In this document: piece after piece, positions 1-64,000 of the stretch
Layout: every line of letters begins with the position of its first letter
How positions within the stretch are numbered: position 1 is the stretch's first letter
Assembly: GCF_006874475.1 (NCBI RefSeq)
Contig: NZ_VIRM01000013.1
Location: 62,001 to 126,000 of the forward strand
Reading direction: 5' to 3'
From: Microbispora hainanensis
Lineage (GTDB): Bacteria; Actinomycetota; Actinomycetes; Streptosporangiales; Streptosporangiaceae
Length of the DNA stretch: 64,000 nt
Position numbers and translations under genes: made by a program
Notes under the pieces: model-generated
Database searches by the model: none
Seen by the model: only the letters and a program-made list of their open reading frames with translations
Told to the model about the DNA's origin: nothing

Positions 1-686
1 GTCCAGAGCCACACCGCCGCCAGGGCGGCGATCGCGAGGACGCCCCCGACGGCCATGCCGGCGAGGAAGCCCGGCTCGTCGCCGTCCGACGGCTCCCACA
101 GGATCGCGGACACGACCACGGCGAGCACGGCCACTGCCAGCACGAGGTAGAACCGCCGGCTGAAGAAGACGCTGCGCCCGGGGGCCGCGGGCGGGGAGTC
201 GAGCTGCGCGGCAGGCCCCACGCTGGCGGCCCTGGGCCGCTTGAAATACCGGTAGTACACCCAGGTGCCGCAGGGCTCCCAGCCCTCGGGCGCCAGGCGC
301 GCGGCCAGTGCGGAGCCGCCGATAGACAGTTCCCTGCGATACTCCCACCGCTGCGGCCGTTCCGGGTCACGGTGGCTGACGAACCTGCCAAGGTGGTCGA
401 CCCGGTCGATCTCCCAGCCCTGGTCGCCGAGCCGGGCCAGCATCCGGCGGTCGGTGAAGATGTCGGCGGTCCACCGCCACTCGGTGGCGTCCGTCGCGTC
501 GGCCTCGGGCGCCCGCGCCGCCAGCAACCGGCCGGCGAACTCGCCCACCGGCCCGAACTCCTCCTCCGGGTCGCCGCCGGTCTCGGCGACGTACGAGGCC
601 AGGTCGGCGATGGTGGCCTCGATCTGATCCGCGGGCACGCCGCCCTCGCGCAGCAGGGCCTGCAGCTCGTCGAGGTAGGCGCTCAC
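1..686 (-). CDS. PadR-linked membrane protein (HAAS-like + DUF2812-like), 3' end outside window
   Basis: The gene starts with GTG at 686, overlapping the padR stop by four bases (GTGA), and stays open to the window edge (about 228 codons seen). Residues 1-50 form an acidic helical segment (SAYLDELQALLREGG) like the HAAS/DUF1700 prefix found next to PadR regulators. A Trp/Tyr-rich part follows (GWEIDRV, EGWEPCGTWVYYRY) that resembles DUF2812. Two hydrophobic segments begin near residue 173, separated by a short DGDEPG loop. The four-base overlap implies translational coupling and joint control by PadR. The biochemical role is unknown; such proteins are usually thought to be small membrane partners of envelope or drug-response systems. 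Family assignment is by eye. Confidence 0.75.
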   Translation of the reverse strand, partial: MSAYLDELQALLREGGVPADQIEATIADLASYVAETGGDPEEEFGPVGEFAGRLLAARAPEADATDATEWRWTADIFTDRRMLARLGDQGWEIDRVDHLGRFVSHRDPERPQRWEYRRELSIGGSALAARLAPEGWEPCGTWVYYRYFKRPRAASVGPAAQLDSPPAAPGRSVFFSRRFYLVLAVAVLAVVVSAILWEPSDGDEPGFLAGMAVGGVLAIAALAAVWLW

Positions 687-1105
687 TTCAGCCCTCCCGA
701 GGCCAGCCCTTCCGAGGCCAGCCCTCCCGAGGCCAGCCCTTCCGAGGCCAGCCCTCCCGAGGCCAGCCCTCCCGAGGCCAGCACCGTGCGTACGGACTCG
801 TCGAACGCCAGCCACAGGCGGCCCTGCTCGGCCAGCGTCTGCCTGCCCTGCTCGGTCAGCCGGTAGTAGCGCCGGCCGGGCCCGCGCTCGGTCACCCGGA
901 ACTCGGCCGACACCAGGCCCGCCTCTTCCAAGCGGTTGAGAACGGGATAGAGCGTGCCTCCCCGGATCTGGCCGAGCCCCGAGCCGGCGAGCATCTTGGC
1001 GATCTCGTAGCCGTAGTTCTCGCCCTCCGTCAGGCTGGCCAGCACCAGCAGGTCGAGGACGCCCTTGAGCCAGCTCGCGCGGCGGTCGGTCGCCATGTGC
1101 TTCAT
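683..1105 (-). CDS. PadR-family transcriptional regulator with a tandem-repeat tail
   Basis: A 140-residue winged-helix repressor. The PadR core spans residues 10-110 (LKGVLDLLVLASL, NYGYEIAKML, GTLYPVLNRLEEAGLV, RRYYRLTEQG), as in PF03551. Residues after about 110 are unlike the family: five-residue units LASGG/LASEG encoded by six perfect-length 15-bp DNA repeats run to the stop codon. The gene is translationally coupled to the membrane protein downstream and starts just after an inverted repeat that may be its own operator. An internal ATG at 1096 (codon 4) is an alternative start. PadR proteins normally repress their own operon and are released by ligands or envelope stress; the ligand cannot be inferred. 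Confidence 0.9.
   Translation of the reverse strand: MKHMATDRRASWLKGVLDLLVLASLTEGENYGYEIAKMLAGSGLGQIRGGTLYPVLNRLEEAGLVSAEFRVTERGPGRRYYRLTEQGRQTLAEQGRLWLAFDESVRTVLASGGLASGGLASEGLASGGLASEGLASGGLK
691..780. repeat. Six 15-bp tandem repeats inside the 3' end of padR
   Basis: The unit gccctcccgaggcca (variant with cttcc) repeats six times without interruption from 691 to 780 and ends five bases before the padR stop codon. Because 15 is a multiple of three the reading frame is kept and the units encode LASGG or LASEG. The number of copies is likely to vary between strains by slippage. Confidence 0.95.
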
Positions 1106-1115
1106 CCTCGCACGG

Positions 1116-1130
1116 TAGGTCCACTACCTA
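1116..1130. promoter_or_regulatory. Candidate PadR operator (TAGGT-N5-ACCTA)
   Basis: A perfect 5-bp inverted repeat with a 5-base spacer lies in the gap between the CPBP protease stop and the padR start, 11 bases upstream of the padR ATG. PadR regulators typically bind such dyads over their own promoter. Binding by this PadR is inferred from position only. Confidence 0.4.
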
Positions 1131-1862
1131 GGCCGCATGACCGACCGTTCTCCGGGCGGGCTGCGGGGTGAACACGAGGCCCCGGATGTCCATCAGGGCG
1201 TGCATCAGGATCGGCAGCAGGAGGCTGCCGGTGGTGAGGTAGAGGGCGGTGAGCGCGCAGCCGGCGACGGCCACCCCGAGCATGCTCATCCATCCCTGGT
1301 AGAGGTGGCCCACCGCGAAGACCGCCAGGGCCAGGGCGGCGGCCGCGGTCGTGCTCAGGCCCAGCGCGCCGACGCCGAGCGCGATGAGCAGGCCACGGTA
1401 GACGATCTCCTCGCAGACGCCGGCGGTCACCGACATCGCGAGGGCGTGCCACCGCTCGGCGGACGTGCGCGGCAGCAGCTCCCGCATGCCCTCCAGACCG
1501 GGCATGGTCCGGCCGGAGCCGGCCAGCCGGCGCGCCGTCACGACGCTGATCACGAAGGCCCCCGACATGCCGATGACCGCCGGGGCGACCTTGCCGAAGT
1601 GGCTCGGCATCGCGAAGCCCAGATCCGCGAGGCCGACCCCCGGCGACAGCAGCAGGACCAGCGCCGTCACGGCGACCCAGACCCACTCCTCGGCGATCCA
1701 CTGCCGGTACATCCGCACCAGCGCCCCGGGCTCGTGGTCACGGCGTCGTGCCAGCCGGTCGTACTGGCGCTTGCCCAGCGCGGGGGCGGCGAAGGCCAGA
1801 TAGGCGGTCAGCGCGCACGCCAGGAGCAGGCCCGGGGGCGAGAAGCTCGCAGAGATGTCCAT
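1128..1862 (-). CDS. CPBP-family intramembrane glutamic protease
   Basis: A 244-residue polytopic membrane protein of the CPBP (CAAX protease/Abi) family. The diagnostic motifs are present in order: CEEIVYRG (Glu-Glu-x3-Arg), a His in FAVGHLYQG, and HALMD near the C terminus, which together form the membrane-embedded active site. Seven or eight hydrophobic segments are seen. The ATG is preceded by AAAAAGGAC. A good promoter (TTGCAT, 17 bases, TATCGT) lies upstream, so it is transcribed from its own start. The gene ends 22 bases before padR, so it may be cotranscribed with it. Substrate unknown; relatives act in prenyl-protein maturation, bacteriocin immunity or regulated proteolysis. Confidence 0.88.
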   Translation of the reverse strand: MDISASFSPPGLLLACALTAYLAFAAPALGKRQYDRLARRRDHEPGALVRMYRQWIAEEWVWVAVTALVLLLSPGVGLADLGFAMPSHFGKVAPAVIGMSGAFVISVVTARRLAGSGRTMPGLEGMRELLPRTSAERWHALAMSVTAGVCEEIVYRGLLIALGVGALGLSTTAAAALALAVFAVGHLYQGWMSMLGVAVAGCALTALYLTTGSLLLPILMHALMDIRGLVFTPQPARRTVGHAA

Positions 1863-1898
1863 GGATCGCCGTCCTTTTTAGCACTGTTGGCGATCTAG

Positions 1899-1927
1899 AC
1901 GATAAAGCGAGCTAGTTAGGAATGCAA
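1899..1927 (-). promoter_or_regulatory. Sigma70-type promoter for the CPBP protease
   Basis: On the minus strand TTGCAT (1927-1922) and TATCGT (1904-1899) are separated by 17 bases, which is close to the vegetative consensus. The expected transcript start near 1892 leaves a 30-base leader containing the AAAGGAC ribosome-binding site. Confidence 0.6.
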
Positions 1928-2047
1928 CCTATAAAGGGGTTCAATCGTAGGCGTCCACCAGGCCCAGCGGCACGGCGCGACCGCAGACCAGGTGCACGCC
2001 GTCGCCGCATGGCGGAAGACCCGCCGACCAGGATGGCGGTACACGTC

Positions 2048-3022
2048 CTAGCCGCGCTCCCCCGGACGGTCGACGATGACCGACGTGAGCAGGGCGGTGG
2101 CGTACACCGAGCCCTTGCGGAAGGCGGGCTCCGGGTTGCCGCCCACGTGCTCGTCCTGTAGCCAGACGATTTTTTCGCCCAGGTAGCGATAGGTGTCCGG
2201 GTCGAGGATGTGGTATCCCCTGCGTACCTTGTCGCGGCCTTCCCGATAGACGCCCAGCCCGGCGCGGCCCGCGGCGTCGGTCACGCCGGATTCGACCCGG
2301 ACGTCCGGGATCAGAGCCAGGGCCTTGAACATGGCCGCTTCCAGCCGTGGCGGCATCGTGCCGTACCTGCTCAGATAGAGCATGATCACGCGGTACGCGC
2401 GGTCGGCGTCCGGTTCCACGCTCTTCGGGACGCCCTCCTCGTGCGGGTAGTCGATCCAGTGGCGGTCCTTCGTGACCTTGGCCAGCAGTTTCCTCGGGTC
2501 GGTCGGCAGCTCGCGGAGCTTGGCGTCGTACTGCTGCGGCGACAGGTCGTCGTCGTCCGGGTCCGGAAGGGCATCGTGGATCCGCAGCGTGCCGTCCTCG
2601 TCGTAGCCGGCGGCCTGCTTGCCGTCGTAGCGGATCCAGCTCTCGAAGGTCCGGGTCTCGTCCGAGTTCGGCTGCTTGTCCAGGGATCGGGTGTAGTGCC
2701 ACTGGGTCGGCTCGGGCACGGGGGCGGCGCCGCGCCCGCCGGCCACCTCGGCGGCCCTGGCGAGCACCATCCTGGAGTCCAGGGACACGGTGGACGAAGG
2801 GCCGGACGCGGGCTCGGTCCCGGAGGGGCCGGCAGGCAGGACGACCACGGCGAGCGCGGCGGCCGCCGCCCCCGCCGCCGCGACGGTGACCAGGCGGAGC
2901 GCGAGGGTCCGCCCGCGCCGCCGCATCCGGGTGAGCAGGCGGCGGCGCTGCGGGACGATCCACTGCCCGTCCGGCTCGGGGACCTCGGCGCGCCACTCGC
3001 GCAGCAGACGCAGGTCATCCAT
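2048..3022 (-). CDS. CU044_5270-type membrane partner of an ECF sigma factor
   Basis: A 324-residue protein with a cytoplasmic N-terminal part (MDDLRLLREWRAEVPEPDG, then a basic stretch), one membrane segment near residues 40-65, and an extracytoplasmic domain with an outer-surface pattern like the actinobacterial CU044_5270 family (PTQWHYTRSLDKQ, LLAKV, MLYLSRYG, VYREGRDKVRRGYHILDPDT). It overlaps the 3' end of the ECF sigma gene by 8 bases, so the two are translationally coupled. In such pairs the membrane protein commonly acts as anti-sigma factor or signal receiver; this role is inferred from context. The N-terminal motif is shared with the LCP protein encoded at 6909-7967. Confidence 0.8.
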   Translation of the reverse strand: MDDLRLLREWRAEVPEPDGQWIVPQRRRLLTRMRRRGRTLALRLVTVAAAGAAAAALAVVVLPAGPSGTEPASGPSSTVSLDSRMVLARAAEVAGGRGAAPVPEPTQWHYTRSLDKQPNSDETRTFESWIRYDGKQAAGYDEDGTLRIHDALPDPDDDDLSPQQYDAKLRELPTDPRKLLAKVTKDRHWIDYPHEEGVPKSVEPDADRAYRVIMLYLSRYGTMPPRLEAAMFKALALIPDVRVESGVTDAAGRAGLGVYREGRDKVRRGYHILDPDTYRYLGEKIVWLQDEHVGGNPEPAFRKGSVYATALLTSVIVDRPGERG

Positions 3023-3590
3023 CGAACGCCTCCTCTCGCGCCGCCATCAGCGCTTGCCGGGTCTTGGCCCTGGCCCGATGCAGGCGGGACCTGACCGTGC
3101 CGATCGGGATGTCCAGCGCGTGGGCCACGTCCTCGTACGACATGTCGGCCCAGGCCACGAGCAGCAGCACCTCCCGGTCGCCGGGTGACAGCTCGGCCAG
3201 GGCCCGTGCCAGCCCGGCCTGCTGCGCCGAGACCCGGGCGTCGACGCGGTCGGCGTACGGCTCGGTGATCTCGTCGACGCCGGTGCGGACCAGCGCCCGG
3301 TAGAACCGCAGCTCGACCCGGCGGTGCCGTTTGATGAGCCGGGCGGCGATGCCGTACAGCCACGGGCGGGCGTCCGGCTGGCTCGGGTCGTAGCGGTGGC
3401 GGCGCCGGAAGGCCGCCAGGAAGGCGTCGGAGACCACGTCGTCGGCCAGGGACGGGCCCAGCCGCCGGGCGACGTAGCGCCGGAGCGCGGGTGCGTGCCG
3501 GTCGAAGAGGTCGGCGAAGACCTCCGGCTCGCGCTCCGAACGCCGTATCAGGGCCGCGTCGTCGGCCCTGTCGGGTTCCACGGCGATCAC
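3015..3590 (-). CDS. ECF-type RNA polymerase sigma factor
   Basis: A 191-residue sigma factor with region 2 (FADLFDRHAPALRRYV to RPWLYGIAARL) and region 4 (LSPGDREVLLLVAWADMSYEDVAHALDIPIGTVRSRLHRAR), the latter carrying the helix-turn-helix. There is no C-terminal extension. The downstream coupled gene encodes its probable membrane-bound partner. The closest relative in this window is the ECF factor at 7970-8548, which shares the words RRLGP, AFRRR, DARPWL and the whole region 4 pattern, so the two are paralogues. The target regulon is unknown. Confidence 0.93.
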   Translation of the reverse strand: MIAVEPDRADDAALIRRSEREPEVFADLFDRHAPALRRYVARRLGPSLADDVVSDAFLAAFRRRHRYDPSQPDARPWLYGIAARLIKRHRRVELRFYRALVRTGVDEITEPYADRVDARVSAQQAGLARALAELSPGDREVLLLVAWADMSYEDVAHALDIPIGTVRSRLHRARAKTRQALMAAREEAFDG

Positions 3591-3762
3591 CTGGTTGCTC
3601 CCGTCCCCGCCCGCTGTGGTTTTCGACGGCTTTCGCCCGTACGGCCGTCGAGAGTTCGCGGTACGCGGTGTGAGTCAGGTCACACTTTCCGATCACACTA
3701 ACGGGTCGCGCTGACGGCGGCGGCGACGGCGGCGGCGACGACGGCCTCGCACACGATGCCGC

Positions 3763-4317
3763 TCAGGTCGGCGGGCGCGGCGGTGGCGGGGTCCGCCGGA
3801 CCGCGGCGACATCGAACTCCAGCACCACCTTCTTGCCGACCAGACCCGCGGCGGCGATCGAGGCGACACCCCAGTCCTTGCGGTTGATCGTGGTGCCGCC
3901 CGTGAAACGAACCCGGACACCGCCCTGCGGGTCGTGCTCGGCGCCGATCCGTTCGAGGGCCACGGTGACCGGCCTGGTCACGCCGCGGATGGTCAGGTCG
4001 CCGGTGACTTCGAAGGCGGTCGCGCCGGTCTGCCGTGCCGCGGTCGAGACGAAGGTGATGGTCGTGTGTGCGGCCAGGTTCAGAAACCTGCCGCGCAGCA
4101 TCTCGTCGCGTTGCGGATTGCGGGTCTGGATGCTGCCGGCCTGGATCGTGAGCTCGACGTTCGACTTGGACGGGTCGTCGCCGTCCAGGTGCGCGCTGCC
4201 CTCGAACTCCTCGAACCGCCCGCGCACCTTGGGGCCGATCGTGTGCCGGGCGACGAAGCCGATCCGGGTGCGGGCGATGTCGAGGGTGTAGTCACCGGTC
4301 AGAGCCGCGGTTGTCAC
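3763..4317 (-). CDS. YceI-family lipocalin-like protein
   Basis: A 184-residue protein of the YceI family (GDYTLDIARTRIGFVARH, GRFEEFEGSAHLD, FEVTGDLTIRGVTRPVTV, DWGV). The family forms an extended beta barrel that binds polyisoprenoid or amide lipids. No signal peptide is seen, so this copy is probably cytoplasmic. The C terminus is a Pro-rich tail. It is divergent from the LysR gene, and the shared 140-bp gap holds a LysR-type dyad near the LysR start, so it may be a target. Physiological ligand unknown. Confidence 0.88.
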   Translation of the reverse strand: MTTAALTGDYTLDIARTRIGFVARHTIGPKVRGRFEEFEGSAHLDGDDPSKSNVELTIQAGSIQTRNPQRDEMLRGRFLNLAAHTTITFVSTAARQTGATAFEVTGDLTIRGVTRPVTVALERIGAEHDPQGGVRVRFTGGTTINRKDWGVASIAAAGLVGKKVVLEFDVAAVRRTPPPPRPPT

Positions 4318-4440
4318 GCTGGTCGCTCCTGGGGAGAAGGGGAGGCGGTGATCGTTCGCCTGCCGCCTCTCCGGTGGTGTGGTCTGTCCAGCATCAAGGC
4401 AGGTCAGCGGCGGAACAATGTACGATTCGCGGGGCGATCC

Positions 4441-4456
4441 ATAACAGTTGGGTTAT
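4441..4456. promoter_or_regulatory. LysR-type dyad ATAAC-N6-GTTAT
   Basis: A perfect 5-bp inverted repeat with T-N11-A geometry lies just upstream of the GTG start of the LysR gene. This spacing is typical of LTTR recognition sites. The position over the start region fits autorepression, and the divergent yceI gene is the other candidate target. Confidence 0.5.
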
Positions 4457-4458
4457 CA

Positions 4459-5349
4459 GTGGAGCTGCGCGACATCGAGATCTTCCTCACGCTGGCGGAG
4501 GAGTTGCACTTCGGCCGCACGGCGGAACGGCTTCGCGTGTCCCAGGCCCGCGTCAGCCAGGCCATCAGCAAGCAGGAACGGCGCCTCGGCGTGGCCCTGT
4601 TCGATCGCACCAGCCGGCGGGTGGCCCTGACCCCTGTGGGCCGGCGCCTCCGGGAAGACCTCCAGCAGGCCCTCGACCTGATCAAGGCGGGACTCGCCCG
4701 CGCCGAGGCGGCCGGTCTGCGCGCGGGTCAGACCTTGCGGCTGGGCGTGTTCGGTCATGCCGCACACGAACTACGCCCCCTCGTCGACGCGTTCCGCGCC
4801 CGCCACCCGGGCGGCGACATCCAGTTCGGCGAGATCTACGGCAGCGACCCGTTCACCGCCCTGCGCAGCGGAGAGCACGACATGAACGTGCTGTGGTTGC
4901 CCATCGCCGAACCGGACCTCACGGTCGGCCCGACCGTGCTCACCGGGGGCCGCGTGCTGGCCGTGCCGGCGGATCATCCGCTCGCCGGGCGCGGCACCGC
5001 GTCCCTGGAGGACCTCGCCGACAACCATGTCGTCGACCTCGGCCCCGGCGCCCCCGAGTATTGGGTGGAGTCCATGGTCCCCACGCGTACACCGCTCGGC
5101 CGCCGTATCCCGCGCGGGCCCGCGGCGCGGACCTTTCACGAGATCCTTTCCCTGGTGGCCGCGGGACATTGCGTCCACCCGCTGGGCGAGATCGCCGCCC
5201 GCTACAACAGACCCCCCGGAGTCGTGTTCCTGCCTATCCATGACGCCCCCACCCTCCACTGGGCCCTGACGTGGCGCTCCACCGCCGACAACCCCGCGAT
5301 CCACGTGCTGGCGCAGATTGCCGCCGACCTCGGCCCCATCTCGCTGTGA
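4459..5349 (+). CDS. LysR-family transcriptional regulator
   Basis: A 296-residue regulator. The GTG at 4459 is chosen because the LysR fold begins directly with VELRDIEIFLTLAEELHFGRTAERL; the reading frame extends upstream but overlaps the yceI promoter side without family similarity. The winged helix-turn-helix covers residues 1-62 (RVSQARVSQAISKQERRLGVALFDRTSRRVALT), followed by a linker helix and a substrate-binding domain (LRLGVFGHA, LRSGEHDMNVLWLP, HPLAGRG). The effector is not predictable. It is divergent to yceI and stops about 80 bases before the promoter of the thrS paralogue leader, which has its own control. Confidence 0.92.
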   Translation: MELRDIEIFLTLAEELHFGRTAERLRVSQARVSQAISKQERRLGVALFDRTSRRVALTPVGRRLREDLQQALDLIKAGLARAEAAGLRAGQTLRLGVFGHAAHELRPLVDAFRARHPGGDIQFGEIYGSDPFTALRSGEHDMNVLWLPIAEPDLTVGPTVLTGGRVLAVPADHPLAGRGTASLEDLADNHVVDLGPGAPEYWVESMVPTRTPLGRRIPRGPAARTFHEILSLVAAGHCVHPLGEIAARYNRPPGVVFLPIHDAPTLHWALTWRSTADNPAIHVLAQIAADLGPISL

Positions 5350-5393
5350 GGGCGGTGGTGGGGAACGCGGTCCGCCGCGCGGTGAGAAACCTC

Positions 5394-5423
5394 TTCGGAG
5401 ACGATCAACGGCTGTGCTAGCGT
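5394..5423 (+). promoter_or_regulatory. Promoter of the thrS-paralogue leader (leaderless start)
   Basis: The -10 hexamer TAGCGT (5418-5423) lies exactly 7 bases before the ATG of the leader peptide, the spacing seen for leaderless actinobacterial mRNAs. A weak -35 element TTCGGA (5394-5399) lies 18 bases upstream. Transcription should start at or next to the A of the ATG. Confidence 0.55.
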
Positions 5424-5430
5424 TCGCGGC

Positions 5431-5481
5431 ATGAAGCGCGCCTGCCTGACGACGACGCCGGAGACCGTCCCGGCGCGCTGA
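5431..5481 (+). CDS. Threonine-rich leader peptide of the thrS-paralogue attenuator
   Basis: A 16-codon open frame reads MKRACLTTTPETVPAR. Codons 7-9 are three consecutive ACG threonine codons and a fourth threonine is codon 12, so a quarter of the peptide is threonine. It has a consensus-spaced -10 element directly upstream and no room for a Shine-Dalgarno sequence, so it should be leaderless. A 17-bp perfect hairpin starts 11 bases after its stop, then the gene for a threonyl-tRNA synthetase begins. Position, amino-acid content and RNA geometry all fit a ribosome-stalling sensor of charged tRNA-Thr. The peptide probably has no function beyond being translated. Confidence 0.8.
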   Translation: MKRACLTTTPETVPAR

Positions 5482-5530
5482 CACGTACTTCCGACGAAGC
5501 CCCGGGGCGAGCTGCCCCGGGGCTTCGTCG
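5457..5530 (+). promoter_or_regulatory. Transcription attenuator (segments 1-4) upstream of the thrS paralogue
   Basis: Hand folding gives four segments. Segment 1 (5457-5461) can pair with segment 2 (5470-5474). Segment 3 (5492-5508) and segment 4 (5514-5530) form a 17-bp perfect stem with a 5-base loop, a strong intrinsic-type terminator without a U run, as is common in high-GC genomes. The alternative antiterminator pairs 5466-5473 (CGTCCCGG) with 5502-5509 (CCGGGGCG), eight pairs including one wobble. A ribosome stalled at the first Thr codon leaves 5466-5473 free and allows the antiterminator; a ribosome at the stop codon covers it and the terminator forms. Confidence 0.75.
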
Positions 5531-5574
5531 TCCGGTCACTCGCCTCGCCGCACACAGAACGCGAGGAGACCGCG

Positions 5575-6837
5575 ATGCACGACCACCCCATCCACGACCA
5601 CCCGATGCACGACCACCGCAAGCTGGGCCGGGAGCTCGGCCTGTTCGACACCGACCCGCTGATCGGCTCGGGGCTGCCCTATTGGCTGCCCGACGGAGCC
5701 GTGATCAGGCACACCCTGGAGGAGTACATCCGCGACGCCGAACGACGCGCGGGCTACCGGCACGTGTACTCCCCTGTGCTGGGCAAACGGGAGCTGTACG
5801 AGATCTCCGGGCACTGGTCGCACTACAGCGACGACATGTTCCCGCCCATGGACCTCGGGGGAGAGCAGGTCGTGCTGCGGCCGAGCCTGTGCCCCCACCA
5901 CGCGCTGATCTACCGCTCGCGGTCGCACAGCTATCGCGAGCTGCCGCTGCGCGTCGCCGAGCTGGGCGGCATGTACCGCTCCGAGCTGTCGGGCGTGCTC
6001 GGCGGGCTCACCCGCGTGCGGGCGATCCAGCTCAACGACGCGCACATCTTCTGCACCCTCGACCAGGTCGCCGCCGAGGCGGCCGGGGCCCTGGAGATGA
6101 TCGGGCGCGCGTACGCCGCGCTCGGCATCCGCCCGGTCCGTCACCGGCTGTCCCTGCCCGGGGCCGGCGGCAAGTACGTCGCCGCCCCCGAGATGTGGCG
6201 GCGGGCGACCGCCATGCTGACCGACGTCCTCGACCGCTCCGGCCTGCCGTACGAGGCGGTCGAGGGCGAGGCGGCGTTCTACGGCCCGAAGATCGACGTG
6301 CAGATCGCCGACGGCGCGGGGCGGGAGGCCACCCTGTCCACCGTGCAGGTCGACTTCCACCAGCCCGAGCAGTTCGACCTGCACTACATCGGCCCGGACG
6401 GCGGCAGGCACCGGCCGGTCATGGTCCACCGCAGCATCATCGGCAGCGTCGAGCGGGCCGTGGCGCACCTCATCGAGGTGTACGGCGGTGCCTTCCCGGC
6501 CTGGCTCGCCCCCACCCAGCTGGTGGTCCTGCCGGTGACCGAGGCCGAGCTGCCGCGGGCCGAGGCGCTCGTACGGCGCTGCGCCGAGCTGGGCCTGCGG
6601 GCGGAGGTCTCCGGGCCCGAGCACGGCAGCCTGGGCGCCCGCGTCCGGGCCGCCCGGCTGGCGCCCTACCAGGCCGTCATCGGCGCGAAGGAGGCCGCGG
6701 GCGACGAGGTGGCGCTGCGCCTGCGCGACGGCCGCGCCCTGGACGCGATGCCCGCCGCCGAGGCGCTGGCCCGCATCGCCGACCTCGTCGCGGCCCGCAC
6801 CACCGCCCTGTGGGAGCCGGCCGTCCAGCGGGCCTGA
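5575..6837 (+). CDS. Threonyl-tRNA synthetase paralogue without TGS and editing domains
   Basis: A 420-residue class II synthetase against about 650-690 for full-length ThrRS. The TGS and second-site editing domains are absent; the protein begins directly with the catalytic core (GSGLPYWLPDGAVIRHTLEEYI). Motif 2 (RVAELGGMYRSELSG), NDAHIFCT and motif 3 (HRSIIGSVERAVAHLIEVYGG) are intact. The zinc ligands are Cys106, His157 and His285. An anticodon-binding domain covers about 315-410. The N terminus carries a three-fold repeat of His-Asp-His-Pro-type units (residues 2-14), a possible metal-binding tail. Expression is probably controlled by the Thr leader attenuator. It is likely an auxiliary, inducible or inhibitor-tolerant ThrRS; whether a full-length copy exists elsewhere is not visible here. 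Confidence 0.9.
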   Translation: MHDHPIHDHPMHDHRKLGRELGLFDTDPLIGSGLPYWLPDGAVIRHTLEEYIRDAERRAGYRHVYSPVLGKRELYEISGHWSHYSDDMFPPMDLGGEQVVLRPSLCPHHALIYRSRSHSYRELPLRVAELGGMYRSELSGVLGGLTRVRAIQLNDAHIFCTLDQVAAEAAGALEMIGRAYAALGIRPVRHRLSLPGAGGKYVAAPEMWRRATAMLTDVLDRSGLPYEAVEGEAAFYGPKIDVQIADGAGREATLSTVQVDFHQPEQFDLHYIGPDGGRHRPVMVHRSIIGSVERAVAHLIEVYGGAFPAWLAPTQLVVLPVTEAELPRAEALVRRCAELGLRAEVSGPEHGSLGARVRAARLAPYQAVIGAKEAAGDEVALRLRDGRALDAMPAAEALARIADLVAARTTALWEPAVQRA

Positions 6838-6845
6838 CACGCGAG

Positions 6846-6887
6846 CCGGCGGACGCCGACGGTGCCGGAGCCGCCGGCGTCCGCCGG
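6846..6887. terminator. Bidirectional hairpin between the thrS paralogue and the LCP gene
   Basis: A perfect 13-bp GC-rich stem (6846-6858 with 6875-6887) and a 16-base loop lie between two convergent genes. No U run follows on either strand. Confidence 0.65.
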
Positions 6888-6917
6888 TCGCCTCAGTCGC
6901 CGGTCGCCTCAGTCGCC
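6886..6917. repeat. 16-bp direct duplication spanning the LCP stop codon
   Basis: The unit ggtcgcctcagtcgcc occurs twice head to tail (6886-6901 and 6902-6917). The functional stop codon of the minus-strand LCP gene (6911-6909) lies inside the second copy, so the first copy carries a duplicate of it. Confidence 0.85.
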
Positions 6918-7967
6918 GGTGAGCCGGGCGAACAGGCGGGTGGCGTCGGGCTGCTTCCACTCGATCCGGTTCGGGTCCTTCTCGTAGGGCCGCCACGGCA
7001 CGGTCAGGGCCGTGAACCGGGTGCCCGCTCGCCGCACGTCCACCGCCAGCGTGACCAGGGCGTCCAGGTCCAGCGCCGGATCGGTGGTGACCGACGTCGC
7101 GGCCACGCGGACGAGGGTGGCCATGGCGGCGGGGGTGTCGATACGTGAGACCTTCTTCAGCATCGCCTGCATCAGGGCCACGTTCCGCTTGATGCGGGCG
7201 ATGTCGGAGCCGTCGCCCACATAGCGCAGGCGCGCGTACGCCACGGCGGTCTCGCCGTCGACCACCGAGCGGCCGGCCGGCAGCTTCAGCTTCGACTTGG
7301 GGTCGTCCACGGCGCGGGGGAGGGTGACCTCGACGCCGCCGAGCGCGTCGACCAGCTTCGCCAGCCCGTCATAGCGGATGGCCACCGCGTGGTCGACGCG
7401 CACGCCCGTGGCGGACTCGACCGTCTTCCGCGCGCAGGTCAGGCCGCCGATCGCGTACGCCTGGTTGATCATGTCCGTATGCGCGGCGACCGTCCGGCCG
7501 TCGGCCGACCGGCACTGCGGGATCCGGACCATGGAGTCGCGGGGGAGGCTGACGGCCGTCGCCCGCTTCCGGTCGGCGGACAGCCGCAGGAGGATCATGA
7601 GATCGCTTCGCTCACCCGATTCCGGGTCGCCCCAGGAGGGGCGCCGGTCGGAGCCGAGGAGCAGCACGGTCAGGGCCTGGCCCTGCTTGGGCAGGCGGTC
7701 CCCGATGGGCGGCGCCAGGAGGTGCAGGCCGGTGCTCTCACGCAGCAGCACGGTCGGCACCACGACCAGCGCGGCGGTGACCGCCGCGACCGCCGCCACT
7801 GCGATCCAGCCCGCCCGGCGTCCACCGGTGAACCACGCCGGGCGCCGGCGGCGTCCGCCCGCCGTCTCGTCGATCAGGCGGCGCCGCTGGCGCGCGAGAC
7901 CTGCCGAGGGCTCATATTCGAGGTCGAGGTCGCGGCCGAGGTCGCGGAGCATCGTGAGGTCGTCCAT
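6909..7967 (-). CDS. LCP-family (LytR-CpsA-Psr) protein with an anti-sigma-like N terminus
   Basis: A 352-residue protein. Residues 1-50 are cytoplasmic and begin MDDLTMLRDLGRDLDLEYEP with a basic RQRRRLIDE patch, much like the N terminus of the CU044_5270-type partner at 2048-3022. One membrane segment (about 52-75) follows, then an extracellular LCP domain (TVLLLGSDRR, AVSLPRDSMV, INQAYAIGG, GVRVDHAVAIRYDG, LGGVEVTLP, VAYARLRYVGDGSDIARIKRN). LCP enzymes attach anionic glycopolymers to peptidoglycan. The gene sits two bases after an ECF sigma gene, so this protein may double as its membrane regulator. LCP with an ECF partner is unusual; the regulatory role is inferred. Confidence 0.9.
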   Translation of the reverse strand: MDDLTMLRDLGRDLDLEYEPSAGLARQRRRLIDETAGGRRRRPAWFTGGRRAGWIAVAAVAAVTAALVVVPTVLLRESTGLHLLAPPIGDRLPKQGQALTVLLLGSDRRPSWGDPESGERSDLMILLRLSADRKRATAVSLPRDSMVRIPQCRSADGRTVAAHTDMINQAYAIGGLTCARKTVESATGVRVDHAVAIRYDGLAKLVDALGGVEVTLPRAVDDPKSKLKLPAGRSVVDGETAVAYARLRYVGDGSDIARIKRNVALMQAMLKKVSRIDTPAAMATLVRVAATSVTTDPALDLDALVTLAVDVRRAGTRFTALTVPWRPYEKDPNRIEWKQPDATRLFARLTGD

Positions 7968-7969
7968 GG

Positions 7970-8548
7970 CTACTCCTCGTCCCGCAGCGGATTGGTGTGG
8001 CCGAGCGCCTCGCGCACCTTGCGGCGGGCCCGGTTGAGACGTGAGCGCACCGTGCCCACGGGGATGCCGAGGGCCTGCGCCACCTCCTCGTACGACAGGT
8101 CGGCCCAGGCGATGAGCAGCAGGACGTCGCGGTCGCCCTTCGGCAGCCGCGCCAGCGCGGCGGCCAGCAGCGGGCGTACGGCCGTCGCGCGCACGCCGTC
8201 CTCGACGCGCTCGGCGGGGGACTCCGCCACGTCGTCGAGTGGGCTGCGGGTGAGCGCCCGATAGCGGGCGGCCTCGTCACGGTGGTGCCGGGAGACCAGC
8301 TTGCTGACGATGCCGAACAGCCAGGGACGGGCGTCGGGGCGGGTCAGGTCGTAGCGGTCCCGGCGCCGGAACGCCACCAGGAACGTCTCGCCCACCAGGT
8401 CTTCGGCGACTTCTGGGCCGAGGCGGCGGGACACGTAGCGGTAGAGCATCGAGGCATAGCGGTCGAACAGCGCCGCGAACGCCTCGGGCCGCGCCCTGGA
8501 CTCGGCGATCAGATCCGAGTCCAGGCGTGGAGTGGCAAGGGGAATCAT
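7970..8548 (-). CDS. ECF-type RNA polymerase sigma factor (paired with LCP protein)
   Basis: A sigma-70 family ECF factor of about 192 residues. I chose the ATG at 8548 by alignment with the paralogue at 3015-3590; the frame is open further up, with alternative ATG codons at 8560 and 8614. Region 2 (EAFAALFDRYASMLYRYVSRRLG to RPWLFGIVSKL) and region 4 (LPKGDRDVLLLIAWADLSYEEVAQALGIPVGTVRSRLNRAR) are complete. Only two bases separate its stop from the LCP start, so the two are one transcription unit. The pairing suggests a sigma factor that reports on cell-wall glycopolymer ligation, but the regulon is unknown. Confidence 0.92.
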   Translation of the reverse strand: MIPLATPRLDSDLIAESRARPEAFAALFDRYASMLYRYVSRRLGPEVAEDLVGETFLVAFRRRDRYDLTRPDARPWLFGIVSKLVSRHHRDEAARYRALTRSPLDDVAESPAERVEDGVRATAVRPLLAAALARLPKGDRDVLLLIAWADLSYEEVAQALGIPVGTVRSRLNRARRKVREALGHTNPLRDEE

Positions 8549-8665
8549 CGACGACACCATGGCATCGAGCCGGCCTGACCCTTCGTGGGGGAACGGACAG
8601 CCATGTCTCGCCACTCGCCGCGTTTCGGGTTCACGTCATGGACGGCCCCGGCCGGTGGGCGGCCG

Positions 8666-9925
8666 TCAGTGCGACGCGGCCGGCACGCCCGCGGGCTCGT
8701 CACCGGCGACCCGCAGCCCGCGTACGCCGGGGGCCAGCAGCGCGGCCAGCGTGACCAGGATGATGATCGCCCCGCAGGCGACCAGCGCCGGCCGCGGTCC
8801 CACCGCGATGGCCACCGGCCCGGCCAGCAGCAGGCCGAGCGGCCCGAACATCAGGGACCCGAGCGCGTCGTAGGAGCTCACACGCGACAGCGACTCGGGC
8901 GGGATCTCGCGCTGCATGGTGGTCTGCCACAGCACGCCGAAGATGTCGAAGCACACCCCCATCACGAACGCCCCGCCCACGACCGTCCACAGCGGCGCGT
9001 CGACGCCCAGCAGCACGTACGGCAGAGCCGTGGGCAGGGTGAAGAGCGTGCAGAGCAGGATGGGCCGCCGGGGCCGCAGGCGCAGCGTGACGACCACCCC
9101 GACGATCGTGCCGACGGCCTCGCCCGCGAGGACGGCCGACCAGGCGGGCGCCCCGCCCAGCGATTGCTTGGCGACCAGCGGCCCGAGCACACCGTGGGCG
9201 GCCTGCAGCGCCATGACCAGGATCGAGAACTGGGCGACGACCACCCACAGCCACTGCCGCGAGACGAACTCGCGCCAGCCGTCCCGCAGGTCGGCCAGCA
9301 CCGAGTGCCCGCCGCCGCCCGCGCGTTCGGCGGGTGTGAGGCGCAGCAGCGCGATCAGCACGGCGGCCACGGCGAACATCGCCCCGCTGGCCGCCAGCGC
9401 CCACCCGCCCCCCAGCAGGACCACGGCCGCGCCGCCCAGCACGAGACCGGCGACGCGGGAGATGTTCTGTCCCAGTCCCAGCAGCGCGTTGGCGGTCTGC
9501 AACCGGTCGGCGGGCACCACGTCCGGGATGATCCCGGTGAGGGCGGGGAACAGGACCGCGGAGGCGATGCCGCTCACCGCGCTCGCCGTCACGAGGGCGG
9601 GCAGCGGCGTCCAGCCCGTGAGCATCATCGCGGCCAGGCAGAAGTACGCCGCCGCGTTGAGCGACTCCCCCGCCATCATGACCCGGTGGCGCGGCAGCCG
9701 GTCGGCGATCACCCCGCCGACGAGCATGAACAGCACCATCGGCAGCGCCTCGGCGGTGAGCACGGCGGACAGCGTCTTGGCGGTCGCACCCGGGAGGCCG
9801 AGCACGCCGAAGGCGAGGGCGACCGGCGCGAAGGCGGTGCCGAGTACGGAGATCGTCCGGGCCACCAGCAACAGGGCGAACCGCCGATCCCTGAGCAGGC
9901 CGAGATCACGGCGGAGGCCAGGCAC
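8666..9925 (-). CDS. MFS exporter (EntS-like)
   Basis: A 419-residue transporter with about 12 hydrophobic segments. The start GTG at 9925 is chosen because it follows a GGAG ribosome-binding site and gives PVPGLRRDLGLLRDRRFALLLVARTISVLG, the usual start of MFS_3/enterobactin-exporter-like proteins; the frame extends to 10024 but that part does not look coding. Motif A-type residues occur in GGVIADRLPRHRVMM after TM2. It is monocistronic, on the same strand as the sigma factor upstream of it in map order. The substrate is probably a hydrophobic drug or siderophore, not resolvable from sequence. Confidence 0.88.
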   Translation of the reverse strand: MPGLRRDLGLLRDRRFALLLVARTISVLGTAFAPVALAFGVLGLPGATAKTLSAVLTAEALPMVLFMLVGGVIADRLPRHRVMMAGESLNAAAYFCLAAMMLTGWTPLPALVTASAVSGIASAVLFPALTGIIPDVVPADRLQTANALLGLGQNISRVAGLVLGGAAVVLLGGGWALAASGAMFAVAAVLIALLRLTPAERAGGGGHSVLADLRDGWREFVSRQWLWVVVAQFSILVMALQAAHGVLGPLVAKQSLGGAPAWSAVLAGEAVGTIVGVVVTLRLRPRRPILLCTLFTLPTALPYVLLGVDAPLWTVVGGAFVMGVCFDIFGVLWQTTMQREIPPESLSRVSSYDALGSLMFGPLGLLLAGPVAIAVGPRPALVACGAIIILVTLAALLAPGVRGLRVAGDEPAGVPAASH

Positions 9926-10165
9926 GGGAACAACTCCGGAGGACGTAAACGACGTGGAGCGCGGAAAGGAAGGCGACAAGAGAAGACAACACTTCATCGT
10001 GCCGTCCCCGCCCGCCCCCGTCACTTCATTTACGCTCGGGCGCGGCGCATCCCGGGGCCTCGCTGGACGACGGGCGTGGGTGGCCGTCCTGTCCGCAGCG
10101 CGTTCCCGCCCGCAGCGCGGCGGGCACGCCCGAGACGAGGGCGTCCGACGCCGCCGGCTTCCCGG

Positions 10166-11083
10166 TCAGGTGTGGATATAGCGGTGGCACCTGCCGTCGA
10201 GCCAGGCGCGGTAGTCCGCGGTGTGGCTGGTCATCACGCTGTTGGGAGCCTCGTCGAGCACGGCCTGCCACCGCGGTTCGTTGAGCTGCCAGGGGGGCGG
10301 CGGCTCGTCCCATTTGACGCCGTCGGTCCACTTCGCGGCCGAACCACGCAGATGGTCCGGCAGCCGTTCGGCGAGCTCCGCCTTGATCCAATTCTCGCGG
10401 GAGTAGACGAGGATCGGCTGCGCGTCCTGCCGTTCGACGATGGGGTCGACGATCTCCCGCCAGGCGGCGGCGCCGTGCACCGGGTCGGCGAGGACGGGAG
10501 CGGCGGACTTCTTGATCTCCAGCAGCACGAGCAGCCCCCGGGCGCGGACGTGGTCGAGCCACTCCCGCAGGGTCGGCACGCGCTCACCCGCGTACGGCCC
10601 GCGGGCGACGCGGCGGTCGTGCAGGTTGCCGGGTCCCTCGGCCCACCCGATCTCGCGGATCTCCTGCCGGGGGCCGGTCAGCCCGTTGGTCGTCCTGTTG
10701 TGCCACATGACGGCCTTCGTGCCGTGCCGCGTGAGCTGGACGTCGGCCTCGACGCCATCGGCGCCCCACGACGCCTGGTCGTCGACCGCCCGCAGCACGT
10801 TGGGCTGGCGGATCACGTCCTTGGCCTTGGCGCCGGCACTTTTCGGGTAACCCCCGTGGCCGATCACCAGCGGACACGGCGGCGGCTCCGCCGCGTGCGC
10901 ATGCGCGGGTGCGGGTGCGGCGGCCACCGCGACCACGAGCGCCATCGCGACTACGAGAGCTCGCGCGACCACGAGAGCTCGCGCGACCACGAGCACACCC
11001 ACTGCGACCCCGAGGGCCCGTGCGGCTATGCGGGCCCGTGCGACCACGAGGGCCGGCGCGGCTCTCGCCGCTGCCCTGGTCAT
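10166..11083 (-). CDS. Secreted glycerophosphodiester phosphodiesterase-like protein
   Basis: A 305-residue protein with an ATG preceded by GGGAGGACGAGCG. The first 65 residues are an unusually long hydrophobic leader built from tandem hexapeptides (ARALVV repeated) and ending AHAHA, a plausible signal-peptidase site. The GDPD TIM-barrel follows (VIGHGGYP, WGADGVEADVQLTRHG, VMWHN, TLREWLDHV, LLVLLEIK). The Glu-x-Asp metal ligands (EAD) and the later Glu of LEIK are kept, but the canonical His-Arg-Gly is His-Gly-Gly and the usual His-Asp is His-Asn, so classical GDPD activity is uncertain. It may cleave an unusual phosphodiester or only bind. Confidence 0.8.
   Translation of the reverse strand: MTRAAARAAPALVVARARIAARALGVAVGVLVVARALVVARALVVAMALVVAVAAAPAPAHAHAAEPPPCPLVIGHGGYPKSAGAKAKDVIRQPNVLRAVDDQASWGADGVEADVQLTRHGTKAVMWHNRTTNGLTGPRQEIREIGWAEGPGNLHDRRVARGPYAGERVPTLREWLDHVRARGLLVLLEIKKSAAPVLADPVHGAAAWREIVDPIVERQDAQPILVYSRENWIKAELAERLPDHLRGSAAKWTDGVKWDEPPPPWQLNEPRWQAVLDEAPNSVMTSHTADYRAWLDGRCHRYIHT
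10929..11000. repeat. 18-bp tandem repeats encoding the GDPD leader
   Basis: Four units of 18 bp related to gcgaccacgagagctcgc lie head to tail in the signal-peptide coding part of the GDPD-like gene. They encode the hexapeptide ALVVAR and variants, so unit number directly sets the length of the hydrophobic leader. Confidence 0.8.
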
Positions 11084-11104
11084 CGCTCGTCCTCCCTACC
11101 CGTT

Positions 11105-11190
11105 CCCTGCCCGTTCCCTGCCTGCTCCGGGCCTGCTCCGGGCCTGCTCCGGGCCCGCGCCGTGCCCGCTCCGGGCCCGCTCCGTGTTCG
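11105..11190. repeat. 11-bp tandem repeats upstream of the GDPD-like gene
   Basis: A degenerate array of cctgctccggg units (three perfect copies around 11127-11160, others diverged) fills the gap between the ABC exporter and the GDPD-like gene. No promoter could be recognised inside it. Confidence 0.7.
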
Positions 11191-11304
11191 ACCGCGGCCG
11201 ACGAGCATTGTGCGCGGTCCTTCGGGGAGCATGCGGCCCCTGCCGCGCGGGCGGTGATCCTTTCTAGACAGCTATGGGGATTCTTGACCGCTACAGGGAG
11301 TGGC

Positions 11305-13068
11305 TCAGACGAGCTGGGCGGCCTGGAGCCCCGAATACACGCCCGGCTTGCGGCTCAGCTCCTCGTGGGTGCCCACCTCGGCGATCCGGCCGTCCCGCAT
11401 CACGACGATCCGGTCGGCCGTACGGATGGTGGACAGCCGGTGGGCGACGACGAAGACCGTGCGGCCTGCGACCAGGCGGGCGAGGGCCTGCCGGATCAGC
11501 GCCTCCGACGCGGTGTCGAGCGCCGAGGTCGCCTCGTCCAGGATCAGCACCCGGGGATCGCGGACGAGGGCGCGGGCGATGGCGAGCCGCTGCCGCTGGC
11601 CGCCCGACAGCCGTGCGCCGCGCTCGCCCACGACCGTGTCGAGCCCCTGCGGCAGCCGGTCGATGAACTCCAGGGCGTTCGCGTCGCGCAGGGCGGCCAG
11701 CAGGGTCTCCTCCGGCACGTCCGGCATGCCGTACGTGACGTTGTCGCGGATGCTCCCCTCGAACAGGATCGAGTCCTGGGGCACCACGGACAGGAACCGC
11801 CGGTAGGTCCGCAGGTCGAGCTCCTCCATGTCCCTGCCGTCCAGCAGGATCCGGCCCGAGGTGGGGCGCAGGAAACCGATCACGAGGTTGAGCACGGTCG
11901 ACTTGCCCGCTCCCGAGGCCCCCACCAGGGCGATGGTCTCTCCGGGGGACACGGTGAGAGTGAAATCGCCGACCGCGGGCCGGCCCGCCTCGTAGGTGAG
12001 CGACACCGACCGGAACTCGAACCCGCCGCGGACCTCCGTCACCTCGGCCTTGCCGTCGTTGTTCTCCAGGTCGGGCGCCTCGAGCACCTCGCCGATCGAG
12101 CGTACGGACTCCAGGCCCTTGCTGATCACGGGGGTCAGGCTCATCAGGGTGGTGACCGAGGTGGTGAGCGTGGTGAAGAACGTGCTGAGCATGACCACGT
12201 CGCCCGCCGTGATCGGCAGCACCTGGTAGTAGGAGATCAGCGCGGAGCCGGCCAGGAAGCCCGCCGCGAGCACGTTCAGCGTGATCCAGGCCATCGCGCC
12301 GAACCGGCCGTTGAGCAGGTCGAGCCGCAGGCCGGTGCGCAGGACTCGGGTGAGCGTGCCGTCCATGCGGTGCAGCGCGTCCTGTTCCAGGCCGTGCGCG
12401 CGGGTGATGGGGATCAGGTGCGTCATCTCGGTCACGCGCGCCGACAGCCGTTCGACCTCCTGCCGGAAGCTCTCGTTGCCGGCCCGCAGCCGGTTGCGCA
12501 TCCGCATGACCAGGACCGCGGCGGCCGGGACGACGAGCAGGAAGGCCGGCAGCGCGGCCGGCACCCGGAAGGCGATCACCGCGAGACCGCCCATGAGCAT
12601 GGTGACCGCCGCCAGGCCGCTGTCGGCCGTCTGCTGCACCATCTGCTCGACGCTCTCGACGTCCCTGACGACCTTGGTCTGCAGCACCCCGGCGCTCACC
12701 CGGGAGTGGTAGCCGATCGACAGGTGCTGCATCCTGCGGCACAGCGCGGAGCGCAGCCCGGTGCCCACCTGCCGGATCGCGCCGTACAGGCACCGTACGT
12801 ACAGCAGGTGACCGGGCAGGTTCAGCAGGAGCAGGGCGAGCAGCACGGCCATCGACGTCAGCAGGTCGGCGAGGGGCGCGTGCCGGACGAGCGCGTCGAT
12901 GACGTTCGCGGTGACCAGCGGGAGCAGCCAGGTCGGGCTGTGCTTGACCACGAAGGCCGCGACGGCGAGGACGAGGCGGGGACGGTGCTCCCTGAAGAGG
13001 TAGGCCAGCGTGCGGAGCGGGTGCTCGCCCCGGTATCGATGGTCCAGAGCGTTGTGCGGCAGCACCAT
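11305..13068 (-). CDS. ABC exporter, fused permease and ATPase
   Basis: A 587-residue half transporter. Six membrane segments occupy about residues 30-310 and the nucleotide-binding domain the rest. Walker A is GASGAGKST near residue 390, the Q loop is VVPQDSILF, the signature is LSGGQRQR, Walker B plus D loop is VLILDEATSALD, and the H loop is VAHRLST. It is expected to act as a homodimer in lipid, peptide or drug export. A GGGGGG stretch lies 8 bases before the ATG. No partner subunit is adjacent, and the substrate is unknown. Confidence 0.95.
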   Translation of the reverse strand: MVLPHNALDHRYRGEHPLRTLAYLFREHRPRLVLAVAAFVVKHSPTWLLPLVTANVIDALVRHAPLADLLTSMAVLLALLLLNLPGHLLYVRCLYGAIRQVGTGLRSALCRRMQHLSIGYHSRVSAGVLQTKVVRDVESVEQMVQQTADSGLAAVTMLMGGLAVIAFRVPAALPAFLLVVPAAAVLVMRMRNRLRAGNESFRQEVERLSARVTEMTHLIPITRAHGLEQDALHRMDGTLTRVLRTGLRLDLLNGRFGAMAWITLNVLAAGFLAGSALISYYQVLPITAGDVVMLSTFFTTLTTSVTTLMSLTPVISKGLESVRSIGEVLEAPDLENNDGKAEVTEVRGGFEFRSVSLTYEAGRPAVGDFTLTVSPGETIALVGASGAGKSTVLNLVIGFLRPTSGRILLDGRDMEELDLRTYRRFLSVVPQDSILFEGSIRDNVTYGMPDVPEETLLAALRDANALEFIDRLPQGLDTVVGERGARLSGGQRQRLAIARALVRDPRVLILDEATSALDTASEALIRQALARLVAGRTVFVVAHRLSTIRTADRIVVMRDGRIAEVGTHEELSRKPGVYSGLQAAQLV

Positions 13069-13226
13069 CCCGACAATCCCCCCGACGAACCCGAGAAGGG
13101 TAAAAGGTTGTAAAAGATCCTAGGAGTCGGCGGTGGGTGTGCCCAGGGACGGACGGCGCCTCGCGAGGGAGACCGCAGGGCGCCCGGTGCCTATCCTGAA
13201 GGGCGGAAGGTAACCTCATCGGCGAT

Positions 13227-13259
13227 GCAAGAGCAATCCTTCCGACCGTCCGCTCTTGC
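13227..13259. promoter_or_regulatory. Inverted repeat in the leader of the SpoIIE phosphatase gene
   Basis: GCAAGAGC (13227-13234) and GCTCTTGC (13252-13259) form a perfect 8-bp dyad with a 17-base spacer, downstream of a TATCCT hexamer at 13192-13197 and 23 bases before the gene. It could be an operator or a 5' leader hairpin. Confidence 0.4.
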
Positions 13260-13282
13260 GGATGCCTCGCGAAAGGTGACCC

Positions 13283-14857
13283 ATGGGCGGAGGTGATCGC
13301 GTGACGCGGCTCGGCCCTGTGGGCGGCCTCGACGGGGACGAATCGGCCCCCGCTGCGATGACGGGGCTGGTGCAGGCCGTGCTCGACGCGATCGCGCTCC
13401 AGGGCGTGTGGCTCGCGCCCGTCCACGATCAGGCCGGGGCGACCCTCGACTTCGAGGTGTGCGCGGCCAGCCCCGACGCCAGGGACATCCACGACAGGAC
13501 CGGCAAGGAGCTCGTCGGCCGGCGGGTGTGCGAGGCATATCCGGCCGTCGCCGGCTCCCCTCTGTGGGACGCCTACCTCCGCGTCATGGAGACCGGGGAC
13601 CCCGAGGACGTCGATCCCTACGTGCACCGGGAGGGCGGGGACGGCGTGCCTCATCTGTCCGCCTACGGTGTGCGCCTCGCCCGGCTGCACGGCGGCCTCC
13701 TCGTCTCCTGGGTCCGCCACGACAGGGAGGAACGCCTGTCGGCCCGGCTGTTCCACACGGAGCGCCTGGGACACCTCGGCTGGGGGCACTGGAGCCTGAT
13801 CAGCGGCGAGGCCGAGTGGTCCGACCAGCTCTACGTCATCCACGGCCGTGACCCGGCCGACGGGCCGTTCGCGCTGGAGCACTACCGCGAGATCGCCCAC
13901 CCCGACGACGTCCCGATCGTCGATCACGCGCTCACGACGCTGAGCGGCAGCGGCGGGCCGCAGGAGTTCGAGATCCGCATCGACGTCGGCGGCGAATATC
14001 GGCACATCAGGGCCACGGCCGAGGTCAGCAGGGACGCGAGCGGACAGCCGGTCGAGATCCACGGCGTCGTTCAGGACGTGACCGACTGGCGCAGGACGGC
14101 CGACGAGCTCGCCGAGGTCACCCAGCGGCTGGAGGAGGAGTCGCAGCTCACCGCACGGCTGCAGAGCATCATCCTGCCGATGCAGGACGCCGTGCCCGGG
14201 CTGCAGATCGGCGTGCGTTACTTCCCCGCCGAGACGGCGCCGCTGGGCGGCGACTGGTATCAGGCCATCCACCTCGACCACGGGGAGGCGCTGCTGGCCG
14301 TGGGCGACGTCGCCGGGCACGGCCTGGCCGCGGCCTCCGCCATGGCCAAGCTGCGGCACGCGATCACGGGGCTGGCCTTCGCCGGCCACGATCCGGCGCA
14401 GATCCTCGTGGCGCTGAACCGGCTGCTCCGGCGGATGCGGCCCGACGTGCTGGCGACGTCCGTCGTGGCCCACTACCGCACGAAGGACCGCACGCTGACG
14501 TGGACCCACGCGGGCCACCCGCCCATGCTGCTCGTCAGGGGGAGCAGGGTGCACCGGCTGCTGCACCCCGGCGTGCTGCTCGGCGTCTTCGAGGACGTGA
14601 GCTACAGCTGCGCCGAGATGCGGCTGGAGCCCGACGACCTGCTTCTCATGTTCACCGACGGCCTCATCGAACGTCCGGGCCGGGACCTGTTCGAAGGCCT
14701 CGACATCCTCAGCGCGGCGATCGCCGAGACCGTGCCAAGGGTGCCACCGCAGGATCGTGTGGCGGCGGTCATGGAGGCCCTGGCCCCGAGCAACACCGGC
14801 GACGACACCTGCATCCTGGTCGCGCGCATTCTGCCGAACTCCTTGGAAGTGTTCTGA
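13283..14857 (+). CDS. PAS-domain SpoIIE/RsbU-type serine phosphatase
   Basis: A 524-residue protein. A PAS-like segment covers about 25-130, a second PAS domain about 150-270 (GWGHWSLISGEAEWSDQLY to IHGVVQDVTDWRR), a short coiled coil about 275-290, and a PP2C/SpoIIE phosphatase domain about 300-520 (PLGGDWYQA, VGDVAGHGLAAA, TWTHAGHPPMLLV, LMFTDGLIERPG, DDTCILVAR). The metal-binding Asp residues are kept. The ATG is preceded by AAAGGTGACCC. It overlaps the STAS gene by one base (TGATG), so its likely substrate is that phosphorylated anti-sigma-factor antagonist in a partner-switching pathway. The PAS input is unknown. Confidence 0.92.
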   Translation: MGGGDRVTRLGPVGGLDGDESAPAAMTGLVQAVLDAIALQGVWLAPVHDQAGATLDFEVCAASPDARDIHDRTGKELVGRRVCEAYPAVAGSPLWDAYLRVMETGDPEDVDPYVHREGGDGVPHLSAYGVRLARLHGGLLVSWVRHDREERLSARLFHTERLGHLGWGHWSLISGEAEWSDQLYVIHGRDPADGPFALEHYREIAHPDDVPIVDHALTTLSGSGGPQEFEIRIDVGGEYRHIRATAEVSRDASGQPVEIHGVVQDVTDWRRTADELAEVTQRLEEESQLTARLQSIILPMQDAVPGLQIGVRYFPAETAPLGGDWYQAIHLDHGEALLAVGDVAGHGLAAASAMAKLRHAITGLAFAGHDPAQILVALNRLLRRMRPDVLATSVVAHYRTKDRTLTWTHAGHPPMLLVRGSRVHRLLHPGVLLGVFEDVSYSCAEMRLEPDDLLLMFTDGLIERPGRDLFEGLDILSAAIAETVPRVPPQDRVAAVMEALAPSNTGDDTCILVARILPNSLEVF

Positions 14858-15240
14858 TGTCCGATCTTCCCGACCTCTCGACAGCCGAGACCACGTTCGT
14901 CACCGAGAGCAGCGGAAGCATCGGGGTGCTGACGGTGCGGGGGACGCTCGACTTCACCACTCACGAACAGGCCACCGAGTTCTTCGACAAGGCGTTCGCC
15001 CAGTTCGGGCCGTATCTCGTGGTCAACCTGCTCGAACTGGACTTCCTCGACTCCAGGGCGACGGGGCTGCTGGTCACCCGCTGGAAACGGGCACTGGACG
15101 AGGGAGGCTGGCTGGGCCTCGTCGCGGTCGAGCACGGCGCGGCCCGCGCGTTGTGGATCACCGGGCTGGCGTTCCACATCCCGGTCTTCCCCACCATCGT
15201 GGACGCCCTCGCCGCCGCGCCGTCCCACGACGCCGAGTAG
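14857..15240 (+). CDS. STAS-domain anti-sigma factor antagonist
   Basis: A 127-residue STAS protein (GVLTVRGTLDFTTHEQATEFFDKAF, YLVVNLLELDFLDSRATGLLVTRWKRA). The segment DFLDSRATG corresponds to the regulatory DSxG loop in which the Ser is phosphorylated by an RsbW-type kinase. The gene is coupled to the SpoIIE phosphatase by a one-base overlap. The last residues AAAPSHDAE and the stop codon lie in the first of three 30-bp tandem repeats. The partner kinase is not adjacent; candidates include the RsbW-like protein at 45517-45969. Confidence 0.9.
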   Translation: MSDLPDLSTAETTFVTESSGSIGVLTVRGTLDFTTHEQATEFFDKAFAQFGPYLVVNLLELDFLDSRATGLLVTRWKRALDEGGWLGLVAVEHGAARALWITGLAFHIPVFPTIVDALAAAPSHDAE

Positions 15241-15300
15241 GCCGCCGCGCCGTCCCACGACGCCGAGTAGGCCGCCGCGCCGTCCCACGACGCCGAATAA
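15211..15300. repeat. Three 30-bp tandem repeats, each ending with a stop codon
   Basis: Units 15211-15240, 15241-15270 and 15271-15300 are nearly identical (start gccgccgcgccgtcccac) and each ends in TAG, TAG or TAA. The first unit is the 3' end of the STAS gene, so the array triples its C-terminal codons together with the stop. The remaining gap to 15504 shows no gene. Confidence 0.95.
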
Positions 15301-15504
15301 CCCGCGCCATCGCGGGAAGCCGGGCAAGCCGCCGCGCCGTCGCACGACGCGAATGGCCGGCGGAATCGTCCGCAACGCTGAATAGCCGCTTTGTCCTGAA
15401 TCGTCACCTGGCGTCCAACTCCTCCTCACGTGCCCCCCTGGGCGGGATAGAGCCCATGAGCGGGGGTAGCACCCGAGGAAGTCGGCCGTGGAAGGGGCGA
15501 AGCC

Positions 15505-15978
15505 ATGAAACGTCTCGTTGCCGGAGCGGCGGCGCTCGCCGCCGGCCTGGGGGTGGCGCGATGGGCGGCCTCGCGTGGCCGAATGCCGGGCGCGGTGAAG
15601 GACCCACTGGAGTCCAGCCGCTGGCTGGGCATCACGATCAACCGCCCACCGGATGAGGTCGCCCCGGGCGGGCGCCTGCCCGAGCCGCTGAGCCGGATGG
15701 ACGCAGAGGTGCGGATGAACCGGGCGCCCGGCGACCGGGGGACGGAGGTCTACGCCCGGCCGAGGGCGCAGCGGGCCGGCGCCGACGCCGTCCTCGCCCG
15801 GCTGCGCGGTGAGGACCCCCGCACCGAGATCCGTACGGCGCTGCGCGAGACGAAGTCGCTGCTGGAGACCGGCGACGTGCTGCGCTCGGACGAGGAGATC
15901 GGCACGACCCGGCCGACCATGCCGGGCAAAGTGCTCGACATGGCGCTGGGACGTGCGGCGGAGGGGGGACGGCTGTGA
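15505..15978 (+). CDS. Small SRPBCC-remnant-like protein linked to alcohol dehydrogenase
   Basis: A 157-residue protein with an N-terminal hydrophobic stretch (LVAGAAALAAGLGVARWAA). Residues 40-95 (WLGITINRPPDEVAPGGRLPEPLS, VRMNRAPGDRGTEVYARP) recall the INRPP start of SRPBCC/polyketide-cyclase-like proteins, but the domain is much shortened. The C-terminal half is helical (IRTALRETKSLLETGDVL). It overlaps the dehydrogenase gene by four bases (GTGA), so the two act together. No catalytic residues are recognised; a membrane-associated helper of the dehydrogenase is possible but unproven. Confidence 0.75.
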   Translation: MKRLVAGAAALAAGLGVARWAASRGRMPGAVKDPLESSRWLGITINRPPDEVAPGGRLPEPLSRMDAEVRMNRAPGDRGTEVYARPRAQRAGADAVLARLRGEDPRTEIRTALRETKSLLETGDVLRSDEEIGTTRPTMPGKVLDMALGRAAEGGRL

Positions 15979-17150
15979 AGGCTCTGTGCTGGCAGGGCGT
16001 GAACGAACTGTCGGTCGAGCAGGTGCCCGACCCCGCGATCCTCAACGCCCAGGACGCGATCGTGAAGGTGACGGCGAGCACCACCTGTGGTTCCGACCTC
16101 CACCTGCTCGGCGGCTACATCCCGGCCATGCGGGCCGGCGACGTCATCGGGCACGAGTTCATCGGCGAGATCGTCGACGTCGGCCCCGAGGTGAGCCGGC
16201 ACCGGCCGGGCGACCGGGTGGTGGTCTGCTCGATCATCGGATGCGGCCGCTGCTGGTCCTGCCGTCACGACCAGTGGTCGCTGTGCGAGAACAGCAACCC
16301 CTCGCCGGGCATCACGGACCTGATGTGGGGCGGCACGACCGCCGGCATCTTCGGCTACTCCCACGCGATGGGCGGCTTCCGGGGCAGTCACGCCGAGTAC
16401 ATCCGGGTGCCCTTCGTGGACTACAACGCGTTCACCGTTCCCGAGGGCGTCTCTGACCTCGACGTCCTGTTCGCCTCCGACGCGGCCCCGACGGGCTGGA
16501 TGGGCGCCGAGCTCGGCGGCGTGAAGCCGGGCGACGTGGTCGCGGTGTGGGGATGCGGCGGCGTCGGCCAGATGGCCGCCCGGGCCGCCATGCTCCTCGG
16601 CGCCGATCGGGTCATCGCGATCGACCGCTATCCGGAACGGCTGGCCATGACCGCCCGCCACGTCGGCTGCGAGGTGATCGACTACACGAGCACCGACGTC
16701 ACGGCCGAGCTGCGCGAGCGCACCGGCGGCCGGGGCCCGGACGTGTGCGTCGAGGCCGTCGGCATGGAGGCCGACAGCACCGGGATCCAGCGCGTCTACG
16801 ACGGGATCAAGCAGCAGCTGCGCCTGGAGCAAGACCGGCCCATCGCGGTGCGGGAGGCGATCCGCGCCTGCCGTACGGGCGGCTCGGTGTTCGTGCTGGG
16901 GGTCTTCGCCGGCTTCGTGGACAAGTTCCCGCTCGGCGCGCTGATGAACAAGGGCCTCACGCTGCGCGGCGCGCAGCAGCACGGCCAGCGGTTCATCCCG
17001 AAGCTCCTCGACCGCATCGCGAAGGGCGACCTGAAGCCCTCCTACCTCGCGACCCACGTCATGACGCTCGACGAGGGGCCCAAGGGCTACGAGATGTTCA
17101 AGCACAAGAAGGACGGATGCGTCCGCGCCGTCTTCCGCCCGTGGGCCTGA
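15975..17150 (+). CDS. Zinc-dependent alcohol dehydrogenase (formaldehyde-dehydrogenase-like subgroup)
   Basis: A 391-residue medium-chain dehydrogenase. The catalytic zinc ligands are in TTCGSDLHL (Cys), GHEFIGE (His-Glu) and the structural zinc site is the CGRCWSC...C cluster. The Rossmann fold carries VWGCGGVGQMAARAAMLLGA and IAIDRYPERL, indicating NAD(P). The long insert (SPGITDLMWGGTTAGIFGYSH) is typical of the glutathione-independent formaldehyde-dehydrogenase-like branch. Translationally coupled to the small protein upstream. The stop lies in a 16-bp tandem repeat, and a strong hairpin follows at 17296. The substrate is not known. Confidence 0.92.
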   Translation: MKALCWQGVNELSVEQVPDPAILNAQDAIVKVTASTTCGSDLHLLGGYIPAMRAGDVIGHEFIGEIVDVGPEVSRHRPGDRVVVCSIIGCGRCWSCRHDQWSLCENSNPSPGITDLMWGGTTAGIFGYSHAMGGFRGSHAEYIRVPFVDYNAFTVPEGVSDLDVLFASDAAPTGWMGAELGGVKPGDVVAVWGCGGVGQMAARAAMLLGADRVIAIDRYPERLAMTARHVGCEVIDYTSTDVTAELRERTGGRGPDVCVEAVGMEADSTGIQRVYDGIKQQLRLEQDRPIAVREAIRACRTGGSVFVLGVFAGFVDKFPLGALMNKGLTLRGAQQHGQRFIPKLLDRIAKGDLKPSYLATHVMTLDEGPKGYEMFKHKKDGCVRAVFRPWA

Positions 17151-17225
17151 CGCGCCCTCAGCCTGACGCGCCCTCAGCCTGACGGGCGCTGAGCCTGACG
17201 CGCCCTGATCCTGACCTGCCTGGGC
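17146..17225. repeat. 16-bp tandem repeats starting on the dehydrogenase stop codon
   Basis: Five units related to cctgacgcgccctcag run from 17146 to about 17225, with the first two identical. The TGA stop of the dehydrogenase is bases 3-5 of the first unit and is copied in all later units. Confidence 0.9.
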
Positions 17226-17295
17226 CCGACGACGGCCCTGGGTTTGACGCGCCCTCGGCCCACACCCGATGGCGTCCGGGCTGACGGATGAGAGG

Positions 17296-17328
17296 GCGCC
17301 CGCCGCCTCACCCTGAGGCGGCGGGCGC
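17296..17328. terminator. Bidirectional terminator hairpin
   Basis: A perfect 15-bp stem (17296-17310 with 17314-17328) and a 3-base loop lie between the dehydrogenase and the convergent small gene. The right flank is atctc on the plus strand. Confidence 0.75.
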
Positions 17329-17333
17329 TGATC

Positions 17334-17441
17334 TCAGCGGACGGCCGGGGCGGCCAGCCGTTCCGCCTCGTGATGCAGTGCCTCGATGAGGACGAGCTCC
17401 AGGCGGAGCTCGTCGTCCACGAGGCTCTCGAGGACGTCCAT
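17334..17441 (-). CDS. Small acidic helical protein of 35 residues
   Basis: The ATG at 17441 is preceded by a consensus ribosome-binding site AAGGAGG six bases upstream, which is stronger than at most genes here. The product begins MDVLESLVDDELRLELVLIE and ends HHEAERLAAPAVR, a single amphipathic helix with a leucine-rich face and many acidic residues. The frame stays open upstream to 17657, but that part has no ribosome-binding site and unusual composition, so I exclude it. Divergent from helD with about 290 bases between. No family recognised; it could be a short regulatory or antitoxin-like peptide. Confidence 0.5.
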   Translation of the reverse strand: MDVLESLVDDELRLELVLIEALHHEAERLAAPAVR

Positions 17442-17674
17442 CCGGGCCTCCTTGTTTCCAAAGACGTCCCGCGCGGCGCGAGGGTTGACCATGACGCGAT
17501 GCGGATTCGGATGGAATGTGGCGATGCGTCCCGCCGATCGCGCCGTCTCCCGGTTACCCAGGAAAGACGCGACATCACCCACATCCGTCACAGACGTCCC
17601 GTGAGAAACAAAAAATCCACCCCGGACGGAGTGGACGAAGGCGTGGCACGCCGCCACAGAGGCGCGATGCCGTA

Positions 17675-17718
17675 TAGTGAGAGATTCCCGATCATCTGAA
17701 AGTCAGACGCTCTCACTA
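17675..17718. promoter_or_regulatory. helD promoter with a 9-bp inverted repeat
   Basis: The hexamer TATAGT (17673-17678) is a likely -10 element. TAGTGAGAG (17675-17683) overlapping it and CTCTCACTA (17710-17718) form a perfect 9-bp dyad with a 26-base spacer, just before AGGAGTTTATCACAGGA and the helD ATG at 17735. The dyad could be an operator or a leader stem that occludes the ribosome-binding site. Confidence 0.55.
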
Positions 17719-17734
17719 GGAGTTTATCACAGGA

Positions 17735-20011
17735 ATGGGTGACCGTCAATCCGAATCCGCTCGCGCCGAGGCCCTGCGGATCGAACAGTCCTACGTCTCC
17801 ATGCTGTACGGCCGCCTCGACGTCGCCCGCGAACGGGCCGAGCGCGGCATGCGTCAAGTCCTGGCCCGGGGTGGCACGGGCACGCGGCAGGCCGTCGTGG
17901 AGCGGGAGGCGGCGGCGGCCGAGCACGCCCGCCGCCTCGCGCAACTGTCGGCCGTGGAACGCGGCCTGTGCTTCGGGCGCATCGACGAGGCCGGGGGCGA
18001 GACCCTCTACGTCGGCCGCATCGGGCTGCGCGACGACGACCACACCTCCGTGCTCGTCGACTGGCGGGCCCCCGCCGCCCGCCCCTTCTACGTCGCCACC
18101 CCCGGCGACCCGGGCCCACTCGTACGCCGCCGGCACCTGCACACCCGATATCGCGAGGTCGTGGGCATCGACGACGAGGTCTTCGACCTCGACCGGATGG
18201 CCGGCGGAGACCGCCGTACCCTCGTCGGCGAGGCCGCGCTGCTCGCGGCGCTGCGCCGCGGACGCACCGGACGCATGGGCGAGGTCGTCGCCACCATCCA
18301 GCGCGAGCAGGACCGGGTGATCCGCTCGGGCCTGGCGGGGGCGCTCGTCGTGCAGGGCGGGCCGGGCACGGGCAAGACCGTCGCCGCCCTGCACCGGGCG
18401 GCCTACCTGCTCTACACCTACCGCGACACGCTGGAACGGCGCGGCGTGCTCGTCATCGGCCCCAACGCGACGTTCTCCCGCTACATCAGCCAGGTGCTGC
18501 CCGCGCTGGGCGAGACGCAGGTGGTGCTGACGAACATGGGCGGGCTCCACCCCGGGGTGCGGGCCACCGCCGAAGACGAGCCGGCCGTCGCGGTCGTCAA
18601 GGGCGACCTGCGCATGGTCGAGGTGGTCGAGGAGGCGGTCCGCGACCGCGAGCGGGTGCCCGAAGGCGACCTGGAGGTGAAGATCCCCGTCCGCACGTCG
18701 GTGCGCGGCGGCGTGGAGGTCGTGGTCGAGGAGATGACGCTGCGGGTGGACCACGCCACGTGCCTGCGGGCCCGCGACCGCGCCCGCGGCCTGCGGCGGC
18801 AGCACAACATCGCCCGATGGACGTTCGTGGACGAGATGCTGCGGGCGCTCGCGTGGGACGAGGCGGCGCAGCTCGACCGGCCGCTTGAGGACGGCGATCT
18901 GCGGTACGCCGCCACCACCCTGTGGGAGCACCGGCCGGTGCGCGACGCGCTCGACGCCCTGTGGACGGAGATCACCCCGGAGCGGCTCGTCCGCGAACTC
19001 CTGTCGGACGCGGAACGGCTGCGCGCGGCGGCCGGGCACCACCTGACGGAGGAGGAACGGGCGCTCCTGCTGCGGCCCCGCGAGGCGCCGTGGACGGTCG
19101 GCGACGTCCCCCTGCTCGACGAGGCCGCCGAACTGCTCGGCGCGTACGACTACGGGGCGGGGGCCAGGCGGCGCCGCGCCGAGGACGAGCGCCGCGAGGA
19201 GGAACTGTACGCGCGGGAGGTCCTGACTATCACCGACGTCGATCCGGTGCTCGACGCGGCCCTGCTGGCGGGCCGCAACCGCGACGACGGGCCGTACGTG
19301 ACGACGGCCGACCGGGCCGGCCGCGACCGCACCTGGGCGTACGGGCACGTGATCGTGGACGAGGCGCAGGAGCTGTCGGCGATGGCCTGGCGGACGGTGA
19401 TGCGGCGGGTCCCGGCCCGCTCCCTTACGGTCGTCGGCGACATCGCCCAGACCGGCTCGTCGGCGGGCGCGCGGTCATGGGGCGAGATGCTCGACCCGTA
19501 CGTGAAGGGACGCTGGCGGGAGGAGCGCCTGCTGGTCAACTACCGGACTCCGGCCGAGATCATGGAGGTCGCCGCCGACGTGCTGCGGGCCGTCGCGCCC
19601 GGGGAGGAGCCGCCCGAGTCGGTCAGGTTCGGCGGCGCCCGCCCCCGCGCCCTGCCTGCCGGCGGCACCGACCTCCGGCTGCTGGTGGAGTCGGAGCTGC
19701 GCGAGATCGGGGAGGGGCGGGTCGGCGTCGTCACGCCGGACGCCCGGCACGCGGAGGTCGCCGCGCTGTTCCCCGAGGCCGTCGACCCCCTGGACAGCCC
19801 GGTGGCCGTCCTTACCGTGCGCGGCTCGAAGGGCCTGGAGTTCGACGCCGTGGTGGTCGTGGACCCCGAGGGCATCCTGCGTCAGTCGCCGCAGGGCGGC
19901 CAGGACCTGTACGTCGCCATCACCCGGGCGACCCGGCGGCTCACCGTGGTCTACGAGGACCGCCTCCCCGCCGTACTGCATCGCCTGGAAACCCCTCAAA
20001 CGCCTTCATGA
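17735..20011 (+). CDS. helD: HelD/HelR-type RNA polymerase-associated helicase
   Basis: A 758-residue superfamily 1 helicase-like ATPase. The N-terminal coiled coil (IEQSYVSMLYGRLDVARERAERG) is the arm that enters the RNA polymerase secondary channel in HelD proteins. Walker A is QGGPGTGKTVAALHRAAYLLY, motif II is VIVDEAQELS, then VGDIAQTG, LLVNYRTP, RGSKGLEFDAVVVV and YVAITRATRRL. It should release stalled or rifamycin-bound RNA polymerase in an ATP-dependent way and recycle it. Some actinobacterial HelR genes are rifamycin-induced; I did not find a rifamycin-associated element, but the promoter carries a clear dyad. A terminator follows at 20180. Confidence 0.92.
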   Translation: MGDRQSESARAEALRIEQSYVSMLYGRLDVARERAERGMRQVLARGGTGTRQAVVEREAAAAEHARRLAQLSAVERGLCFGRIDEAGGETLYVGRIGLRDDDHTSVLVDWRAPAARPFYVATPGDPGPLVRRRHLHTRYREVVGIDDEVFDLDRMAGGDRRTLVGEAALLAALRRGRTGRMGEVVATIQREQDRVIRSGLAGALVVQGGPGTGKTVAALHRAAYLLYTYRDTLERRGVLVIGPNATFSRYISQVLPALGETQVVLTNMGGLHPGVRATAEDEPAVAVVKGDLRMVEVVEEAVRDRERVPEGDLEVKIPVRTSVRGGVEVVVEEMTLRVDHATCLRARDRARGLRRQHNIARWTFVDEMLRALAWDEAAQLDRPLEDGDLRYAATTLWEHRPVRDALDALWTEITPERLVRELLSDAERLRAAAGHHLTEEERALLLRPREAPWTVGDVPLLDEAAELLGAYDYGAGARRRRAEDERREEELYAREVLTITDVDPVLDAALLAGRNRDDGPYVTTADRAGRDRTWAYGHVIVDEAQELSAMAWRTVMRRVPARSLTVVGDIAQTGSSAGARSWGEMLDPYVKGRWREERLLVNYRTPAEIMEVAADVLRAVAPGEEPPESVRFGGARPRALPAGGTDLRLLVESELREIGEGRVGVVTPDARHAEVAALFPEAVDPLDSPVAVLTVRGSKGLEFDAVVVVDPEGILRQSPQGGQDLYVAITRATRRLTVVYEDRLPAVLHRLETPQTPS

Positions 20012-20179
20012 GCGAAGCGGGGAACACCGAGCGAGCCTGAGGGGCGCGCCGCCGGTCTGGACTGAGGAACGCGCGGAGCGAGGAACGAGCGAGCACGTGA
20101 CGAGGGAGGCGTTCATCGCGCGCCTTCGGCACGACCCCGGCGGGTAAGAGCGCCCCGATGGCGAAGCGGGAAACACAGC

Positions 20180-20208
20180 ACGGCCGGCGTTGGGGGAACG
20201 CCGGCCGT
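20180..20208. terminator. Hairpin terminator between helD and the helical membrane protein gene
   Basis: A perfect 12-bp stem (20180-20191 with 20197-20208) and a 5-base G loop. It serves both convergent genes. The stretch 20012-20160 before it has degenerate direct repeats (gcgaagcgggg-type at 20014 and 20161) but no gene. Confidence 0.75.
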
Positions 20209-20231
20209 ACCTGGTGGCTGTGAGGGACGTG

Positions 20232-20732
20232 CTAGGGCATTTTTCCCGAGATCTCGTCGGCGGCCTTGTCGGTCTTCTCGCCGACGTCCTCCGCCTTGTC
20301 TCCGACCCACTTGCTGGCGTCGGAGCCGGTGTGCCGCATGCTCTCCCGCATGGTCTCGGTCCAGCGCTGCGCGTTGTTCCGGTACATCGCCACACCGACC
20401 GCGCCGATGGCGATGCCGCCGAGCAGTGCGACGACCGGCCAGCGCCGGCGGGGTTTCCTGGTGCTGGTCACGTCGATCCTGCGGGCCAACTCGGCCAGGA
20501 ACGCGCTCACGATCGGAGCGATCTGCTCCTCGACCGACTGCGCCGCCTGGTCGAGCTTCGGCGCCGCCCAGACCCTGGCGTCCTCGATCCGGTGCGACGC
20601 GAGATCGCGTGCGCTCTCCGCCACCGGACTCATCCGCCCACTGGCCTTCATCGCCTGGTCTCTCATCCTGCTCAGCCACGTCTGCGGGATGACCACCTCG
20701 GCGCGACGCCTTCTGTTCATTGTCAGGGACAC
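20232..20732 (-). CDS. Single-pass membrane protein with helical flanks (DUF5324/YtxH-like)
   Basis: A 166-residue protein. The GTG at 20732 is used because GGGGAGG lies six bases upstream. Residues 1-95 are amphipathic and Ala/Arg-rich (DLASHRIEDARVWAAPKLDQAAQSVEEQIAPIV), one membrane segment follows (WPVVALLGGIAIGAVGVAMY), and the tail is charged and helical (GDKAEDVGEKTDKAADEISGK). This architecture resembles DUF5324 and YtxH-type proteins that often sit near ppiA in actinomycetes. The function is unknown. It is divergent from ppiA. Confidence 0.75.
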   Translation of the reverse strand: MSLTMNRRRRAEVVIPQTWLSRMRDQAMKASGRMSPVAESARDLASHRIEDARVWAAPKLDQAAQSVEEQIAPIVSAFLAELARRIDVTSTRKPRRRWPVVALLGGIAIGAVGVAMYRNNAQRWTETMRESMRHTGSDASKWVGDKAEDVGEKTDKAADEISGKMP

Positions 20733-20872
20733 GATCAACCTCCCCAATCGACGGGGCCCCGGAACGACCCCTTCCCGGATGGTTGTGGCTCAATCACGCG
20801 CGGTGCTTGAAGGCATGCTCGATACCCTGTTCACCGGACAACTAACACGAGCAACCAAAGGGGGCGGCCCTC

Positions 20873-21406
20873 GTGGCTGACAACCTCATCGCGAATCTGC
20901 GCACGAATCACGGCACGATTCGCGTCCAGCTTTTCCCTAACAAGGCGCCGAAGACCGTGCGCAACTTCGTCGAGCTCGCCGAGGGCACCCGGGAGTGGAC
21001 CCACCCGGAGACCGGTGAGAAGCAGACCAACACCAAGCTCTACGACGGCACGATCTTCCACCGTGTCATCAACGGCTTCATGATCCAGGGCGGCGACCCG
21101 CTCGGGCAGGGCGTCGGCGGCCCCGGCTACAACTTCGACGACGAGATCCACCCGGAGAACCAGTTCAACCGGCCCTACCTGCTCGCCATGGCGAACGCGG
21201 GCAAGCGGTTCGGCAAGGGCACCAACGGCTCCCAGTTCTTCATCACGGTGAGCCCGACGCCGCACCTCAACCAGGGGCACACGATCTTCGGTGAGGTGAT
21301 CGAGGGCACCGAGGTGGTCGACGCGATCGCCAAGACCCCCACCGGCCGCAACGACCGGCCCGTGAACGACGTCGTTCTCGAAGAGGTCACCATCGAGCGG
21401 TCCTGA
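20873..21406 (+). CDS. ppiA: Cyclophilin-type peptidyl-prolyl cis-trans isomerase
   Basis: A 177-residue cytoplasmic cyclophilin without a signal peptide. The catalytic Arg and PPIase motifs are clear: IFHRVINGFMIQGGDP, RPYLLAMANAGK, NGSQFFIT, HLNQGHTIFGEVIEG. The start is GTG after GGGGGCGGCCCTC. It accelerates proline isomerisation during protein folding. Its place beside crgA, trpG and pknB is the same as in mycobacteria and streptomycetes. A TACCCT hexamer at 20823-20828 is a possible -10 element. Confidence 0.96.
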   Translation: MADNLIANLRTNHGTIRVQLFPNKAPKTVRNFVELAEGTREWTHPETGEKQTNTKLYDGTIFHRVINGFMIQGGDPLGQGVGGPGYNFDDEIHPENQFNRPYLLAMANAGKRFGKGTNGSQFFITVSPTPHLNQGHTIFGEVIEGTEVVDAIAKTPTGRNDRPVNDVVLEEVTIERS

Positions 21407-21427
21407 CGCCGCTCCCTCGGGCGCTCT

Positions 21428-21470
21428 GGAGACGCCCCGGCCCCGCGAGCACGCGGCCGGGGGCGTCTCC
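21428..21470 (+). terminator. Terminator after ppiA
   Basis: A 15-bp GC stem (21428-21442 with 21455-21470, one bulge) and a loop that can pair further, placed 20 bases after the ppiA stop. Confidence 0.75.
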
Positions 21471-21529
21471 GGCTTATAGGCTGGCTGGTGGATGCGCCCC
21501 CACACAGGGACCCGCCAAGGAAGGACCCC

Positions 21530-22402
21530 ATGACCTCCCAGCCTCCGCCGCCCCCGCAGCCGGGGGCGCAAGCCGTGCCCACCTGCTATCGGCACCCCGA
21601 CCGCGAGACCTACGTCCGCTGTCAGCGCTGCGAGCGCCCGATCTGCCCCGACTGCATGCACGATGCGGCAGTCGGTCACCAGTGCCCCGACTGCGTCCGC
21701 GAGGGCAACCGCGAGGTGCGGCAGGCCCAGGCGACCTTCGGCGGCGTCGCCGTGGCCGCGCCCCGCGTCACGTGGACCCTGCTGATCCTCAACGTGCTCG
21801 CGTACGCGGCCGAGGTCCTGCGTCCCGACGAGGTCATCCAGCGGTTCGCGATGTGGTCGCTCGGGGTCCACATGGGCGAGTGGTGGCGCCTGATCACCAG
21901 TGCCTTCCTGCACGCGGCACCGCCGCCCGCGCTCGCGCTCACGCACATCCTGTTCAACATGTGGGCGCTCTACGTCCTGGGACCACAGCTCGAGCGCATG
22001 CTCGGCTCGGTCCGGTTCGCGGCGCTCTATCTCCTGTCGGCGCTCGGTGGCTCGGTGGCCGTCTACCTGCTCAGCGACGTCGCCGTCGGTGCGTCGGGCG
22101 CCATCTACGGCCTGTTCGGCGCGTTGTTCGTGATCTCCCGCAGACTCGGGCAGGACGTGCGCGGCATCCTGTGGCTCATCGGAATCAACGTGGTGGTCAC
22201 GTTCTCCTTCAGTGCCATCAGCTGGCAGGGCCATCTCGGCGGGCTCGTGACCGGCACGATCATCGCCGCCGGCTTCGCCTACGCCCCACAGCGCAACCGC
22301 ACCCTCGTACAGGCCGGCGTCGCCGCCGCGGTGCTGGTGGCGCTGGTCCTGACCGTCACCACGCTGCCGCCGTACGGCCTGCTGCAGGGCGCGTTCACCT
22401 GA
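21530..22402 (+). CDS. Rhomboid intramembrane serine protease with N-terminal zinc ribbon
   Basis: A 290-residue protein. The ATG at 21530 follows AAGGAAGGACCCC. Residues 15-60 hold a B-box-like zinc-binding module (CYRHPDRETYVRCQRCERPICPDC, then HQCPDC). Six membrane segments follow. The catalytic dyad is Ser189 in GASGAIYGLFG and His235 in WQGHLGGLVTG; LTHILFNMWALY is the conserved TM2 region. It cleaves membrane proteins inside the bilayer; substrates are unknown. The 3' end overlaps the decayed TetR gene by 8 bases. Confidence 0.94.
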   Translation: MTSQPPPPPQPGAQAVPTCYRHPDRETYVRCQRCERPICPDCMHDAAVGHQCPDCVREGNREVRQAQATFGGVAVAAPRVTWTLLILNVLAYAAEVLRPDEVIQRFAMWSLGVHMGEWWRLITSAFLHAAPPPALALTHILFNMWALYVLGPQLERMLGSVRFAALYLLSALGGSVAVYLLSDVAVGASGAIYGLFGALFVISRRLGQDVRGILWLIGINVVVTFSFSAISWQGHLGGLVTGTIIAAGFAYAPQRNRTLVQAGVAAAVLVALVLTVTTLPPYGLLQGAFT

Positions 22403-23006
22403 CGCTTCCCGCGCCGGGCTGCGTGATGCGGTCGAGCCGGCGCCGCAGCAGGGCGGTCTCGGCCGGCTCAAGGGCGTCGGTGCCGGCGAGGTCGAACTGT
22501 GCGCGCAGGCGCAGCGCGGCCTCGCGGAGGGGATCGGCGTCCTCCCGCGCGGTCGTCTCGGTGAGCACGTGCGCGAACATGGCGTCGCGCATGCGGTGAG
22601 ACAGCATCGCGGGGTCGTCGAAGAGCTCCGGATTCGCGATGTGGTCGAGGGCGGTCCCGACGCTCGCGGACAGGATCAGCCGGGCGGCGACCGGGGGATC
22701 CACCCGCAGCGCGCCGATCGCCGCGCACCGCACGAGCGTCGCCTCCAGCAGCTCGAACACCCGGTCGCGAGCCGTGGACCGGGACCATGGCCGGGGCGTG
22801 AACATGAGCCGATAGAGGGCGGGGTTCTCCCGTGCGAACACCATGTGACCGTCCCAGCCGGCCCGGAGGTCGTCGACCGGGTCGGTCGTCTGCTCCTGCG
22901 CGGCCTTGAGCGCGACGTAGCGCTCGTATCCGTGGTCGGCGACGGCGTCGAGGAGCCCTCGCTTGTCGCCGAACAGCCGGTAGAGCACGGGCTGGGTCAC
23001 GCCGAC
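22395..23006 (-). pseudogene. TetR-family regulator, N terminus deleted
   Basis: The remaining frame begins in the middle of the DNA-binding helix-turn-helix (VGVTQPVLYRLFGDKRGLLDAVADHGYERY) and continues through a normal TetR ligand domain to the stop at 22395. About 25-30 N-terminal residues (helices 1 and 2) are missing. Upstream of VGV the frame immediately meets TGA TGA. A GTG at 23000 could initiate a truncated protein, but it would lack a complete DNA-binding domain. The break abuts a decapitated dehydrogenase gene on the other strand. Confidence 0.8.
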
Positions 23007-23008
23007 CG

Positions 23009-23356
23009 GACGGCGGCACGATCATCACGATGTCCACGTCCGTCGTCGGCCTGCAACTGCCCGCCTACGGGGCGTACGCCGCCAGCAAGGGCGCCGTGGA
23101 GGCGATGACGCTCATACTCGCCCGCGAACTACGGGGGCGGCAGATCACGGTCGACGCGGTCGCGCCCGGTCCGACCGCCACCGAATTGTTCCTCGGCGGC
23201 AAGGACGAGGCCACCGTCGAGCGGATGGCCGAGCAGCCGCCGCTCGAACGGCTCGGCACCCCCGAGGGCATCGCGGAGGTCGTCGCCTTCCTGGTGAGCC
23301 CCGCGGGGCACTGGATCAACGGGCAGGTCGTGCGCGCGAACGGCGGCATCGTCTGA
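23009..23356 (+). pseudogene. Short-chain dehydrogenase/reductase, N-terminal half deleted
   Basis: The frame opens abruptly at DGGTIITMSTSVV, which is the start of beta strand 5 in SDR enzymes, and continues through the catalytic YGAYAASKGAVEAM (Tyr-x3-Lys), ITVDAVAPGPTATE and the C-terminal VRANGGIV. The Rossmann motif (TGxxxGxG) and about 130 residues are missing, so the product cannot bind NAD(P). An ATG at 23030 has no ribosome-binding site. Together with the TetR remnant this looks like one deletion that removed both 5' ends and the shared promoter. Confidence 0.82.
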
Positions 23357-23482
23357 CCCGGCGGGAACATCCTCACCGCCGAGATGCTCGGCCGGAGCTG
23401 ACGATTCCCGCGCCGGGCCGGGCAATTCACCGCCCGGCCCGAACCCGGCGCAAACCCGTCAGGGGGCCGCTCATTCTGCTGC

Positions 23483-23499
23483 CCACAGGCTGTGGATAA
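23483..23499. promoter_or_regulatory. Single DnaA-box-like sequence with overlapping palindrome
   Basis: TGTGGATAA (23491-23499) matches the reverse complement of the TTATCCACA DnaA box, and CCACAG-g-CTGTGG (23483-23495) is a perfect palindrome overlapping it. It lies between the SDR remnant and the 3' end of crgA. One isolated box is not an origin; the rest of 23357-23529 shows no gene. Confidence 0.35.
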
Positions 23500-23529
23500 A
23501 GGCTGTGGAAAGAATCTTAAGAAAGCAGC

Positions 23530-23775
23530 CTAACGCCACTTGGTCGACAGTACGACGCCGACGATGATGAGCCCGAAACCGATCAGCAGGTTCCAGTTCG
23601 CCAGAGCGGAGATGCCGGGAACGCTCGGCGCGATGTAGTAGATCGCGATCCAGGCGATACCGATGATCCAGCAGGCCACCATAACGGGGGCGAGCCAGCG
23701 AGGGCTGACCTTCACCGTCTGCGCCTTCTGCGGCGGCGTGTATACGGCCTTCTTGCGGGTCTTCGACTTGGGCAC
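23530..23775 (-). CDS. crgA: Cell division protein CrgA
   Basis: An 81-residue protein with a basic N terminus (MPKSKTRKKAVYTPP) and two membrane helices (WLAPVMVACWIIGIAWIAIYY and LLIGFGLIIVGVVLSTKW) joined by the short loop SVPGISALANWN, exactly the CrgA layout. CrgA coordinates FtsZ ring, FtsI and peptidoglycan synthesis at septa and is restricted to Actinobacteria. It is divergent from trpG/pabA, as in other actinomycetes. Confidence 0.95.
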   Translation of the reverse strand: MPKSKTRKKAVYTPPQKAQTVKVSPRWLAPVMVACWIIGIAWIAIYYIAPSVPGISALANWNLLIGFGLIIVGVVLSTKWR

Positions 23776-23970
23776 GGGAGCTTCTCCTGGTGGGTACCCG
23801 CGCGGTCGTGCGGGCTGGTCTCAATAGCGTAATCGCTGTGGCGGTGAAGTCCCGAGCAAGGATAGTCGGCGCAGGCCCCGCCGGGCGATCCCCCATGCGG
23901 GATTGCCGTACGCTGAAAGTCCGATTTCCGCTTGGCACACCCAGCCACCCCGGTGAAGCGGGAGACAGCT

Positions 23971-24549
23971 ATGAGCCCGATCCGGGTGCTCGTGGTCGAC
24001 AATCACGACAGCTTCGTGCACACGATCGTGCAGTATCTGCGCGGCCTGGGCGCGGACTGCGACGTACGGCCGCGCGACCACGTCACCGTGGACGACGCCG
24101 ACGGCTTCGACGCCGTGCTCGTGTCGCCGGGACCGGGCACGCCGGAGGCCGCCGGGGTGTCGGTGCCCCTCGTGCGGCACTGCGCCGAGCGCGGCCTGCC
24201 GCTGCTCGGGGTCTGCCTCGGTCACCAGGCCATCGCCGTGGCGTACGGCGCCGCGGTGGACCGTGCGCCCGAGCTCATGCACGGCCGCACCAGCCTGATC
24301 TCCCACGACGGACGGGGCGTGTTCCGGGAGCTGCCGTCGCCGGTCACGATGACGCGCTACCACTCGCTCGCCGTGGTCCCCGGCACCGTGCCGGACACGC
24401 TGGAGGTGACGGCCACCACCCCGGACGGCGTCATCATGGGCCTGCGCCACCGCGACGCCCCCATCGAGGGCGTGCAGTTCCACCCCGAGTCGGTGGTGTC
24501 CGAGCACGGTCATCGGCTGCTCGGAAATTGGCTCGCGCAGATCGTGTAA
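23971..24549 (+). CDS. trpG/pabA: Glutamine amidotransferase subunit of anthranilate/aminodeoxychorismate synthase
   Basis: A 192-residue class I glutamine amidotransferase. The ATG at 23971 follows GGGAGACAGCT. The catalytic triad is Cys82 (LLGVCLGHQAIA), His171 and Glu173 (FHPES). The oxyanion loop is SPGPGTPEAAG. It supplies ammonia to TrpE or PabB. The component I partner is not in the window, so anthranilate versus p-aminobenzoate cannot be decided. A solo copy between crgA and pknB is the usual actinobacterial arrangement. Confidence 0.93.
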   Translation: MSPIRVLVVDNHDSFVHTIVQYLRGLGADCDVRPRDHVTVDDADGFDAVLVSPGPGTPEAAGVSVPLVRHCAERGLPLLGVCLGHQAIAVAYGAAVDRAPELMHGRTSLISHDGRGVFRELPSPVTMTRYHSLAVVPGTVPDTLEVTATTPDGVIMGLRHRDAPIEGVQFHPESVVSEHGHRLLGNWLAQIV

Positions 24550-24582
24550 CGCTTTCCGCTCTCGTTACGACTAGAAGAGTGA

Positions 24583-24617
24583 GGGCTTCCGCCATTGCCC
24601 CCGAGTGGCGGAAGCCC
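24583..24617. terminator. Terminator between trpG/pabA and pknB
   Basis: A perfect 12-bp stem (24583-24594 with 24606-24617) followed by ttcctc. It lies between convergent genes and can serve both. Confidence 0.8.
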
Positions 24618-24721
24618 TTCCTCATGTCCGGCGCCTTCCGCGGCCGGCAGGGGGACGCCGGGAGGCCGAAACGCCGACGGCGGCCACCGCCTCGCAGTGA
24701 CCGCCGTCCGCTCATCTCGCG

Positions 24722-26641
<1,920 letters not shown>

Positions 26642-26708
26642 TTCCTGCACTGTCCCTTGCCGTTCATCGTGGGGTGCCACCGGTCTCCATCATCGACCCC
26701 TGTGCTCA

Positions 26709-28199
<1,491 letters not shown>

Positions 28200-28206
28200 G
28201 TGTAGG

Positions 28207-29664
28207 TCACCGCCCGAGCACCGCCTGCATGACGTCGTGCGCGATCGGCGCGGCCACCGCGCCGCCGGTCGCGTCGTTGCCCGCGCTGCCCGACTCCACG
28301 AAGACCGCCACGGCGACCTTCGGGTTGTCCACGGGGGCGAAGGAGATGAACCACGCGTGCGACGGCTTGCCCGGCAGGGTCTCCGCCGTGCCCGTCTTGC
28401 CCGCCACGGTGATGTCGGGAAGCCTGGCCGCGCCGCCGGTGCCGTGCTCGATGACGCCGATCATCATCTTGGTCAGCTCGCCGGCCACCTCGGGCGTGAC
28501 GGCCTCGTCCAGCTCCTCCGGGTCGGTCCCTTCGATCTCCGCGCCGTCCGGCCCCATGATCTTGTTGACCAGGTACGGCTTCATGACCGTGCCCTGGTTG
28601 GCGATGCCGGCCGCGACCATCGCCATCTGCAGCGGGGTCATCTGGTTGCTCTGCTGGCCGATCGCGGTCTTGGCGAGAGCCGCCTTGCCCTCGTCGGGAC
28701 CGATGTCGCTGGGCGAGACCTCCATGGGGATCTTCAGCGGCTGGCCGACCCCGAACTTCTCGGCCTGCTCCTTGAGCTTGTCGTAGCCGACGTCCATGCC
28801 CATGATCGCGAACGGCGTGTTGCAGGAGATGGTGAGCGCCTGCAGCAGCGTCGCCCGGCCGCCGCACGACTCGCCGTGATAGTTGGGCAGCGAGATGTTC
28901 GTGCCCGGCAGCGGCAGCGAGTCGGGCGCGTCGACCTGAGTGTTCTCGTCGCGCGAGGTGTCGTCGCTGAGGTAGGCCGCCGAGGTGACCGTCTTGAACG
29001 TGGACCCCGGGGCGAACGTCAGGTTGATGGCCCGGTTGAGCAGCGGCTTGTTGTCGTCCTTGTTCAGCTTGTTGTACGCCTTGTTGACCGCCGCCTTGTC
29101 GACCTTGGCCAGCGGGTTCGGGTCGTACGACGGCACCGACACCATCGCCAGGATCTTGCCGGTCTTGGGTTCGAGCGCGACGACCGCGCCGCGCTTGCCG
29201 GTGCCGGCCAGGTCCTTGTACGCGATCTCCTGGGCCTTGCTGTTCAGGGTGAGGTCGACGCTCGCGCCCTTGGCGGGCTTGCCGCTGACGAGGTCGATGG
29301 CCCGGCGCACGACGAGGTCGGGGTGGCTGCCGTCGAGGTAGCGGTTCATGGCGGCCTCGATGCCCGAGGCGCTCTCCGGCGCGAACCAGCCGACCACGTG
29401 CGTGAACGGCTTGCCGAGCGGATACTCCCGCTCGAACCGGAACGTCTTGTCCCCGGTGTCCACCGTCTTGGCCAGCGTGGTCTTGCCGTTGTCGGCCGTG
29501 ATCCAGCCGCGGTCGATCGCATATCGGGCGTAGAAGCCGCGGACGTTGCGCGAGTCGGTCCGCAGCCCGTCGGCCTTCACCGCGCCGATGTAGGTCACGT
29601 TGGCCATGAGCAGGCCGAACATGAGCAGGCAGGCCACGGAGACGCGCTTGAGTGTGCTGTTCAT
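28207..29664 (-). CDS. pbpA: Penicillin-binding protein PbpA (class B transpeptidase)
   Basis: A 485-residue membrane-anchored peptidoglycan transpeptidase. One N-terminal membrane helix (VACLLMFGLLMANVTYIG), a dimerisation domain, then the transpeptidase domain with APGSTFK (SxxK nucleophile), SCN and AGKTGTAE (KTG). The ATG at 29664 overlaps the rodA stop by four bases (ATGA). A much longer open frame upstream runs through rodA in another frame and is not used. It works with RodA in elongation or septal wall synthesis under PknB control. Confidence 0.96.
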   Translation of the reverse strand: MNSTLKRVSVACLLMFGLLMANVTYIGAVKADGLRTDSRNVRGFYARYAIDRGWITADNGKTTLAKTVDTGDKTFRFEREYPLGKPFTHVVGWFAPESASGIEAAMNRYLDGSHPDLVVRRAIDLVSGKPAKGASVDLTLNSKAQEIAYKDLAGTGKRGAVVALEPKTGKILAMVSVPSYDPNPLAKVDKAAVNKAYNKLNKDDNKPLLNRAINLTFAPGSTFKTVTSAAYLSDDTSRDENTQVDAPDSLPLPGTNISLPNYHGESCGGRATLLQALTISCNTPFAIMGMDVGYDKLKEQAEKFGVGQPLKIPMEVSPSDIGPDEGKAALAKTAIGQQSNQMTPLQMAMVAAGIANQGTVMKPYLVNKIMGPDGAEIEGTDPEELDEAVTPEVAGELTKMMIGVIEHGTGGAARLPDITVAGKTGTAETLPGKPSHAWFISFAPVDNPKVAVAVFVESGSAGNDATGGAVAAPIAHDVMQAVLGR

Positions 29665-31040
29665 CGCTGCATCACCTGCGTAAGCCCCTCGTCCTGGATC
29701 GCCTGCGGCGGCGGCCGGCGGGCCGCGTCGGACATCCGTACGAGCAGGGCGATGAGCATCCAGTTGGCCAGCAGCGCCGAGCCTCCGGCGGACATGAACG
29801 GCGTCACGAGGCCGGTCAGCGGGATGAGCCGGGTCACGCCGCCGACGATGATGAAGATCTGCCAGGCGAGGATGAACGACAGGCCGCCCGCGAGCAGCTT
29901 GGTGAACGGGTCGCGGGCCGTCAGCGACGTGCGCAGCCCCCGCTCGACGATCAGCGCGTAGACGATGAGGATGGCCATCAGGCCGGTGAGGCCGAGTTCC
30001 TCGCCCGTCGCCGTGAAGATGAAGTCGGAGAACGACAGCGGGATCAGCCTGGGGTAGCCCTGTCCGAGCCCGGTGCCGAGGATGCCGCCCGAGCCCATGG
30101 CGAACATCCCCTGCATGAGCTGGTAGCTGCCGCCGCCCGCGTCGTACAGCGCGGGGTCCTCCGCGTGCAGCCAGACGTTGAAGCGGGCCTCGACGTGGCT
30201 GAAGATCTGCCCGGCGAGGAAGGCGCCGCCGACGAACAGCAGGATGCCGATGAGCACCCAGGAGGTGCGCTGGGTGGCGATGTAGAGCATCGCGATGAAC
30301 GCGCCGAACAGCAGCAGCGAGGTGCCGAGGTCCTTCTCCAGGACCAGCGTCGCGATCGCGAAGGCCCAGGTGATGAGCACGGGACCGAGGTCGCGGGCGC
30401 GGGGCAGGTCGATGAACAGCAGCCGGCGGCCGGCGAGGGCGAGCACGTCGCGCTTGGCGACGAGGTAGCCCGCGAAGAAGACGACCAGGGCCAGCTTGGC
30501 GAACTCGCCGGGCTGGATCGAGAACCCGCCGATGCGGATCCAGATCTTGGCGCCCTGGACCTCGCTCAGCGACCCGGGCAGCAGCGCCGGGATGGCCATC
30601 AGCACCACGCCGACGAATCCGGCGGTGTAGGTGAGGCGCTGCAAGGCACGGTGGTCCTTCAACACGATCAGGGTCGCGGAGAACATCACCACGCCGAGCG
30701 CCGTCCACATGAGCTGGGTCGTGGCGGACGCGCCGGCCTGCCCGGACTGCTCGATCCGGTAGATCATCACCAGGCCGATGCCGTTGACCAGCGTCACGAG
30801 GGGAAGCAGAAGGGGATCGGCCCAGGGTGCCCACTTGGCCAGCACCAGGTAGGCCGCGAGCATCAGACCGCCGAGGCCGAGGCCGTAGCCGAGCATGCCG
30901 GACGGGATCTTGCCGTTGATTCCGAGCCCGACGCTGGCGTACGCGCCCATCACGATCAGCACGGCGAAGGCGAGCATGCCCAGCTGGGCGCCGCGCCTCT
31001 TCGCGGTCATCGGTACGGGCGTGGCTTCGACAGCAGTCAC
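29661..31040 (-). CDS. rodA: RodA/FtsW-family peptidoglycan polymerase
   Basis: A 459-residue SEDS protein with about 12 membrane segments. Conserved stretches are WIRIGGFSIQPGEFAKLALVVFFAGYL, LVLEKDLGTSLLLFGAF, GTGLGQGYPRLIPLSFSDFIFTATGEELGL and the C-terminal GGVTRLIPLTGLVTPFMSAGGSALLANW. SEDS proteins polymerise lipid II into glycan strands and act as a pair with a class B PBP, here the overlapping pbpA. The GTG start overlaps the pstP stop by four bases (GTGA). Confidence 0.96.
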   Translation of the reverse strand: MTAVEATPVPMTAKRRGAQLGMLAFAVLIVMGAYASVGLGINGKIPSGMLGYGLGLGGLMLAAYLVLAKWAPWADPLLLPLVTLVNGIGLVMIYRIEQSGQAGASATTQLMWTALGVVMFSATLIVLKDHRALQRLTYTAGFVGVVLMAIPALLPGSLSEVQGAKIWIRIGGFSIQPGEFAKLALVVFFAGYLVAKRDVLALAGRRLLFIDLPRARDLGPVLITWAFAIATLVLEKDLGTSLLLFGAFIAMLYIATQRTSWVLIGILLFVGGAFLAGQIFSHVEARFNVWLHAEDPALYDAGGGSYQLMQGMFAMGSGGILGTGLGQGYPRLIPLSFSDFIFTATGEELGLTGLMAILIVYALIVERGLRTSLTARDPFTKLLAGGLSFILAWQIFIIVGGVTRLIPLTGLVTPFMSAGGSALLANWMLIALLVRMSDAARRPPPQAIQDEGLTQVMQR

Positions 31041-32311
31041 TTACTGGACCTCGTGGGGGTCGGCGTCGACTTGGCGTCCGCCGTTGGCGTCGCCGAGTCG
31101 CCGAAGCTCTTGATCCTGGATATCCCTGCCTGGAGGTCGTCGACCGGGATGCCGCTGCGGACCTGGTCCTGCTGCACCGCCGGCAGCGACGAGACGCGTA
31201 CGTGGTCGGTGTAGGCGACCTTCTTGAAGGACACCGGCCCGACCTCCGCGTCGACGCCCTGGAAGACGACGAGCTCGTCCCCCTTGGCGCCTATGTAGAA
31301 CTGGCTCTGGGTCCACTGGTAGCCGAAATAGCCGCCCACACCGAGCGCGGCGGCGACGACCAGCACCCCGACGGCCACTTTCGGGCCCGATCGGCTCTTG
31401 CGCGAACGCCGCGCGGAGGCCTGGGCCTCGCGCGCGGGTTCGTCGTCCAGGTCGTCGTCGGTGAGCACGGGTTGGGGCGCGGTGACGGTGGTGGCCCGGC
31501 CCGCGGGGGTGTCGGGCGGCGCCGAGCGGACCCGGCCGGAGCCGGCCGCACCGACGACCGCCGCCGCCCCCAGGGGCGGCTGCATGTCGTCCACCTCGAT
31601 CACGTCGGCGACCACACAGGTGATGTTGTCCGGCCCGCCGCCCCGGTTGGCGAGGTCGATGAGCTGCCGGACGACGTCCTCGGGATCGTCGATCGTGGTC
31701 AGGGTGTGGTGCAGGGTCTCGGCGCTGACCACCGTGGAGAGACCGTCCGAGCACAGCAGGTAACGGTCGCCCACCTGGGCCTCCCGGTCCTGCAGGTCGG
31801 GATCGACCTCGCCGCTGCCGTCCAGCGCGCGCAGCAGTATCGAACGCTGGGGATGGTTGGCGGCCTCCTCCTGGGTGATCCGCCCGTCGTCCACCAGCGA
31901 CTGCACCAGCGTGTGGTCGTGCGTGATCTGGTACAGCTCGCCGTTCCTGAGCAGGTAGGCCCGGGAGTCGCCCACATGGACCAGGGCGAAGCGTGAGCCG
32001 TTCCAGAGCATCGCGGTGAGCGTGGTGCCCATGCCCTTGAGGCTGGGGTCGCGGGCCACCATCGCGTGCAGCTGGTGGTTGGCGTCCCGGACCGCCGCCT
32101 CGATGGCGCTGAGCAGATCACTGCCGAAGGCGTCCCGGTCGAGGGACGACAGTGCGGCGATGGCGACCGAGCTGGCCACCTCGCCGTGAGCATGCCCGCC
32201 CATGCCGTCTGCGACGGCCAGCAGGCGGCCGCTGGCGTACGCCGAGTCCTCGTTGCCTTCACGGAGGAGCCCGACGTCCGAGCGAGCGGCGTAGCGGAGT
32301 GCGATGGTCAT
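31037..32311 (-). CDS. pstP: PP2C-family serine/threonine phosphatase PstP
   Basis: A 424-residue membrane phosphatase. The catalytic domain (1-240) has LREGNEDSAY, VADGMGGHAHGEVASS, VGDSRAYLLRNGEL, LLCSDGLSTVV and PDNITCVVADV, which hold the metal-binding Asp residues. A linker rich in charged residues, one membrane helix (VAVGVLVVAAALGVGGYFGY) and a small extracellular domain (about 335-424) with a Thr/Pro-rich end follow. It reverses phosphorylation by the PknA/PknB kinases. The ATG at 32311 overlaps the fhaB stop (ATGA). Confidence 0.95.
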   Translation of the reverse strand: MTIALRYAARSDVGLLREGNEDSAYASGRLLAVADGMGGHAHGEVASSVAIAALSSLDRDAFGSDLLSAIEAAVRDANHQLHAMVARDPSLKGMGTTLTAMLWNGSRFALVHVGDSRAYLLRNGELYQITHDHTLVQSLVDDGRITQEEAANHPQRSILLRALDGSGEVDPDLQDREAQVGDRYLLCSDGLSTVVSAETLHHTLTTIDDPEDVVRQLIDLANRGGGPDNITCVVADVIEVDDMQPPLGAAAVVGAAGSGRVRSAPPDTPAGRATTVTAPQPVLTDDDLDDEPAREAQASARRSRKSRSGPKVAVGVLVVAAALGVGGYFGYQWTQSQFYIGAKGDELVVFQGVDAEVGPVSFKKVAYTDHVRVSSLPAVQQDQVRSGIPVDDLQAGISRIKSFGDSATPTADAKSTPTPTRSSK

Positions 32312-32772
32312 TTGCGCAATTCGATGACGGTCTTGCCGATGCGGATCGGAACTCCGAGGGGCACCGGGGTCGGGCGGGTCACTTTCGAGCGTTCGAGGTA
32401 CGTGCCGTTCGTGGAGCCGAGATCCTCCACGATCCACTGGCCGTCCTGAGGAAAGAGCCGGGCGTGCCGGCTCGAAGCGTAGTCGTCGCTGAGAACCAGC
32501 GTGGCGTCGTTCGCCCGGCCGATGGTGATTGGCGTCTCCGTGAGGTTGATGATGGTCCCTTGCAGGGGGCCACCGGTGACGATCAGCTGGCGGGGTTCGC
32601 CCTTTTTGGGCTTGGAAACCGATCGGGGTTGCTTGACCGGTTTTCGTGCGGGCGCGGGAGCCGTACGCGGACCGAACAGGTCTGTCCGGATGACGCCGAC
32701 CGCGGCGATCACGAAGAACCACAGCACCGCCAGGAAGGCGAGCCGGATCAGCAGCAGCGTTAGCTCGGACAT
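32308..32772 (-). CDS. fhaB: FHA-domain membrane protein FhaB (FipA-like)
   Basis: A 154-residue protein with one N-terminal membrane helix (LTLLLIRLAFLAVLWFFVIAAVGVI), a basic linker (KPVKQPRSVSKPKKG) and a forkhead-associated domain (TPITIGRANDATLVLSDDYASSRHARLF, DLGSTNGTYLERSKV). The FHA domain binds phosphothreonine peptides produced by PknA/PknB. In mycobacteria the homologue links FtsZ and PBP activity. Fourth-to-last overlap unit of the operon: its stop overlaps the pstP start, and fhaA is 17 bases upstream. Confidence 0.95.
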   Translation of the reverse strand: MSELTLLLIRLAFLAVLWFFVIAAVGVIRTDLFGPRTAPAPARKPVKQPRSVSKPKKGEPRQLIVTGGPLQGTIINLTETPITIGRANDATLVLSDDYASSRHARLFPQDGQWIVEDLGSTNGTYLERSKVTRPTPVPLGVPIRIGKTVIELRK

Positions 32773-32789
32773 GGACCGTTTGTCTACCT

Positions 32790-33530
32790 CTAATCGCGCC
32801 TGAACACCAGTGTCGTGCGGCCGAGCGTCACCCTCGTCCCGTCCTGCATCTCGATCCTGCGGACCGGCTGGCCGTTGACGAAGGTGCCGTTGGTCGACCC
32901 CAGGTCCACGAGCACGACCTGTGGTCCTTCCACTCTTAGCTCGGCATGATGCCGTGATACGCCGGGATCCACCAGCCGAAGATCACAATCGGTCCCGCGG
33001 CCCAGCAAAGTGACCGGCGTGGTCAGCTCGTAAGACCGCTGGCCCTGGGGGTCGTCCTGGGTGGAGACGAGCAGCCGGGGGCGGCCCTGGAACGCGCTGG
33101 GACGGCTGGCGGGCAGGTCGCTCGGCGGCTGACGGATCTCGTCCTGCTCCACCGTCGCGCCCCTGATCACACCCGAACGGATGCGGAAGAGCCCGACGGC
33201 GAGATCGTCCGCGGTCTCGAAACGCACCCGCACCGGCCCGACGAACGAGTAGCCCTGTTCCTTGGCGTACTCCCGGGCGAGAGTGGCGAGCTCGTGGCTG
33301 ATGCTGTCGGCGTACACCTCCAGCCGTTCGCTGTCGGTCGTCGACAGCTCCACCACGAAGTCGTTCGGCACGAGCGTGCGACCCTGAGCGACGATCGCGG
33401 CGCGCTCGTCCATCTCCCTCTGCACGGCGCTGGCAACCTCGACCGGCTGGAGATCAGACTTGAACGCCCGCGCGAAGGCCCCTTCAACCAACCCTTCGAG
33501 CCGGCGCTCGAAGCGCTGAAGGACTCCCAC
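32790..33530 (-). CDS. fhaA: FHA-domain protein FhaA with DUF3662 domain
   Basis: A 246-residue cytoplasmic protein. The GTG at 33530 follows GGAGGGATCCG and gives GVLQRFERRLEGLVEGAFARAF, the canonical FhaA start. DUF3662 covers about 1-115, a linker 115-155, and the FHA domain the rest (TPVTLLGRGTDCDLRLVDPGVSRHHAEL, LVDLGSTNGTFVNG). FhaA binds phosphorylated MurJ-type flippase pseudokinases in mycobacteria and restrains peptidoglycan synthesis. It is the first gene of the seven-gene operon. The promoter must lie within 33531-33687, but I could not identify it firmly. Confidence 0.95.
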   Translation of the reverse strand: MGVLQRFERRLEGLVEGAFARAFKSDLQPVEVASAVQREMDERAAIVAQGRTLVPNDFVVELSTTDSERLEVYADSISHELATLAREYAKEQGYSFVGPVRVRFETADDLAVGLFRIRSGVIRGATVEQDEIRQPPSDLPASRPSAFQGRPRLLVSTQDDPQGQRSYELTTPVTLLGRGTDCDLRLVDPGVSRHHAELRVEGPQVVLVDLGSTNGTFVNGQPVRRIEMQDGTRVTLGRTTLVFRRD

Positions 33531-33687
33531 CGGATCCCTCCCTTCCAATGCCACTACGGTCGCGATCGCTCCGGTGCTGCACTGAGCTCCTTCGCATCGT
33601 CGTTTAGAAGGATCGTATCCGGGTTCGTAAGCACGGGCGGATACGTGCTAACCTTTCCAGGCACCCAGAGATGGGGGCCAACCGCAA

Positions 33688-33770
33688 GGGCAAGTGGCGG
33701 AATGGCAGACGCGCACGGTTCAGGTCCGTGTGTCCGAGAGGACGTGGGGGTTCAACTCCCCCCTTGCCCA
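33688..33770 (+). tRNA. leuT: tRNA-Leu (anticodon CAG)
   Basis: An 83-base cloverleaf with a 7-bp acceptor (GGGCAAG with CTTGCCC), anticodon stem CACGG/CCGTG around loop TTCAGGT with anticodon CAG at 33721-33723, a long class II variable arm (TGTCCGAGAGGACG), and T arm GGGGG-TTCAACT-CCCCC. The discriminator is A and no CCA is encoded. A TAACCT hexamer at 33649-33654 may be its -10 element. It lies divergent to fhaA, as leuT does in mycobacteria. Confidence 0.96.
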
Positions 33771-33773
33771 CGA

Positions 33774-34080
33774 GAAAGCAGCCTCGTCTGGTCGGAAGCA
33801 GAGCTTCCTTCCCGCGAGGCTTTCTCTTTGCATCACCCAGGGGGACAACCCCCTGGAACCCCCGGTCAGGCGGGCAGCCTCGAGTGGCCGGAAGCAGAGC
33901 TTCCTCCCCGCGAGGCTTTCTCTTTGCATCCCCCAGGGGTGTTGTGTCACCCAGGGAGACGACCCCCTGGAACCTCTGGACACGTGAGCGGCCTCGCTCG
34001 GTTGGAGGAGAATCTTCCGCCCGGCGGGGTTTTTTCTTTCCACCGCCGAGGGGGATCACCCCCTGCGATCCCCGGGCGGA
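33774..34080. repeat. Three tandem compound-hairpin modules downstream of tRNA-Leu
   Basis: Three imperfect copies of a roughly 100-bp module begin near 33774, 33871 and 33986. In copies 1 and 2 an outer stem GCCTCG/CGAGGC (33781 with 33815; 33877 with 33911) encloses a perfect inner hairpin GGAAGC-aga-GCTTCC (33794; 33890), and is followed by tttctcttt. A second hairpin follows, CCAGGGGG/CCCCCTGG (33837-33856), weaker in copy 2. Copy 3 is diverged but keeps both hairpins (for example GGGGGATCACCCCC at 34050). No gene is present between 33771 and 34395. Confidence 0.8.
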
Positions 34081-34172
34081 CGGGCCACGTCGCCTGATCG
34101 CGAGCGAAGCGTCCACGTCCGGCCTCCCGTCCCGGCCCGCACGGCGCGGGCCCTCCTGGCGATGTCGCGGCG

Positions 34173-34195
34173 GGGGCCCCGAAGATCGGGGCCCC
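34173..34195. terminator. Perfect 10-bp hairpin in the gene-free stretch
   Basis: GGGGCCCCGA (34173-34182) and TCGGGGCCCC (34186-34195) form a perfect stem with a 3-base loop and no U run. It separates the repeat modules from the CNNM genes. The rest of 34081-34357 has no recognisable gene. Confidence 0.55.
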
Positions 34196-34357
34196 TCCGT
34201 CGCGCACTGCACATTCTCAGGAGGCCGCCTTTCAAACCACTTTCCCCGCGCTTGCAGGGGGCGACCTTTACCTTCTGTCCCAGTTCGTGAGCGCAAACGT
34301 CTCGCGGTGAGAGATGCCGGGTGACGTCGCGGGCGCGGGGCGGGACCGTACCGGGCC

Positions 34358-34387
34358 GGCGCGCCCGCTCACACAAGCGGGCGCGCC
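34358..34387 (-). terminator. Terminator of the CNNM operon
   Basis: A perfect 12-bp GC stem (34358-34369 with 34376-34387) and a 6-base loop lie just after the stop of the minus-strand gene at 34396. Confidence 0.75.
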
Positions 34388-34395
34388 GCGCCGAG

Positions 34396-35396
34396 TCAGG
34401 CGGCGAGCAGCTCGCCGACCAGAGTGGTGAGATCGATCACACCGACGGGCGTGCCGCCGGCGTCGGTGACGAGCCCGAGCTGCGCGTGGGCCTCCTGCAG
34501 CAGGGTCACGGCGTCGGAGATCGTGGTGTCCTTCGTCATGCGGGGGACGGGGGTCGCCAGCTCGCCGGCGCTGCGACCCGGCTGGAGGACCGCGTCGCGC
34601 ACGTGGAGCACGCCGACCACGTCGTCGGGGGTGACGACCAGCATGCGCAGGCTGCCCCCGCGCGCGGCCGTACGGCGGACGAGCAGGTCGTCGGCGTTCG
34701 CGGGCACCGAGGGCGCCTCGCTGACAGGCACCATCAGCCGCTCGACCGGCTGGGAGTGGACCCGCAGCGCGCGGGTGAGCAGGTCGTGCTCGTCGCGGTC
34801 GAGCATGCCCATCCGGCCCGACTCCGCGACCAGCATGGCGAGCTGGCGGGGTGTGCGGGTGGTGGCCAGCTCGTCGCGGGGCCGCACGCCGGCCAGCCGC
34901 AGGATGCCGTTGGTCATCGCGTTCAGCAGGGCCAGGATCGGGCGGACGACCCAGGCGAAGCCGCGGAACGGCAGCGCCAGCCCCATCGCGGCGCGCTCAG
35001 GGTGGGTGAGCGCCAGCGACTTGGGCGCCATCTCGCCCACGACCATGTGGAGGAACGTCACCAGGGCGAGCGCCACGACGTACACCACGGGGGTGCGCAA
35101 CGACTCGGGCAGCAGCGTGAGGACCGGCTCCAGCAGGTGCTCGATGGAGGGTTCGGCGACCATGCCGAGGCCCAGGGAGGCCAGCGTGATGCCGAGCTGC
35201 GCCCCGGCGAGCATGAGCGACAGCTCGCGCCCGCCCCTGACCGCGGCGCGGGCCGCGACCTTGGCGAGCCGGCCGCCGCTGGCGGCGATCTCCTCCAGCC
35301 GGTGGCGGCGGGCGGAGACCAGGGCGAACTCGGCCGCGACGAAGAACCCGTTGACGGCGAGCAGGACGACGCCGAGCAGGACACCGGTGAGAGCGC

Positions 35397-35400
<4 letters not shown>
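34396..35400 (-). CDS. CNNM/CBS-domain membrane protein (short HlyC/CorC-type)
   Basis: A 334-residue protein with an N-terminal CNNM/DUF21 transmembrane domain (VLLAVNGFFVAAEFALVSARRHRLEE, LSLMLAGAQLGITLASLGLGMVAEP, VVGEMAPKSLALTHPERAA) and a pair of CBS domains (about 200-330). It lacks the C-terminal CorC/HlyC domain of its neighbour. Such proteins are linked to Mg2+/Co2+ homeostasis. Its GTG/ATG start overlaps the stop of the upstream paralogue by four bases, so the two are likely subunits of a heteromer. Confidence 0.93.
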
Positions 35401-36887
<1,487 letters not shown>

Positions 36888-36978
36888 CGGGCGTCCGCCA
36901 TGCGATCATGAGATCCCGTGCCTGTGCACGGGCAGGTACTCCAGGGGTCCGGAACGGACACGACGATCCTTTCGCGTA

Positions 36979-36990
36979 GTGGTATACCAC
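36979..36990. promoter_or_regulatory. Perfect 12-bp palindrome GTGGTATACCAC
   Basis: A fully symmetric site lies between the divergent CNNM operon and the LCP gene, 89 bases upstream of the CNNM start. The GGTATACC core resembles GntR-family operators. No GntR gene is nearby, so the regulator is unknown. Confidence 0.4.
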
Positions 36991-37032
36991 CGTAACGGCT
37001 GGAATCTCTCCTGTGTTTCCCAGCAGCCTTTA

Positions 37033-37062
37033 CTGACTGCTTAGAGGACGTCTGGGTACCGT
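37033..37062 (+). promoter_or_regulatory. Candidate promoter of the second LCP gene
   Basis: CTGACT (37033-37038) and TACCGT (37057-37062) are separated by 18 bases and lie about 80 bases before the GTG start at 37142. Confidence 0.5.
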
Positions 37063-37141
37063 GAAGATGGGGGCGCATCGGCAAAGAGTTCCGCCGATGC
37101 CGACAAAGCAGTCGCAAGCACGCTGAGGGCTGGGGGTTCAC

Positions 37142-38443
37142 GTGGCCGACGAGAACGAGGCGACCCGTGCGTACCGGCGCCCGGCCGGACCACCCACAGC
37201 CCAGCCACCGGCGGCCCAGCCGTCGGCGGCGCAGCCATCGCCCGGCCGGCCTCAGGCGGCCGCTCCGGCAGGCTCCGGCCGATCTCGGCCGGCCCCATCG
37301 TCGGGGTCCGGCAGGGAGGACACGGTCCCCCGGGTCCGGTCCAAGGTGTACGGCAAGCCGCGTTCCGGCAGCAGTCCGGTCCGTCCGCTCGGCGGGAGCA
37401 GGCACGAGGCGGCAGACCAGGCGGGCGCCCCGCACGGCGGTGGCGGCGGTCCGACGGGCCGTGACAGGTCCGCACACGGCGGCGGACGCGGGCCGCGCCG
37501 GACGGGCAGGATCGTCCTGCGGGTCGTCGTGGTGGTGGTCGTGCTCCTGCTCGTCGCCGCGGTCGCCGGATATTTCTGGATCGGCTCCCGGTTGAAGCCG
37601 GTCGAGTCGCTGACCGACTACGACGGACGGCCCGCCGAGACGCCGGGTCAAGACTGGCTGCTGGTCGGATCCGACAGCCGGGCGGGCCTGACGGCCGCGC
37701 AGCGCAAGAAGCTGGCCACCGGAAAGGCGGTCGGCAAGCGCACCGACACGATGATGCTGCTGCACATCCCCGAGAGCGGCCGGCCGACCCTGGTCAGCCT
37801 GCCCCGTGACTCGTACGTCCCGGTCGAGGGGCACGGCAGCACCAAGCTGAACGCGGCGTACGCCTTCGGCGGGCCGAAGCTGCTGACCAAGACGGTCGAG
37901 CGGGTGACCGGCATCCGGATCGACCACTACATGGAGATCGGCTTCGGCGGGTTCGTCGGCATCGTGGACGCGGTCGGCGGGGTCAACATCTGCGTGAAGC
38001 AGGACATCAAGGACCCCAAGGCCGGGATCGACCTGAAGAAGGGCTGCCAGGACATGGACGGCGGCACCGCGCTCGGCTACGTCCGCACCCGGGCCACCGG
38101 CCCCATCCCGGACTTCGAGCGCACCCAGCGGCAGCGTCAGTTCTTCTCTGCCGTCGTCCAGAAGGCCGCGAGCCCGGGCACGCTGATCAACCCGTTCACC
38201 TCGATCCCGCTGGCGCTGAGCGCGGCCGACTCGGTGGCCGTGGACCCCGGCACCGGCCTGTTCGACCTGCTGTCGGTCGGCCTGGCCATGCGCGAGGGGC
38301 CGGTCGCCACCGCCGTGCCGATCGGCTCGCTGCCGACGATCGGCGGGCAGGCGGTGGTCAAGTGGGACACCCAGAAGGCGCTGCGCCTGTTCGAGGCGCT
38401 CGCCGCCGACAAGCAGGTGCCCAAGGACGTCATCACCAAGTAG
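37142..38443 (+). CDS. LCP-family glycopolymer ligase (LytR-CpsA-Psr)
   Basis: A 433-residue protein starting with GTG after GGGGGTTCAC. A disordered Pro/Ala/Arg-rich cytoplasmic region (1-118) precedes one membrane helix (IVLRVVVVVVVLLLVAAVAGYFWIG) and the extracellular LCP domain (DWLLVGSDSRAGL, DTMMLLHIP, LVSLPRDSYVPV, NAAYAFGGPKLL, GIRIDHYMEIGFGGFVGIVDAVGGV, ALGYVRTRATG, DFERTQRQRQF). The Arg and Asp residues for pyrophosphate binding are kept. It should transfer teichoic-acid-like or arabinogalactan-like polymers to peptidoglycan. A hairpin terminator follows at 38447. Confidence 0.94.
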   Translation: MADENEATRAYRRPAGPPTAQPPAAQPSAAQPSPGRPQAAAPAGSGRSRPAPSSGSGREDTVPRVRSKVYGKPRSGSSPVRPLGGSRHEAADQAGAPHGGGGGPTGRDRSAHGGGRGPRRTGRIVLRVVVVVVVLLLVAAVAGYFWIGSRLKPVESLTDYDGRPAETPGQDWLLVGSDSRAGLTAAQRKKLATGKAVGKRTDTMMLLHIPESGRPTLVSLPRDSYVPVEGHGSTKLNAAYAFGGPKLLTKTVERVTGIRIDHYMEIGFGGFVGIVDAVGGVNICVKQDIKDPKAGIDLKKGCQDMDGGTALGYVRTRATGPIPDFERTQRQRQFFSAVVQKAASPGTLINPFTSIPLALSAADSVAVDPGTGLFDLLSVGLAMREGPVATAVPIGSLPTIGGQAVVKWDTQKALRLFEALAADKQVPKDVITK

Positions 38444-38446
38444 CGC

Positions 38447-38473
38447 ACCCCCGCTCGCGCCGGCGGCGGGGGT
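38447..38473. terminator. Terminator between LCP and GPP34 genes
   Basis: ACCCCCGC (38447-38454) pairs with GCGGGGGT (38466-38473) over an 11-base loop, between convergent genes. Confidence 0.65.
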
Positions 38474-38494
38474 CAGCGTCAGGAGGTCAGGGGG

Positions 38495-39148
38495 TCAGCT
38501 CCCGGAGGCGGTGGCCGCGGCCGTCGCGGCGGCCGTGGCCGCGACCACGGCGGCCTGGATCGACTTGATCGTCTTGCGGACGGCCTCGGCGGTCCACTGG
38601 CCCTCGGCGATCTCCTTGACCCGGCCCTTCGGAGCGCCGGGAAACGCCTTGCGGTCGAGCTTGGCCGCGTGCACGACCGCGATCAGGACCGCCGTCCGCT
38701 CGTCCGGCTCGGCGCCGGCCAGCACGCTCTCGACGCGTTCCCGCACGTCCCGCTCGTGGCTCGGGTCGAGCTCCGGATAGCGCGTGGTGGGGAAGATCCC
38801 CAGGAATCTGCCCGCCTGCTCGCTCAGCACGCCCCGGGCGGCCAGCCGCGTCAGCAGCCGCTTGCGCAGCCTGTCCGCGCGGAGCTTGCCCACCCACCAG
38901 TCGGCCTTGCGCGGTCGTCGCTCCTCGGCGATGCGGGTGAGCGCGGCGTCCAGTTCCTCCTCGCCCACCGGGGTGGGATCGACGGGCACGACCTTCGTGC
39001 CGTCGAGGTCCACCCGGCGGCGTACGGCCAGCTCCGCGAGCAGGGCCCCGGCCAGGGCGCAGTCGAGCTCCACCGAGCCGATGATCGGCTTCCCGGTGTC
39101 CTCCCGGTAGGCCAGCAACACCACTTCCTCGGCGATCGTCAGTGTCAC
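38495..39148 (-). CDS. GPP34 (Golgi phosphoprotein 3-like) domain protein
   Basis: A 217-residue protein matching the GPP34 family: LTIAEEVVLLAYREDTGKP at the start, the hydrophobic hairpin ALAGALLAELAVRRRVDLDG, and VLIAVVHAAKLDRKAFPG in the C-terminal half. Eukaryotic members bind PI4P; the role in actinomycetes, which have many copies, is unknown. The last 20 residues are an Ala/Thr run (AAVVAATAAATAAATA). It is divergent from tenA with 42 bases between. Confidence 0.9.
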   Translation of the reverse strand: MTLTIAEEVVLLAYREDTGKPIIGSVELDCALAGALLAELAVRRRVDLDGTKVVPVDPTPVGEEELDAALTRIAEERRPRKADWWVGKLRADRLRKRLLTRLAARGVLSEQAGRFLGIFPTTRYPELDPSHERDVRERVESVLAGAEPDERTAVLIAVVHAAKLDRKAFPGAPKGRVKEIAEGQWTAEAVRKTIKSIQAAVVAATAAATAAATASGS

Positions 39149-39190
39149 GAGGTCGAGCCTAGCTCCGGACTAAGGTCACAATGAGCCCTT

Positions 39191-39796
39191 ATGGGAATCT
39201 CTGCCGACCTGCACGCCATCGGGCGGCCGATGCTGGACGCCCAGCTCGCGCACCCGACCGTACGCGGCATCGCGGCGGGCGACCTGCCCGAGGCGGTCTT
39301 CCGGTCCTGGCTGGAGCAGGACTACCTGTTCCTGCTCGACTACGTCCGGGTGTTCTCGCGGCTGGCCTGGCAGGCTCCGGACGCCCACCTCGGCGACCTG
39401 GTCGACCTGGCGTACGCGACCTGGCACGACGAGCTCGACCTGCACCGGTCGCTGGCGGGCGGGTTCGGCGCCGACCTCGACGGGGCGGTGAAGGGGCCGG
39501 CCTGCGCGGCGTACACCTCGTTCCTGCTGGAGTCGGCGGCGAACTACGGCGAGGGGCTGGCGGCGCTCTATCCCTGCATGTGGGGCTACTCGACGCTCGG
39601 CGGGATCCTGGCCGCCGACCCGCCGGCCGAGCCGCGCTACCGCGCCTGGGTGGACACCTACGCCGATCCCGGATTCGCCGCCCTCGCCGCGCGCATCGGG
39701 ACCATGATCGACGAGGCGGCGCCGGACCCGGCGCGCGCCCGGGAGCTGTTCGTCCGCGGGATGGAGCACGAGCTCGCGTTCTGGGACGTGCCCTGA
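39191..39796 (+). CDS. tenA: TenA-family thiaminase/aminopyrimidine aminohydrolase
   Basis: A 201-residue all-helical TenA protein. The catalytic Cys129 (ALYPCMWGYSTLG), the Asp of EQDYLFLLDY and the C-terminal Glu (GMEHELAFWD) are all present, as in TenA_C enzymes that hydrolyse aminopyrimidines from degraded thiamine to hydroxymethylpyrimidine. The riboswitch-controlled transporter at 41302 probably imports related pyrimidines, so the two may form a salvage route. No thiamine riboswitch precedes tenA itself. Confidence 0.93.
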   Translation: MGISADLHAIGRPMLDAQLAHPTVRGIAAGDLPEAVFRSWLEQDYLFLLDYVRVFSRLAWQAPDAHLGDLVDLAYATWHDELDLHRSLAGGFGADLDGAVKGPACAAYTSFLLESAANYGEGLAALYPCMWGYSTLGGILAADPPAEPRYRAWVDTYADPGFAALAARIGTMIDEAAPDPARARELFVRGMEHELAFWDVP

Positions 39797-39818
39797 CCGT
39801 CGGGGTTAGTGTGAGGGC

Positions 39819-40697
39819 ATGCCGGAGCTGCCCGAGGTCGAGGCGCTCGCCGAGTTCCTCCGCGAGCACGCCGTCGGCCGTGCCGTCATCGGGGTCGACG
39901 TGACCGCCTTCCAGGCGCTAAAGACCGTCGACCCGCCCGTCACCGCGCTCGCCGGGCTGCTCGTCACCGGCGTGGCGCGGCACGGCAAGTTCCTCGACGT
40001 CGACTGCGACGGCCTGCACTTCGTCACCCATCTCGCCCGCGGCGGCTGGCTGCGCTGGCGTGACGACCTCACCGGCGCCAAACCGGTGCGGCCGGGCAAG
40101 GGCCCGCTCGCGGTCCGCGTGCGGCTGTCGCCGGGCGAGGACGGCCGCGCCCCCGGGTTCGAGCTGACCGAGGCGGGCACGCAGAAGCGTCTGGCCGTCT
40201 ATGTCGTGCGCGATCCCCAGGACGTTCCCGGCATCGCCGGCCTCGGGCCCGACCCGCTGTCGGAGGACTTCACGCCCGACCTGCTCAAGACGATCGTGGG
40301 CGGGAGCCGCACGCAGATCAAGGGCCTGCTGCGCGACCAGAAGGTGATCGCGGGCATCGGCAACGCCTACTCCGACGAGGTGCTGCACGTCGCGAAGATG
40401 TCGCCCTTCAAGATCGCCGGAACGCTGACGGACGGCCAGATCGCCGACCTGCACGACGCGATCGTGAGCACGTTGCGGGACGCCGTCGGGCGGGCCAGGG
40501 GGCTGGCGGCCAAGGACCTCAAGTCGGAGAAGAAGTCGGGCCTGCGTGTGCACGGCCGTACGGGCGAGGCGTGCGAGGTGTGCGGCGACACGATCAGGGA
40601 GGTGTCGTTCGCCGACTCGTCGCTGCAGTATTGCCCGACCTGCCAGACCGGTGGCAAGCCGCTGGCCGACCGCCGGCTGTCGCGCCTGCTCAAGTAG
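39819..40697 (+). CDS. Fpg/Nei-family DNA glycosylase
   Basis: A 292-residue base-excision repair enzyme. The N terminus PELPEVEALAEFL carries the catalytic Pro2 and Glu3, RHGKFLDVD the phosphate-contacting Lys, and the helix-two-turn-helix is in KGLLRDQKVIAGIGNAYSDEVLH. The C-terminal zinc finger is CEVCGDTIREVSFADSSLQYCPTCQTGG. It removes oxidised bases and nicks at abasic sites. TAGTGT lies 6 bases before the ATG, so the mRNA is probably leaderless. It is one of the actinobacterial Fpg-like paralogues rather than certainly MutM. Confidence 0.94.
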   Translation: MPELPEVEALAEFLREHAVGRAVIGVDVTAFQALKTVDPPVTALAGLLVTGVARHGKFLDVDCDGLHFVTHLARGGWLRWRDDLTGAKPVRPGKGPLAVRVRLSPGEDGRAPGFELTEAGTQKRLAVYVVRDPQDVPGIAGLGPDPLSEDFTPDLLKTIVGGSRTQIKGLLRDQKVIAGIGNAYSDEVLHVAKMSPFKIAGTLTDGQIADLHDAIVSTLRDAVGRARGLAAKDLKSEKKSGLRVHGRTGEACEVCGDTIREVSFADSSLQYCPTCQTGGKPLADRRLSRLLK

Positions 40698-40771
40698 CGC
40701 CCGCGGATCACCGTGGGTCACAGCTCGCGACACGGGCCCGGGCATCGGTGGTGTGCCGTCAGAATGGGCGC

Positions 40772-41095
40772 ATGACTTTGCCGGAAATCGCCCCCGAGGC
40801 ACTGCCCGAGGACGCGTACCTGCTGGACGTCCGCGAAAAAGACGAGTGGGTGGCGGGCCACGCGCCCGGCGCCGTCCACATCCCGCTCGGCGAGCTGCAG
40901 GCGCGGGTGGAGGAGGTGCCGCACGACCGGCCGGTGTACGTGCTCTGCCGGGTCGGCGGCCGGTCGGCGCACGCCGCGATGTGGCTCAACCACATCGGCC
41001 GCGACGCCGTGAACGTGGACGGCGGCATGCGGTCCTGGGCCGCGGTCGGCCGTCCGATGGTGAGCGAGACCGGCGACACGCCCTACGTCGCGTAG
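40772..41095 (+). CDS. Single-domain rhodanese-like protein
   Basis: A 107-residue rhodanese. The core is LLDVREKDEWVAGHAPGAVHIPL, and the active-site loop is VYVLCRVGGRSAHAA with the catalytic Cys as the persulfide carrier. Single-domain rhodaneses move sulfane sulfur for cyanide detoxification or sulfur-carrier pathways. It is 75 bases after fpg and upstream of the thiamine riboswitch, so a link to thiazole sulfur supply is conceivable but not shown. Confidence 0.92.
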   Translation: MTLPEIAPEALPEDAYLLDVREKDEWVAGHAPGAVHIPLGELQARVEEVPHDRPVYVLCRVGGRSAHAAMWLNHIGRDAVNVDGGMRSWAAVGRPMVSETGDTPYVA

Positions 41096-41200
41096 GGACG
41101 GCGGCGGTCGCCTACGGCAGGCGGCGGCGGTCGCGTACGGGCGGGGGCGGCGTAGGAAAACGGTCAAAGAAGTGTCATAATCCCCAAGACATCATCAATA

Positions 41201-41300
41201 ACTCGCGGGAGCTCGGGCGTGACCGGGCTGAGAGGGCGGATCGAACTCGTGCCGCCGACCGCATGAACCTGTCCGGATAATGCCGGCGTAGGGAGCGTGT
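41201..41300 (+). promoter_or_regulatory. TPP riboswitch (THI box)
   Basis: All conserved blocks are present: GCGGGAGCTCGG at the 5' side, CTGAGA (41228-41233), ACCTG (41267-41271), CCGGATAATGCCGG (41273-41286) and CGTAGGGA (41287-41294). ACTCGC (41201-41206) can pair with GCGTGT (41295-41300) as P1. The GGGAG ribosome-binding site of the next gene (41291-41295) is the 3' end of the element, and the ATG is at 41302. Binding of thiamine pyrophosphate should therefore hide the ribosome-binding site. Confidence 0.96.
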
Positions 41301-41301
41301 G

Positions 41302-42642
41302 ATGACTTCTGCCGTCGTCGACGACGCGCACGCGGAGGTTCCCCTCACTCTGGACGAGGAGGCTCCGAGGACCCTGGGGCTGCTCGACCAGGGCGCGTTC
41401 TGGGCGAATCTCGGGGTCAGCCTTCTGGGCTTCTCGGGGGCGCTGTTCCTGCTCGACCCGCTGGGCGGCAAGCCGCTGACGTTCACCGCGGCGGTGCTCG
41501 CCGCCGTCGTCGGCAGCCTGCTCGGGACGGCGATGGTCGGCCTGGCCGCGATTCCCGGCGTGCACACCGGGCGGCCCGCCATGGTGCTGCTGCGGGGCCT
41601 GTTCGGGGCCCGGCTGTCGTACATCCCGACCGTGCTGAACATCGTTCAGATGCTCGGCTGGGGCGCCTTCGAGCTGTGGGTCATCGCCAACGGCGCGCAG
41701 GCGCTGTTCGGCACGGCGGTGCCGTACGCGGTGTGGGCGGTGGCGGCGGGGGTGCTGACGATCGCGCTGACGATCCGGCCGCTCGGCGCGCTGCGGCTGC
41801 TGCGGCGCTACGTCACCGCCGGCGTGGTGATCGCGATGATCTGGCTGTCGATCGCCCTGTTCCGGCAGGGGCCGTCCGTGGGGGGCGGCTCCTGGGACGC
41901 CTTCGCCCCCGCCGTCGACTACGTCATCGCGCTGTCGGTGTCGTGGGTGCCGATGGCCGCCGACTACGCCAGGCACTCGCGGTCGAGCGGCGCGGCGTTC
42001 ACCGGCGTGGTCGCCGGATACACGATCGCCCAGGTGGCCTGCCTGGCCCTCGGCATCGCCGCGCTCGCCCTGGTCGGCAACGACGGCGACAAGGTGTGGG
42101 ACCCGTTCGTGGCCGCTCCTCTGGGGGTCGTGTTCTTCGGCATCCTGGTGCTGCGCGAGGCCGACCAGTCGTTCGCGAACGTCTACTCGACGACCGTGTC
42201 GATCCAGAACCTCGCGCCGCGCTGGGACCGCCGGGTGATCTCGGTCGTGATCGGCGTGCTCACCACGTTGATCGCGCTGTTCGCCGACGTGAACTCCTAC
42301 GGCGCGTTCCTGAGCGTGATCGGCGCGGTGTTCGTGCCGATGTTCTCCGTGCTCGTGGTGGACTACTTCCTGCTCGGCGGGAGGGCCCGGTGGAACACGG
42401 CCGAGGACGCCCCCTCGCGCTGGCTCATGGTCGTGCCGTGGATCCTCGGGTTCGCGGCGTACTGGATCGTGACCTCCACCCCTACGGTCGCCTGGTGGGA
42501 CGGGATCTGGAGCGGGGTCCGCGACACCCTCGGGTTCGTCCACCAGCCCTGGATGAACGCCGCGCTCGCCGCGTTCCTCGTCGCCGGGCTGGCGACCGTC
42601 GCGCTGTCTCTCCTGGGCCGCCGCCTGCCGTCGCGCGGTTAG
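41302..42642 (+). CDS. cytX: NCS1-family permease, probable hydroxymethylpyrimidine transporter CytX
   Basis: A 446-residue transporter with about 12 membrane segments in the NCS1 (nucleobase:cation symporter) family (LGLLDQGAFWANLGVSLLGFSGALFLL, LSVSWVPMAADYARHSRSSGAAFTG, NVYSTTVSIQNL). The direct TPP riboswitch makes it a thiamine-precursor importer; CytX is the NCS1 branch known for this. The ATG at 41302 is preferred over the adjacent GTG at 41299 because of spacing from GGGAG. Substrate is most likely hydroxymethylpyrimidine, by context. Confidence 0.92.
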   Translation: MTSAVVDDAHAEVPLTLDEEAPRTLGLLDQGAFWANLGVSLLGFSGALFLLDPLGGKPLTFTAAVLAAVVGSLLGTAMVGLAAIPGVHTGRPAMVLLRGLFGARLSYIPTVLNIVQMLGWGAFELWVIANGAQALFGTAVPYAVWAVAAGVLTIALTIRPLGALRLLRRYVTAGVVIAMIWLSIALFRQGPSVGGGSWDAFAPAVDYVIALSVSWVPMAADYARHSRSSGAAFTGVVAGYTIAQVACLALGIAALALVGNDGDKVWDPFVAAPLGVVFFGILVLREADQSFANVYSTTVSIQNLAPRWDRRVISVVIGVLTTLIALFADVNSYGAFLSVIGAVFVPMFSVLVVDYFLLGGRARWNTAEDAPSRWLMVVPWILGFAAYWIVTSTPTVAWWDGIWSGVRDTLGFVHQPWMNAALAAFLVAGLATVALSLLGRRLPSRG

Positions 42643-42710
42643 AGGCGCGCCCCCTCCCACCCCCGGCCCTCGCGCACGGCAGCGCCGGGGCCGCCGGGCG
42701 CCGGCGATCC

Positions 42711-42755
42711 AGTGGTCTCCCGGGCAGTGGTCTCCCGGGCAGTGGTCTCCCGGGC
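42711..42755. repeat. Three 15-bp tandem repeats beyond the methyltransferase stop
   Basis: The unit agtggtctcccgggc is repeated three times without change (42711-42755), ending two bases before the stop codon of the minus-strand methyltransferase gene. Confidence 0.95.
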
Positions 42756-42757
42756 GG

Positions 42758-43318
42758 TCAGAGGGCGCCTTCCAGGCGGAGCAGGTGCTCCTTGGCCGCC
42801 GGGCCGCCGGCGTACCCGCCGAGCGAGCCGGGGCCATCCACCGCCCGGTGGCACGGCAGGAGCACGCAGACGGGGTTGCCGGCCAGGGCGTTGGCCACCG
42901 CGCGGGGCGCCTGCGGCCGCCCGATCCGCTCGGCGATCTCCTGGTAGGTCGTGACGCTGCCGTACGGCACGGCCGGCATGAGCTGGATCACCGTACGGCT
43001 GAAGCCGGTGACCAGGCGCAGGTCCACCGAAAGGGAGAAGGTGCGCAGCCTGCCCGTGAAGTACGCGTCCAGTTCCCGGCGCAGGGGATCTATGCGGCGC
43101 GGATCGGGCCCGATGAACGAGCCGACGGCGCGGGAGACCCGGGCGAAGACCTGGTGCTCGTCCTCATAGGTGCAGGCCAGCACGCCACGGGCGGTCACCG
43201 CGAGGACCAGGCGGCCCACCGGCGCGTCCATGGTGCCGAAGGCGACCTCGGGCGGGGCCACGCCGACGTACCCCGGCGAGGTCACGCGGAGCAGGGCCTC
43301 GAGGTCCTCGGTGGACAT
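42758..43318 (-). CDS. ogt: Methylated-DNA-protein cysteine S-methyltransferase
   Basis: A 186-residue alkyltransferase. The ATG at 43318 is chosen because STEDLEALLRVTSP starts the Ogt-like fold; the frame is open to 43396. The acceptor is Cys156 in LLPCHRAVDGPGSLGGYAGG, with the upstream Asn hinge in ANALAGNP and the DNA-binding helix in VPYGSVTTYQEIAERIG. It removes O6-alkyl groups from guanine by suicide transfer. Divergent from the sensor kinase with about 100 bases between. Confidence 0.94.
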   Translation of the reverse strand: MSTEDLEALLRVTSPGYVGVAPPEVAFGTMDAPVGRLVLAVTARGVLACTYEDEHQVFARVSRAVGSFIGPDPRRIDPLRRELDAYFTGRLRTFSLSVDLRLVTGFSRTVIQLMPAVPYGSVTTYQEIAERIGRPQAPRAVANALAGNPVCVLLPCHRAVDGPGSLGGYAGGPAAKEHLLRLEGAL

Positions 43319-43422
43319 GGGCGCCCCACTTTCTCTTCTCTGCGTGCTGGCAGCGTATCGGAGCGGTCGCGAGGTGACGGAAAAGCCCAAGATCAAAAGG
43401 TGAAAGAAGGCACGATGGGGAC

Positions 43423-45366
43423 GTGGGTGACAGCAGCGTGGACGGCCGGACGGCGGACCTCGCCCCCGCGGTCCCGGACGCCGCGATCCTGGGCGACGCG
43501 GTCCTCGGCGGCGCGATCCTGGGCGACGCCGAGGAGGGCCTCGCGCGTGCGGTCCTGGCCGGCTCCCCCGACGCGATCGTCGCGCTGGACCGTGACCTGG
43601 CCGTGCTGAGCTGGAACGCGGCGGCCGAGCGGCTGTTCGGCTGGCCCGCGTCCGATCTGCTGGGCAGGCGGGCCCCGATCGTGCCCGACGAGCTGATGGC
43701 CGAGCACAACGCCGTGCTCGAACGCGTACGCGCGGGCGGCCGGGTGTCGCTGACCACCAAGCGCCTCCACCGTGACGGACGGCTGCTCGATCTGCGGGTG
43801 GACACGAGCGCGTTGAGCTCGCCGGCCGGTGCCCTGCTCGGCTACGTGAGCGTCTACCACGCCGCCGAGGACGACGACGCCGCGCACGGCAGGATGGTGC
43901 GCCGCGCCCGCCTGGTGCGCCGGCTGACCGACGTGGTCGGCGACATCAACGCCGAGCTCGACCTGCCCGTCGTGCTCGACCGCATCGCCGCGAGCCTGAC
44001 CGAGCTGACCGGCGCCGACGCCGGCGGCTTCGTGTCCATCGAAGGGGAGCGGCTGCGCCTGGTCGGCGTCCACCAGTTGCCGGAGACGCTGCGCGGGGCC
44101 ACCGCGGGGCTGCACACCAGCCTGGTCGCCAAGCTGCTGCGCACCGGCAAGACCGTGCTGCTGGAGACCGGCCCCGAGGGCTTCCAGGACCTGATCTGGG
44201 CGCGGCTGCCCGGCCTGCACACGATCGCCGTCGGCATCGCCGCCGTGGGCGGGCGTCCTTATGGAGCGCTCTACGCGTTGTTCGCCCGGCGCAAGGCGAG
44301 CCATCTGGAGCTCGAACTGCTCGAACTCCTCGCCGGGCACGCCGGCATCGCGGTCGCCAACGCCATGGCGTACCAGGAGGCGGTGCGGCAGCGCGCCCAC
44401 GAGCGGGCCGTCTTCGACGCCAGCGCCGACGGCATCGCGGTGCTGGACGGCGCGGGCGCGGTCGTTCGGTGGAACCCCGCGGCGGCCGAGCTGACCGGCC
44501 ACCCGGCGGACCGGGTCATCGGAGGGCCGCCGCCCTTCCCGCTGCCGGCGCCGGGGGAGAAGCTCACCTTTCAGCTCCCGTCCGGCCGCTGGCTCGACGT
44601 GCTGTGCGCGGAGATCCGGGAGACGGGGGAGACCGTCGTCGACTTCCGCGACGTGACCCGGGCCAAGGAACTGGAGGAGGCCAAGGACCTTTTCCTCGCC
44701 ACCACCAGCCACGAGCTGCGTACGCCGATCACGATCGTCCACGGCTTCGCCAGCACGCTCGACTCACGGTGGGATCACCTGTCCGACGAGGAGCGGCGGT
44801 CGGCGGTCCACACGATCGCCGAGCGCGCCCGCTCGCTCGGGCAGCTCATGGACCACCTGCTGCTCGGCGCCCGGGCCGGCGCGGAGGAGCTGAAGGTCAG
44901 GGTCGAGCCCTTCGACCTGGCCGCCCGGGTGCACGCGGCGACGCTCGGACTGCCGGTCCTGTCCGACCGCCACCGGCTGGAGGTGGACATCCCGCCCGAT
45001 CTCCCCCTGGTGTACGGGGACGCGCTGGCGACCGACATCCTCCTCGCCCAGTTGCTGGAGAACGCGTTCAAATACTCCCCAGACGGCGGCCTGATCCGGG
45101 TCGAGGCGTGGCCGGAGAACGACCGGGTCGTGCTGGTGGTGGACGACGAGGGAGTGGGCATCGCGGCGGGCGACCGGGAGCGGATCTTCGAGCGGTTCGT
45201 CCAGGCCGACAGCGGCAACCGGCGCAGGTTCGGCGGGGTCGGGCTCGGGCTCTACATCGTGCGCAACCTCGCCCGCGCCCAGGGCGGAGACGTCGCCGCG
45301 CTGCCCCGATCGGGTGGTGGAACCCGCATGCGCCTGGTGTTGAACTCGGCAGGATCTTCATCCTGA
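43423..45366 (+). CDS. PAS-GAF-PAS sensor histidine kinase
   Basis: A 647-residue soluble kinase without membrane segments. Order: PAS (about 45-140, SPDAIVALDRDLAVLSWNAAAERLFGW), GAF (about 170-315), a second short PAS (about 325-410), HisKA with His430 in TTSHELRTPI, and HATPase (about 520-645; LLENAFKYSPDG, DDEGVGI, GGVGLGLYIVRNLA). The N terminus contains a duplicated ILGDA/VLGGA stretch. No response regulator is adjacent, so it is an orphan kinase; it may signal through the downstream RsbW-like protein's pathway. Start GTG at 43423. Confidence 0.93.
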   Translation: MGDSSVDGRTADLAPAVPDAAILGDAVLGGAILGDAEEGLARAVLAGSPDAIVALDRDLAVLSWNAAAERLFGWPASDLLGRRAPIVPDELMAEHNAVLERVRAGGRVSLTTKRLHRDGRLLDLRVDTSALSSPAGALLGYVSVYHAAEDDDAAHGRMVRRARLVRRLTDVVGDINAELDLPVVLDRIAASLTELTGADAGGFVSIEGERLRLVGVHQLPETLRGATAGLHTSLVAKLLRTGKTVLLETGPEGFQDLIWARLPGLHTIAVGIAAVGGRPYGALYALFARRKASHLELELLELLAGHAGIAVANAMAYQEAVRQRAHERAVFDASADGIAVLDGAGAVVRWNPAAAELTGHPADRVIGGPPPFPLPAPGEKLTFQLPSGRWLDVLCAEIRETGETVVDFRDVTRAKELEEAKDLFLATTSHELRTPITIVHGFASTLDSRWDHLSDEERRSAVHTIAERARSLGQLMDHLLLGARAGAEELKVRVEPFDLAARVHAATLGLPVLSDRHRLEVDIPPDLPLVYGDALATDILLAQLLENAFKYSPDGGLIRVEAWPENDRVVLVVDDEGVGIAAGDRERIFERFVQADSGNRRRFGGVGLGLYIVRNLARAQGGDVAALPRSGGGTRMRLVLNSAGSSS

Positions 45367-45516
45367 TAAGACAGATCGGAGCGTGGCGTCACCACTTAAG
45401 GACTGAACTATTGTCCAATGTGCACAAGCTGTGATCCGGGGCACGGTTTCCCGGCCGAGTAAGCGGGGCATTTCGGTCGTACTGGCTTGTGCAGCAGGAA
45501 CGGGGGGAACGGGGAG

Positions 45517-45969
45517 GTGAGTGCGTCGAGCGTTGTGATGCTGCCGTACGCACCGTCGAGCGTCGCCGTCGCACGTCAGCGCCTCAGCGCCGATCTTTCG
45601 AACGCGGGGTTGCTCGCCTCGGCCGTCGACGACGTCGTTCTGATCATGAGCGAACTGCTGAGCAACGCGCTGCGCCACGCCCACCCACTCCCATCCGGGC
45701 AGCTCAAGGTGGCGTGGCTCTGCTCGGACACCCAGGTCGAGGTGGCCGTGAGCGACGGAGGCGCGTGTACGGAACCCCGTGCGGGCCGCCCGACTCTGTC
45801 GTCCCTCGGCGGCCGTGGGCTCGGCATCGTGGAATACCTGGCCGAGCGCTGGGGGGTCAGGCACGATGAGGAGGCGACCACCGTCTGGGCCGTCGTCCCC
45901 GCCTCATGGCCCGCCCGAAACGGGCATCACGAGATATCCGAAACCCCGGTCCTGCGCGAAGTCGGCTGA
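45517..45969 (+). CDS. RsbW-like ATP-binding protein (anti-sigma-factor kinase family)
   Basis: A 150-residue HATPase_c_2 protein. The GTG at 45517 follows a GGGGGG stretch; other starts (TTG 45487, ATG 45538) are possible. Conserved parts are LSADLSNAGLL, DVVLIMSELLSNALRHAHP (N box), VAVSDGGACTEPR (G1) and GGRGLGIVEYLAERWGV (G2). Streptomycete-type actinomycetes encode dozens of such kinases that phosphorylate STAS antagonists and sequester sigma factors. No STAS gene is adjacent; the STAS genes at 14857 and 50582 are candidates. The upstream gap contains a weak sigma-B-like sequence. Confidence 0.88.
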   Translation: MSASSVVMLPYAPSSVAVARQRLSADLSNAGLLASAVDDVVLIMSELLSNALRHAHPLPSGQLKVAWLCSDTQVEVAVSDGGACTEPRAGRPTLSSLGGRGLGIVEYLAERWGVRHDEEATTVWAVVPASWPARNGHHEISETPVLREVG

Positions 45970-46065
45970 ACGCCCCCGCCGATACCACCCCCGCTGCCAC
46001 AACACCCTCCACAGCAGGACCCCCCACTTACGACGCACCCCCACCACTGCGGCCTGTCCCTGCCG

Positions 46066-46400
46066 CTACGCGTCGCCTTCGCGGCCGAAGGGGTGCTCCA
46101 TACAGACCAGGTCGTCGCGGGAGTCCCACGAGTCGGTGACGACGAAGCCGAGCCGCTCATAGAGGGCGACCGCGGTCGTCCGCCGGCGCCACACCGACAG
46201 CCGTACCGACCGCAGGCCGGCCGCGCGCGCCCGGGTCCTCGACCTCCACCCGGTAGCGCTCGGGCAGATGCGCGGGCCCGGCCACCGGGACGCCCTTCTC
46301 CGCCTCGGTCCGCAGGTGGTAGGCGGCGAGGAGCGTCCGCAGGTCGTCCCCGCCGGCGTCCCCGGCCCGCCCAGGGCGTGATCACATGGTCGCGGGTCAT
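46066..46400 (-). pseudogene. Decayed GNAT-family acetyltransferase
   Basis: Pieces of an N-acetyltransferase occur in order but in different frames. The start MTRDHVITPWAGR is followed in another frame by DLRTLLAAYHLRTEAEKG and LPERYRVEVEDPG, then the C terminus TTAVALYERLGFVV and DDLVCMEHPFGREGDA in yet another frame, ending with TAG at 46068-46066. ALYERLGF is the typical GNAT motif B end. The acetyl-CoA-binding motif A is missing (about 60 residues), so at least two frameshifts and one internal deletion are needed to explain it. Confidence 0.75.
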
Positions 46401-46446
46401 GCCGTGAGCATCCCAGCTCCCCCGGCGTCTCGCCGTGTTCCCGGCG

Positions 46447-47109
46447 TCATGCCGTGCGCGGATAGAGCATGGCCCGCTCGGCCGTCGTCCAGGCGCTGCT
46501 CACGAGCAGGTAGACGCCCGCCGCGAGCGGGAGGAAGGCCGCCACGGCCACGGTCCAGAACGGCGCGAGGAGCTGGAGACGCCGCATCGGGGCCGTGGGC
46601 TCGACCCTGCGGGCGGCGATCACGGCCACGACCACGAGCAGCGCGAGCAGCCCGGCGAACACCGCGACCGGCGGGCTGACCAGGCCCGCCCCGGCGACCG
46701 CGGCCGCGAGGTGCTCCCCCAGCGGCACGCCGAGCACGCTCTGCGCCAGCAGCAGGTTCGGGTGTCCCGCGATCACGGCGGCCGTGAACAGCCGGTAGGT
46801 CAGCATGAAGAACGGCGACTGCGCGAACCCCGGAAGATAACCGCTGAACTGGCCGACGCCCTCCTTGGCGTACACCGCGTTCACCTCACGCAGGAGCCGC
46901 TGCGGGTCGTTCTTCCATCGCGTGCGGAGCTTGTCCACCTGAGGAGCGAGCCGCATCCTGATCCGCTGGGCACGGGCGACGCGGATGCTCAGCGGCAGCA
47001 GCGACAGCCGTACGGCGAGGGTGACGAGGACGATCGCGAGCCCGCCGCCGGTGACATGGCTGAGCGCCTCGATGAGCCGGTAGGCGGGGTCGAGTACGAA
47101 GTCGAACAT
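46447..47109 (-). CDS. YidC/Oxa1-family membrane protein insertase paralogue
   Basis: A 220-residue protein starting at ATG 47109 after AAAGGCTTCCC; the frame extends to 47274 without support. It has the YidC core of five membrane segments (GGGLAIVLVTLAVRLSLLPLSIRVARAQ, GYLPGFAQSPFFMLTYRLF, LLVVVAVIAARR, APFWTVAVAAFLPLAAGVYLLVS) with the conserved hydrophilic-groove Arg in the first. The cytoplasmic loop (RLAPQVDKLRTRWKNDPQRLLREVNAVYAKEG) matches the C1 region. It is shorter than housekeeping YidC and forms a cluster with DUF6412, a typical actinobacterial accessory arrangement. Confidence 0.9.
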   Translation of the reverse strand: MFDFVLDPAYRLIEALSHVTGGGLAIVLVTLAVRLSLLPLSIRVARAQRIRMRLAPQVDKLRTRWKNDPQRLLREVNAVYAKEGVGQFSGYLPGFAQSPFFMLTYRLFTAAVIAGHPNLLLAQSVLGVPLGEHLAAAVAGAGLVSPPVAVFAGLLALLVVVAVIAARRVEPTAPMRRLQLLAPFWTVAVAAFLPLAAGVYLLVSSAWTTAERAMLYPRTA

Positions 47110-47185
47110 GGGAAGCCTTTCGTCTGTGGCCTTCTGCCGATGGATGAGGGCATGACGAAAGCGCTCGTGACCGGAGACAGGCCGG

Positions 47186-47467
47186 TCAGGCGAGCGCCGG
47201 GCTTCCTGATGGTGCGCGGGGACGGGGACGGCCAGGCGCGCCGGGATCGCGCAGCCTGACCATCGCCGTCTCACCGTTGTACGACGGCCTGCCCGGCCCC
47301 TGAGACAGAACGGGGACGCCGGTCAGCCGGGAGAGCATCCAGGCGAACACCAGAACGGCCACGCCGGCCAGGCCGACCGCGGTCAGCGCGCCGGGGCCCG
47401 AAGACCCGGCGGCCGACCCGGCCAGCAGCCAGACGAGCGATCCGATGACGGCCTGGAGAGCGTTCAC
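47186..47467 (-). CDS. DUF6412-type small membrane protein
   Basis: A 93-residue protein starting at GTG 47467, two bases after the stop of the upstream small gene. Two hydrophobic helices (VIGSLVWLLAGSAAG, LTAVGLAGVAVLVFAWML) precede a conserved-looking tail (MVRLRDPGAPGRPRPRAPSG) that matches DUF6412 proteins usually found beside this YidC paralogue. The role is unknown; coordinated work with YidC is inferred from gene order. Confidence 0.78.
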   Translation of the reverse strand: MNALQAVIGSLVWLLAGSAAGSSGPGALTAVGLAGVAVLVFAWMLSRLTGVPVLSQGPGRPSYNGETAMVRLRDPGAPGRPRPRAPSGSPALA

Positions 47468-47468
47468 G

Positions 47469-47636
47469 TCAGCGGGACAGCTTCCCGACGACGGTGACCA
47501 CGACGACGGCGACAAGGGCGACGATCCCGATGATGAGCAGGAACTTCAGCGTCGCGAACAGCGCGGGGATCACGAATCCGAACACCAGCCACAGGGCCAG
47601 GAGGATCCCCAGTACGGTCAGTACGGTACGGGCCAT
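47469..47636 (-). CDS. Small hydrophobic membrane protein (55 residues)
   Basis: Starting at ATG 47636 the product is almost entirely two membrane helices (VLTVLGILLALWLVFGFVIPAL and FLLIIGIVALVAVVVVTVVG) with a short basic end. The frame is open to 47702, but the extra residues do not fit. It is separated from DUF6412 by one base and forms an operon with it and probably YidC. No function assigned. Confidence 0.7.
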   Translation of the reverse strand: MARTVLTVLGILLALWLVFGFVIPALFATLKFLLIIGIVALVAVVVVTVVGKLSR

Positions 47637-47903
47637 GGCTTCAAGGTACGCGGTGCCACCGACAACCGCGAGCTTGATCCAGAATCGGTTCGCATCCCTC
47701 ATGATCCGTAAGGTTTCACGTGAATCATCGCGTTCGGCCAGGGTTCGGCCGGAGCTTCGGCGGGGTTCGGCGGCGAACGGCGCGACTGGTCGCGCGGCCG
47801 GTTTTCACGAGGCGTCGGCCGGCGGTGGCGAGACGGCCGGCCGGTTCTTACGAGACGGTGACGTGGCTCGGCCGGGTGGCCCGGCGGACGTACCGTTGAT
47901 GGC

Positions 47904-48617
47904 GTGCCTGCCCCGAAGACTCCCCAGAATCCCGCCCGTGTCCTCGTGGTGGACGACGACCCCACCGTCGCCGAGGTGGTGGCCCGTTATCTGGAGCGGG
48001 ACGGGCACGAGGTCGAGTGTGTGGGCGACGGGGCCGAGGCGCTGCGGCGGGCCCTGGCCGACCCGCCCGACCTGATGGTGCTCGACCTGATGCTGCCCAA
48101 GCTCGACGGCCTGCAGGTCTGCCGCAAGCTGCGGGAGCGGTGGCCCGTCCCGGTGATCATGCTGACCGCCCTCGGGGAGGAGATGGACCGGGTGGTCGGC
48201 CTGGAGACCGGCGCCGACGACTACGTGGCGAAGCCGTTCAGTCCGCGCGAGCTGGCGCTGCGGGTGCAGTCCGTGCTGCGGCGGGCCCGCGGCGCGCTGG
48301 TGCCCACGGGCACCGGCGTGCTGCGCGACGGCGACCTCGTGGTGGACGTCGGCGCCCACGAGGTGCGCCTGGGCGGAAAGGAGATCACGCTGACCGCCCG
48401 GGAGTTCGACCTGCTCGTCTACCTGCTGCGCAACCCGCGTCAGGCGTTCAGCCGTACGGCCCTGCTCGATCAGGTCTGGGGCTGGTCGTTCGGCGACTCC
48501 TCCACAGTGACGGTCCACGTGCGCAGGCTGCGAGAGAAGATCGAGGACGACCCCACCGACCCGCGCAGGATCGTCACGGTCTGGGGCGTCGGCTACCGCT
48601 ACGAGCCCCTGCCATGA
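47904..48617 (+). CDS. OmpR-family response regulator
   Basis: A 237-residue regulator. The receiver domain (about 12-125) has the acidic pocket VVDDDPT, phosphoacceptor Asp61 in LMVLDLMLPKLDG, the Thr of MLTALGE and Lys in YVAKPFSPREL. The winged helix DNA-binding domain covers about 140-235 (LTAREFDLLVYLLRNP, TVTVHVRRLREKIEDDP, VWGVGYRYEP). TACCGT lies 7 bases before the GTG start, so it is probably leaderless. It overlaps the histidine kinase gene by four bases (ATGA). Confidence 0.95.
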   Translation: MPAPKTPQNPARVLVVDDDPTVAEVVARYLERDGHEVECVGDGAEALRRALADPPDLMVLDLMLPKLDGLQVCRKLRERWPVPVIMLTALGEEMDRVVGLETGADDYVAKPFSPRELALRVQSVLRRARGALVPTGTGVLRDGDLVVDVGAHEVRLGGKEITLTAREFDLLVYLLRNPRQAFSRTALLDQVWGWSFGDSSTVTVHVRRLREKIEDDPTDPRRIVTVWGVGYRYEPLP

Positions 48618-49729
48618 TCGTTCAGATCGTCGCGGTCGCCGCCGGGCTCGGCCTCGTCATCGCGGCCCTCGGCCTGGCGCTGCTGCGGGTGCTGCGCCGC
48701 CGGTCCATCGGCGTGATGCTCGCGGTCGTCGCGGCCGTGACGGTCGCCGCGACGCTGGCCGGGGTGGTCGCCATCACCCTCGCCATGATCATCGACGGGG
48801 GGCCGAAGAACATCGTGCTCAGCGTCGTCGCCATCGGCGGCCTGGTGGGCCTCGGCGTCGCGCTGGTGAACGCCCGCACCGTGGTGCGCGCCAGCAGGAG
48901 CCTCGTCGGCGCGCTGGAGAGCGTGCCGCCCTCCGGCCGGTTCACCCCGCCGCCCGCGCCGCTCCCCGCCGAGCTGCAGAAGATCAGCACCGCTCTTGAG
49001 CAGGCGTACGAGCGGCTGCGGCTGGGGCACGAGCGCGAGCGGGCGCTGGAGAGCGCGCGGCGCGAGCTGGTCGCGTGGGTGAGTCACGACCTGCGTACTC
49101 CCCTCGCGGGCATGCGGGCGATGGTGGAGGCCCTGGAGGACGGGGTGGCCGACGACCCCGAGACCGTCAAGCGCTACCACGTCCAGATAAGGGTGGAGGT
49201 CGACCGGCTCGCCGGGATGGTGGAGGACCTGTTCGAGCTGTCGCGCATCCACGCGGGCACGTTGCGGCCCAGGCTCACCCGCACAGGGCTCGGCGACCTG
49301 GTCGCGGACACCCTCGCCGCCGTCGAACCGCTGGCCCGCGCCGAGGGCGTGCACCTGACCGGCGAGGCCGACCCGCGCGTCCCGGTGCACGCGGACGCGG
49401 GGCAGCTCGGCCGGGCCGTACGCAACCTGGTGGTGAACGCCATCCGGCACACGCCCGCGGGGGGAACGGTCGACGTGCGGGCGGTCGCGGAGGGGACGAC
49501 CGCCCGCCTGTCCGTTCTGGACGGCTGCGGAGGCATCCCGGAGGCCGACCTTCCCCGGGTCTTCGACGTGGCGTTCCGGGGCGAGGCGGCGCGGACGCCC
49601 GGGCCCGACGGCGGCGCCGGGCTCGGCCTCGCGATCGCGCGCGGCATCGTGGAGGCCCACGACGGCGAGATCGGCGTGGTCAACGAGGGGCCCGGCTGCG
49701 TGTTCACGATCACGCTGCCCCTGGCCTGA
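48614..49729 (+). CDS. Sensor histidine kinase, cognate of the OmpR-type regulator
   Basis: A 371-residue membrane kinase. Three hydrophobic segments occupy the first 90 residues with hardly any extracellular domain, so the signal is probably sensed in the membrane. HisKA has His158 in WVSHDLRTPLAGM and the ATPase domain contains NLVVNAIRHTPAGG, DGCGGIP and GGAGLGLAIARGIVEAH. Its start ATG overlaps the regulator's stop. The stop codon lies in a short 8-bp repeat (cctgacgg). Confidence 0.94.
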   Translation: MIVQIVAVAAGLGLVIAALGLALLRVLRRRSIGVMLAVVAAVTVAATLAGVVAITLAMIIDGGPKNIVLSVVAIGGLVGLGVALVNARTVVRASRSLVGALESVPPSGRFTPPPAPLPAELQKISTALEQAYERLRLGHERERALESARRELVAWVSHDLRTPLAGMRAMVEALEDGVADDPETVKRYHVQIRVEVDRLAGMVEDLFELSRIHAGTLRPRLTRTGLGDLVADTLAAVEPLARAEGVHLTGEADPRVPVHADAGQLGRAVRNLVVNAIRHTPAGGTVDVRAVAEGTTARLSVLDGCGGIPEADLPRVFDVAFRGEAARTPGPDGGAGLGLAIARGIVEAHDGEIGVVNEGPGCVFTITLPLA

Positions 49730-49905
49730 CGGCCTGACGGCCTGCCGCGCGCCGGCGGCGTGCTGGAGTTCGGCCGCGCCTGCCCCGTCACGGCGCGGCG
49801 CGGTCCGGCTTGGTGCGGTCCGGCTTGGTGCGGTGCGGTGCGGTGCGGCTTGGTCCGGCGCCGTCCGGCTTCGTGTGGCTTCGTGTGGCTTGGTGCGGCG
49901 CGGGG
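49727..49905. repeat. Low-complexity repeats after the sensor kinase
   Basis: An 8-bp unit cctgacgg starts on the kinase stop and repeats, followed by a Gly/Cys-like simple sequence of ggtccggcttggtgc and gtgcg units (49800-49900). No gene is seen in this stretch. Confidence 0.75.
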
Positions 49906-49919
49906 CCCGGCCGTCCAGG

Positions 49920-50357
49920 TCACACCTCGGTCTGGTGCTCCAGCTGGCCGCGCCAGGAGGGGACGTCGGGCGCGGCCTCCCGCTGGCGCGGGGCGAACGC
50001 CTCCGCCATGGCCCGGAACGTGGGGCACGGCCAGCGCCACATGCAGCTCCGGCACCGCAGGATCGGATTGGCCGGGTCGCTGGAGATGCCGCCCGCGTCC
50101 CTGGGCTGGTGCAGATCGAGCAGCCGGAGGCCGAGCTCGGAGAAGCTCAGCAGCTCCTCGCGCGCGTCGGCGAGGAAATCGAGGTCCTCCGCGGCCAGCC
50201 GGGCGCTGACCGGGACGTACCCCTCGCGGTTGACCAGGCCGCGCAGCGGCTCGGCCGCGTCGCGCCACGACGAGGCCTTCTCCGTGCGCACTTGGATGGT
50301 CTCCAGATGCTCGCGCAGCACGCGCCGCTGTGGATCCTCGGGAATCTCACTGTTCAT
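49920..50357 (-). CDS. Conserved-looking hypothetical protein with Cys-rich end
   Basis: A 145-residue protein starting at ATG 50357; the frame is open to 50459. It is helical and acidic (RVLREHLETIQVRTEKASSWRDAAEPL, RLAAEDLDFLADAREELLSFSELGLRLLDLH) and ends with LRCRSCMWRWPCPTFRAMAEAF, which contains a CxxCx5C pattern that might bind zinc or an iron-sulfur cluster. No family recognised. It stands alone between the sensor kinase and a STAS gene. Confidence 0.7.
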   Translation of the reverse strand: MNSEIPEDPQRRVLREHLETIQVRTEKASSWRDAAEPLRGLVNREGYVPVSARLAAEDLDFLADAREELLSFSELGLRLLDLHQPRDAGGISSDPANPILRCRSCMWRWPCPTFRAMAEAFAPRQREAAPDVPSWRGQLEHQTEV

Positions 50358-50581
50358 CTGATCTCGGGCCCGCTGTGCTCGGCGCCCGCCCTCCTTTGCG
50401 AAGTGACGACCAAGACGCGGAGGTTCCGGGCCCTCCATCCGGCGACGCCGGTGTCGCATAGCGTCAAGCTTCGCGCACTCCGCGTTTACATGGGGCCGGA
50501 ATCGGGGACAAAGGGCGGACGACTCTTCGATGAATCCGATGGAGCGTGACCCGGGGCCGGGACGACGCTAGTGTGCGCCTC

Positions 50582-50932
50582 GTGGAGCTCAAAGTCGCGA
50601 CGCAATCCCACGCCGGTCAGGCCGTCATGGCCGTCTTCGGCGAAATCGACCTATATACCGCGCCCCGTCTGCAGGCGGAGTTCACCCGCCTGCTGGAGAC
50701 CGGGCCCGACCGGGTGGTCATCGACATGTCCGGAGTCGAGTTCTGCGACTCCACGGGCATGAACGTGCTGCTGTCGGCGCTCAAGCGGCTGCGCGAGCGG
50801 GGCGGCACGCTGGAGGTGGCGGCGCCGAGACCGGCGGTACGCAAGATCCTCCAGGTCACGGGCCTGGACTCGGTGTTCACCGTGCACGACACGGTGCCCG
50901 CCGACCTGCTCACGGCCGAGCATCAGGGCTAG
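50582..50932 (+). CDS. STAS-domain anti-sigma factor antagonist
   Basis: A 116-residue STAS protein. The GTG at 50582 lies 7 bases after TAGTGT (50569-50574), suggesting a leaderless mRNA. The fold is AVMAVFGEIDLYTAPRLQAEFTRLLE, VVIDMSGVEFCDSTGMNVLLSALKRLRERGG, LEVAAPRPAVRKILQVTGLDSVF, with the phosphorylatable Ser in CDSTG. It is closer to canonical SpoIIAA/RsbV than the STAS protein at 14857. Its kinase is not adjacent. The glycosyltransferase gene follows after 19 bases. Confidence 0.93.
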   Translation: MELKVATQSHAGQAVMAVFGEIDLYTAPRLQAEFTRLLETGPDRVVIDMSGVEFCDSTGMNVLLSALKRLRERGGTLEVAAPRPAVRKILQVTGLDSVFTVHDTVPADLLTAEHQG

Positions 50933-50951
50933 GCGCATGGGGGAGATGGCA

Positions 50952-51683
50952 GTGCCCGAGCCGGACACCGCGGTGGTGATCCCGGCGAAGGACGAGGCCG
51001 ATCGGATCGGCGCCACCGTGACCGCCGCCCTGAAGCTGCCCGGCGTGGATCTCGTGGTCGTGGTCGACGACGGCTCGTCCGACGAGACCGGCCGGGTGGC
51101 CAGGGCGGCGGGCGCCCGGGTCGTACGGCACAGCCGCAACCGGGGCAAGGCGGCGGCGATGGAGAGCGGCGCCGAGGCCGTACGCCTCCTGGACGAGGAC
51201 CATCCCCGGCACCTGCTGTTCCTCGACGCCGACCTGGGCGAGACGGCGGCGGCGGCCCTCCCTCTCATCGAGCCGGTGCGCTCCGGTGAGGCCGACATGA
51301 CCATCGCGAAGTTCGCGACCAGGGTGAAGCTCGGCGGGCACGGCATCGTCGTACGGGTGGCCCGCGACGGGATCAAGAGGCTCACCGGCTGGGAGGCCAC
51401 CCAGCCGCTCAACGGGCAGCGGTGTCTCACCCGGGCGGCCTTCGAGGCGGCCCGGCCACTCGCCCACGGCTTCGGCGTCGAGACCGGCATGACCGTCGAC
51501 CTGCTCAGGAAGGGCTTCCGGGTGGTCGAGGCCGAGGTCGAGATGTCGCACCGCGCGACCGGCACCGACTGGCGCTCCCAGTTGCACAGGGCCAAGCAGC
51601 TCCGCGACGTCGGCCTGGCCCTCGCCGCCCGCGAGCCCGCCCTGGACCAGGCGCGCACCGCCCTCCGCTCGCCGCGCCGCTGA
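50952..51683 (+). CDS. GT2-family glycosyltransferase
   Basis: A 243-residue soluble glycosyltransferase family 2 enzyme. The GTG at 50952 is preferred because GGGGGAG lies six bases upstream; an ATG at 50937 is in frame. Motifs are VVIPAKDEADRIGATV, VVVDDGSSDET, SRNRGKAAAMESGAE and the metal-binding LFLDADLGE, then GFGVETGMTVDLLRKGFRVVEAEVEMSHR. It has no membrane helix. Position before a polyprenol-mannose-type GT-C gene suggests a part in glycan or glycolipid synthesis, possibly making a lipid-linked sugar donor. Donor sugar unknown. Confidence 0.9.
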   Translation: MPEPDTAVVIPAKDEADRIGATVTAALKLPGVDLVVVVDDGSSDETGRVARAAGARVVRHSRNRGKAAAMESGAEAVRLLDEDHPRHLLFLDADLGETAAAALPLIEPVRSGEADMTIAKFATRVKLGGHGIVVRVARDGIKRLTGWEATQPLNGQRCLTRAAFEAARPLAHGFGVETGMTVDLLRKGFRVVEAEVEMSHRATGTDWRSQLHRAKQLRDVGLALAAREPALDQARTALRSPRR

Positions 51684-51770
51684 ACCCCTGCCGCTGAGCC
51701 CCTGCTGCCGGGCCCCTGCTGCTGAGCCCTTGCTGCCAGGCCCCTGCTGCCAGGCCCCTGCTGTTGCGCC
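51681..51770. repeat. Degenerate 14-15-bp repeats over the GT2 stop codon
   Basis: Units related to gctgagcccctgctg start on the GT2 stop (51681-51683) and run to about 51770. At least two later units repeat the CTGAGC/TGA element. Confidence 0.8.
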
Positions 51771-51838
51771 CTGCCGCGGCCCGGCGGCCGCGAGGTGAGC
51801 CCGCACGCGTCGCCGGGCCGGTGTGGTGGAATTCTCGG

Positions 51839-53299
51839 GTGGATTCGCGGGGGCGCGCACGGATCGCCGCCCGGCTGGCCCCGGCCGCCGGCGGTTTGTC
51901 GATCGTCCTCACGATCACGATCGGCGTCCTCGGGCCGTCGGCGATGGTCCCCTACCTCCCCGGACCGTCGTGGCAGCCCCCCTACTCGCTCGATCTCGCA
52001 CCCGGCGGTCATCTCGTCATCGCGCTGGCCGCCGCCGCGCTCCTCCTCGGCACGGCCGGCCTGGCCCTCGGCCTCGCGTACCCCGGCCGGATGCCCCGGG
52101 CGCGCACGCTTGTCGTCGCCGGGTGCGCCGCCGCCGCGGTCCTCGCGTTCCTGCCGCCCTCCGGGTCGGCCGACCACCTCAACTACGCGGCGTACGGCCG
52201 GATGGCGGCCCTCGGTGACGACCCGTACGCGACCGTGCCCGCCGACCTGCCCGCCGATCCGGTCATCGGCAGGGTCGAGGAGTGGCGGAACACCCCCAGC
52301 CTGTACGGCCCGGTCGCGACGGCCGTACAAGCGCTGGCGAGCCACGTCGGGGGCGACTCGGTCCGGCTGACGGTCTTCGTGATGGCCCTGGTCAACGCCG
52401 CCGCGTTCGTCGCCGTCGGCCTGATCCTCCACCGCGCCACCGCGGGCGACCCCGTACGGCAGCGCCGCGCGGCCCTGCTGTGGACGGTCAACCCGCTGCT
52501 CGTCTACGAGCTGGTGGCCGGCATGCACCTCGACACCGTGGCGATCGCGTTCGTCCTGGCGGGGCTGGTCGCCCGCCGGGGCGTGCTGCTCGGGCTGGGC
52601 ATCGCGGTCAAGGCGACCGTGGGCGTGGTCGCGCTGGGCACGGCGTGGGAGCTGCGCCGCAGCCCCCGGCGGCTCGCCCTGGTCGCCGGGCTGGCGGCGC
52701 TGACCGTGCTCGTGGCCTACCTGCTGGCCGGGCCGCACTCGCTCGACCAGTTGCTGAACGCCAGCAAGTCGGTCTCGCTCGCCACGCCGTGGAAGCTGGT
52801 CCAAAGGGCGCTCCAGGGAGTGTTCGGGCCGGGGGCCTACCGGGCGTGGATCCAGGCCGGGTCGCTGCTCCTGCTGGCCGCGCTGGCCTTCTTCCTCCTG
52901 CGTGGCCGCCCCGCCGCCGGCCGCGAGGGACCGGTGGTGGCCCTGGCCGTCGCCGTGGCCTGGCTGTTCGCCACGCCGTACGCGCTGCCCTGGTATGACG
53001 GGCTGGGCTTCGCGCTGCTGGCCCTGGTCGCCTGGCCGGGCCTGGAGGCGTTCCTGGTCGCCCGGCTCGCCGTGCTCTCGCTGGCCTACCTGCCCGCGCG
53101 CCAGGCGGATCAGCCGGGCGACCTTGGGTGGCTCGTCGACGTGGTCAGGGGCTGGGTGGCGCCGTCGCTCCTGCTGGCGCTGACGATCGCGCTGCTGTGG
53201 TGGGCGGCGCGGTCTGCAGCGCGTGTACGGACGCCGCCAGCGCCAGCGGCACCGCGACCGTCAGGGCCATCGCCGGGATCGCGATCCCCGAGTCGTTGA
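51839..53299 (+). CDS. GT-C polyprenol-phosphate-mannose-type glycosyltransferase (MptB-like)
   Basis: A 486-residue membrane enzyme with about 12 membrane segments, starting at GTG 51839 after GGTGGAATTCTCGG. The first outer loop contains the acidic GT-C motif region HLNYAAYGRMAALGDDPYATVPADLPADPV and WRNTPSLYGPV, characteristic of actinobacterial polyprenol phosphomannose-dependent alpha-mannosyltransferases. The C-terminal tail (VRTPPAPAAPRPSGPSPGSRS) overlaps the convergent neighbouring gene by 155 bases. Acceptor and exact sugar are not known. Confidence 0.87.
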   Translation: MDSRGRARIAARLAPAAGGLSIVLTITIGVLGPSAMVPYLPGPSWQPPYSLDLAPGGHLVIALAAAALLLGTAGLALGLAYPGRMPRARTLVVAGCAAAAVLAFLPPSGSADHLNYAAYGRMAALGDDPYATVPADLPADPVIGRVEEWRNTPSLYGPVATAVQALASHVGGDSVRLTVFVMALVNAAAFVAVGLILHRATAGDPVRQRRAALLWTVNPLLVYELVAGMHLDTVAIAFVLAGLVARRGVLLGLGIAVKATVGVVALGTAWELRRSPRRLALVAGLAALTVLVAYLLAGPHSLDQLLNASKSVSLATPWKLVQRALQGVFGPGAYRAWIQAGSLLLLAALAFFLLRGRPAAGREGPVVALAVAVAWLFATPYALPWYDGLGFALLALVAWPGLEAFLVARLAVLSLAYLPARQADQPGDLGWLVDVVRGWVAPSLLLALTIALLWWAARSAARVRTPPAPAAPRPSGPSPGSRSPSR

Positions 53300-55283
53300 T
53301 CAGGAACCCGGCGAACGCCGCGGTCAGCGCGCCGAACAGCCCGGCCCGCAACTGCGGCGCCCGCTCGTAGGCCAGGCTCAGCGCGGGCGCGCCCCACCGG
53401 GACGGCCGGGCCAGCACGAGGAACAGGAACGCCACCGCGACCAGCGAGAGCAGCGTCAGCGGGAGATTGCCCAGTGTGTGGAGCATCGCCCCGAGCTTGC
53501 GCCCGACGACCGAGCCGCCCTCGCCGCTGATGATCTGCTGGACGAACGCCCCGAGGTGGGTGCGCCGGTCGGCGGGGCGCAGCCAGTCGGCCACAGCGAT
53601 CAGCGCGATGAGCGCGACCCCCGCCACGGCGATCAGCCCGAGCCGGACGACCGACACCCGCCTGCCGGTGACCATCAGCACGCACACCGCCACGCCGAGG
53701 ACGAACGACGGCACCCCGCCGAAGTCCGCGCCCCACGTCGGCCAGCCGTCCCCGGCGATCGCGAGCAGGCCGTACGCCACGCAGACCACCACGGCGAGCC
53801 TCGGCCGGCGGCGCAGCGCCCAGGCGACGGCCGCCAGGAGCAGGATCGTGCCGGTCGAATAGACGGCGAAGGCCATGTTGCCGAAGCCGTAGAACCTGCC
53901 GCCGGTCACCGGCTCGTAGCCGGCCACCGCGTTCACCTGCAGCCGCGAGCCCGTCACGACGTCGGCGAGGAGCGCGAGCGAGCTGATCCCGGCGACCACG
54001 GCGGGCGGCCCCAGCACGTGGCGGCGCCACGGCCCGGCGTACGCGAACCCGGCCACCAGGACGGCGAAGCCGAGGATCGTGCCGAGCAGGGCGGGCATCG
54101 GGTGGGCGAAGCCCCACCACGGCACGAGCTGCGCCAGGAAGATCGACACCGGGAGCGCGCCGCTGACCGTCGCGACGACCCGCGTGGTCGTCGGCATCCG
54201 CCGATAGCGCCTGATCACGAGCGCGGCCAGGCCGTAGAAGAGCAGTTGTGCGGCGACCAGCGTGATGAAGAAGGGCTCCCTGACCTCCCTGAGCACCTGG
54301 CTCGCCAGGTCGGCGTCGGCCAGCTCGGTCACCGAGGGCGCACCGCCGTCCCCGGACCACGCCCTGCCGACCGCGCCCTCGGGCGTGGGGAGGCCGAGCT
54401 GGTGGGTGACGGTCGTCGTGACGTCAGTGATCGTGACCAGCGCCCGCTGCCGGGTCGAGGCGGCGGTCAGCGACCCGTGCCCGTACGGCCCGCCGGAGGC
54501 GATCGCGACGTGCAGGTGGGCGACGGCCCCTTCGCCGAGGCCGGGCGAGTCGGACAGCCCCGCCACGAGCACGGTCGAACCGGCGGGCACCCTGGCGAGC
54601 ACCTCGGCGACGGTCCTGTCGGCCGCGCTCACGGCCGCCCGCCGGGCCTGGCCTCGCGGGTCGTCGGCCCTGGCCTTGGCCATCTCCCCCGCCTCGGCGA
54701 CCACGAGGGCGTACGGCGTGAGGTCGGGCAGCGCGGCGGGAGACGCGGCGTACGTCGCGACCCTGCCGGAACGGTCGGCGGCGGCCAGGGCGGCCCCCGG
54801 GCCGATGGCCGCGATCTTGCCCCCGCCGGCGGTCACGGTGTCGGCGAGGAGCCCGAGCCGGGCCTTGAAGGGTCCGGCCTGCTGCACGGCGACCAGCTCC
54901 GACCAGTTCGGGATCGTCGCCGCGCCGCCGGCGGCCGCGACGGGCTCGGGAACGGGCCCGCAGCCGGGGCCGGGAACTCCCGCCCGCTGGCCCGCGGAGA
55001 CCGTCAGCCAGCCGGCGGCCGGGCAGGTGACCGGCAGCCCCTCGGGAGGGACCGCCCTCGTGGACAGCGACGCGCTGGAGCCGCGGGCGGTCAGCCCCCA
55101 CAGCGCGGGAGTCAGCCGCGGGTCGAGGTCGTCCCAGCGGAGGCCGGGCACCCCGATCACCACGACCCGGCCCGTCACCGGGGCGGCCTGCCGTACGGCC
55201 GACGCGGGGGCGACGGGCAGGACGAGGGCCGCCACGACGAGCACCAGGATCGACGCGAGGAGCCTCGCGGGCCTGCCACGCAC
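53145..55283 (-). CDS. Large membrane protein with alkaline-phosphatase-like ectodomain
   Basis: A 712-residue protein. The GTG at 55283 is preferred: GAGGGAG lies 8-9 bases upstream and RGRPARLLASILVLVVAALVLPVAPASA is a clear signal peptide; the frame is open to 55322. The extracellular part (about 35-330) has an alkaline-phosphatase-superfamily-like layout (VVVIGVPGLRWDDLDPRLTPALWGL, VLVAGLSDSP), but a canonical nucleophile Ser/Thr with metal ligands is not certain. Ten or so membrane helices follow, with a long loop (VTGSRLQVNAVAGYEPVTGGRFYGFGN). It lies between two mannosyltransferase-like genes, so a role in surface glycan handling is plausible. Confidence 0.82.
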   Translation of the reverse strand: MRGRPARLLASILVLVVAALVLPVAPASAVRQAAPVTGRVVVIGVPGLRWDDLDPRLTPALWGLTARGSSASLSTRAVPPEGLPVTCPAAGWLTVSAGQRAGVPGPGCGPVPEPVAAAGGAATIPNWSELVAVQQAGPFKARLGLLADTVTAGGGKIAAIGPGAALAAADRSGRVATYAASPAALPDLTPYALVVAEAGEMAKARADDPRGQARRAAVSAADRTVAEVLARVPAGSTVLVAGLSDSPGLGEGAVAHLHVAIASGGPYGHGSLTAASTRQRALVTITDVTTTVTHQLGLPTPEGAVGRAWSGDGGAPSVTELADADLASQVLREVREPFFITLVAAQLLFYGLAALVIRRYRRMPTTTRVVATVSGALPVSIFLAQLVPWWGFAHPMPALLGTILGFAVLVAGFAYAGPWRRHVLGPPAVVAGISSLALLADVVTGSRLQVNAVAGYEPVTGGRFYGFGNMAFAVYSTGTILLLAAVAWALRRRPRLAVVVCVAYGLLAIAGDGWPTWGADFGGVPSFVLGVAVCVLMVTGRRVSVVRLGLIAVAGVALIALIAVADWLRPADRRTHLGAFVQQIISGEGGSVVGRKLGAMLHTLGNLPLTLLSLVAVAFLFLVLARPSRWGAPALSLAYERAPQLRAGLFGALTAAFAGFLINDSGIAIPAMALTVAVPLALAASVHALQTAPPTTAARSSAPAGATAPPSP

Positions 55284-55345
55284 TGTTCCGCGCTCCCTCA
55301 TGATCGATAATGGTGCGGACACGGTCCACGGTAGCCTGCCTGGTC

Positions 55346-56659
55346 ATGACGACTGGCCGGATAGCCGGGGCCCGGCGGCCCGCCTGGGCGTGGGCGCTCG
55401 CCCTGGTGGCGCCGGCCGCCGCGGCGTCGCCGCTCATCGCCTACTGGCTGACCAATCCCGAGGACCAGCGTCTGGTGGACCTGGACGTCTACCGTACGGG
55501 CGGCTGGGCACTGCTGCAGGGCCTGCCCGTCTACGACGTGATCACGCCGGCTCCTCAGCTGCTGCCGTTCACCTATCCGCCGGTGGCCGCGATGCTTGCG
55601 GTGCCGCTCGCCATGATGTCGTGGCCGGTCGCGCAGTGGGTGTGGACGGCCGCCCTCGTCGCCGTGCTCGCCGTGACGGTCCGGCACGCCTTCCGCGCCT
55701 TCCTGGACGGCGTACGCGACGCCTCCTCGGACGGCGTACGGCGAGCCTTCCTGCGCGGACCCCTGGCCGCGCCGCTGCTGTTCGCCGCGCTGTGCGTCGC
55801 GTGCACCTATCTCATGCCGATCAGGGACCAGTTCAGGTTCGGCCAGGTGGACCTGTTCCTCCTGGCGTTGTGCCTGCTCGACTGTGTGGCGCGCAGGCCG
55901 TGGTGGCCGCGCGGCATGCTGATCGGCCTCGCCACGGCGGTGAAGCTCACCCCCGGGGTGTTCCTCGTCTACCTGGCCATCACCGCCTTCCCCGCCCGGG
56001 AGGGGGACACAAGGCAGCGCCACGGAAGCACAGCGCAGCGGCAGGCCCTGTTCATGGCGGTGTTCACGGCGGCCCTGCTCACGCTGCTGCCGTTCCTGGT
56101 GATGTTCGACGACGCCCGGGACTTCTGGTTCGGGGCGCTGCTCGACTCCGAGCGGCTGGGCGCCAACGCCGCCACGACCAACCAGTCGCTGCGCGGCATG
56201 CTGCTGCGGCTCTACCTGCCCGGCTGGCTGACCACGGTGCTCTGGCTCGCCGCCGTCGCCGTGATCGGCTGGTACGGCTTCCGCCGCGCCCGCCGGGCAC
56301 ACCTGGACGGCGACGTGACGACCGCGGTGGCGCTCACCGGGCTCATGGCGGTGCTGCTCTCGCCGGTGGCCTGGATCCACCACATCGCCTGGGTCGTGGT
56401 CGTGCTCGCGGCCCTCGCCGGGTCGGGGCGCGACCGGGTCAGGCTGCTGGTCGCGGCGGGCGTGTGGCTCTACTACGTGCTGCCCATCCCGTGGTGGGGG
56501 GTGACCTTGAAGGCACTGGAGATCCCCGTGTTCAGCCCGGTCGTGGGCAAGATCGTGCAGAACGCCTTCGGGCTCGGCGCGATCGGCCTGGTCTGGCTCC
56601 TCGGCTCCTGGCTGCCCCGGCGACGGGCGGCTGTCGCCGTTCCCACTGCGGCGAGTTGA
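55346..56659 (+). CDS. GT87-family polyprenol-phosphate-mannose-dependent glycosyltransferase (PimE-like)
   Basis: A 437-residue GT-C enzyme with about 11 membrane segments. The ATG at 55346 is 8 bases after TAGCCT (55332-55337), suggesting a leaderless mRNA. The first outer loop carries the catalytic Asp in RLVDLDVYRTGGWALLQGLPVYD and LPFTYPPVAAML; FGQVDLFLLALCLLD and VKLTPGVFLVYL are typical of the DUF2029/GT87 family. It should add mannose from a polyprenol carrier to an envelope lipid or protein. Divergent from the large membrane protein. Confidence 0.9.
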   Translation: MTTGRIAGARRPAWAWALALVAPAAAASPLIAYWLTNPEDQRLVDLDVYRTGGWALLQGLPVYDVITPAPQLLPFTYPPVAAMLAVPLAMMSWPVAQWVWTAALVAVLAVTVRHAFRAFLDGVRDASSDGVRRAFLRGPLAAPLLFAALCVACTYLMPIRDQFRFGQVDLFLLALCLLDCVARRPWWPRGMLIGLATAVKLTPGVFLVYLAITAFPAREGDTRQRHGSTAQRQALFMAVFTAALLTLLPFLVMFDDARDFWFGALLDSERLGANAATTNQSLRGMLLRLYLPGWLTTVLWLAAVAVIGWYGFRRARRAHLDGDVTTAVALTGLMAVLLSPVAWIHHIAWVVVVLAALAGSGRDRVRLLVAAGVWLYYVLPIPWWGVTLKALEIPVFSPVVGKIVQNAFGLGAIGLVWLLGSWLPRRRAAVAVPTAAS

Positions 56660-56681
56660 CCAAAACATTACGCTCGGTGCC

Positions 56682-57098
56682 GTGCTGGTTACCGTTGTGG
56701 AGATAGTGGCTGCGCTGGCGGGGGTGACCGGCGTGGCCGTCGGCCTGATCGCGCTGCGCGCCGCCCGCCGTTCCGTGGGGGTGTGCCTGGACGCCCTCGA
56801 CCGGCGGGCCGCCGACGGGCCCGTGGACAGCAGGGCCATCCGCGACGTGGCGCTCTATCGCTATGACGCGCTCGACGAGATGACCGGCAGGCTGTCGTTC
56901 TCGCTCGCGCTCATCAACGGCTTCGGCGACGGCGTCGTGCTGACGTCGATCAACGGACGCACCGAGACCCGCACGTACGCCCGTGCCGTACGCGGGGGGA
57001 AGGGACTGCAGCCGCTGTCACCGGAGGAGGAGCACGCCGTGCGGGCCGCCAGGCTCGGCATCGGGCCGGAGGTCGAGCCGCAACGCCTTCCCCGCTGA
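56682..57098 (+). CDS. DUF4446 family protein
   Basis: A 138-residue protein with an N-terminal membrane helix (VEIVAALAGVTGVAVGLIAL) and the conserved DUF4446 body (IRDVALYRYDALDEMTGRLSFSLALINGFGDGVVLTSINGRTETRTYARAVRGG, LSPEEEHAVRAA). The GTG is 7 bases after TACGCT, fitting a leaderless start. Function unknown; in many actinomycetes and Firmicutes it sits near chromosome-partitioning or serS genes, as here. Its stop lies in the first of three 41-bp repeats. Confidence 0.92.
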   Translation: MLVTVVEIVAALAGVTGVAVGLIALRAARRSVGVCLDALDRRAADGPVDSRAIRDVALYRYDALDEMTGRLSFSLALINGFGDGVVLTSINGRTETRTYARAVRGGKGLQPLSPEEEHAVRAARLGIGPEVEPQRLPR

Positions 57099-57195
57099 GC
57101 GGCCGGGCCGGGGGTCGAGCGCAACGCCTTCCCCGCTGAGCGGCCGGGCCGGGGGTCGAGCGCAACGCCTTCCCCGCTGAGCGGCCGGGGACTCC
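57080..57195. repeat. 41-bp tandem repeats spanning the DUF4446 stop codon
   Basis: Units begin gcaacgccttccccgctgag at 57080, 57121 and 57162 (third partial). The DUF4446 stop TGA is inside the first unit and is repeated in the others. More diverged cgctgagc-like copies continue to about 57245. Confidence 0.95.
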
Positions 57196-57336
57196 AGTGC
57201 TTGCCTCGCTGAGCAGCCGGAGACCCCGGTGCTTGCCCCCTGAGCAGGCGGGACGGCGGGTTCATGGGCGAAAGCCTGTAACCGCAGGGGTGTCTTCGCA
57301 TCTCTGTCACGCCTACCTGTGGATACCCTTGAGGAC

Positions 57337-58257
57337 ATGTCGAAGCTCGCGTACCTGGGGCCTCAGGGCACCTTCTGTGAGGCGGCCCTGCGACTCCTGG
57401 AGCCGGATGCCGAGCGCCTGCCCTGCGCCAACGTGGGAGCCGCGCTCGACGCCGCCCGCGACGGCGAGGCCGACGGCGCGGTGGTCCCTCTTGAGAACTC
57501 GGTGGAGGGGGCGATCACGCAGACCCTCGACGAGCTGGCCGGGGGGAGGCCGCTCCACATCACCGGCGAGTGGCTGCTTCCGGTCGAGTTCTCCCTGCTG
57601 GTGCGGCCCGGCACCGAGCTGGCCCAGATCAAGCGGGTCATCACCCACCCGGCGGCGCACACCCAGTGCCGTGGGTTCATCGAGCGCGAGATGCCCGGCG
57701 CCGTGGTGATCGCGGCCTCGTCGACGGCCGCCGCCGCGCAGGAGGTCGCCTCTCCCGAGTCTCCGTACGACGCGGCGATCAGCCCGGCGATCGCCGGGGA
57801 ATACTACGGGCTCGACGCTATCGCCTCGAACATCGGCGACCGCTCCGACACCGTCACCCGGTTCATCAAGGTGAACCGCCCCGGCCGTCTGCCCGCGCCC
57901 ACCGGCGCCGACCGCACCTCGCTCGTGGCCTTCCTGCGCGACGACCACCCGGGCGCGCTGCTGGAGATGCTGAGCGAGTTCGCGGTGCGCGGGGTCAACC
58001 TGACCCGCATCGAGTCGCGCCCCACCGGCGACGGCATCGGCCGCTACTTCTTCCACTTCGACTTCGAGGGTCACATCGCCGACGCCCGGGTCGGGGAGGC
58101 CGTCTCCGGTCTCCACCGGCTCTGCGACGATCTGCGTTTCCTCGGCAGTTATCCGCGGGCCGACCGGGTTGTGACGCAGGTCAAGGCGGGTACGGGGGAC
58201 GCCGACTTCGCCGAGGCCGCGGAATGGCTCGGAAAGATCCGCGCCGGGCTCGCTTGA
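57337..58257 (+). CDS. pheA: Prephenate dehydratase
   Basis: A 306-residue stand-alone enzyme for phenylalanine synthesis. The ATG at 57337 follows TACCCT by 7 bases (leaderless). The dehydratase domain (1-185) has LAYLGPQGTFCEAAL, VVPLENSVEGAI and the catalytic Thr-Arg-Phe in DRSDTVTRF. The ACT regulatory domain (about 200-280) contains GALLEMLSEFAVRGVNLTRIESRP, whose ESRP motif binds Phe for feedback control. It is followed after 38 bases by serS, with a small hairpin (GGGAGCC/GGCTCC) between. Confidence 0.95.
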   Translation: MSKLAYLGPQGTFCEAALRLLEPDAERLPCANVGAALDAARDGEADGAVVPLENSVEGAITQTLDELAGGRPLHITGEWLLPVEFSLLVRPGTELAQIKRVITHPAAHTQCRGFIEREMPGAVVIAASSTAAAAQEVASPESPYDAAISPAIAGEYYGLDAIASNIGDRSDTVTRFIKVNRPGRLPAPTGADRTSLVAFLRDDHPGALLEMLSEFAVRGVNLTRIESRPTGDGIGRYFFHFDFEGHIADARVGEAVSGLHRLCDDLRFLGSYPRADRVVTQVKAGTGDADFAEAAEWLGKIRAGLA

Positions 58258-58295
58258 CGGGCGGGAGCCGCACCGGCTCCGGTAGCCTTTGAGCC

Positions 58296-59561
58296 GTGAT
58301 TGACCTGCGTACCCTTCGTGAGGACCCTGACCGGCTCCGGGCGTCGCAGCGCGTCCGCGGCGAGGACGACTCGGTCGTGGAGACCCTGCTGTCGCTCGAC
58401 GAGCGCCGCCGTTCCGCGCTCAACACCTTCGAGTCGCTGCGCGCCGAGCAGAAGAGCATCGGCAAGTCGGTGTCCCGCGCGTCCGGGGACGAGCGCCAGG
58501 CGCTGCTCGACCGTGCGAAGGAACTGGCCGCGCAGGTGAAGGCGGCCGAGACCGAGGCCGCCGCGCTGGCGAGCGAGCTCGACGAGCTGCTCATGACCGT
58601 CCCCAACATCGTCGAAGAGGGCGCGCCCTCCGGCGGCGAGGACGACTACGTCGTGCTTGAGGAGGTCGGCGAGAAGCCGGTCTTCGACTTCGAGCCCCGC
58701 GACCACGTCGAGCTGGGCGAACTGCTCGGCGCGATCGACACCGAGCGCGGGGCGAAGGTGTCCGGCGCCCGGTTCTTCTTCCTCAAGGGCGTCGGCGCGC
58801 GGCTGCAGCTCGGGCTGCTCAACATGGCGATCCAGCAGGCCGTCGAGGCCGGCTTCACGCCGATGATCACGCCCGTGCTGGTCAAGCCCGAGGCGATGGC
58901 CGGCACCGGCTTCCTCGGCGCCCACGCGAGCGAGGTCTACCGGCTGGAGGCCGACGACCTCTACCTCGTCGGCACCAGCGAGGTGCCGCTGGCGGCCTAC
59001 CACTCGGACGAGATCCTCGACCGGGCGGCACTGCCGATGCGGTACGCCGGGTGGTCGTCCTGCTTCCGGCGCGAGGCCGGGTCGTACGGCAAGGACACCC
59101 GGGGCATCATCCGCGTCCACCAGTTCGACAAGGTGGAGATGTTCTCCTACTGCCGTCCGGAGGAGGCGCACGAGGAGCACCTGCGGCTCCTCGCCTGGGA
59201 GAAGGAGATGCTGGAGAAGGTCGAGATCCCCTACCGCGTGATCGACGTGGCGGGCGGCGACCTCGGCTCGTCGGCGGCGCGCAAGTACGACTGCGAGGGC
59301 TGGGTGCCCACGCAGGGCCGCTACCGCGAGCTGACCTCGACCTCCAACTGCACCGACTATCAGGCCCGCCGGCTGAAGGTGCGCTACCGCGACGAGGAGG
59401 GCAGGCCGCAGCACGTGGCCACCCTCAACGGCACGCTGGCGACCACCCGCTGGATCGTGGCGATCCTGGAGAACCACCAGCAGGCCGACGGCTCGGTGAT
59501 CGTGCCCAAGGCGCTGCGGCCCTACGTCGGGCTCGACGTTCTGGAGCCGCTGTCCCGCTAG
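58296..59561 (+). CDS. serS: Seryl-tRNA synthetase
   Basis: A 421-residue class II synthetase of normal length. The N-terminal coiled-coil arm (about 30-100) binds the long variable arm of tRNA-Ser. Motif 1 is in [24 protein letters not shown], motif 2 is [26 protein letters not shown], motif 3 is [31 protein letters not shown] holds the serine site. The GTG at 58296 lies 7 bases after TAGCCT (58283-58288), again leaderless. No leader peptide or T-box is seen, unlike the thrS paralogue. Confidence 0.97.
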
Positions 59562-59571
59562 ACCCATCGAT

Positions 59572-59608
59572 CGAAGGCCTCCGTACGTGTCACGTACGGA
59601 GGTCTTCG
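59572..59608 (+). terminator. Terminator after serS
   Basis: An 18-base inverted repeat (59572-59589 with 59591-59608, one G-U pair) follows the serS stop by 10 bases and ends in a short T-rich flank. Confidence 0.8.
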
Positions 59609-59765
59609 TGTCTCATGACGACGTTCTGCGGCAGGGTTCCCGCGGTGACCGGGCAGCGGACCATTGTCCGGCATTAGTGCAATCTGCAACCTTTGACGGG
59701 CGGATCGTCAGATGTGATGTAAATCTCTCAGTTCGGACGAGATCCGAGGGCCGAGAAGGGCTCCG

Positions 59766-59782
59766 GCATGAAACTTTCATGC
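59766..59782. promoter_or_regulatory. 17-bp perfect palindrome in the serS-csp gap
   Basis: GCATGAAACTTTCATGC is fully symmetric around one base. It lies in the 59609-59839 stretch, which contains no gene on either strand but has a TTGACG element near 59697. It may be an operator or part of a small RNA. Confidence 0.35.
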
Positions 59783-59839
59783 ACGCCGGTCTGCGGGAGT
59801 CTGCTCGCGTGCTTATGGCCGGAGACCCCGGGCATGCGA

Positions 59840-59871
59840 AAGGCGGGGCTCGCCAGCGCGAACCCCGCCTT
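59840..59871. terminator. Terminator of the cold-shock gene (also usable from the left)
   Basis: AAGGCGGGG (59840-59848) and CCCCGCCTT (59863-59871) form a 9-bp stem directly after the cold-shock gene stop, with A/T-rich flanks on both sides. Confidence 0.75.
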
Positions 59872-59883
59872 CATCAAGTCAGG

Positions 59884-60087
59884 TCAGATGCCCCGGACGT
59901 TCGACGCCTGCGGACCCTTCGGACCCGCGATGACCTCGAACTCGACCCGCTGGCCGTCTTCGAGGTTGCGGTAGCCGCTGCCCGTGATCGCGGAGAAGTG
60001 CACGAACACGTCGGGCTCGCCGCCGTCCGGTGCGATGAAGCCGAAGCCCTTCTCAGCGTTGAACCACTTGACGGTTCCCTGAGCCAT
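59884..60087 (-). CDS. cspA: CspA-family cold-shock protein
   Basis: A 67-residue single cold-shock domain. The ATG at 60087 follows AGGGAGAGCAGTA. RNP1 is KGFGFI and RNP2 is VFVHF; the product binds single-stranded nucleic acids and melts RNA structure. It has a leader of more than 100 bases (60088 to about 60230) before the divergent HAD gene, as expected for a structured csp 5' leader. The paralogue class is the abundant, constitutive actinobacterial Csp. Confidence 0.97.
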
Positions 60088-60327
60088 TACTGCTCTCCCT
60101 AAGGAAGTGAATCTTGGGGACCACACCTCGTGGACCCCGGGTGTGTCGCACAGCTCCCCGGGTGGCTCATACAGTCAAACTGGTTTTCGCTACGGGAACA
60201 GCTAATACAACGCCTTCACATCTAACACTATGTAGCCCGTTGGTGTTCCACGTCCGGGCGAGATTTCTCGCCCCAGGTGTGGCAGAGGGCGTGGCACGGC
60301 ATGTTCCGGTGCACACTGGAACCTGTC

Positions 60328-61125
60328 ATGACCTGCCCCCGCCTCGTCGCCACGGACCTCGACGGCACCGCCCTGCGCACCGACGGCACGATCTCTCCGC
60401 GTACCGCCGCCGCCTTCGCCCGGGTGGAAGAGGCCGGCGGCGCTCTCGTCTTCGTGACCGGCCGGCCGCCCCGGTGGATGCACAGCGTCGCGGGAGCCGT
60501 ACGGCACCGCGGGCTGGCGATCTGCGCGAACGGCGCGCTCGTGTACGACCTCCATACCGAGGAGATCGTCGAGTCGCGCCTGATCGCCACCGACGTGCTC
60601 GAAGAGTGCGTCGCCCGGCTGCGGCGGCAGGTGCCCGGCCTCAGGTTCTCCGTCGAGTACGAGGGGGGCTTCGCGCACGAGGCCGCCTACGTGCTGGGGC
60701 GCTGGGACGCCCGGGAGCTGTCCTACAGGCAGATCGTGGCCGTCGCGGCGCTGACGTCCCGGCCGTGCGCCAAACTACTCGCGCAGCACCCCTCGATGGA
60801 CCCCGACGAGTTGCACGAGGGGGTGCTGGAGATCGTCGGCGACCTCGTGACCCCGACCCACTCCAGCGGGCGTGCGCTGATCGAGATGAGCGCGCACGGT
60901 GTGACGAAGGCCACGGCGCTGGCCACGCTGGCCGAGGAGATGGGGATCAAGCCCGCCGAGGTGGTCGCCTTCGGGGACATGCCGAACGACCTGCCGATGC
61001 TGACCTGGGCCGGCACGTCGTACGCCGTGGCGAACGCCCACCGCGACGTGCTGGCCGCCGTCGATCACGTGACGGCGGCCAACAACGACGACGGTGTGGC
61101 GGTCGTGCTGGAGACCCTGTTCTGA
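60328..61125 (+). CDS. Cof-type HAD-IIB phosphatase
   Basis: A 265-residue HAD hydrolase. The ATG at 60328 is chosen since TCPRLVATDLDGTALRTDG is the family N terminus (DxDGT motif I). Motif II Thr is in FVTGRPPRW, motif III Lys in HGVTKATAL and motif IV is AFGDMPNDLPML. The C2B cap is inserted after ICANGALVYD. Cof-type enzymes hydrolyse sugar phosphates, flavin or pyridoxal phosphates; the substrate is unknown. It is divergent from cspA. Confidence 0.93.
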   Translation: MTCPRLVATDLDGTALRTDGTISPRTAAAFARVEEAGGALVFVTGRPPRWMHSVAGAVRHRGLAICANGALVYDLHTEEIVESRLIATDVLEECVARLRRQVPGLRFSVEYEGGFAHEAAYVLGRWDARELSYRQIVAVAALTSRPCAKLLAQHPSMDPDELHEGVLEIVGDLVTPTHSSGRALIEMSAHGVTKATALATLAEEMGIKPAEVVAFGDMPNDLPMLTWAGTSYAVANAHRDVLAAVDHVTAANNDDGVAVVLETLF

Positions 61126-61170
61126 GTCGTTCAGAGCCGTTATAGGCCGTTATGAGCCGTTCTGGGCCTC
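61121..61170. repeat. 10-bp tandem repeats over the HAD stop codon
   Basis: Five units of 10 bp (tctgagtcgt, tcagagccgt, tataggccgt, tatgagccgt, tctgggcctc) start on the last codon and stop of the HAD gene. They are diverged but keep phase and length. Confidence 0.75.
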
Positions 61171-61222
61171 CCGGCGCCGGGGGGCCGTAAGGGGGTCCGT
61201 GCCGGAGGCTCGTGCCGGGGGT

Positions 61223-61750
61223 TTACAGGTAGGGGCCGCCCGCGCGGTGGCCCTGGTCGTCCTGCCCGCCCTGGGTCATGCCGCCGGGGAGCGCGCGGCG
61301 CATCTGCTCCAGCTGCGCGCGAGCGGCCATCTGCTGGGCGAACAGCGTGGTCTGGATGCCGTGGAACAGGCCCTCAAGCCAGCCGACGAGCTGGGCGTGC
61401 GCGACCCTCAGCTCCGCGTCGCTCGGCGGGGTCTCGTTCTCGTCGCTGAACGGCAGGGACAGCCGTTCCAGCTCCTCCACCAGCTCGGGGGCCAGGCCCT
61501 CCTCGAGCTCCTTGATCGAGCTCTGGTGGATGTCCTTGAGCCGCTTGCGGCTGGCGTCGTCGAGGGGAGCGGCGCGCACCTCCTCCAACAGCTGGCGGAT
61601 CATGCTGCCGATCCGCATCACCTTGGCGGGCTGCTCCACCAGGTCGGCGACGGACCGCTCCTCGTGCTCGCCCTTACCGTTGCCGCCGGAGACCGAAAGG
61701 CCCTGTGGCCCCACGACCACGATCTGCGGCGTGCTCTCGTCTGCGTTCAT
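61223..61750 (-). CDS. bpa: Bacterial proteasome activator Bpa (PafE)
   Basis: A 175-residue protein starting at ATG 61750. It matches Bpa/PafE over its length: VADLVEQPAKVMRIGSMIRQLLEEVRAAPLD, RLKDIHQSSIKELEEGLAPELVEELERL, SDAELRVAHAQLVGWLEGLFHGIQTTLFAQQMAARAQLEQMR. The C terminus AGGPYL is the HbYX-like GxYL motif that docks into the 20S proteasome. The dodecameric ring opens the gate without ATP and feeds unfolded or natively loose proteins. Proteasome genes are not in the window. Confidence 0.95.
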   Translation of the reverse strand: MNADESTPQIVVVGPQGLSVSGGNGKGEHEERSVADLVEQPAKVMRIGSMIRQLLEEVRAAPLDDASRKRLKDIHQSSIKELEEGLAPELVEELERLSLPFSDENETPPSDAELRVAHAQLVGWLEGLFHGIQTTLFAQQMAARAQLEQMRRALPGGMTQGGQDDQGHRAGGPYL

Positions 61751-61808
61751 CGATCGTTTACAACTCCTGATTCGCCGGGGCACACCGTGCTCACCCCATC
61801 AACTTAAC

Positions 61809-62771
61809 TCACCTGACCAGCAGCAGCTTTCCGATGTGTTCACCCTCTTCGAGCATCCGATGGGCGCGGGCCGCCTGGTCGAGAGGGATCCGCGCGTGCA
61901 CCACGGGCCGTACGGCACCGGCGGCGACGAGCGGCCACACGTTGTCCACCACGCCCCGGCAGATCGCGCCCTTTTCGTCCACCGGACGGTTGCGCAGCCC
62001 GGTCGCGTGGATCGAGGCCCGCTTGGCGAGCAGCGTGCCGAGGTCGAGCTCGCCCTTCGCGCCGCCCTGCAGGCCGATGACGACCAGGCGGCCGCCGGTG
62101 GCGAGGGCGCGCAGGTTCCCGGGCAGATACTTCGCGCCGATGATGTCGAGGATGACGTCGGCCTGGCCCTTGAACCGCTCGGCGAAGTCCTCCTCGCGAT
62201 AGTTGACGCCCTCGTCCGCGCCGAGCTCGCGGCAGCGCGCGAGCTTGTCCGCGGAGCCGGCCGTCACGAGCACGCGGGAGCCGTACGCCTTGGCGAGCTG
62301 GATGGCCATCGTGCCGATGCCGCTCGCGCCGCCGTGGACGAGCAGGGTCTCGCCCTTCCGCAGGCGGGCGGTCATGAAGACGTTCGACCAGACCGTGCAG
62401 GCGACCTCGGGAAGAGCGGCGGCCTCGTCCAGCGCGACGCCCTCCGGCACCGGCATCACCTGCTGCCAGGGCACCGCCACCCGCTCGGCGTACCCGCCGC
62501 CCGCCAGCAGGGCGCAGACGCGGTCGCCGGGCGCGAGATGCGGGACGTTCTCGCCGACCTCGATGATCGTGCCGGAGCACTCGAGTCCGGGGATCTCGGA
62601 GGCTCCGGGCGGCGGTGGGTAGAAGCCGAGCCGCTGGAGCAGATCCGCGCGGTTGACAGCCGAGGCGGCGACCTCGATGAGCACCTCACCTGGGCCGGGA
62701 CGCGGGTCGGGCACTTCCTGCCAGGCCAAAACCTCGGGTCCGCCGGGTTCGGAAATCACGATCGCACGCAT
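61809..62771 (-). CDS. NAD(P)H:quinone oxidoreductase (zeta-crystallin/PIG3 type)
   Basis: A 320-residue zinc-free medium-chain reductase. The ATG at 62771 is 7 bases after TACTTT on the minus strand, a leaderless start. It has AIVISEPGGPEVLAWQEVPDP, NRADLLQRLGFYPPPPGASEIPGLECSGTI, the nucleotide site LVHGGASGIGTMAIQLAKAYG and LLVR at the end, as in PIG3-like quinone reductases. It probably reduces quinones or reactive enones with NADPH. It precedes bpa by 58 bases and may be cotranscribed. Confidence 0.94.
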   Translation of the reverse strand: MRAIVISEPGGPEVLAWQEVPDPRPGPGEVLIEVAASAVNRADLLQRLGFYPPPPGASEIPGLECSGTIIEVGENVPHLAPGDRVCALLAGGGYAERVAVPWQQVMPVPEGVALDEAAALPEVACTVWSNVFMTARLRKGETLLVHGGASGIGTMAIQLAKAYGSRVLVTAGSADKLARCRELGADEGVNYREEDFAERFKGQADVILDIIGAKYLPGNLRALATGGRLVVIGLQGGAKGELDLGTLLAKRASIHATGLRNRPVDEKGAICRGVVDNVWPLVAAGAVRPVVHARIPLDQAARAHRMLEEGEHIGKLLLVR

Positions 62772-62885
62772 GTGACCTAAAGTAGCGTGGCGGAGAACTC
62801 GGCGGTTGCCCGCATTCACCGTATTACGGGGCGCTAATCTGCAATGTGTTTGCTACCCCATTAGCCCAGCCCGAGGGGGTACACG

Positions 62886-64000
62886 GTGGCGAGACATGAT
62901 CGTGAGGATCCCCATTCTCTCGAAGACCAGCTGGCATGGCTTGACGCGATCAAGGAAATGCCCGACGAGGTGGAGATAGCGGTCAGCGCGGTCACCTCGG
63001 CCACGCTCGCCTCTCCACCGCCGCCACCGGCCGCCGACCCCGAGCCCGCCTCGCCGTACCCGGCCGACCCCTGGAGCCTCGTACCGGCCGAGCCCGCCTC
63101 CGGCGGCCTGCTCCGCGGCGCGGCCGACAGTGCTACCGGCTCCGCTTATGGCGCTCCGGGGCAGGAGGACGTGCAGACGTCCGAGTCGTCGTCCACCGGT
63201 CCCGTCCGCGACCCCCTCTTCGACCCCGACTATTCGGACCGTTTTGGGTATGAAAGCGGCAAAAAGTCCGAATTTGGGGCGGGGTATGGCGGGGAGACGA
63301 ACTTCCGCGACCCAGGCTTCGGTGACGCGGGCTTCGGTGACGCGGGCTTCGGCGACCCGGGTTTTGGCGACACTGCGCGCTTCGGTGACACGAAGTTCGG
63401 TGACGCGGCCGTGCGCGACCCGGGCTTCGGCGACACGGGTTATGGCGACACGGGTTTCGGCGAGACGACGAACTTGAGTGACACGACGGCCTTCGTGACC
63501 AGGCCCGCGTCCTCGTCTGCGTCCTCGCCCGCGGACACGCGTGAGAACGCCCCGGCCGAGTCGTCCACCGCGGGCACCGCGTTCGGCACGCCGCCGGAAA
63601 CGAGGGCCGAGGAGTCCGCCACCTCGACGGGACCGGTGAAGGCCCCGTCGTTCGATCTTGGGACGGCTGGTTTCGGGGCGGCGTCGGACTCCGAGCAGGT
63701 ATCGGACCGTTCTGCGGAGCCGTCCTCCCCGGGGTCTTCCGACGCTTCTTCGGGCTCGCAATCGAAGTCCTCGGAGGAGACCTCGAACGCGACGGCGGAG
63801 ACGCCGGGCGACGACCGGGCGCAGACGGAGGATGACGGCCACTCCCAGCCGGGCGGTGCCTCGTCCTTCACCACCCCTCTGTTGAGTGGTGCCTTCCACG
63901 GCTCCCCGGCGGACACCGACGCCTACAAGAACATCGGCGCGTTCTCCGGCAGCGAGTCCGTCTCCCAGGCATCCGGGGCGTCGTCCGCCAAGGAGCCGCT
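62886..64000 (+). CDS. Long disordered protein with Gly-Phe-Gly-Asp repeats, 3' end outside window
   Basis: The GTG at 62886 follows AGGGGGTACACG, and the frame stays open to the window edge (371 codons). Residues 1-40 are a charged helix (ARHDREDPHSLEDQLAWLDAIKEMPDEVEI). A Pro/Ala-rich stretch follows, then from about residue 144 to 193 nine units of GFGD and variants (GYGD, RFGD, KFGD) spaced by Ala, Pro or Thr. The rest is Ser/Thr/Glu/Asp-rich. No folded domain is visible so far. Long disordered N termini of this kind precede ParA/MinD-like ATPases in some actinomycetes, but that is only a guess here. Confidence 0.8.
   Translation, partial: MARHDREDPHSLEDQLAWLDAIKEMPDEVEIAVSAVTSATLASPPPPPAADPEPASPYPADPWSLVPAEPASGGLLRGAADSATGSAYGAPGQEDVQTSESSSTGPVRDPLFDPDYSDRFGYESGKKSEFGAGYGGETNFRDPGFGDAGFGDAGFGDPGFGDTARFGDTKFGDAAVRDPGFGDTGYGDTGFGETTNLSDTTAFVTRPASSSASSPADTRENAPAESSTAGTAFGTPPETRAEESATSTGPVKAPSFDLGTAGFGAASDSEQVSDRSAEPSSPGSSDASSGSQSKSSEETSNATAETPGDDRAQTEDDGHSQPGGASSFTTPLLSGAFHGSPADTDAYKNIGAFSGSESVSQASGASSAKEP

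Follow-up and report, generated by a model that had tools for sequence, protein, structure and literature searches.

The 64,000-nucleotide stretch of Microbispora hainanensis DNA analysed here (the window) carries, upstream of an auxiliary gene for a short threonyl-tRNA synthetase (thrS2), an element that reads as a ribosome-mediated attenuator of that gene, an assignment to which we give a probability of about 0.8. The attenuator probably acts on both transcription and translation. Judged by sequence comparison, the leader is a real and deeply conserved element in front of the auxiliary ThrRS. It is already known in one species; what is proposed here as new is a strand common to the loop of the terminator-like hairpin and the Shine-Dalgarno (SD) sequence, which would add a further switch where the ribosome binds. 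The features are as follows.

5386-5391, + strand: degenerate WblC/WhiB7-type box GAAACC, 26 nt before the -10 element, one mismatch to the consensus GAAAWY
5418-5423, + strand: -10 element TAGCGT, read in the sequence; the predicted transcript start is the leader ATG or a position adjoining it
5431-5481, + strand: leaderless-type leader ORF encoding MKRACLTTTPETVPAR (16 codons, 5431-5478; TGA, 5479-5481)
5449-5457, + strand: three consecutive ACG (Thr) codons, read in the sequence, the presumed sensor
5456-5461, + strand: segment 1, CGCCGG, predicted to pair with segment 2 in the untranslated leader (sequence, fold, alignment)
5467-5478, + strand: segment 2, GTCCCGGCGCGC, near-invariant in the alignment, with segment 1 or segment 3 as its candidate partner
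5492-5530, + strand: terminator-like hairpin of segments 3 and 4 (arms 5492-5509 and 5513-5530), followed by no U-run
5502-5508, + strand: part of segment 3 that would pair with 5467-5473 in the proposed antiterminator
5506-5514, + strand: element A, GGCGAGCTG, comprising the loop and the top of the hairpin, predicted to pair with B (alignment, swap test, tree)
5534-5544, + strand: element B, GGTCACTCGCC, the candidate switch strand, with A or the SD region as partner (alignment, swap test, tree)
5561-5571, + strand: SD region GCGAGGAGACC, predicted to pair with B (alignment, swap test, tree)
5575-6837, + strand: thrS2, auxiliary short threonyl-tRNA synthetase of 420 aa (Pfam, NCBIfam, structure match)

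Leader peptide and threonine codons

The leaderless-type -10 element, the 16-codon reading frame and the ACG triplet announced by the first-pass annotation can all be read directly at the positions given above. A leaderless start of the leader is likely because the ATG at 5431 lies only 7 nt past the -10 element TAGCGT. This gap is 6-7 nt in 131/142 leader loci and 10 nt in the other 11, and in those same 11 loci a second ATG directly precedes the leader ATG. A TANNNT at most 16 nt before the start codon was built into the leader search rule, together with the string ACGACGCCGG, which fixes Thr codons 2 and 3.

The DNA upstream of 147 thrS2 loci was inspected (80, 8, 26 and 32 from genome searches, and the window). 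The leader is present at 142 of the 147 loci of the short ThrRS paralogue, window included, a figure that counts loci rather than independent genomes as some loci are shared by the two genome sets; 102 k-mer representatives of the 142 remain. Occurrence at 142/147 loci places the leader beyond chance, and its conservation extends over several actinomycete families. Thr-Thr-Thr-Pro is encoded in all 142 leaders (codons 2 and 3 being fixed by the search string). Thr codon 1, which the search left free, shows synonymous changes only (ACG/ACC/ACT = 136/3/3), and the residue preceding the three Thr codons varies freely. Most leaders (136/142) end in PAR or PAPR. Since eight ORFs of the window use ACC about twice as often as ACG (105 versus 54 Thr codons), the ACG run departs from the common codon. 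Comparison of the loci thereby documents conservation of the leader, its Thr codons and its -10 spacing.

Homologous loci devoid of conserved Thr codons or hairpins had been named beforehand as evidence against attenuation; this test, run on the 147 loci, leaves attenuation unrefuted. Among the five loci of the 147 that lack the leader, three are contig edges (L064, L127, L137) and two are real exceptions. Of the latter, L030 keeps the hairpin, strand B and the SD, and L091 (genome G005) has a ThrRS match that is 95% identical from residue 38 on, preceded by unrelated sequence with no leader. At the level of genomes, 60 of the 62 with thrS2 in the class pass the leader search rule, the other two being the contig edges L127 and L137. 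The exact core pattern is found in 69/150 genomes of the Streptomyces-group genus to which genome G365 belongs, and the reversed control pattern in none. One genome of this Streptomyces-group genus (G423) has two leader-core copies, on contigs 149 and 158.

Segment 2 (GTCCCGGCGCGCTGA) is nearly invariant in the alignment. Four frameshifted leaders (L073, L124, L129, L202) have an indel after TTTP(D/E), by which the VPAR ending is lost and CCCGGCGCGCTGA retained. Because these leaders retain most of the segment 2 sequence but lose the VPAR end, segment 2 is conserved as RNA. A functional small peptide was also considered and is disfavoured, as the frameshifted leaders keep most of the RNA and lose the end of the peptide. 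The L073 and L202 peptides are alike and possibly derive from one event. The outer helix 1:2 is nearly invariant, and covariation neither supports nor refutes it.

The auxiliary synthetase

A domain-reduced ThrRS had been expected behind the leader, and this is borne out: at E <= 0.001, the only Pfam domains identified in the 420-aa protein are a class II catalytic core and an anticodon-binding domain (HGTP). The protein scores above the NCBIfam cut-off for thrS. Among solved structures, it is most similar to 1nyq, the Staphylococcus aureus ThrRS. As a longer ThrRS-like frame (44% identity) is also encoded in the same genome, the short gene is considered auxiliary. The short ThrRS occurs in 9/15 genomes of the genus, this one included (E <= 1e-120), and in 62/394 genomes of the class (E <= 1e-115). 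A resistant active site was considered and set aside, the CPHH motif being found also in 1nyq, the closest solved ThrRS.

The N-terminus of thrS2 (5575-5616 in the window) exhibits variable His/Asp-rich repeats, HDHPxHDH in the window, with long extensions in some relatives (L110, L115, L139, L142; by eye), and is reminiscent of metal-binding tails. A roughly 15-nt tandem repeat is visible by eye within the thrS2 gene of L146 (G100).

Hairpin, loop and Shine-Dalgarno pairings

The region 5432-5575 folds with z = -3.69 relative to 200 shuffles. The predicted hairpin 3:4 comprises 17 pairs and a 5-nt loop, and 11-18 perfect stem pairs are present in 128/142 loci, with a nearly invariant GC-rich core. 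The first-pass annotation had placed a terminator stem right after the leader. The stem is there and covaries; its role as an intrinsic terminator is uncertain because no U-run is found past it: in 142/142 loci, T runs within the 12 nt beyond the stem have a maximum length of 0-3. The element would work like a ribosome-mediated (leader peptide) attenuator whose hairpin, lacking a U-run, is no strict intrinsic terminator.

Covariation was assessed on an alignment of 94 of the 102 representatives (L034, L067, L080, L112, L130, L147, L148 and L149 were left out for large insertions or divergence). For hairpin 3:4, 93.9% of cells are paired and 23 are double-change cells, compared with 3.0 after shuffling. 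Sliding the hairpin by +1 as a control yields 26 double-change cells versus 23, yet only 62.8% of cells pair. The comparison of related genomes that had been suggested, for runs of Thr codons and compensatory stem changes, has thus given both, the former as the Thr-Thr-Thr-Pro of 142/142 leaders.

Two candidate pairings go beyond the first reading, one between an anti-Shine-Dalgarno strand (B) and the ribosome-binding site of thrS2, the other between the same strand and the hairpin loop (A). Comparison indicates that both covary, though not on every measure. Pairing the window sequence by hand gives 8 A:B pairs and leaves one C bulged. Over the 94 rows, 94.8% of A:B cells are paired, with 26 double-change cells versus 6.3 in the shuffled alignments, none of which reaches 26. 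Two A:B measures fail to exceed the shuffles: the number of pairs with two-sided change (4) is reached by 64/500 and the number of pair types (13) by 82/500. For B:SD, 87.7% of cells are paired, with 18 double-change cells versus 5.4 and two-sided change at 8 of the 9 pairs (94 rows). B columns 170-171, which lie inside A:B and outside the counted B:SD helix, are pyrimidine in 94/94 rows; the next column has 25 purines.

Compensatory events were also placed on the branches of a ThrRS tree made from the 70 of the 94 rows that have a full ThrRS. Five events were counted for A:B, four for B:SD and four for 3:4; slid columns gave 0-2 events, and mispaired columns a mean of 0.3-0.6 with a maximum of 2. 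In the swap test (139 loci, 130 distinct; L034, L067 and L080 left out), an element's own partner beats a foreign one in 75% (A:B) and 67% (B:SD) of comparisons. In L034 and L080, inserted sequence separates strand B, which is kept, from the terminator-like hairpin. The B:SD covariation indicates a downstream SD paired with an upstream strand, as in translational attenuators; in the predicted fold, closure of the SD is only partial (mean 0.34 open).

Antiterminator and equilibrium folding

The 8-bp antiterminator proposed by the first-pass annotation (5466-5473 with 5502-5509) fared less evenly. Its strands are complementary, with one G-U pair, and 98.2% of the 2:3 cells pair in the 94 rows; no covariation is seen, as the helix never varies on both sides, and it is disfavoured at equilibrium. 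Because 2:3 is invariant, covariation is unable to test it.

Equilibrium folding of 126 of 130 loci (L133, L143, L148 and L149 left out) gives hairpin 3:4 a mean probability of 0.95-0.96 whatever the ribosome position, and 2:3 a mean probability of 0.01 even when the ribosome is stalled. The mean energetic cost of forcing 2:3 is 11.8 kcal/mol. SD opening does not respond to ribosome position in these calculations (0.35 with 2:3 forced versus 0.34 in the stop state, higher in 72/126 loci). The expected A:B pairs number 1.15 in the forced 2:3 state versus 0.00. At L015, forcing 2:3 gives 2.75 expected A:B pairs, but SD opening, at 0.40 before, reaches only 0.45. The forced state of the window has no A:B pairing, B stays on the SD and SD opening remains 0.36. 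As proof of a switch, equilibrium folding failed, and it is counted against a simple switch. Since it disfavours 2:3 and leaves SD opening unchanged, the switch must be kinetic or the partners are mis-assigned. Other attenuators act kinetically.

WblC-type promoter box

Excerpts of a study of WblC place the box GAAAWY 3 nt before the -35 element and list thrS2 among the WblC-activated genes of S. coelicolor (PMC7157823), a thrS2 that is presumably the orthologue of the window gene. In 39/142 loci, an exact GAAAWY precedes the -10 element, to which the distance was taken, by 26-28 nt, where 0.14 would be expected after base shuffling; no promoter has one elsewhere in the 60 nt examined. The relaxed form GAAANY occurs at a fitting gap to the -10 element in 51/142 loci (0.54 expected after base shuffling). 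The usual spacer between -35 and -10 is about 17-19 nt, and the observed gap fits because a box 3 nt before the -35 hexamer, followed by such a spacer, gives the same distance. As read from their sequences, some thrS2 promoters carry a WblC/WhiB7-type box.

Specificity of the element

A covariance model gives one match in the M. hainanensis genome at E <= 0.01. In the class, 108/394 genomes have matches when weak ones are included, and 58 of the best 59 (>= 46 bits) lie on the contig of a thrS2 match and within about 320 nt of it. The remaining one of the best 59 (G244, L211) is at the end of contig 18, with leader and SD intact and about 80 nt of following sequence that is not ThrRS-like by eye; it may reflect a mobile-element insertion or an assembly break. 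As to weak matches, one in G219 is the known thrS2 locus, and one in G346 (43 bits) is a hairpin between two unrelated genes. A wider threonine regulon was rejected on account of the single match in the own genome and the proximity of 58 of the best 59 class matches to thrS2.

A T-box was likewise rejected, since Rfam models applied to the window with their gathering thresholds yield only a TPP riboswitch and a tRNA. The riboswitch (41195-41311, + strand) scores 66 bits, above the Rfam gathering score, and the tRNA, tRNA-Leu (CAG) at 33688-33771 on the + strand, is the only one found in the window.

Relation to described systems

The claim that such a leader had not been described is wrong. 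The leaderless peptide MKRVRPFLETTPGFVPAR, thrL, upstream of thrS in Streptomyces lividans TK24, has been in print since 2021 (PMC8079986), where, in the excerpted text, one hairpin is reported and termination is called not clear. The window leader and thrL are both leaderless-type peptides that contain Thr codons and Pro, end in PAR and precede a thrS gene; thrL has two Thr codons and the window leader three. The excerpted description of thrL (PMC8079986) comes without an antiterminator, an SD switch or a comparison among species. Genome G530 encodes the exact S. lividans peptide before a short ThrRS of the window's family. A search of one open-access literature library returned no description of the breadth, SD pairing or loop pairing of the thrS2 leader.

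The direct precedent for ribosome-mediated attenuation of an auxiliary synthetase is trpRS1 of S. coelicolor, which Vecchione and Sello reportedly found in 2010 to be under ribosome-mediated transcriptional attenuation. It too is an auxiliary actinomycete synthetase paralogue behind a leader with cognate codons, the synthetase and the peptide being different; we know of no SD switch in trpRS1. In ermC-type translational attenuation, a leader peptide precedes a sequestered downstream SD, and the drug is sensed via the nascent peptide. The thrS2 leader shares the leader peptide and the SD sequestration; it differs in that the conserved signal is codon identity and in the added terminator-like hairpin.

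Actinobacterial attenuators of trp, trpS, leuS and ilvB, as excerpted from a 2005 survey (PMC1262725), likewise combine a leader ORF with a terminator, and in several cases an antiterminator, before synthetase or amino-acid genes. By its own statement, the survey saw conserved structures nowhere else than at Trp, Cys and Leu genes and at ileS T-boxes, and the word 'thrS' is absent from the main text (PMC1262725). The uORF attenuation of wblC/whiB7 is similarly tied to translation stress, targets the regulator's own gene and, in the excerpted text, is presented with no discussion of the thrS2 leader (PMC7157823).

Proposed mechanism and alternatives

The transcript would be leaderless, starting at the leader ATG. 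With plentiful charged tRNA-Thr, the leader ribosome would reach the stop codon and cover segment 2, allowing hairpin 3:4 to form and RNA polymerase to be stopped or slowed; in transcripts that are read through, strand B would occupy the Shine-Dalgarno of thrS2. Once charging drops, the leader ribosome would stall on the ACG codons and cover segment 1, leaving segment 2 free for segment 3. Pairing of 2:3 would delay or abolish hairpin 3:4, so that A is free to capture B, and this capture would release the Shine-Dalgarno and allow ThrRS2 to be made. Ribosome geometry fits such an attenuator because, with the footprint that we assume, a ribosome stalled at Thr1 covers the RNA to about 5461 and frees 5467-5473, and one at the stop codon covers segment 2. 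Translation of the leader, threonine sensing, termination and the antiterminator are steps that we infer, as is the direction of the A/B/SD switch. By virtue of strand B, common to the terminator loop and the Shine-Dalgarno, one stalled leader ribosome may open both the transcription and the translation gate of the auxiliary synthetase; with a WblC-type promoter, thrS2 would then be a two-input stress gene that responds to antibiotic stress at the promoter and to tRNA-Thr charging at the leader. This fuller proposal is tentative, at slightly less than even odds.

Under the purely transcriptional attenuation of the first-pass annotation, only the choice between 2:3 and 3:4 would matter, with B:SD and A:B incidental. 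The classical parts for it are present and conserved, but the hairpin is followed by no U-run, and A:B and B:SD show as many compensatory events on the tree as the hairpin stem, which makes this restriction unlikely. Conversely, hairpin 3:4 might not terminate at all, the leader ribosome deciding SD opening alone. Such a mainly translational control would agree with the short T runs past the stem at all 142 loci and with the B:SD covariation, and in the excerpted account of S. lividans the authors too found termination unclear (PMC8079986). It is nevertheless doubtful as well: stems of 11-18 perfect pairs in 128/142 loci, with their nearly invariant GC-rich core, go far beyond the needs of a switch, and the predicted SD opening at equilibrium is independent of ribosome position.

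The leader could also sense general elongation stress caused by antibiotics, and not threonine, in the manner of the wblC uORFs. The WblC-type boxes of 39/142 promoters and the activation of thrS2 by WblC in S. coelicolor, as given in the excerpted report (PMC7157823), point in this direction. However, three Thr codons are maintained in 142/142 leaders next to a preceding residue that is free to vary, and WblC works at the promoter, where its input can coexist with one at the leader; we therefore regard a sensor of stress alone as rather improbable. Hardly credible at all is a hairpin that serves as the terminator of the upstream LysR gene next to a chance uORF. The LysR gene does end upstream of the hairpin, at 5349, but 142 loci have both the leader and the hairpin in front of thrS2, and the 102 representatives share no related DNA at 56-115 nt upstream of the leader (mean ungapped identity 0.30, versus 0.89 for the 30-nt core).

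Biological significance

The attenuator, conserved as it is, would be suited to use as a reporter of tRNA-Thr charging, and the triad of loop, anti-Shine-Dalgarno and Shine-Dalgarno offers precise compensatory mutations by which to ask whether a single ribosome is able to control termination as well as initiation. In many soil actinomycetes, the leader element most likely switches its gene on when charged tRNA-Thr is scarce, and it would explain why ThrRS2 stays silent until charging fails. ThrRS2 may be a back-up enzyme under translation stress; auxiliary synthetases are among the means by which soil bacteria may sustain translation when attacked.
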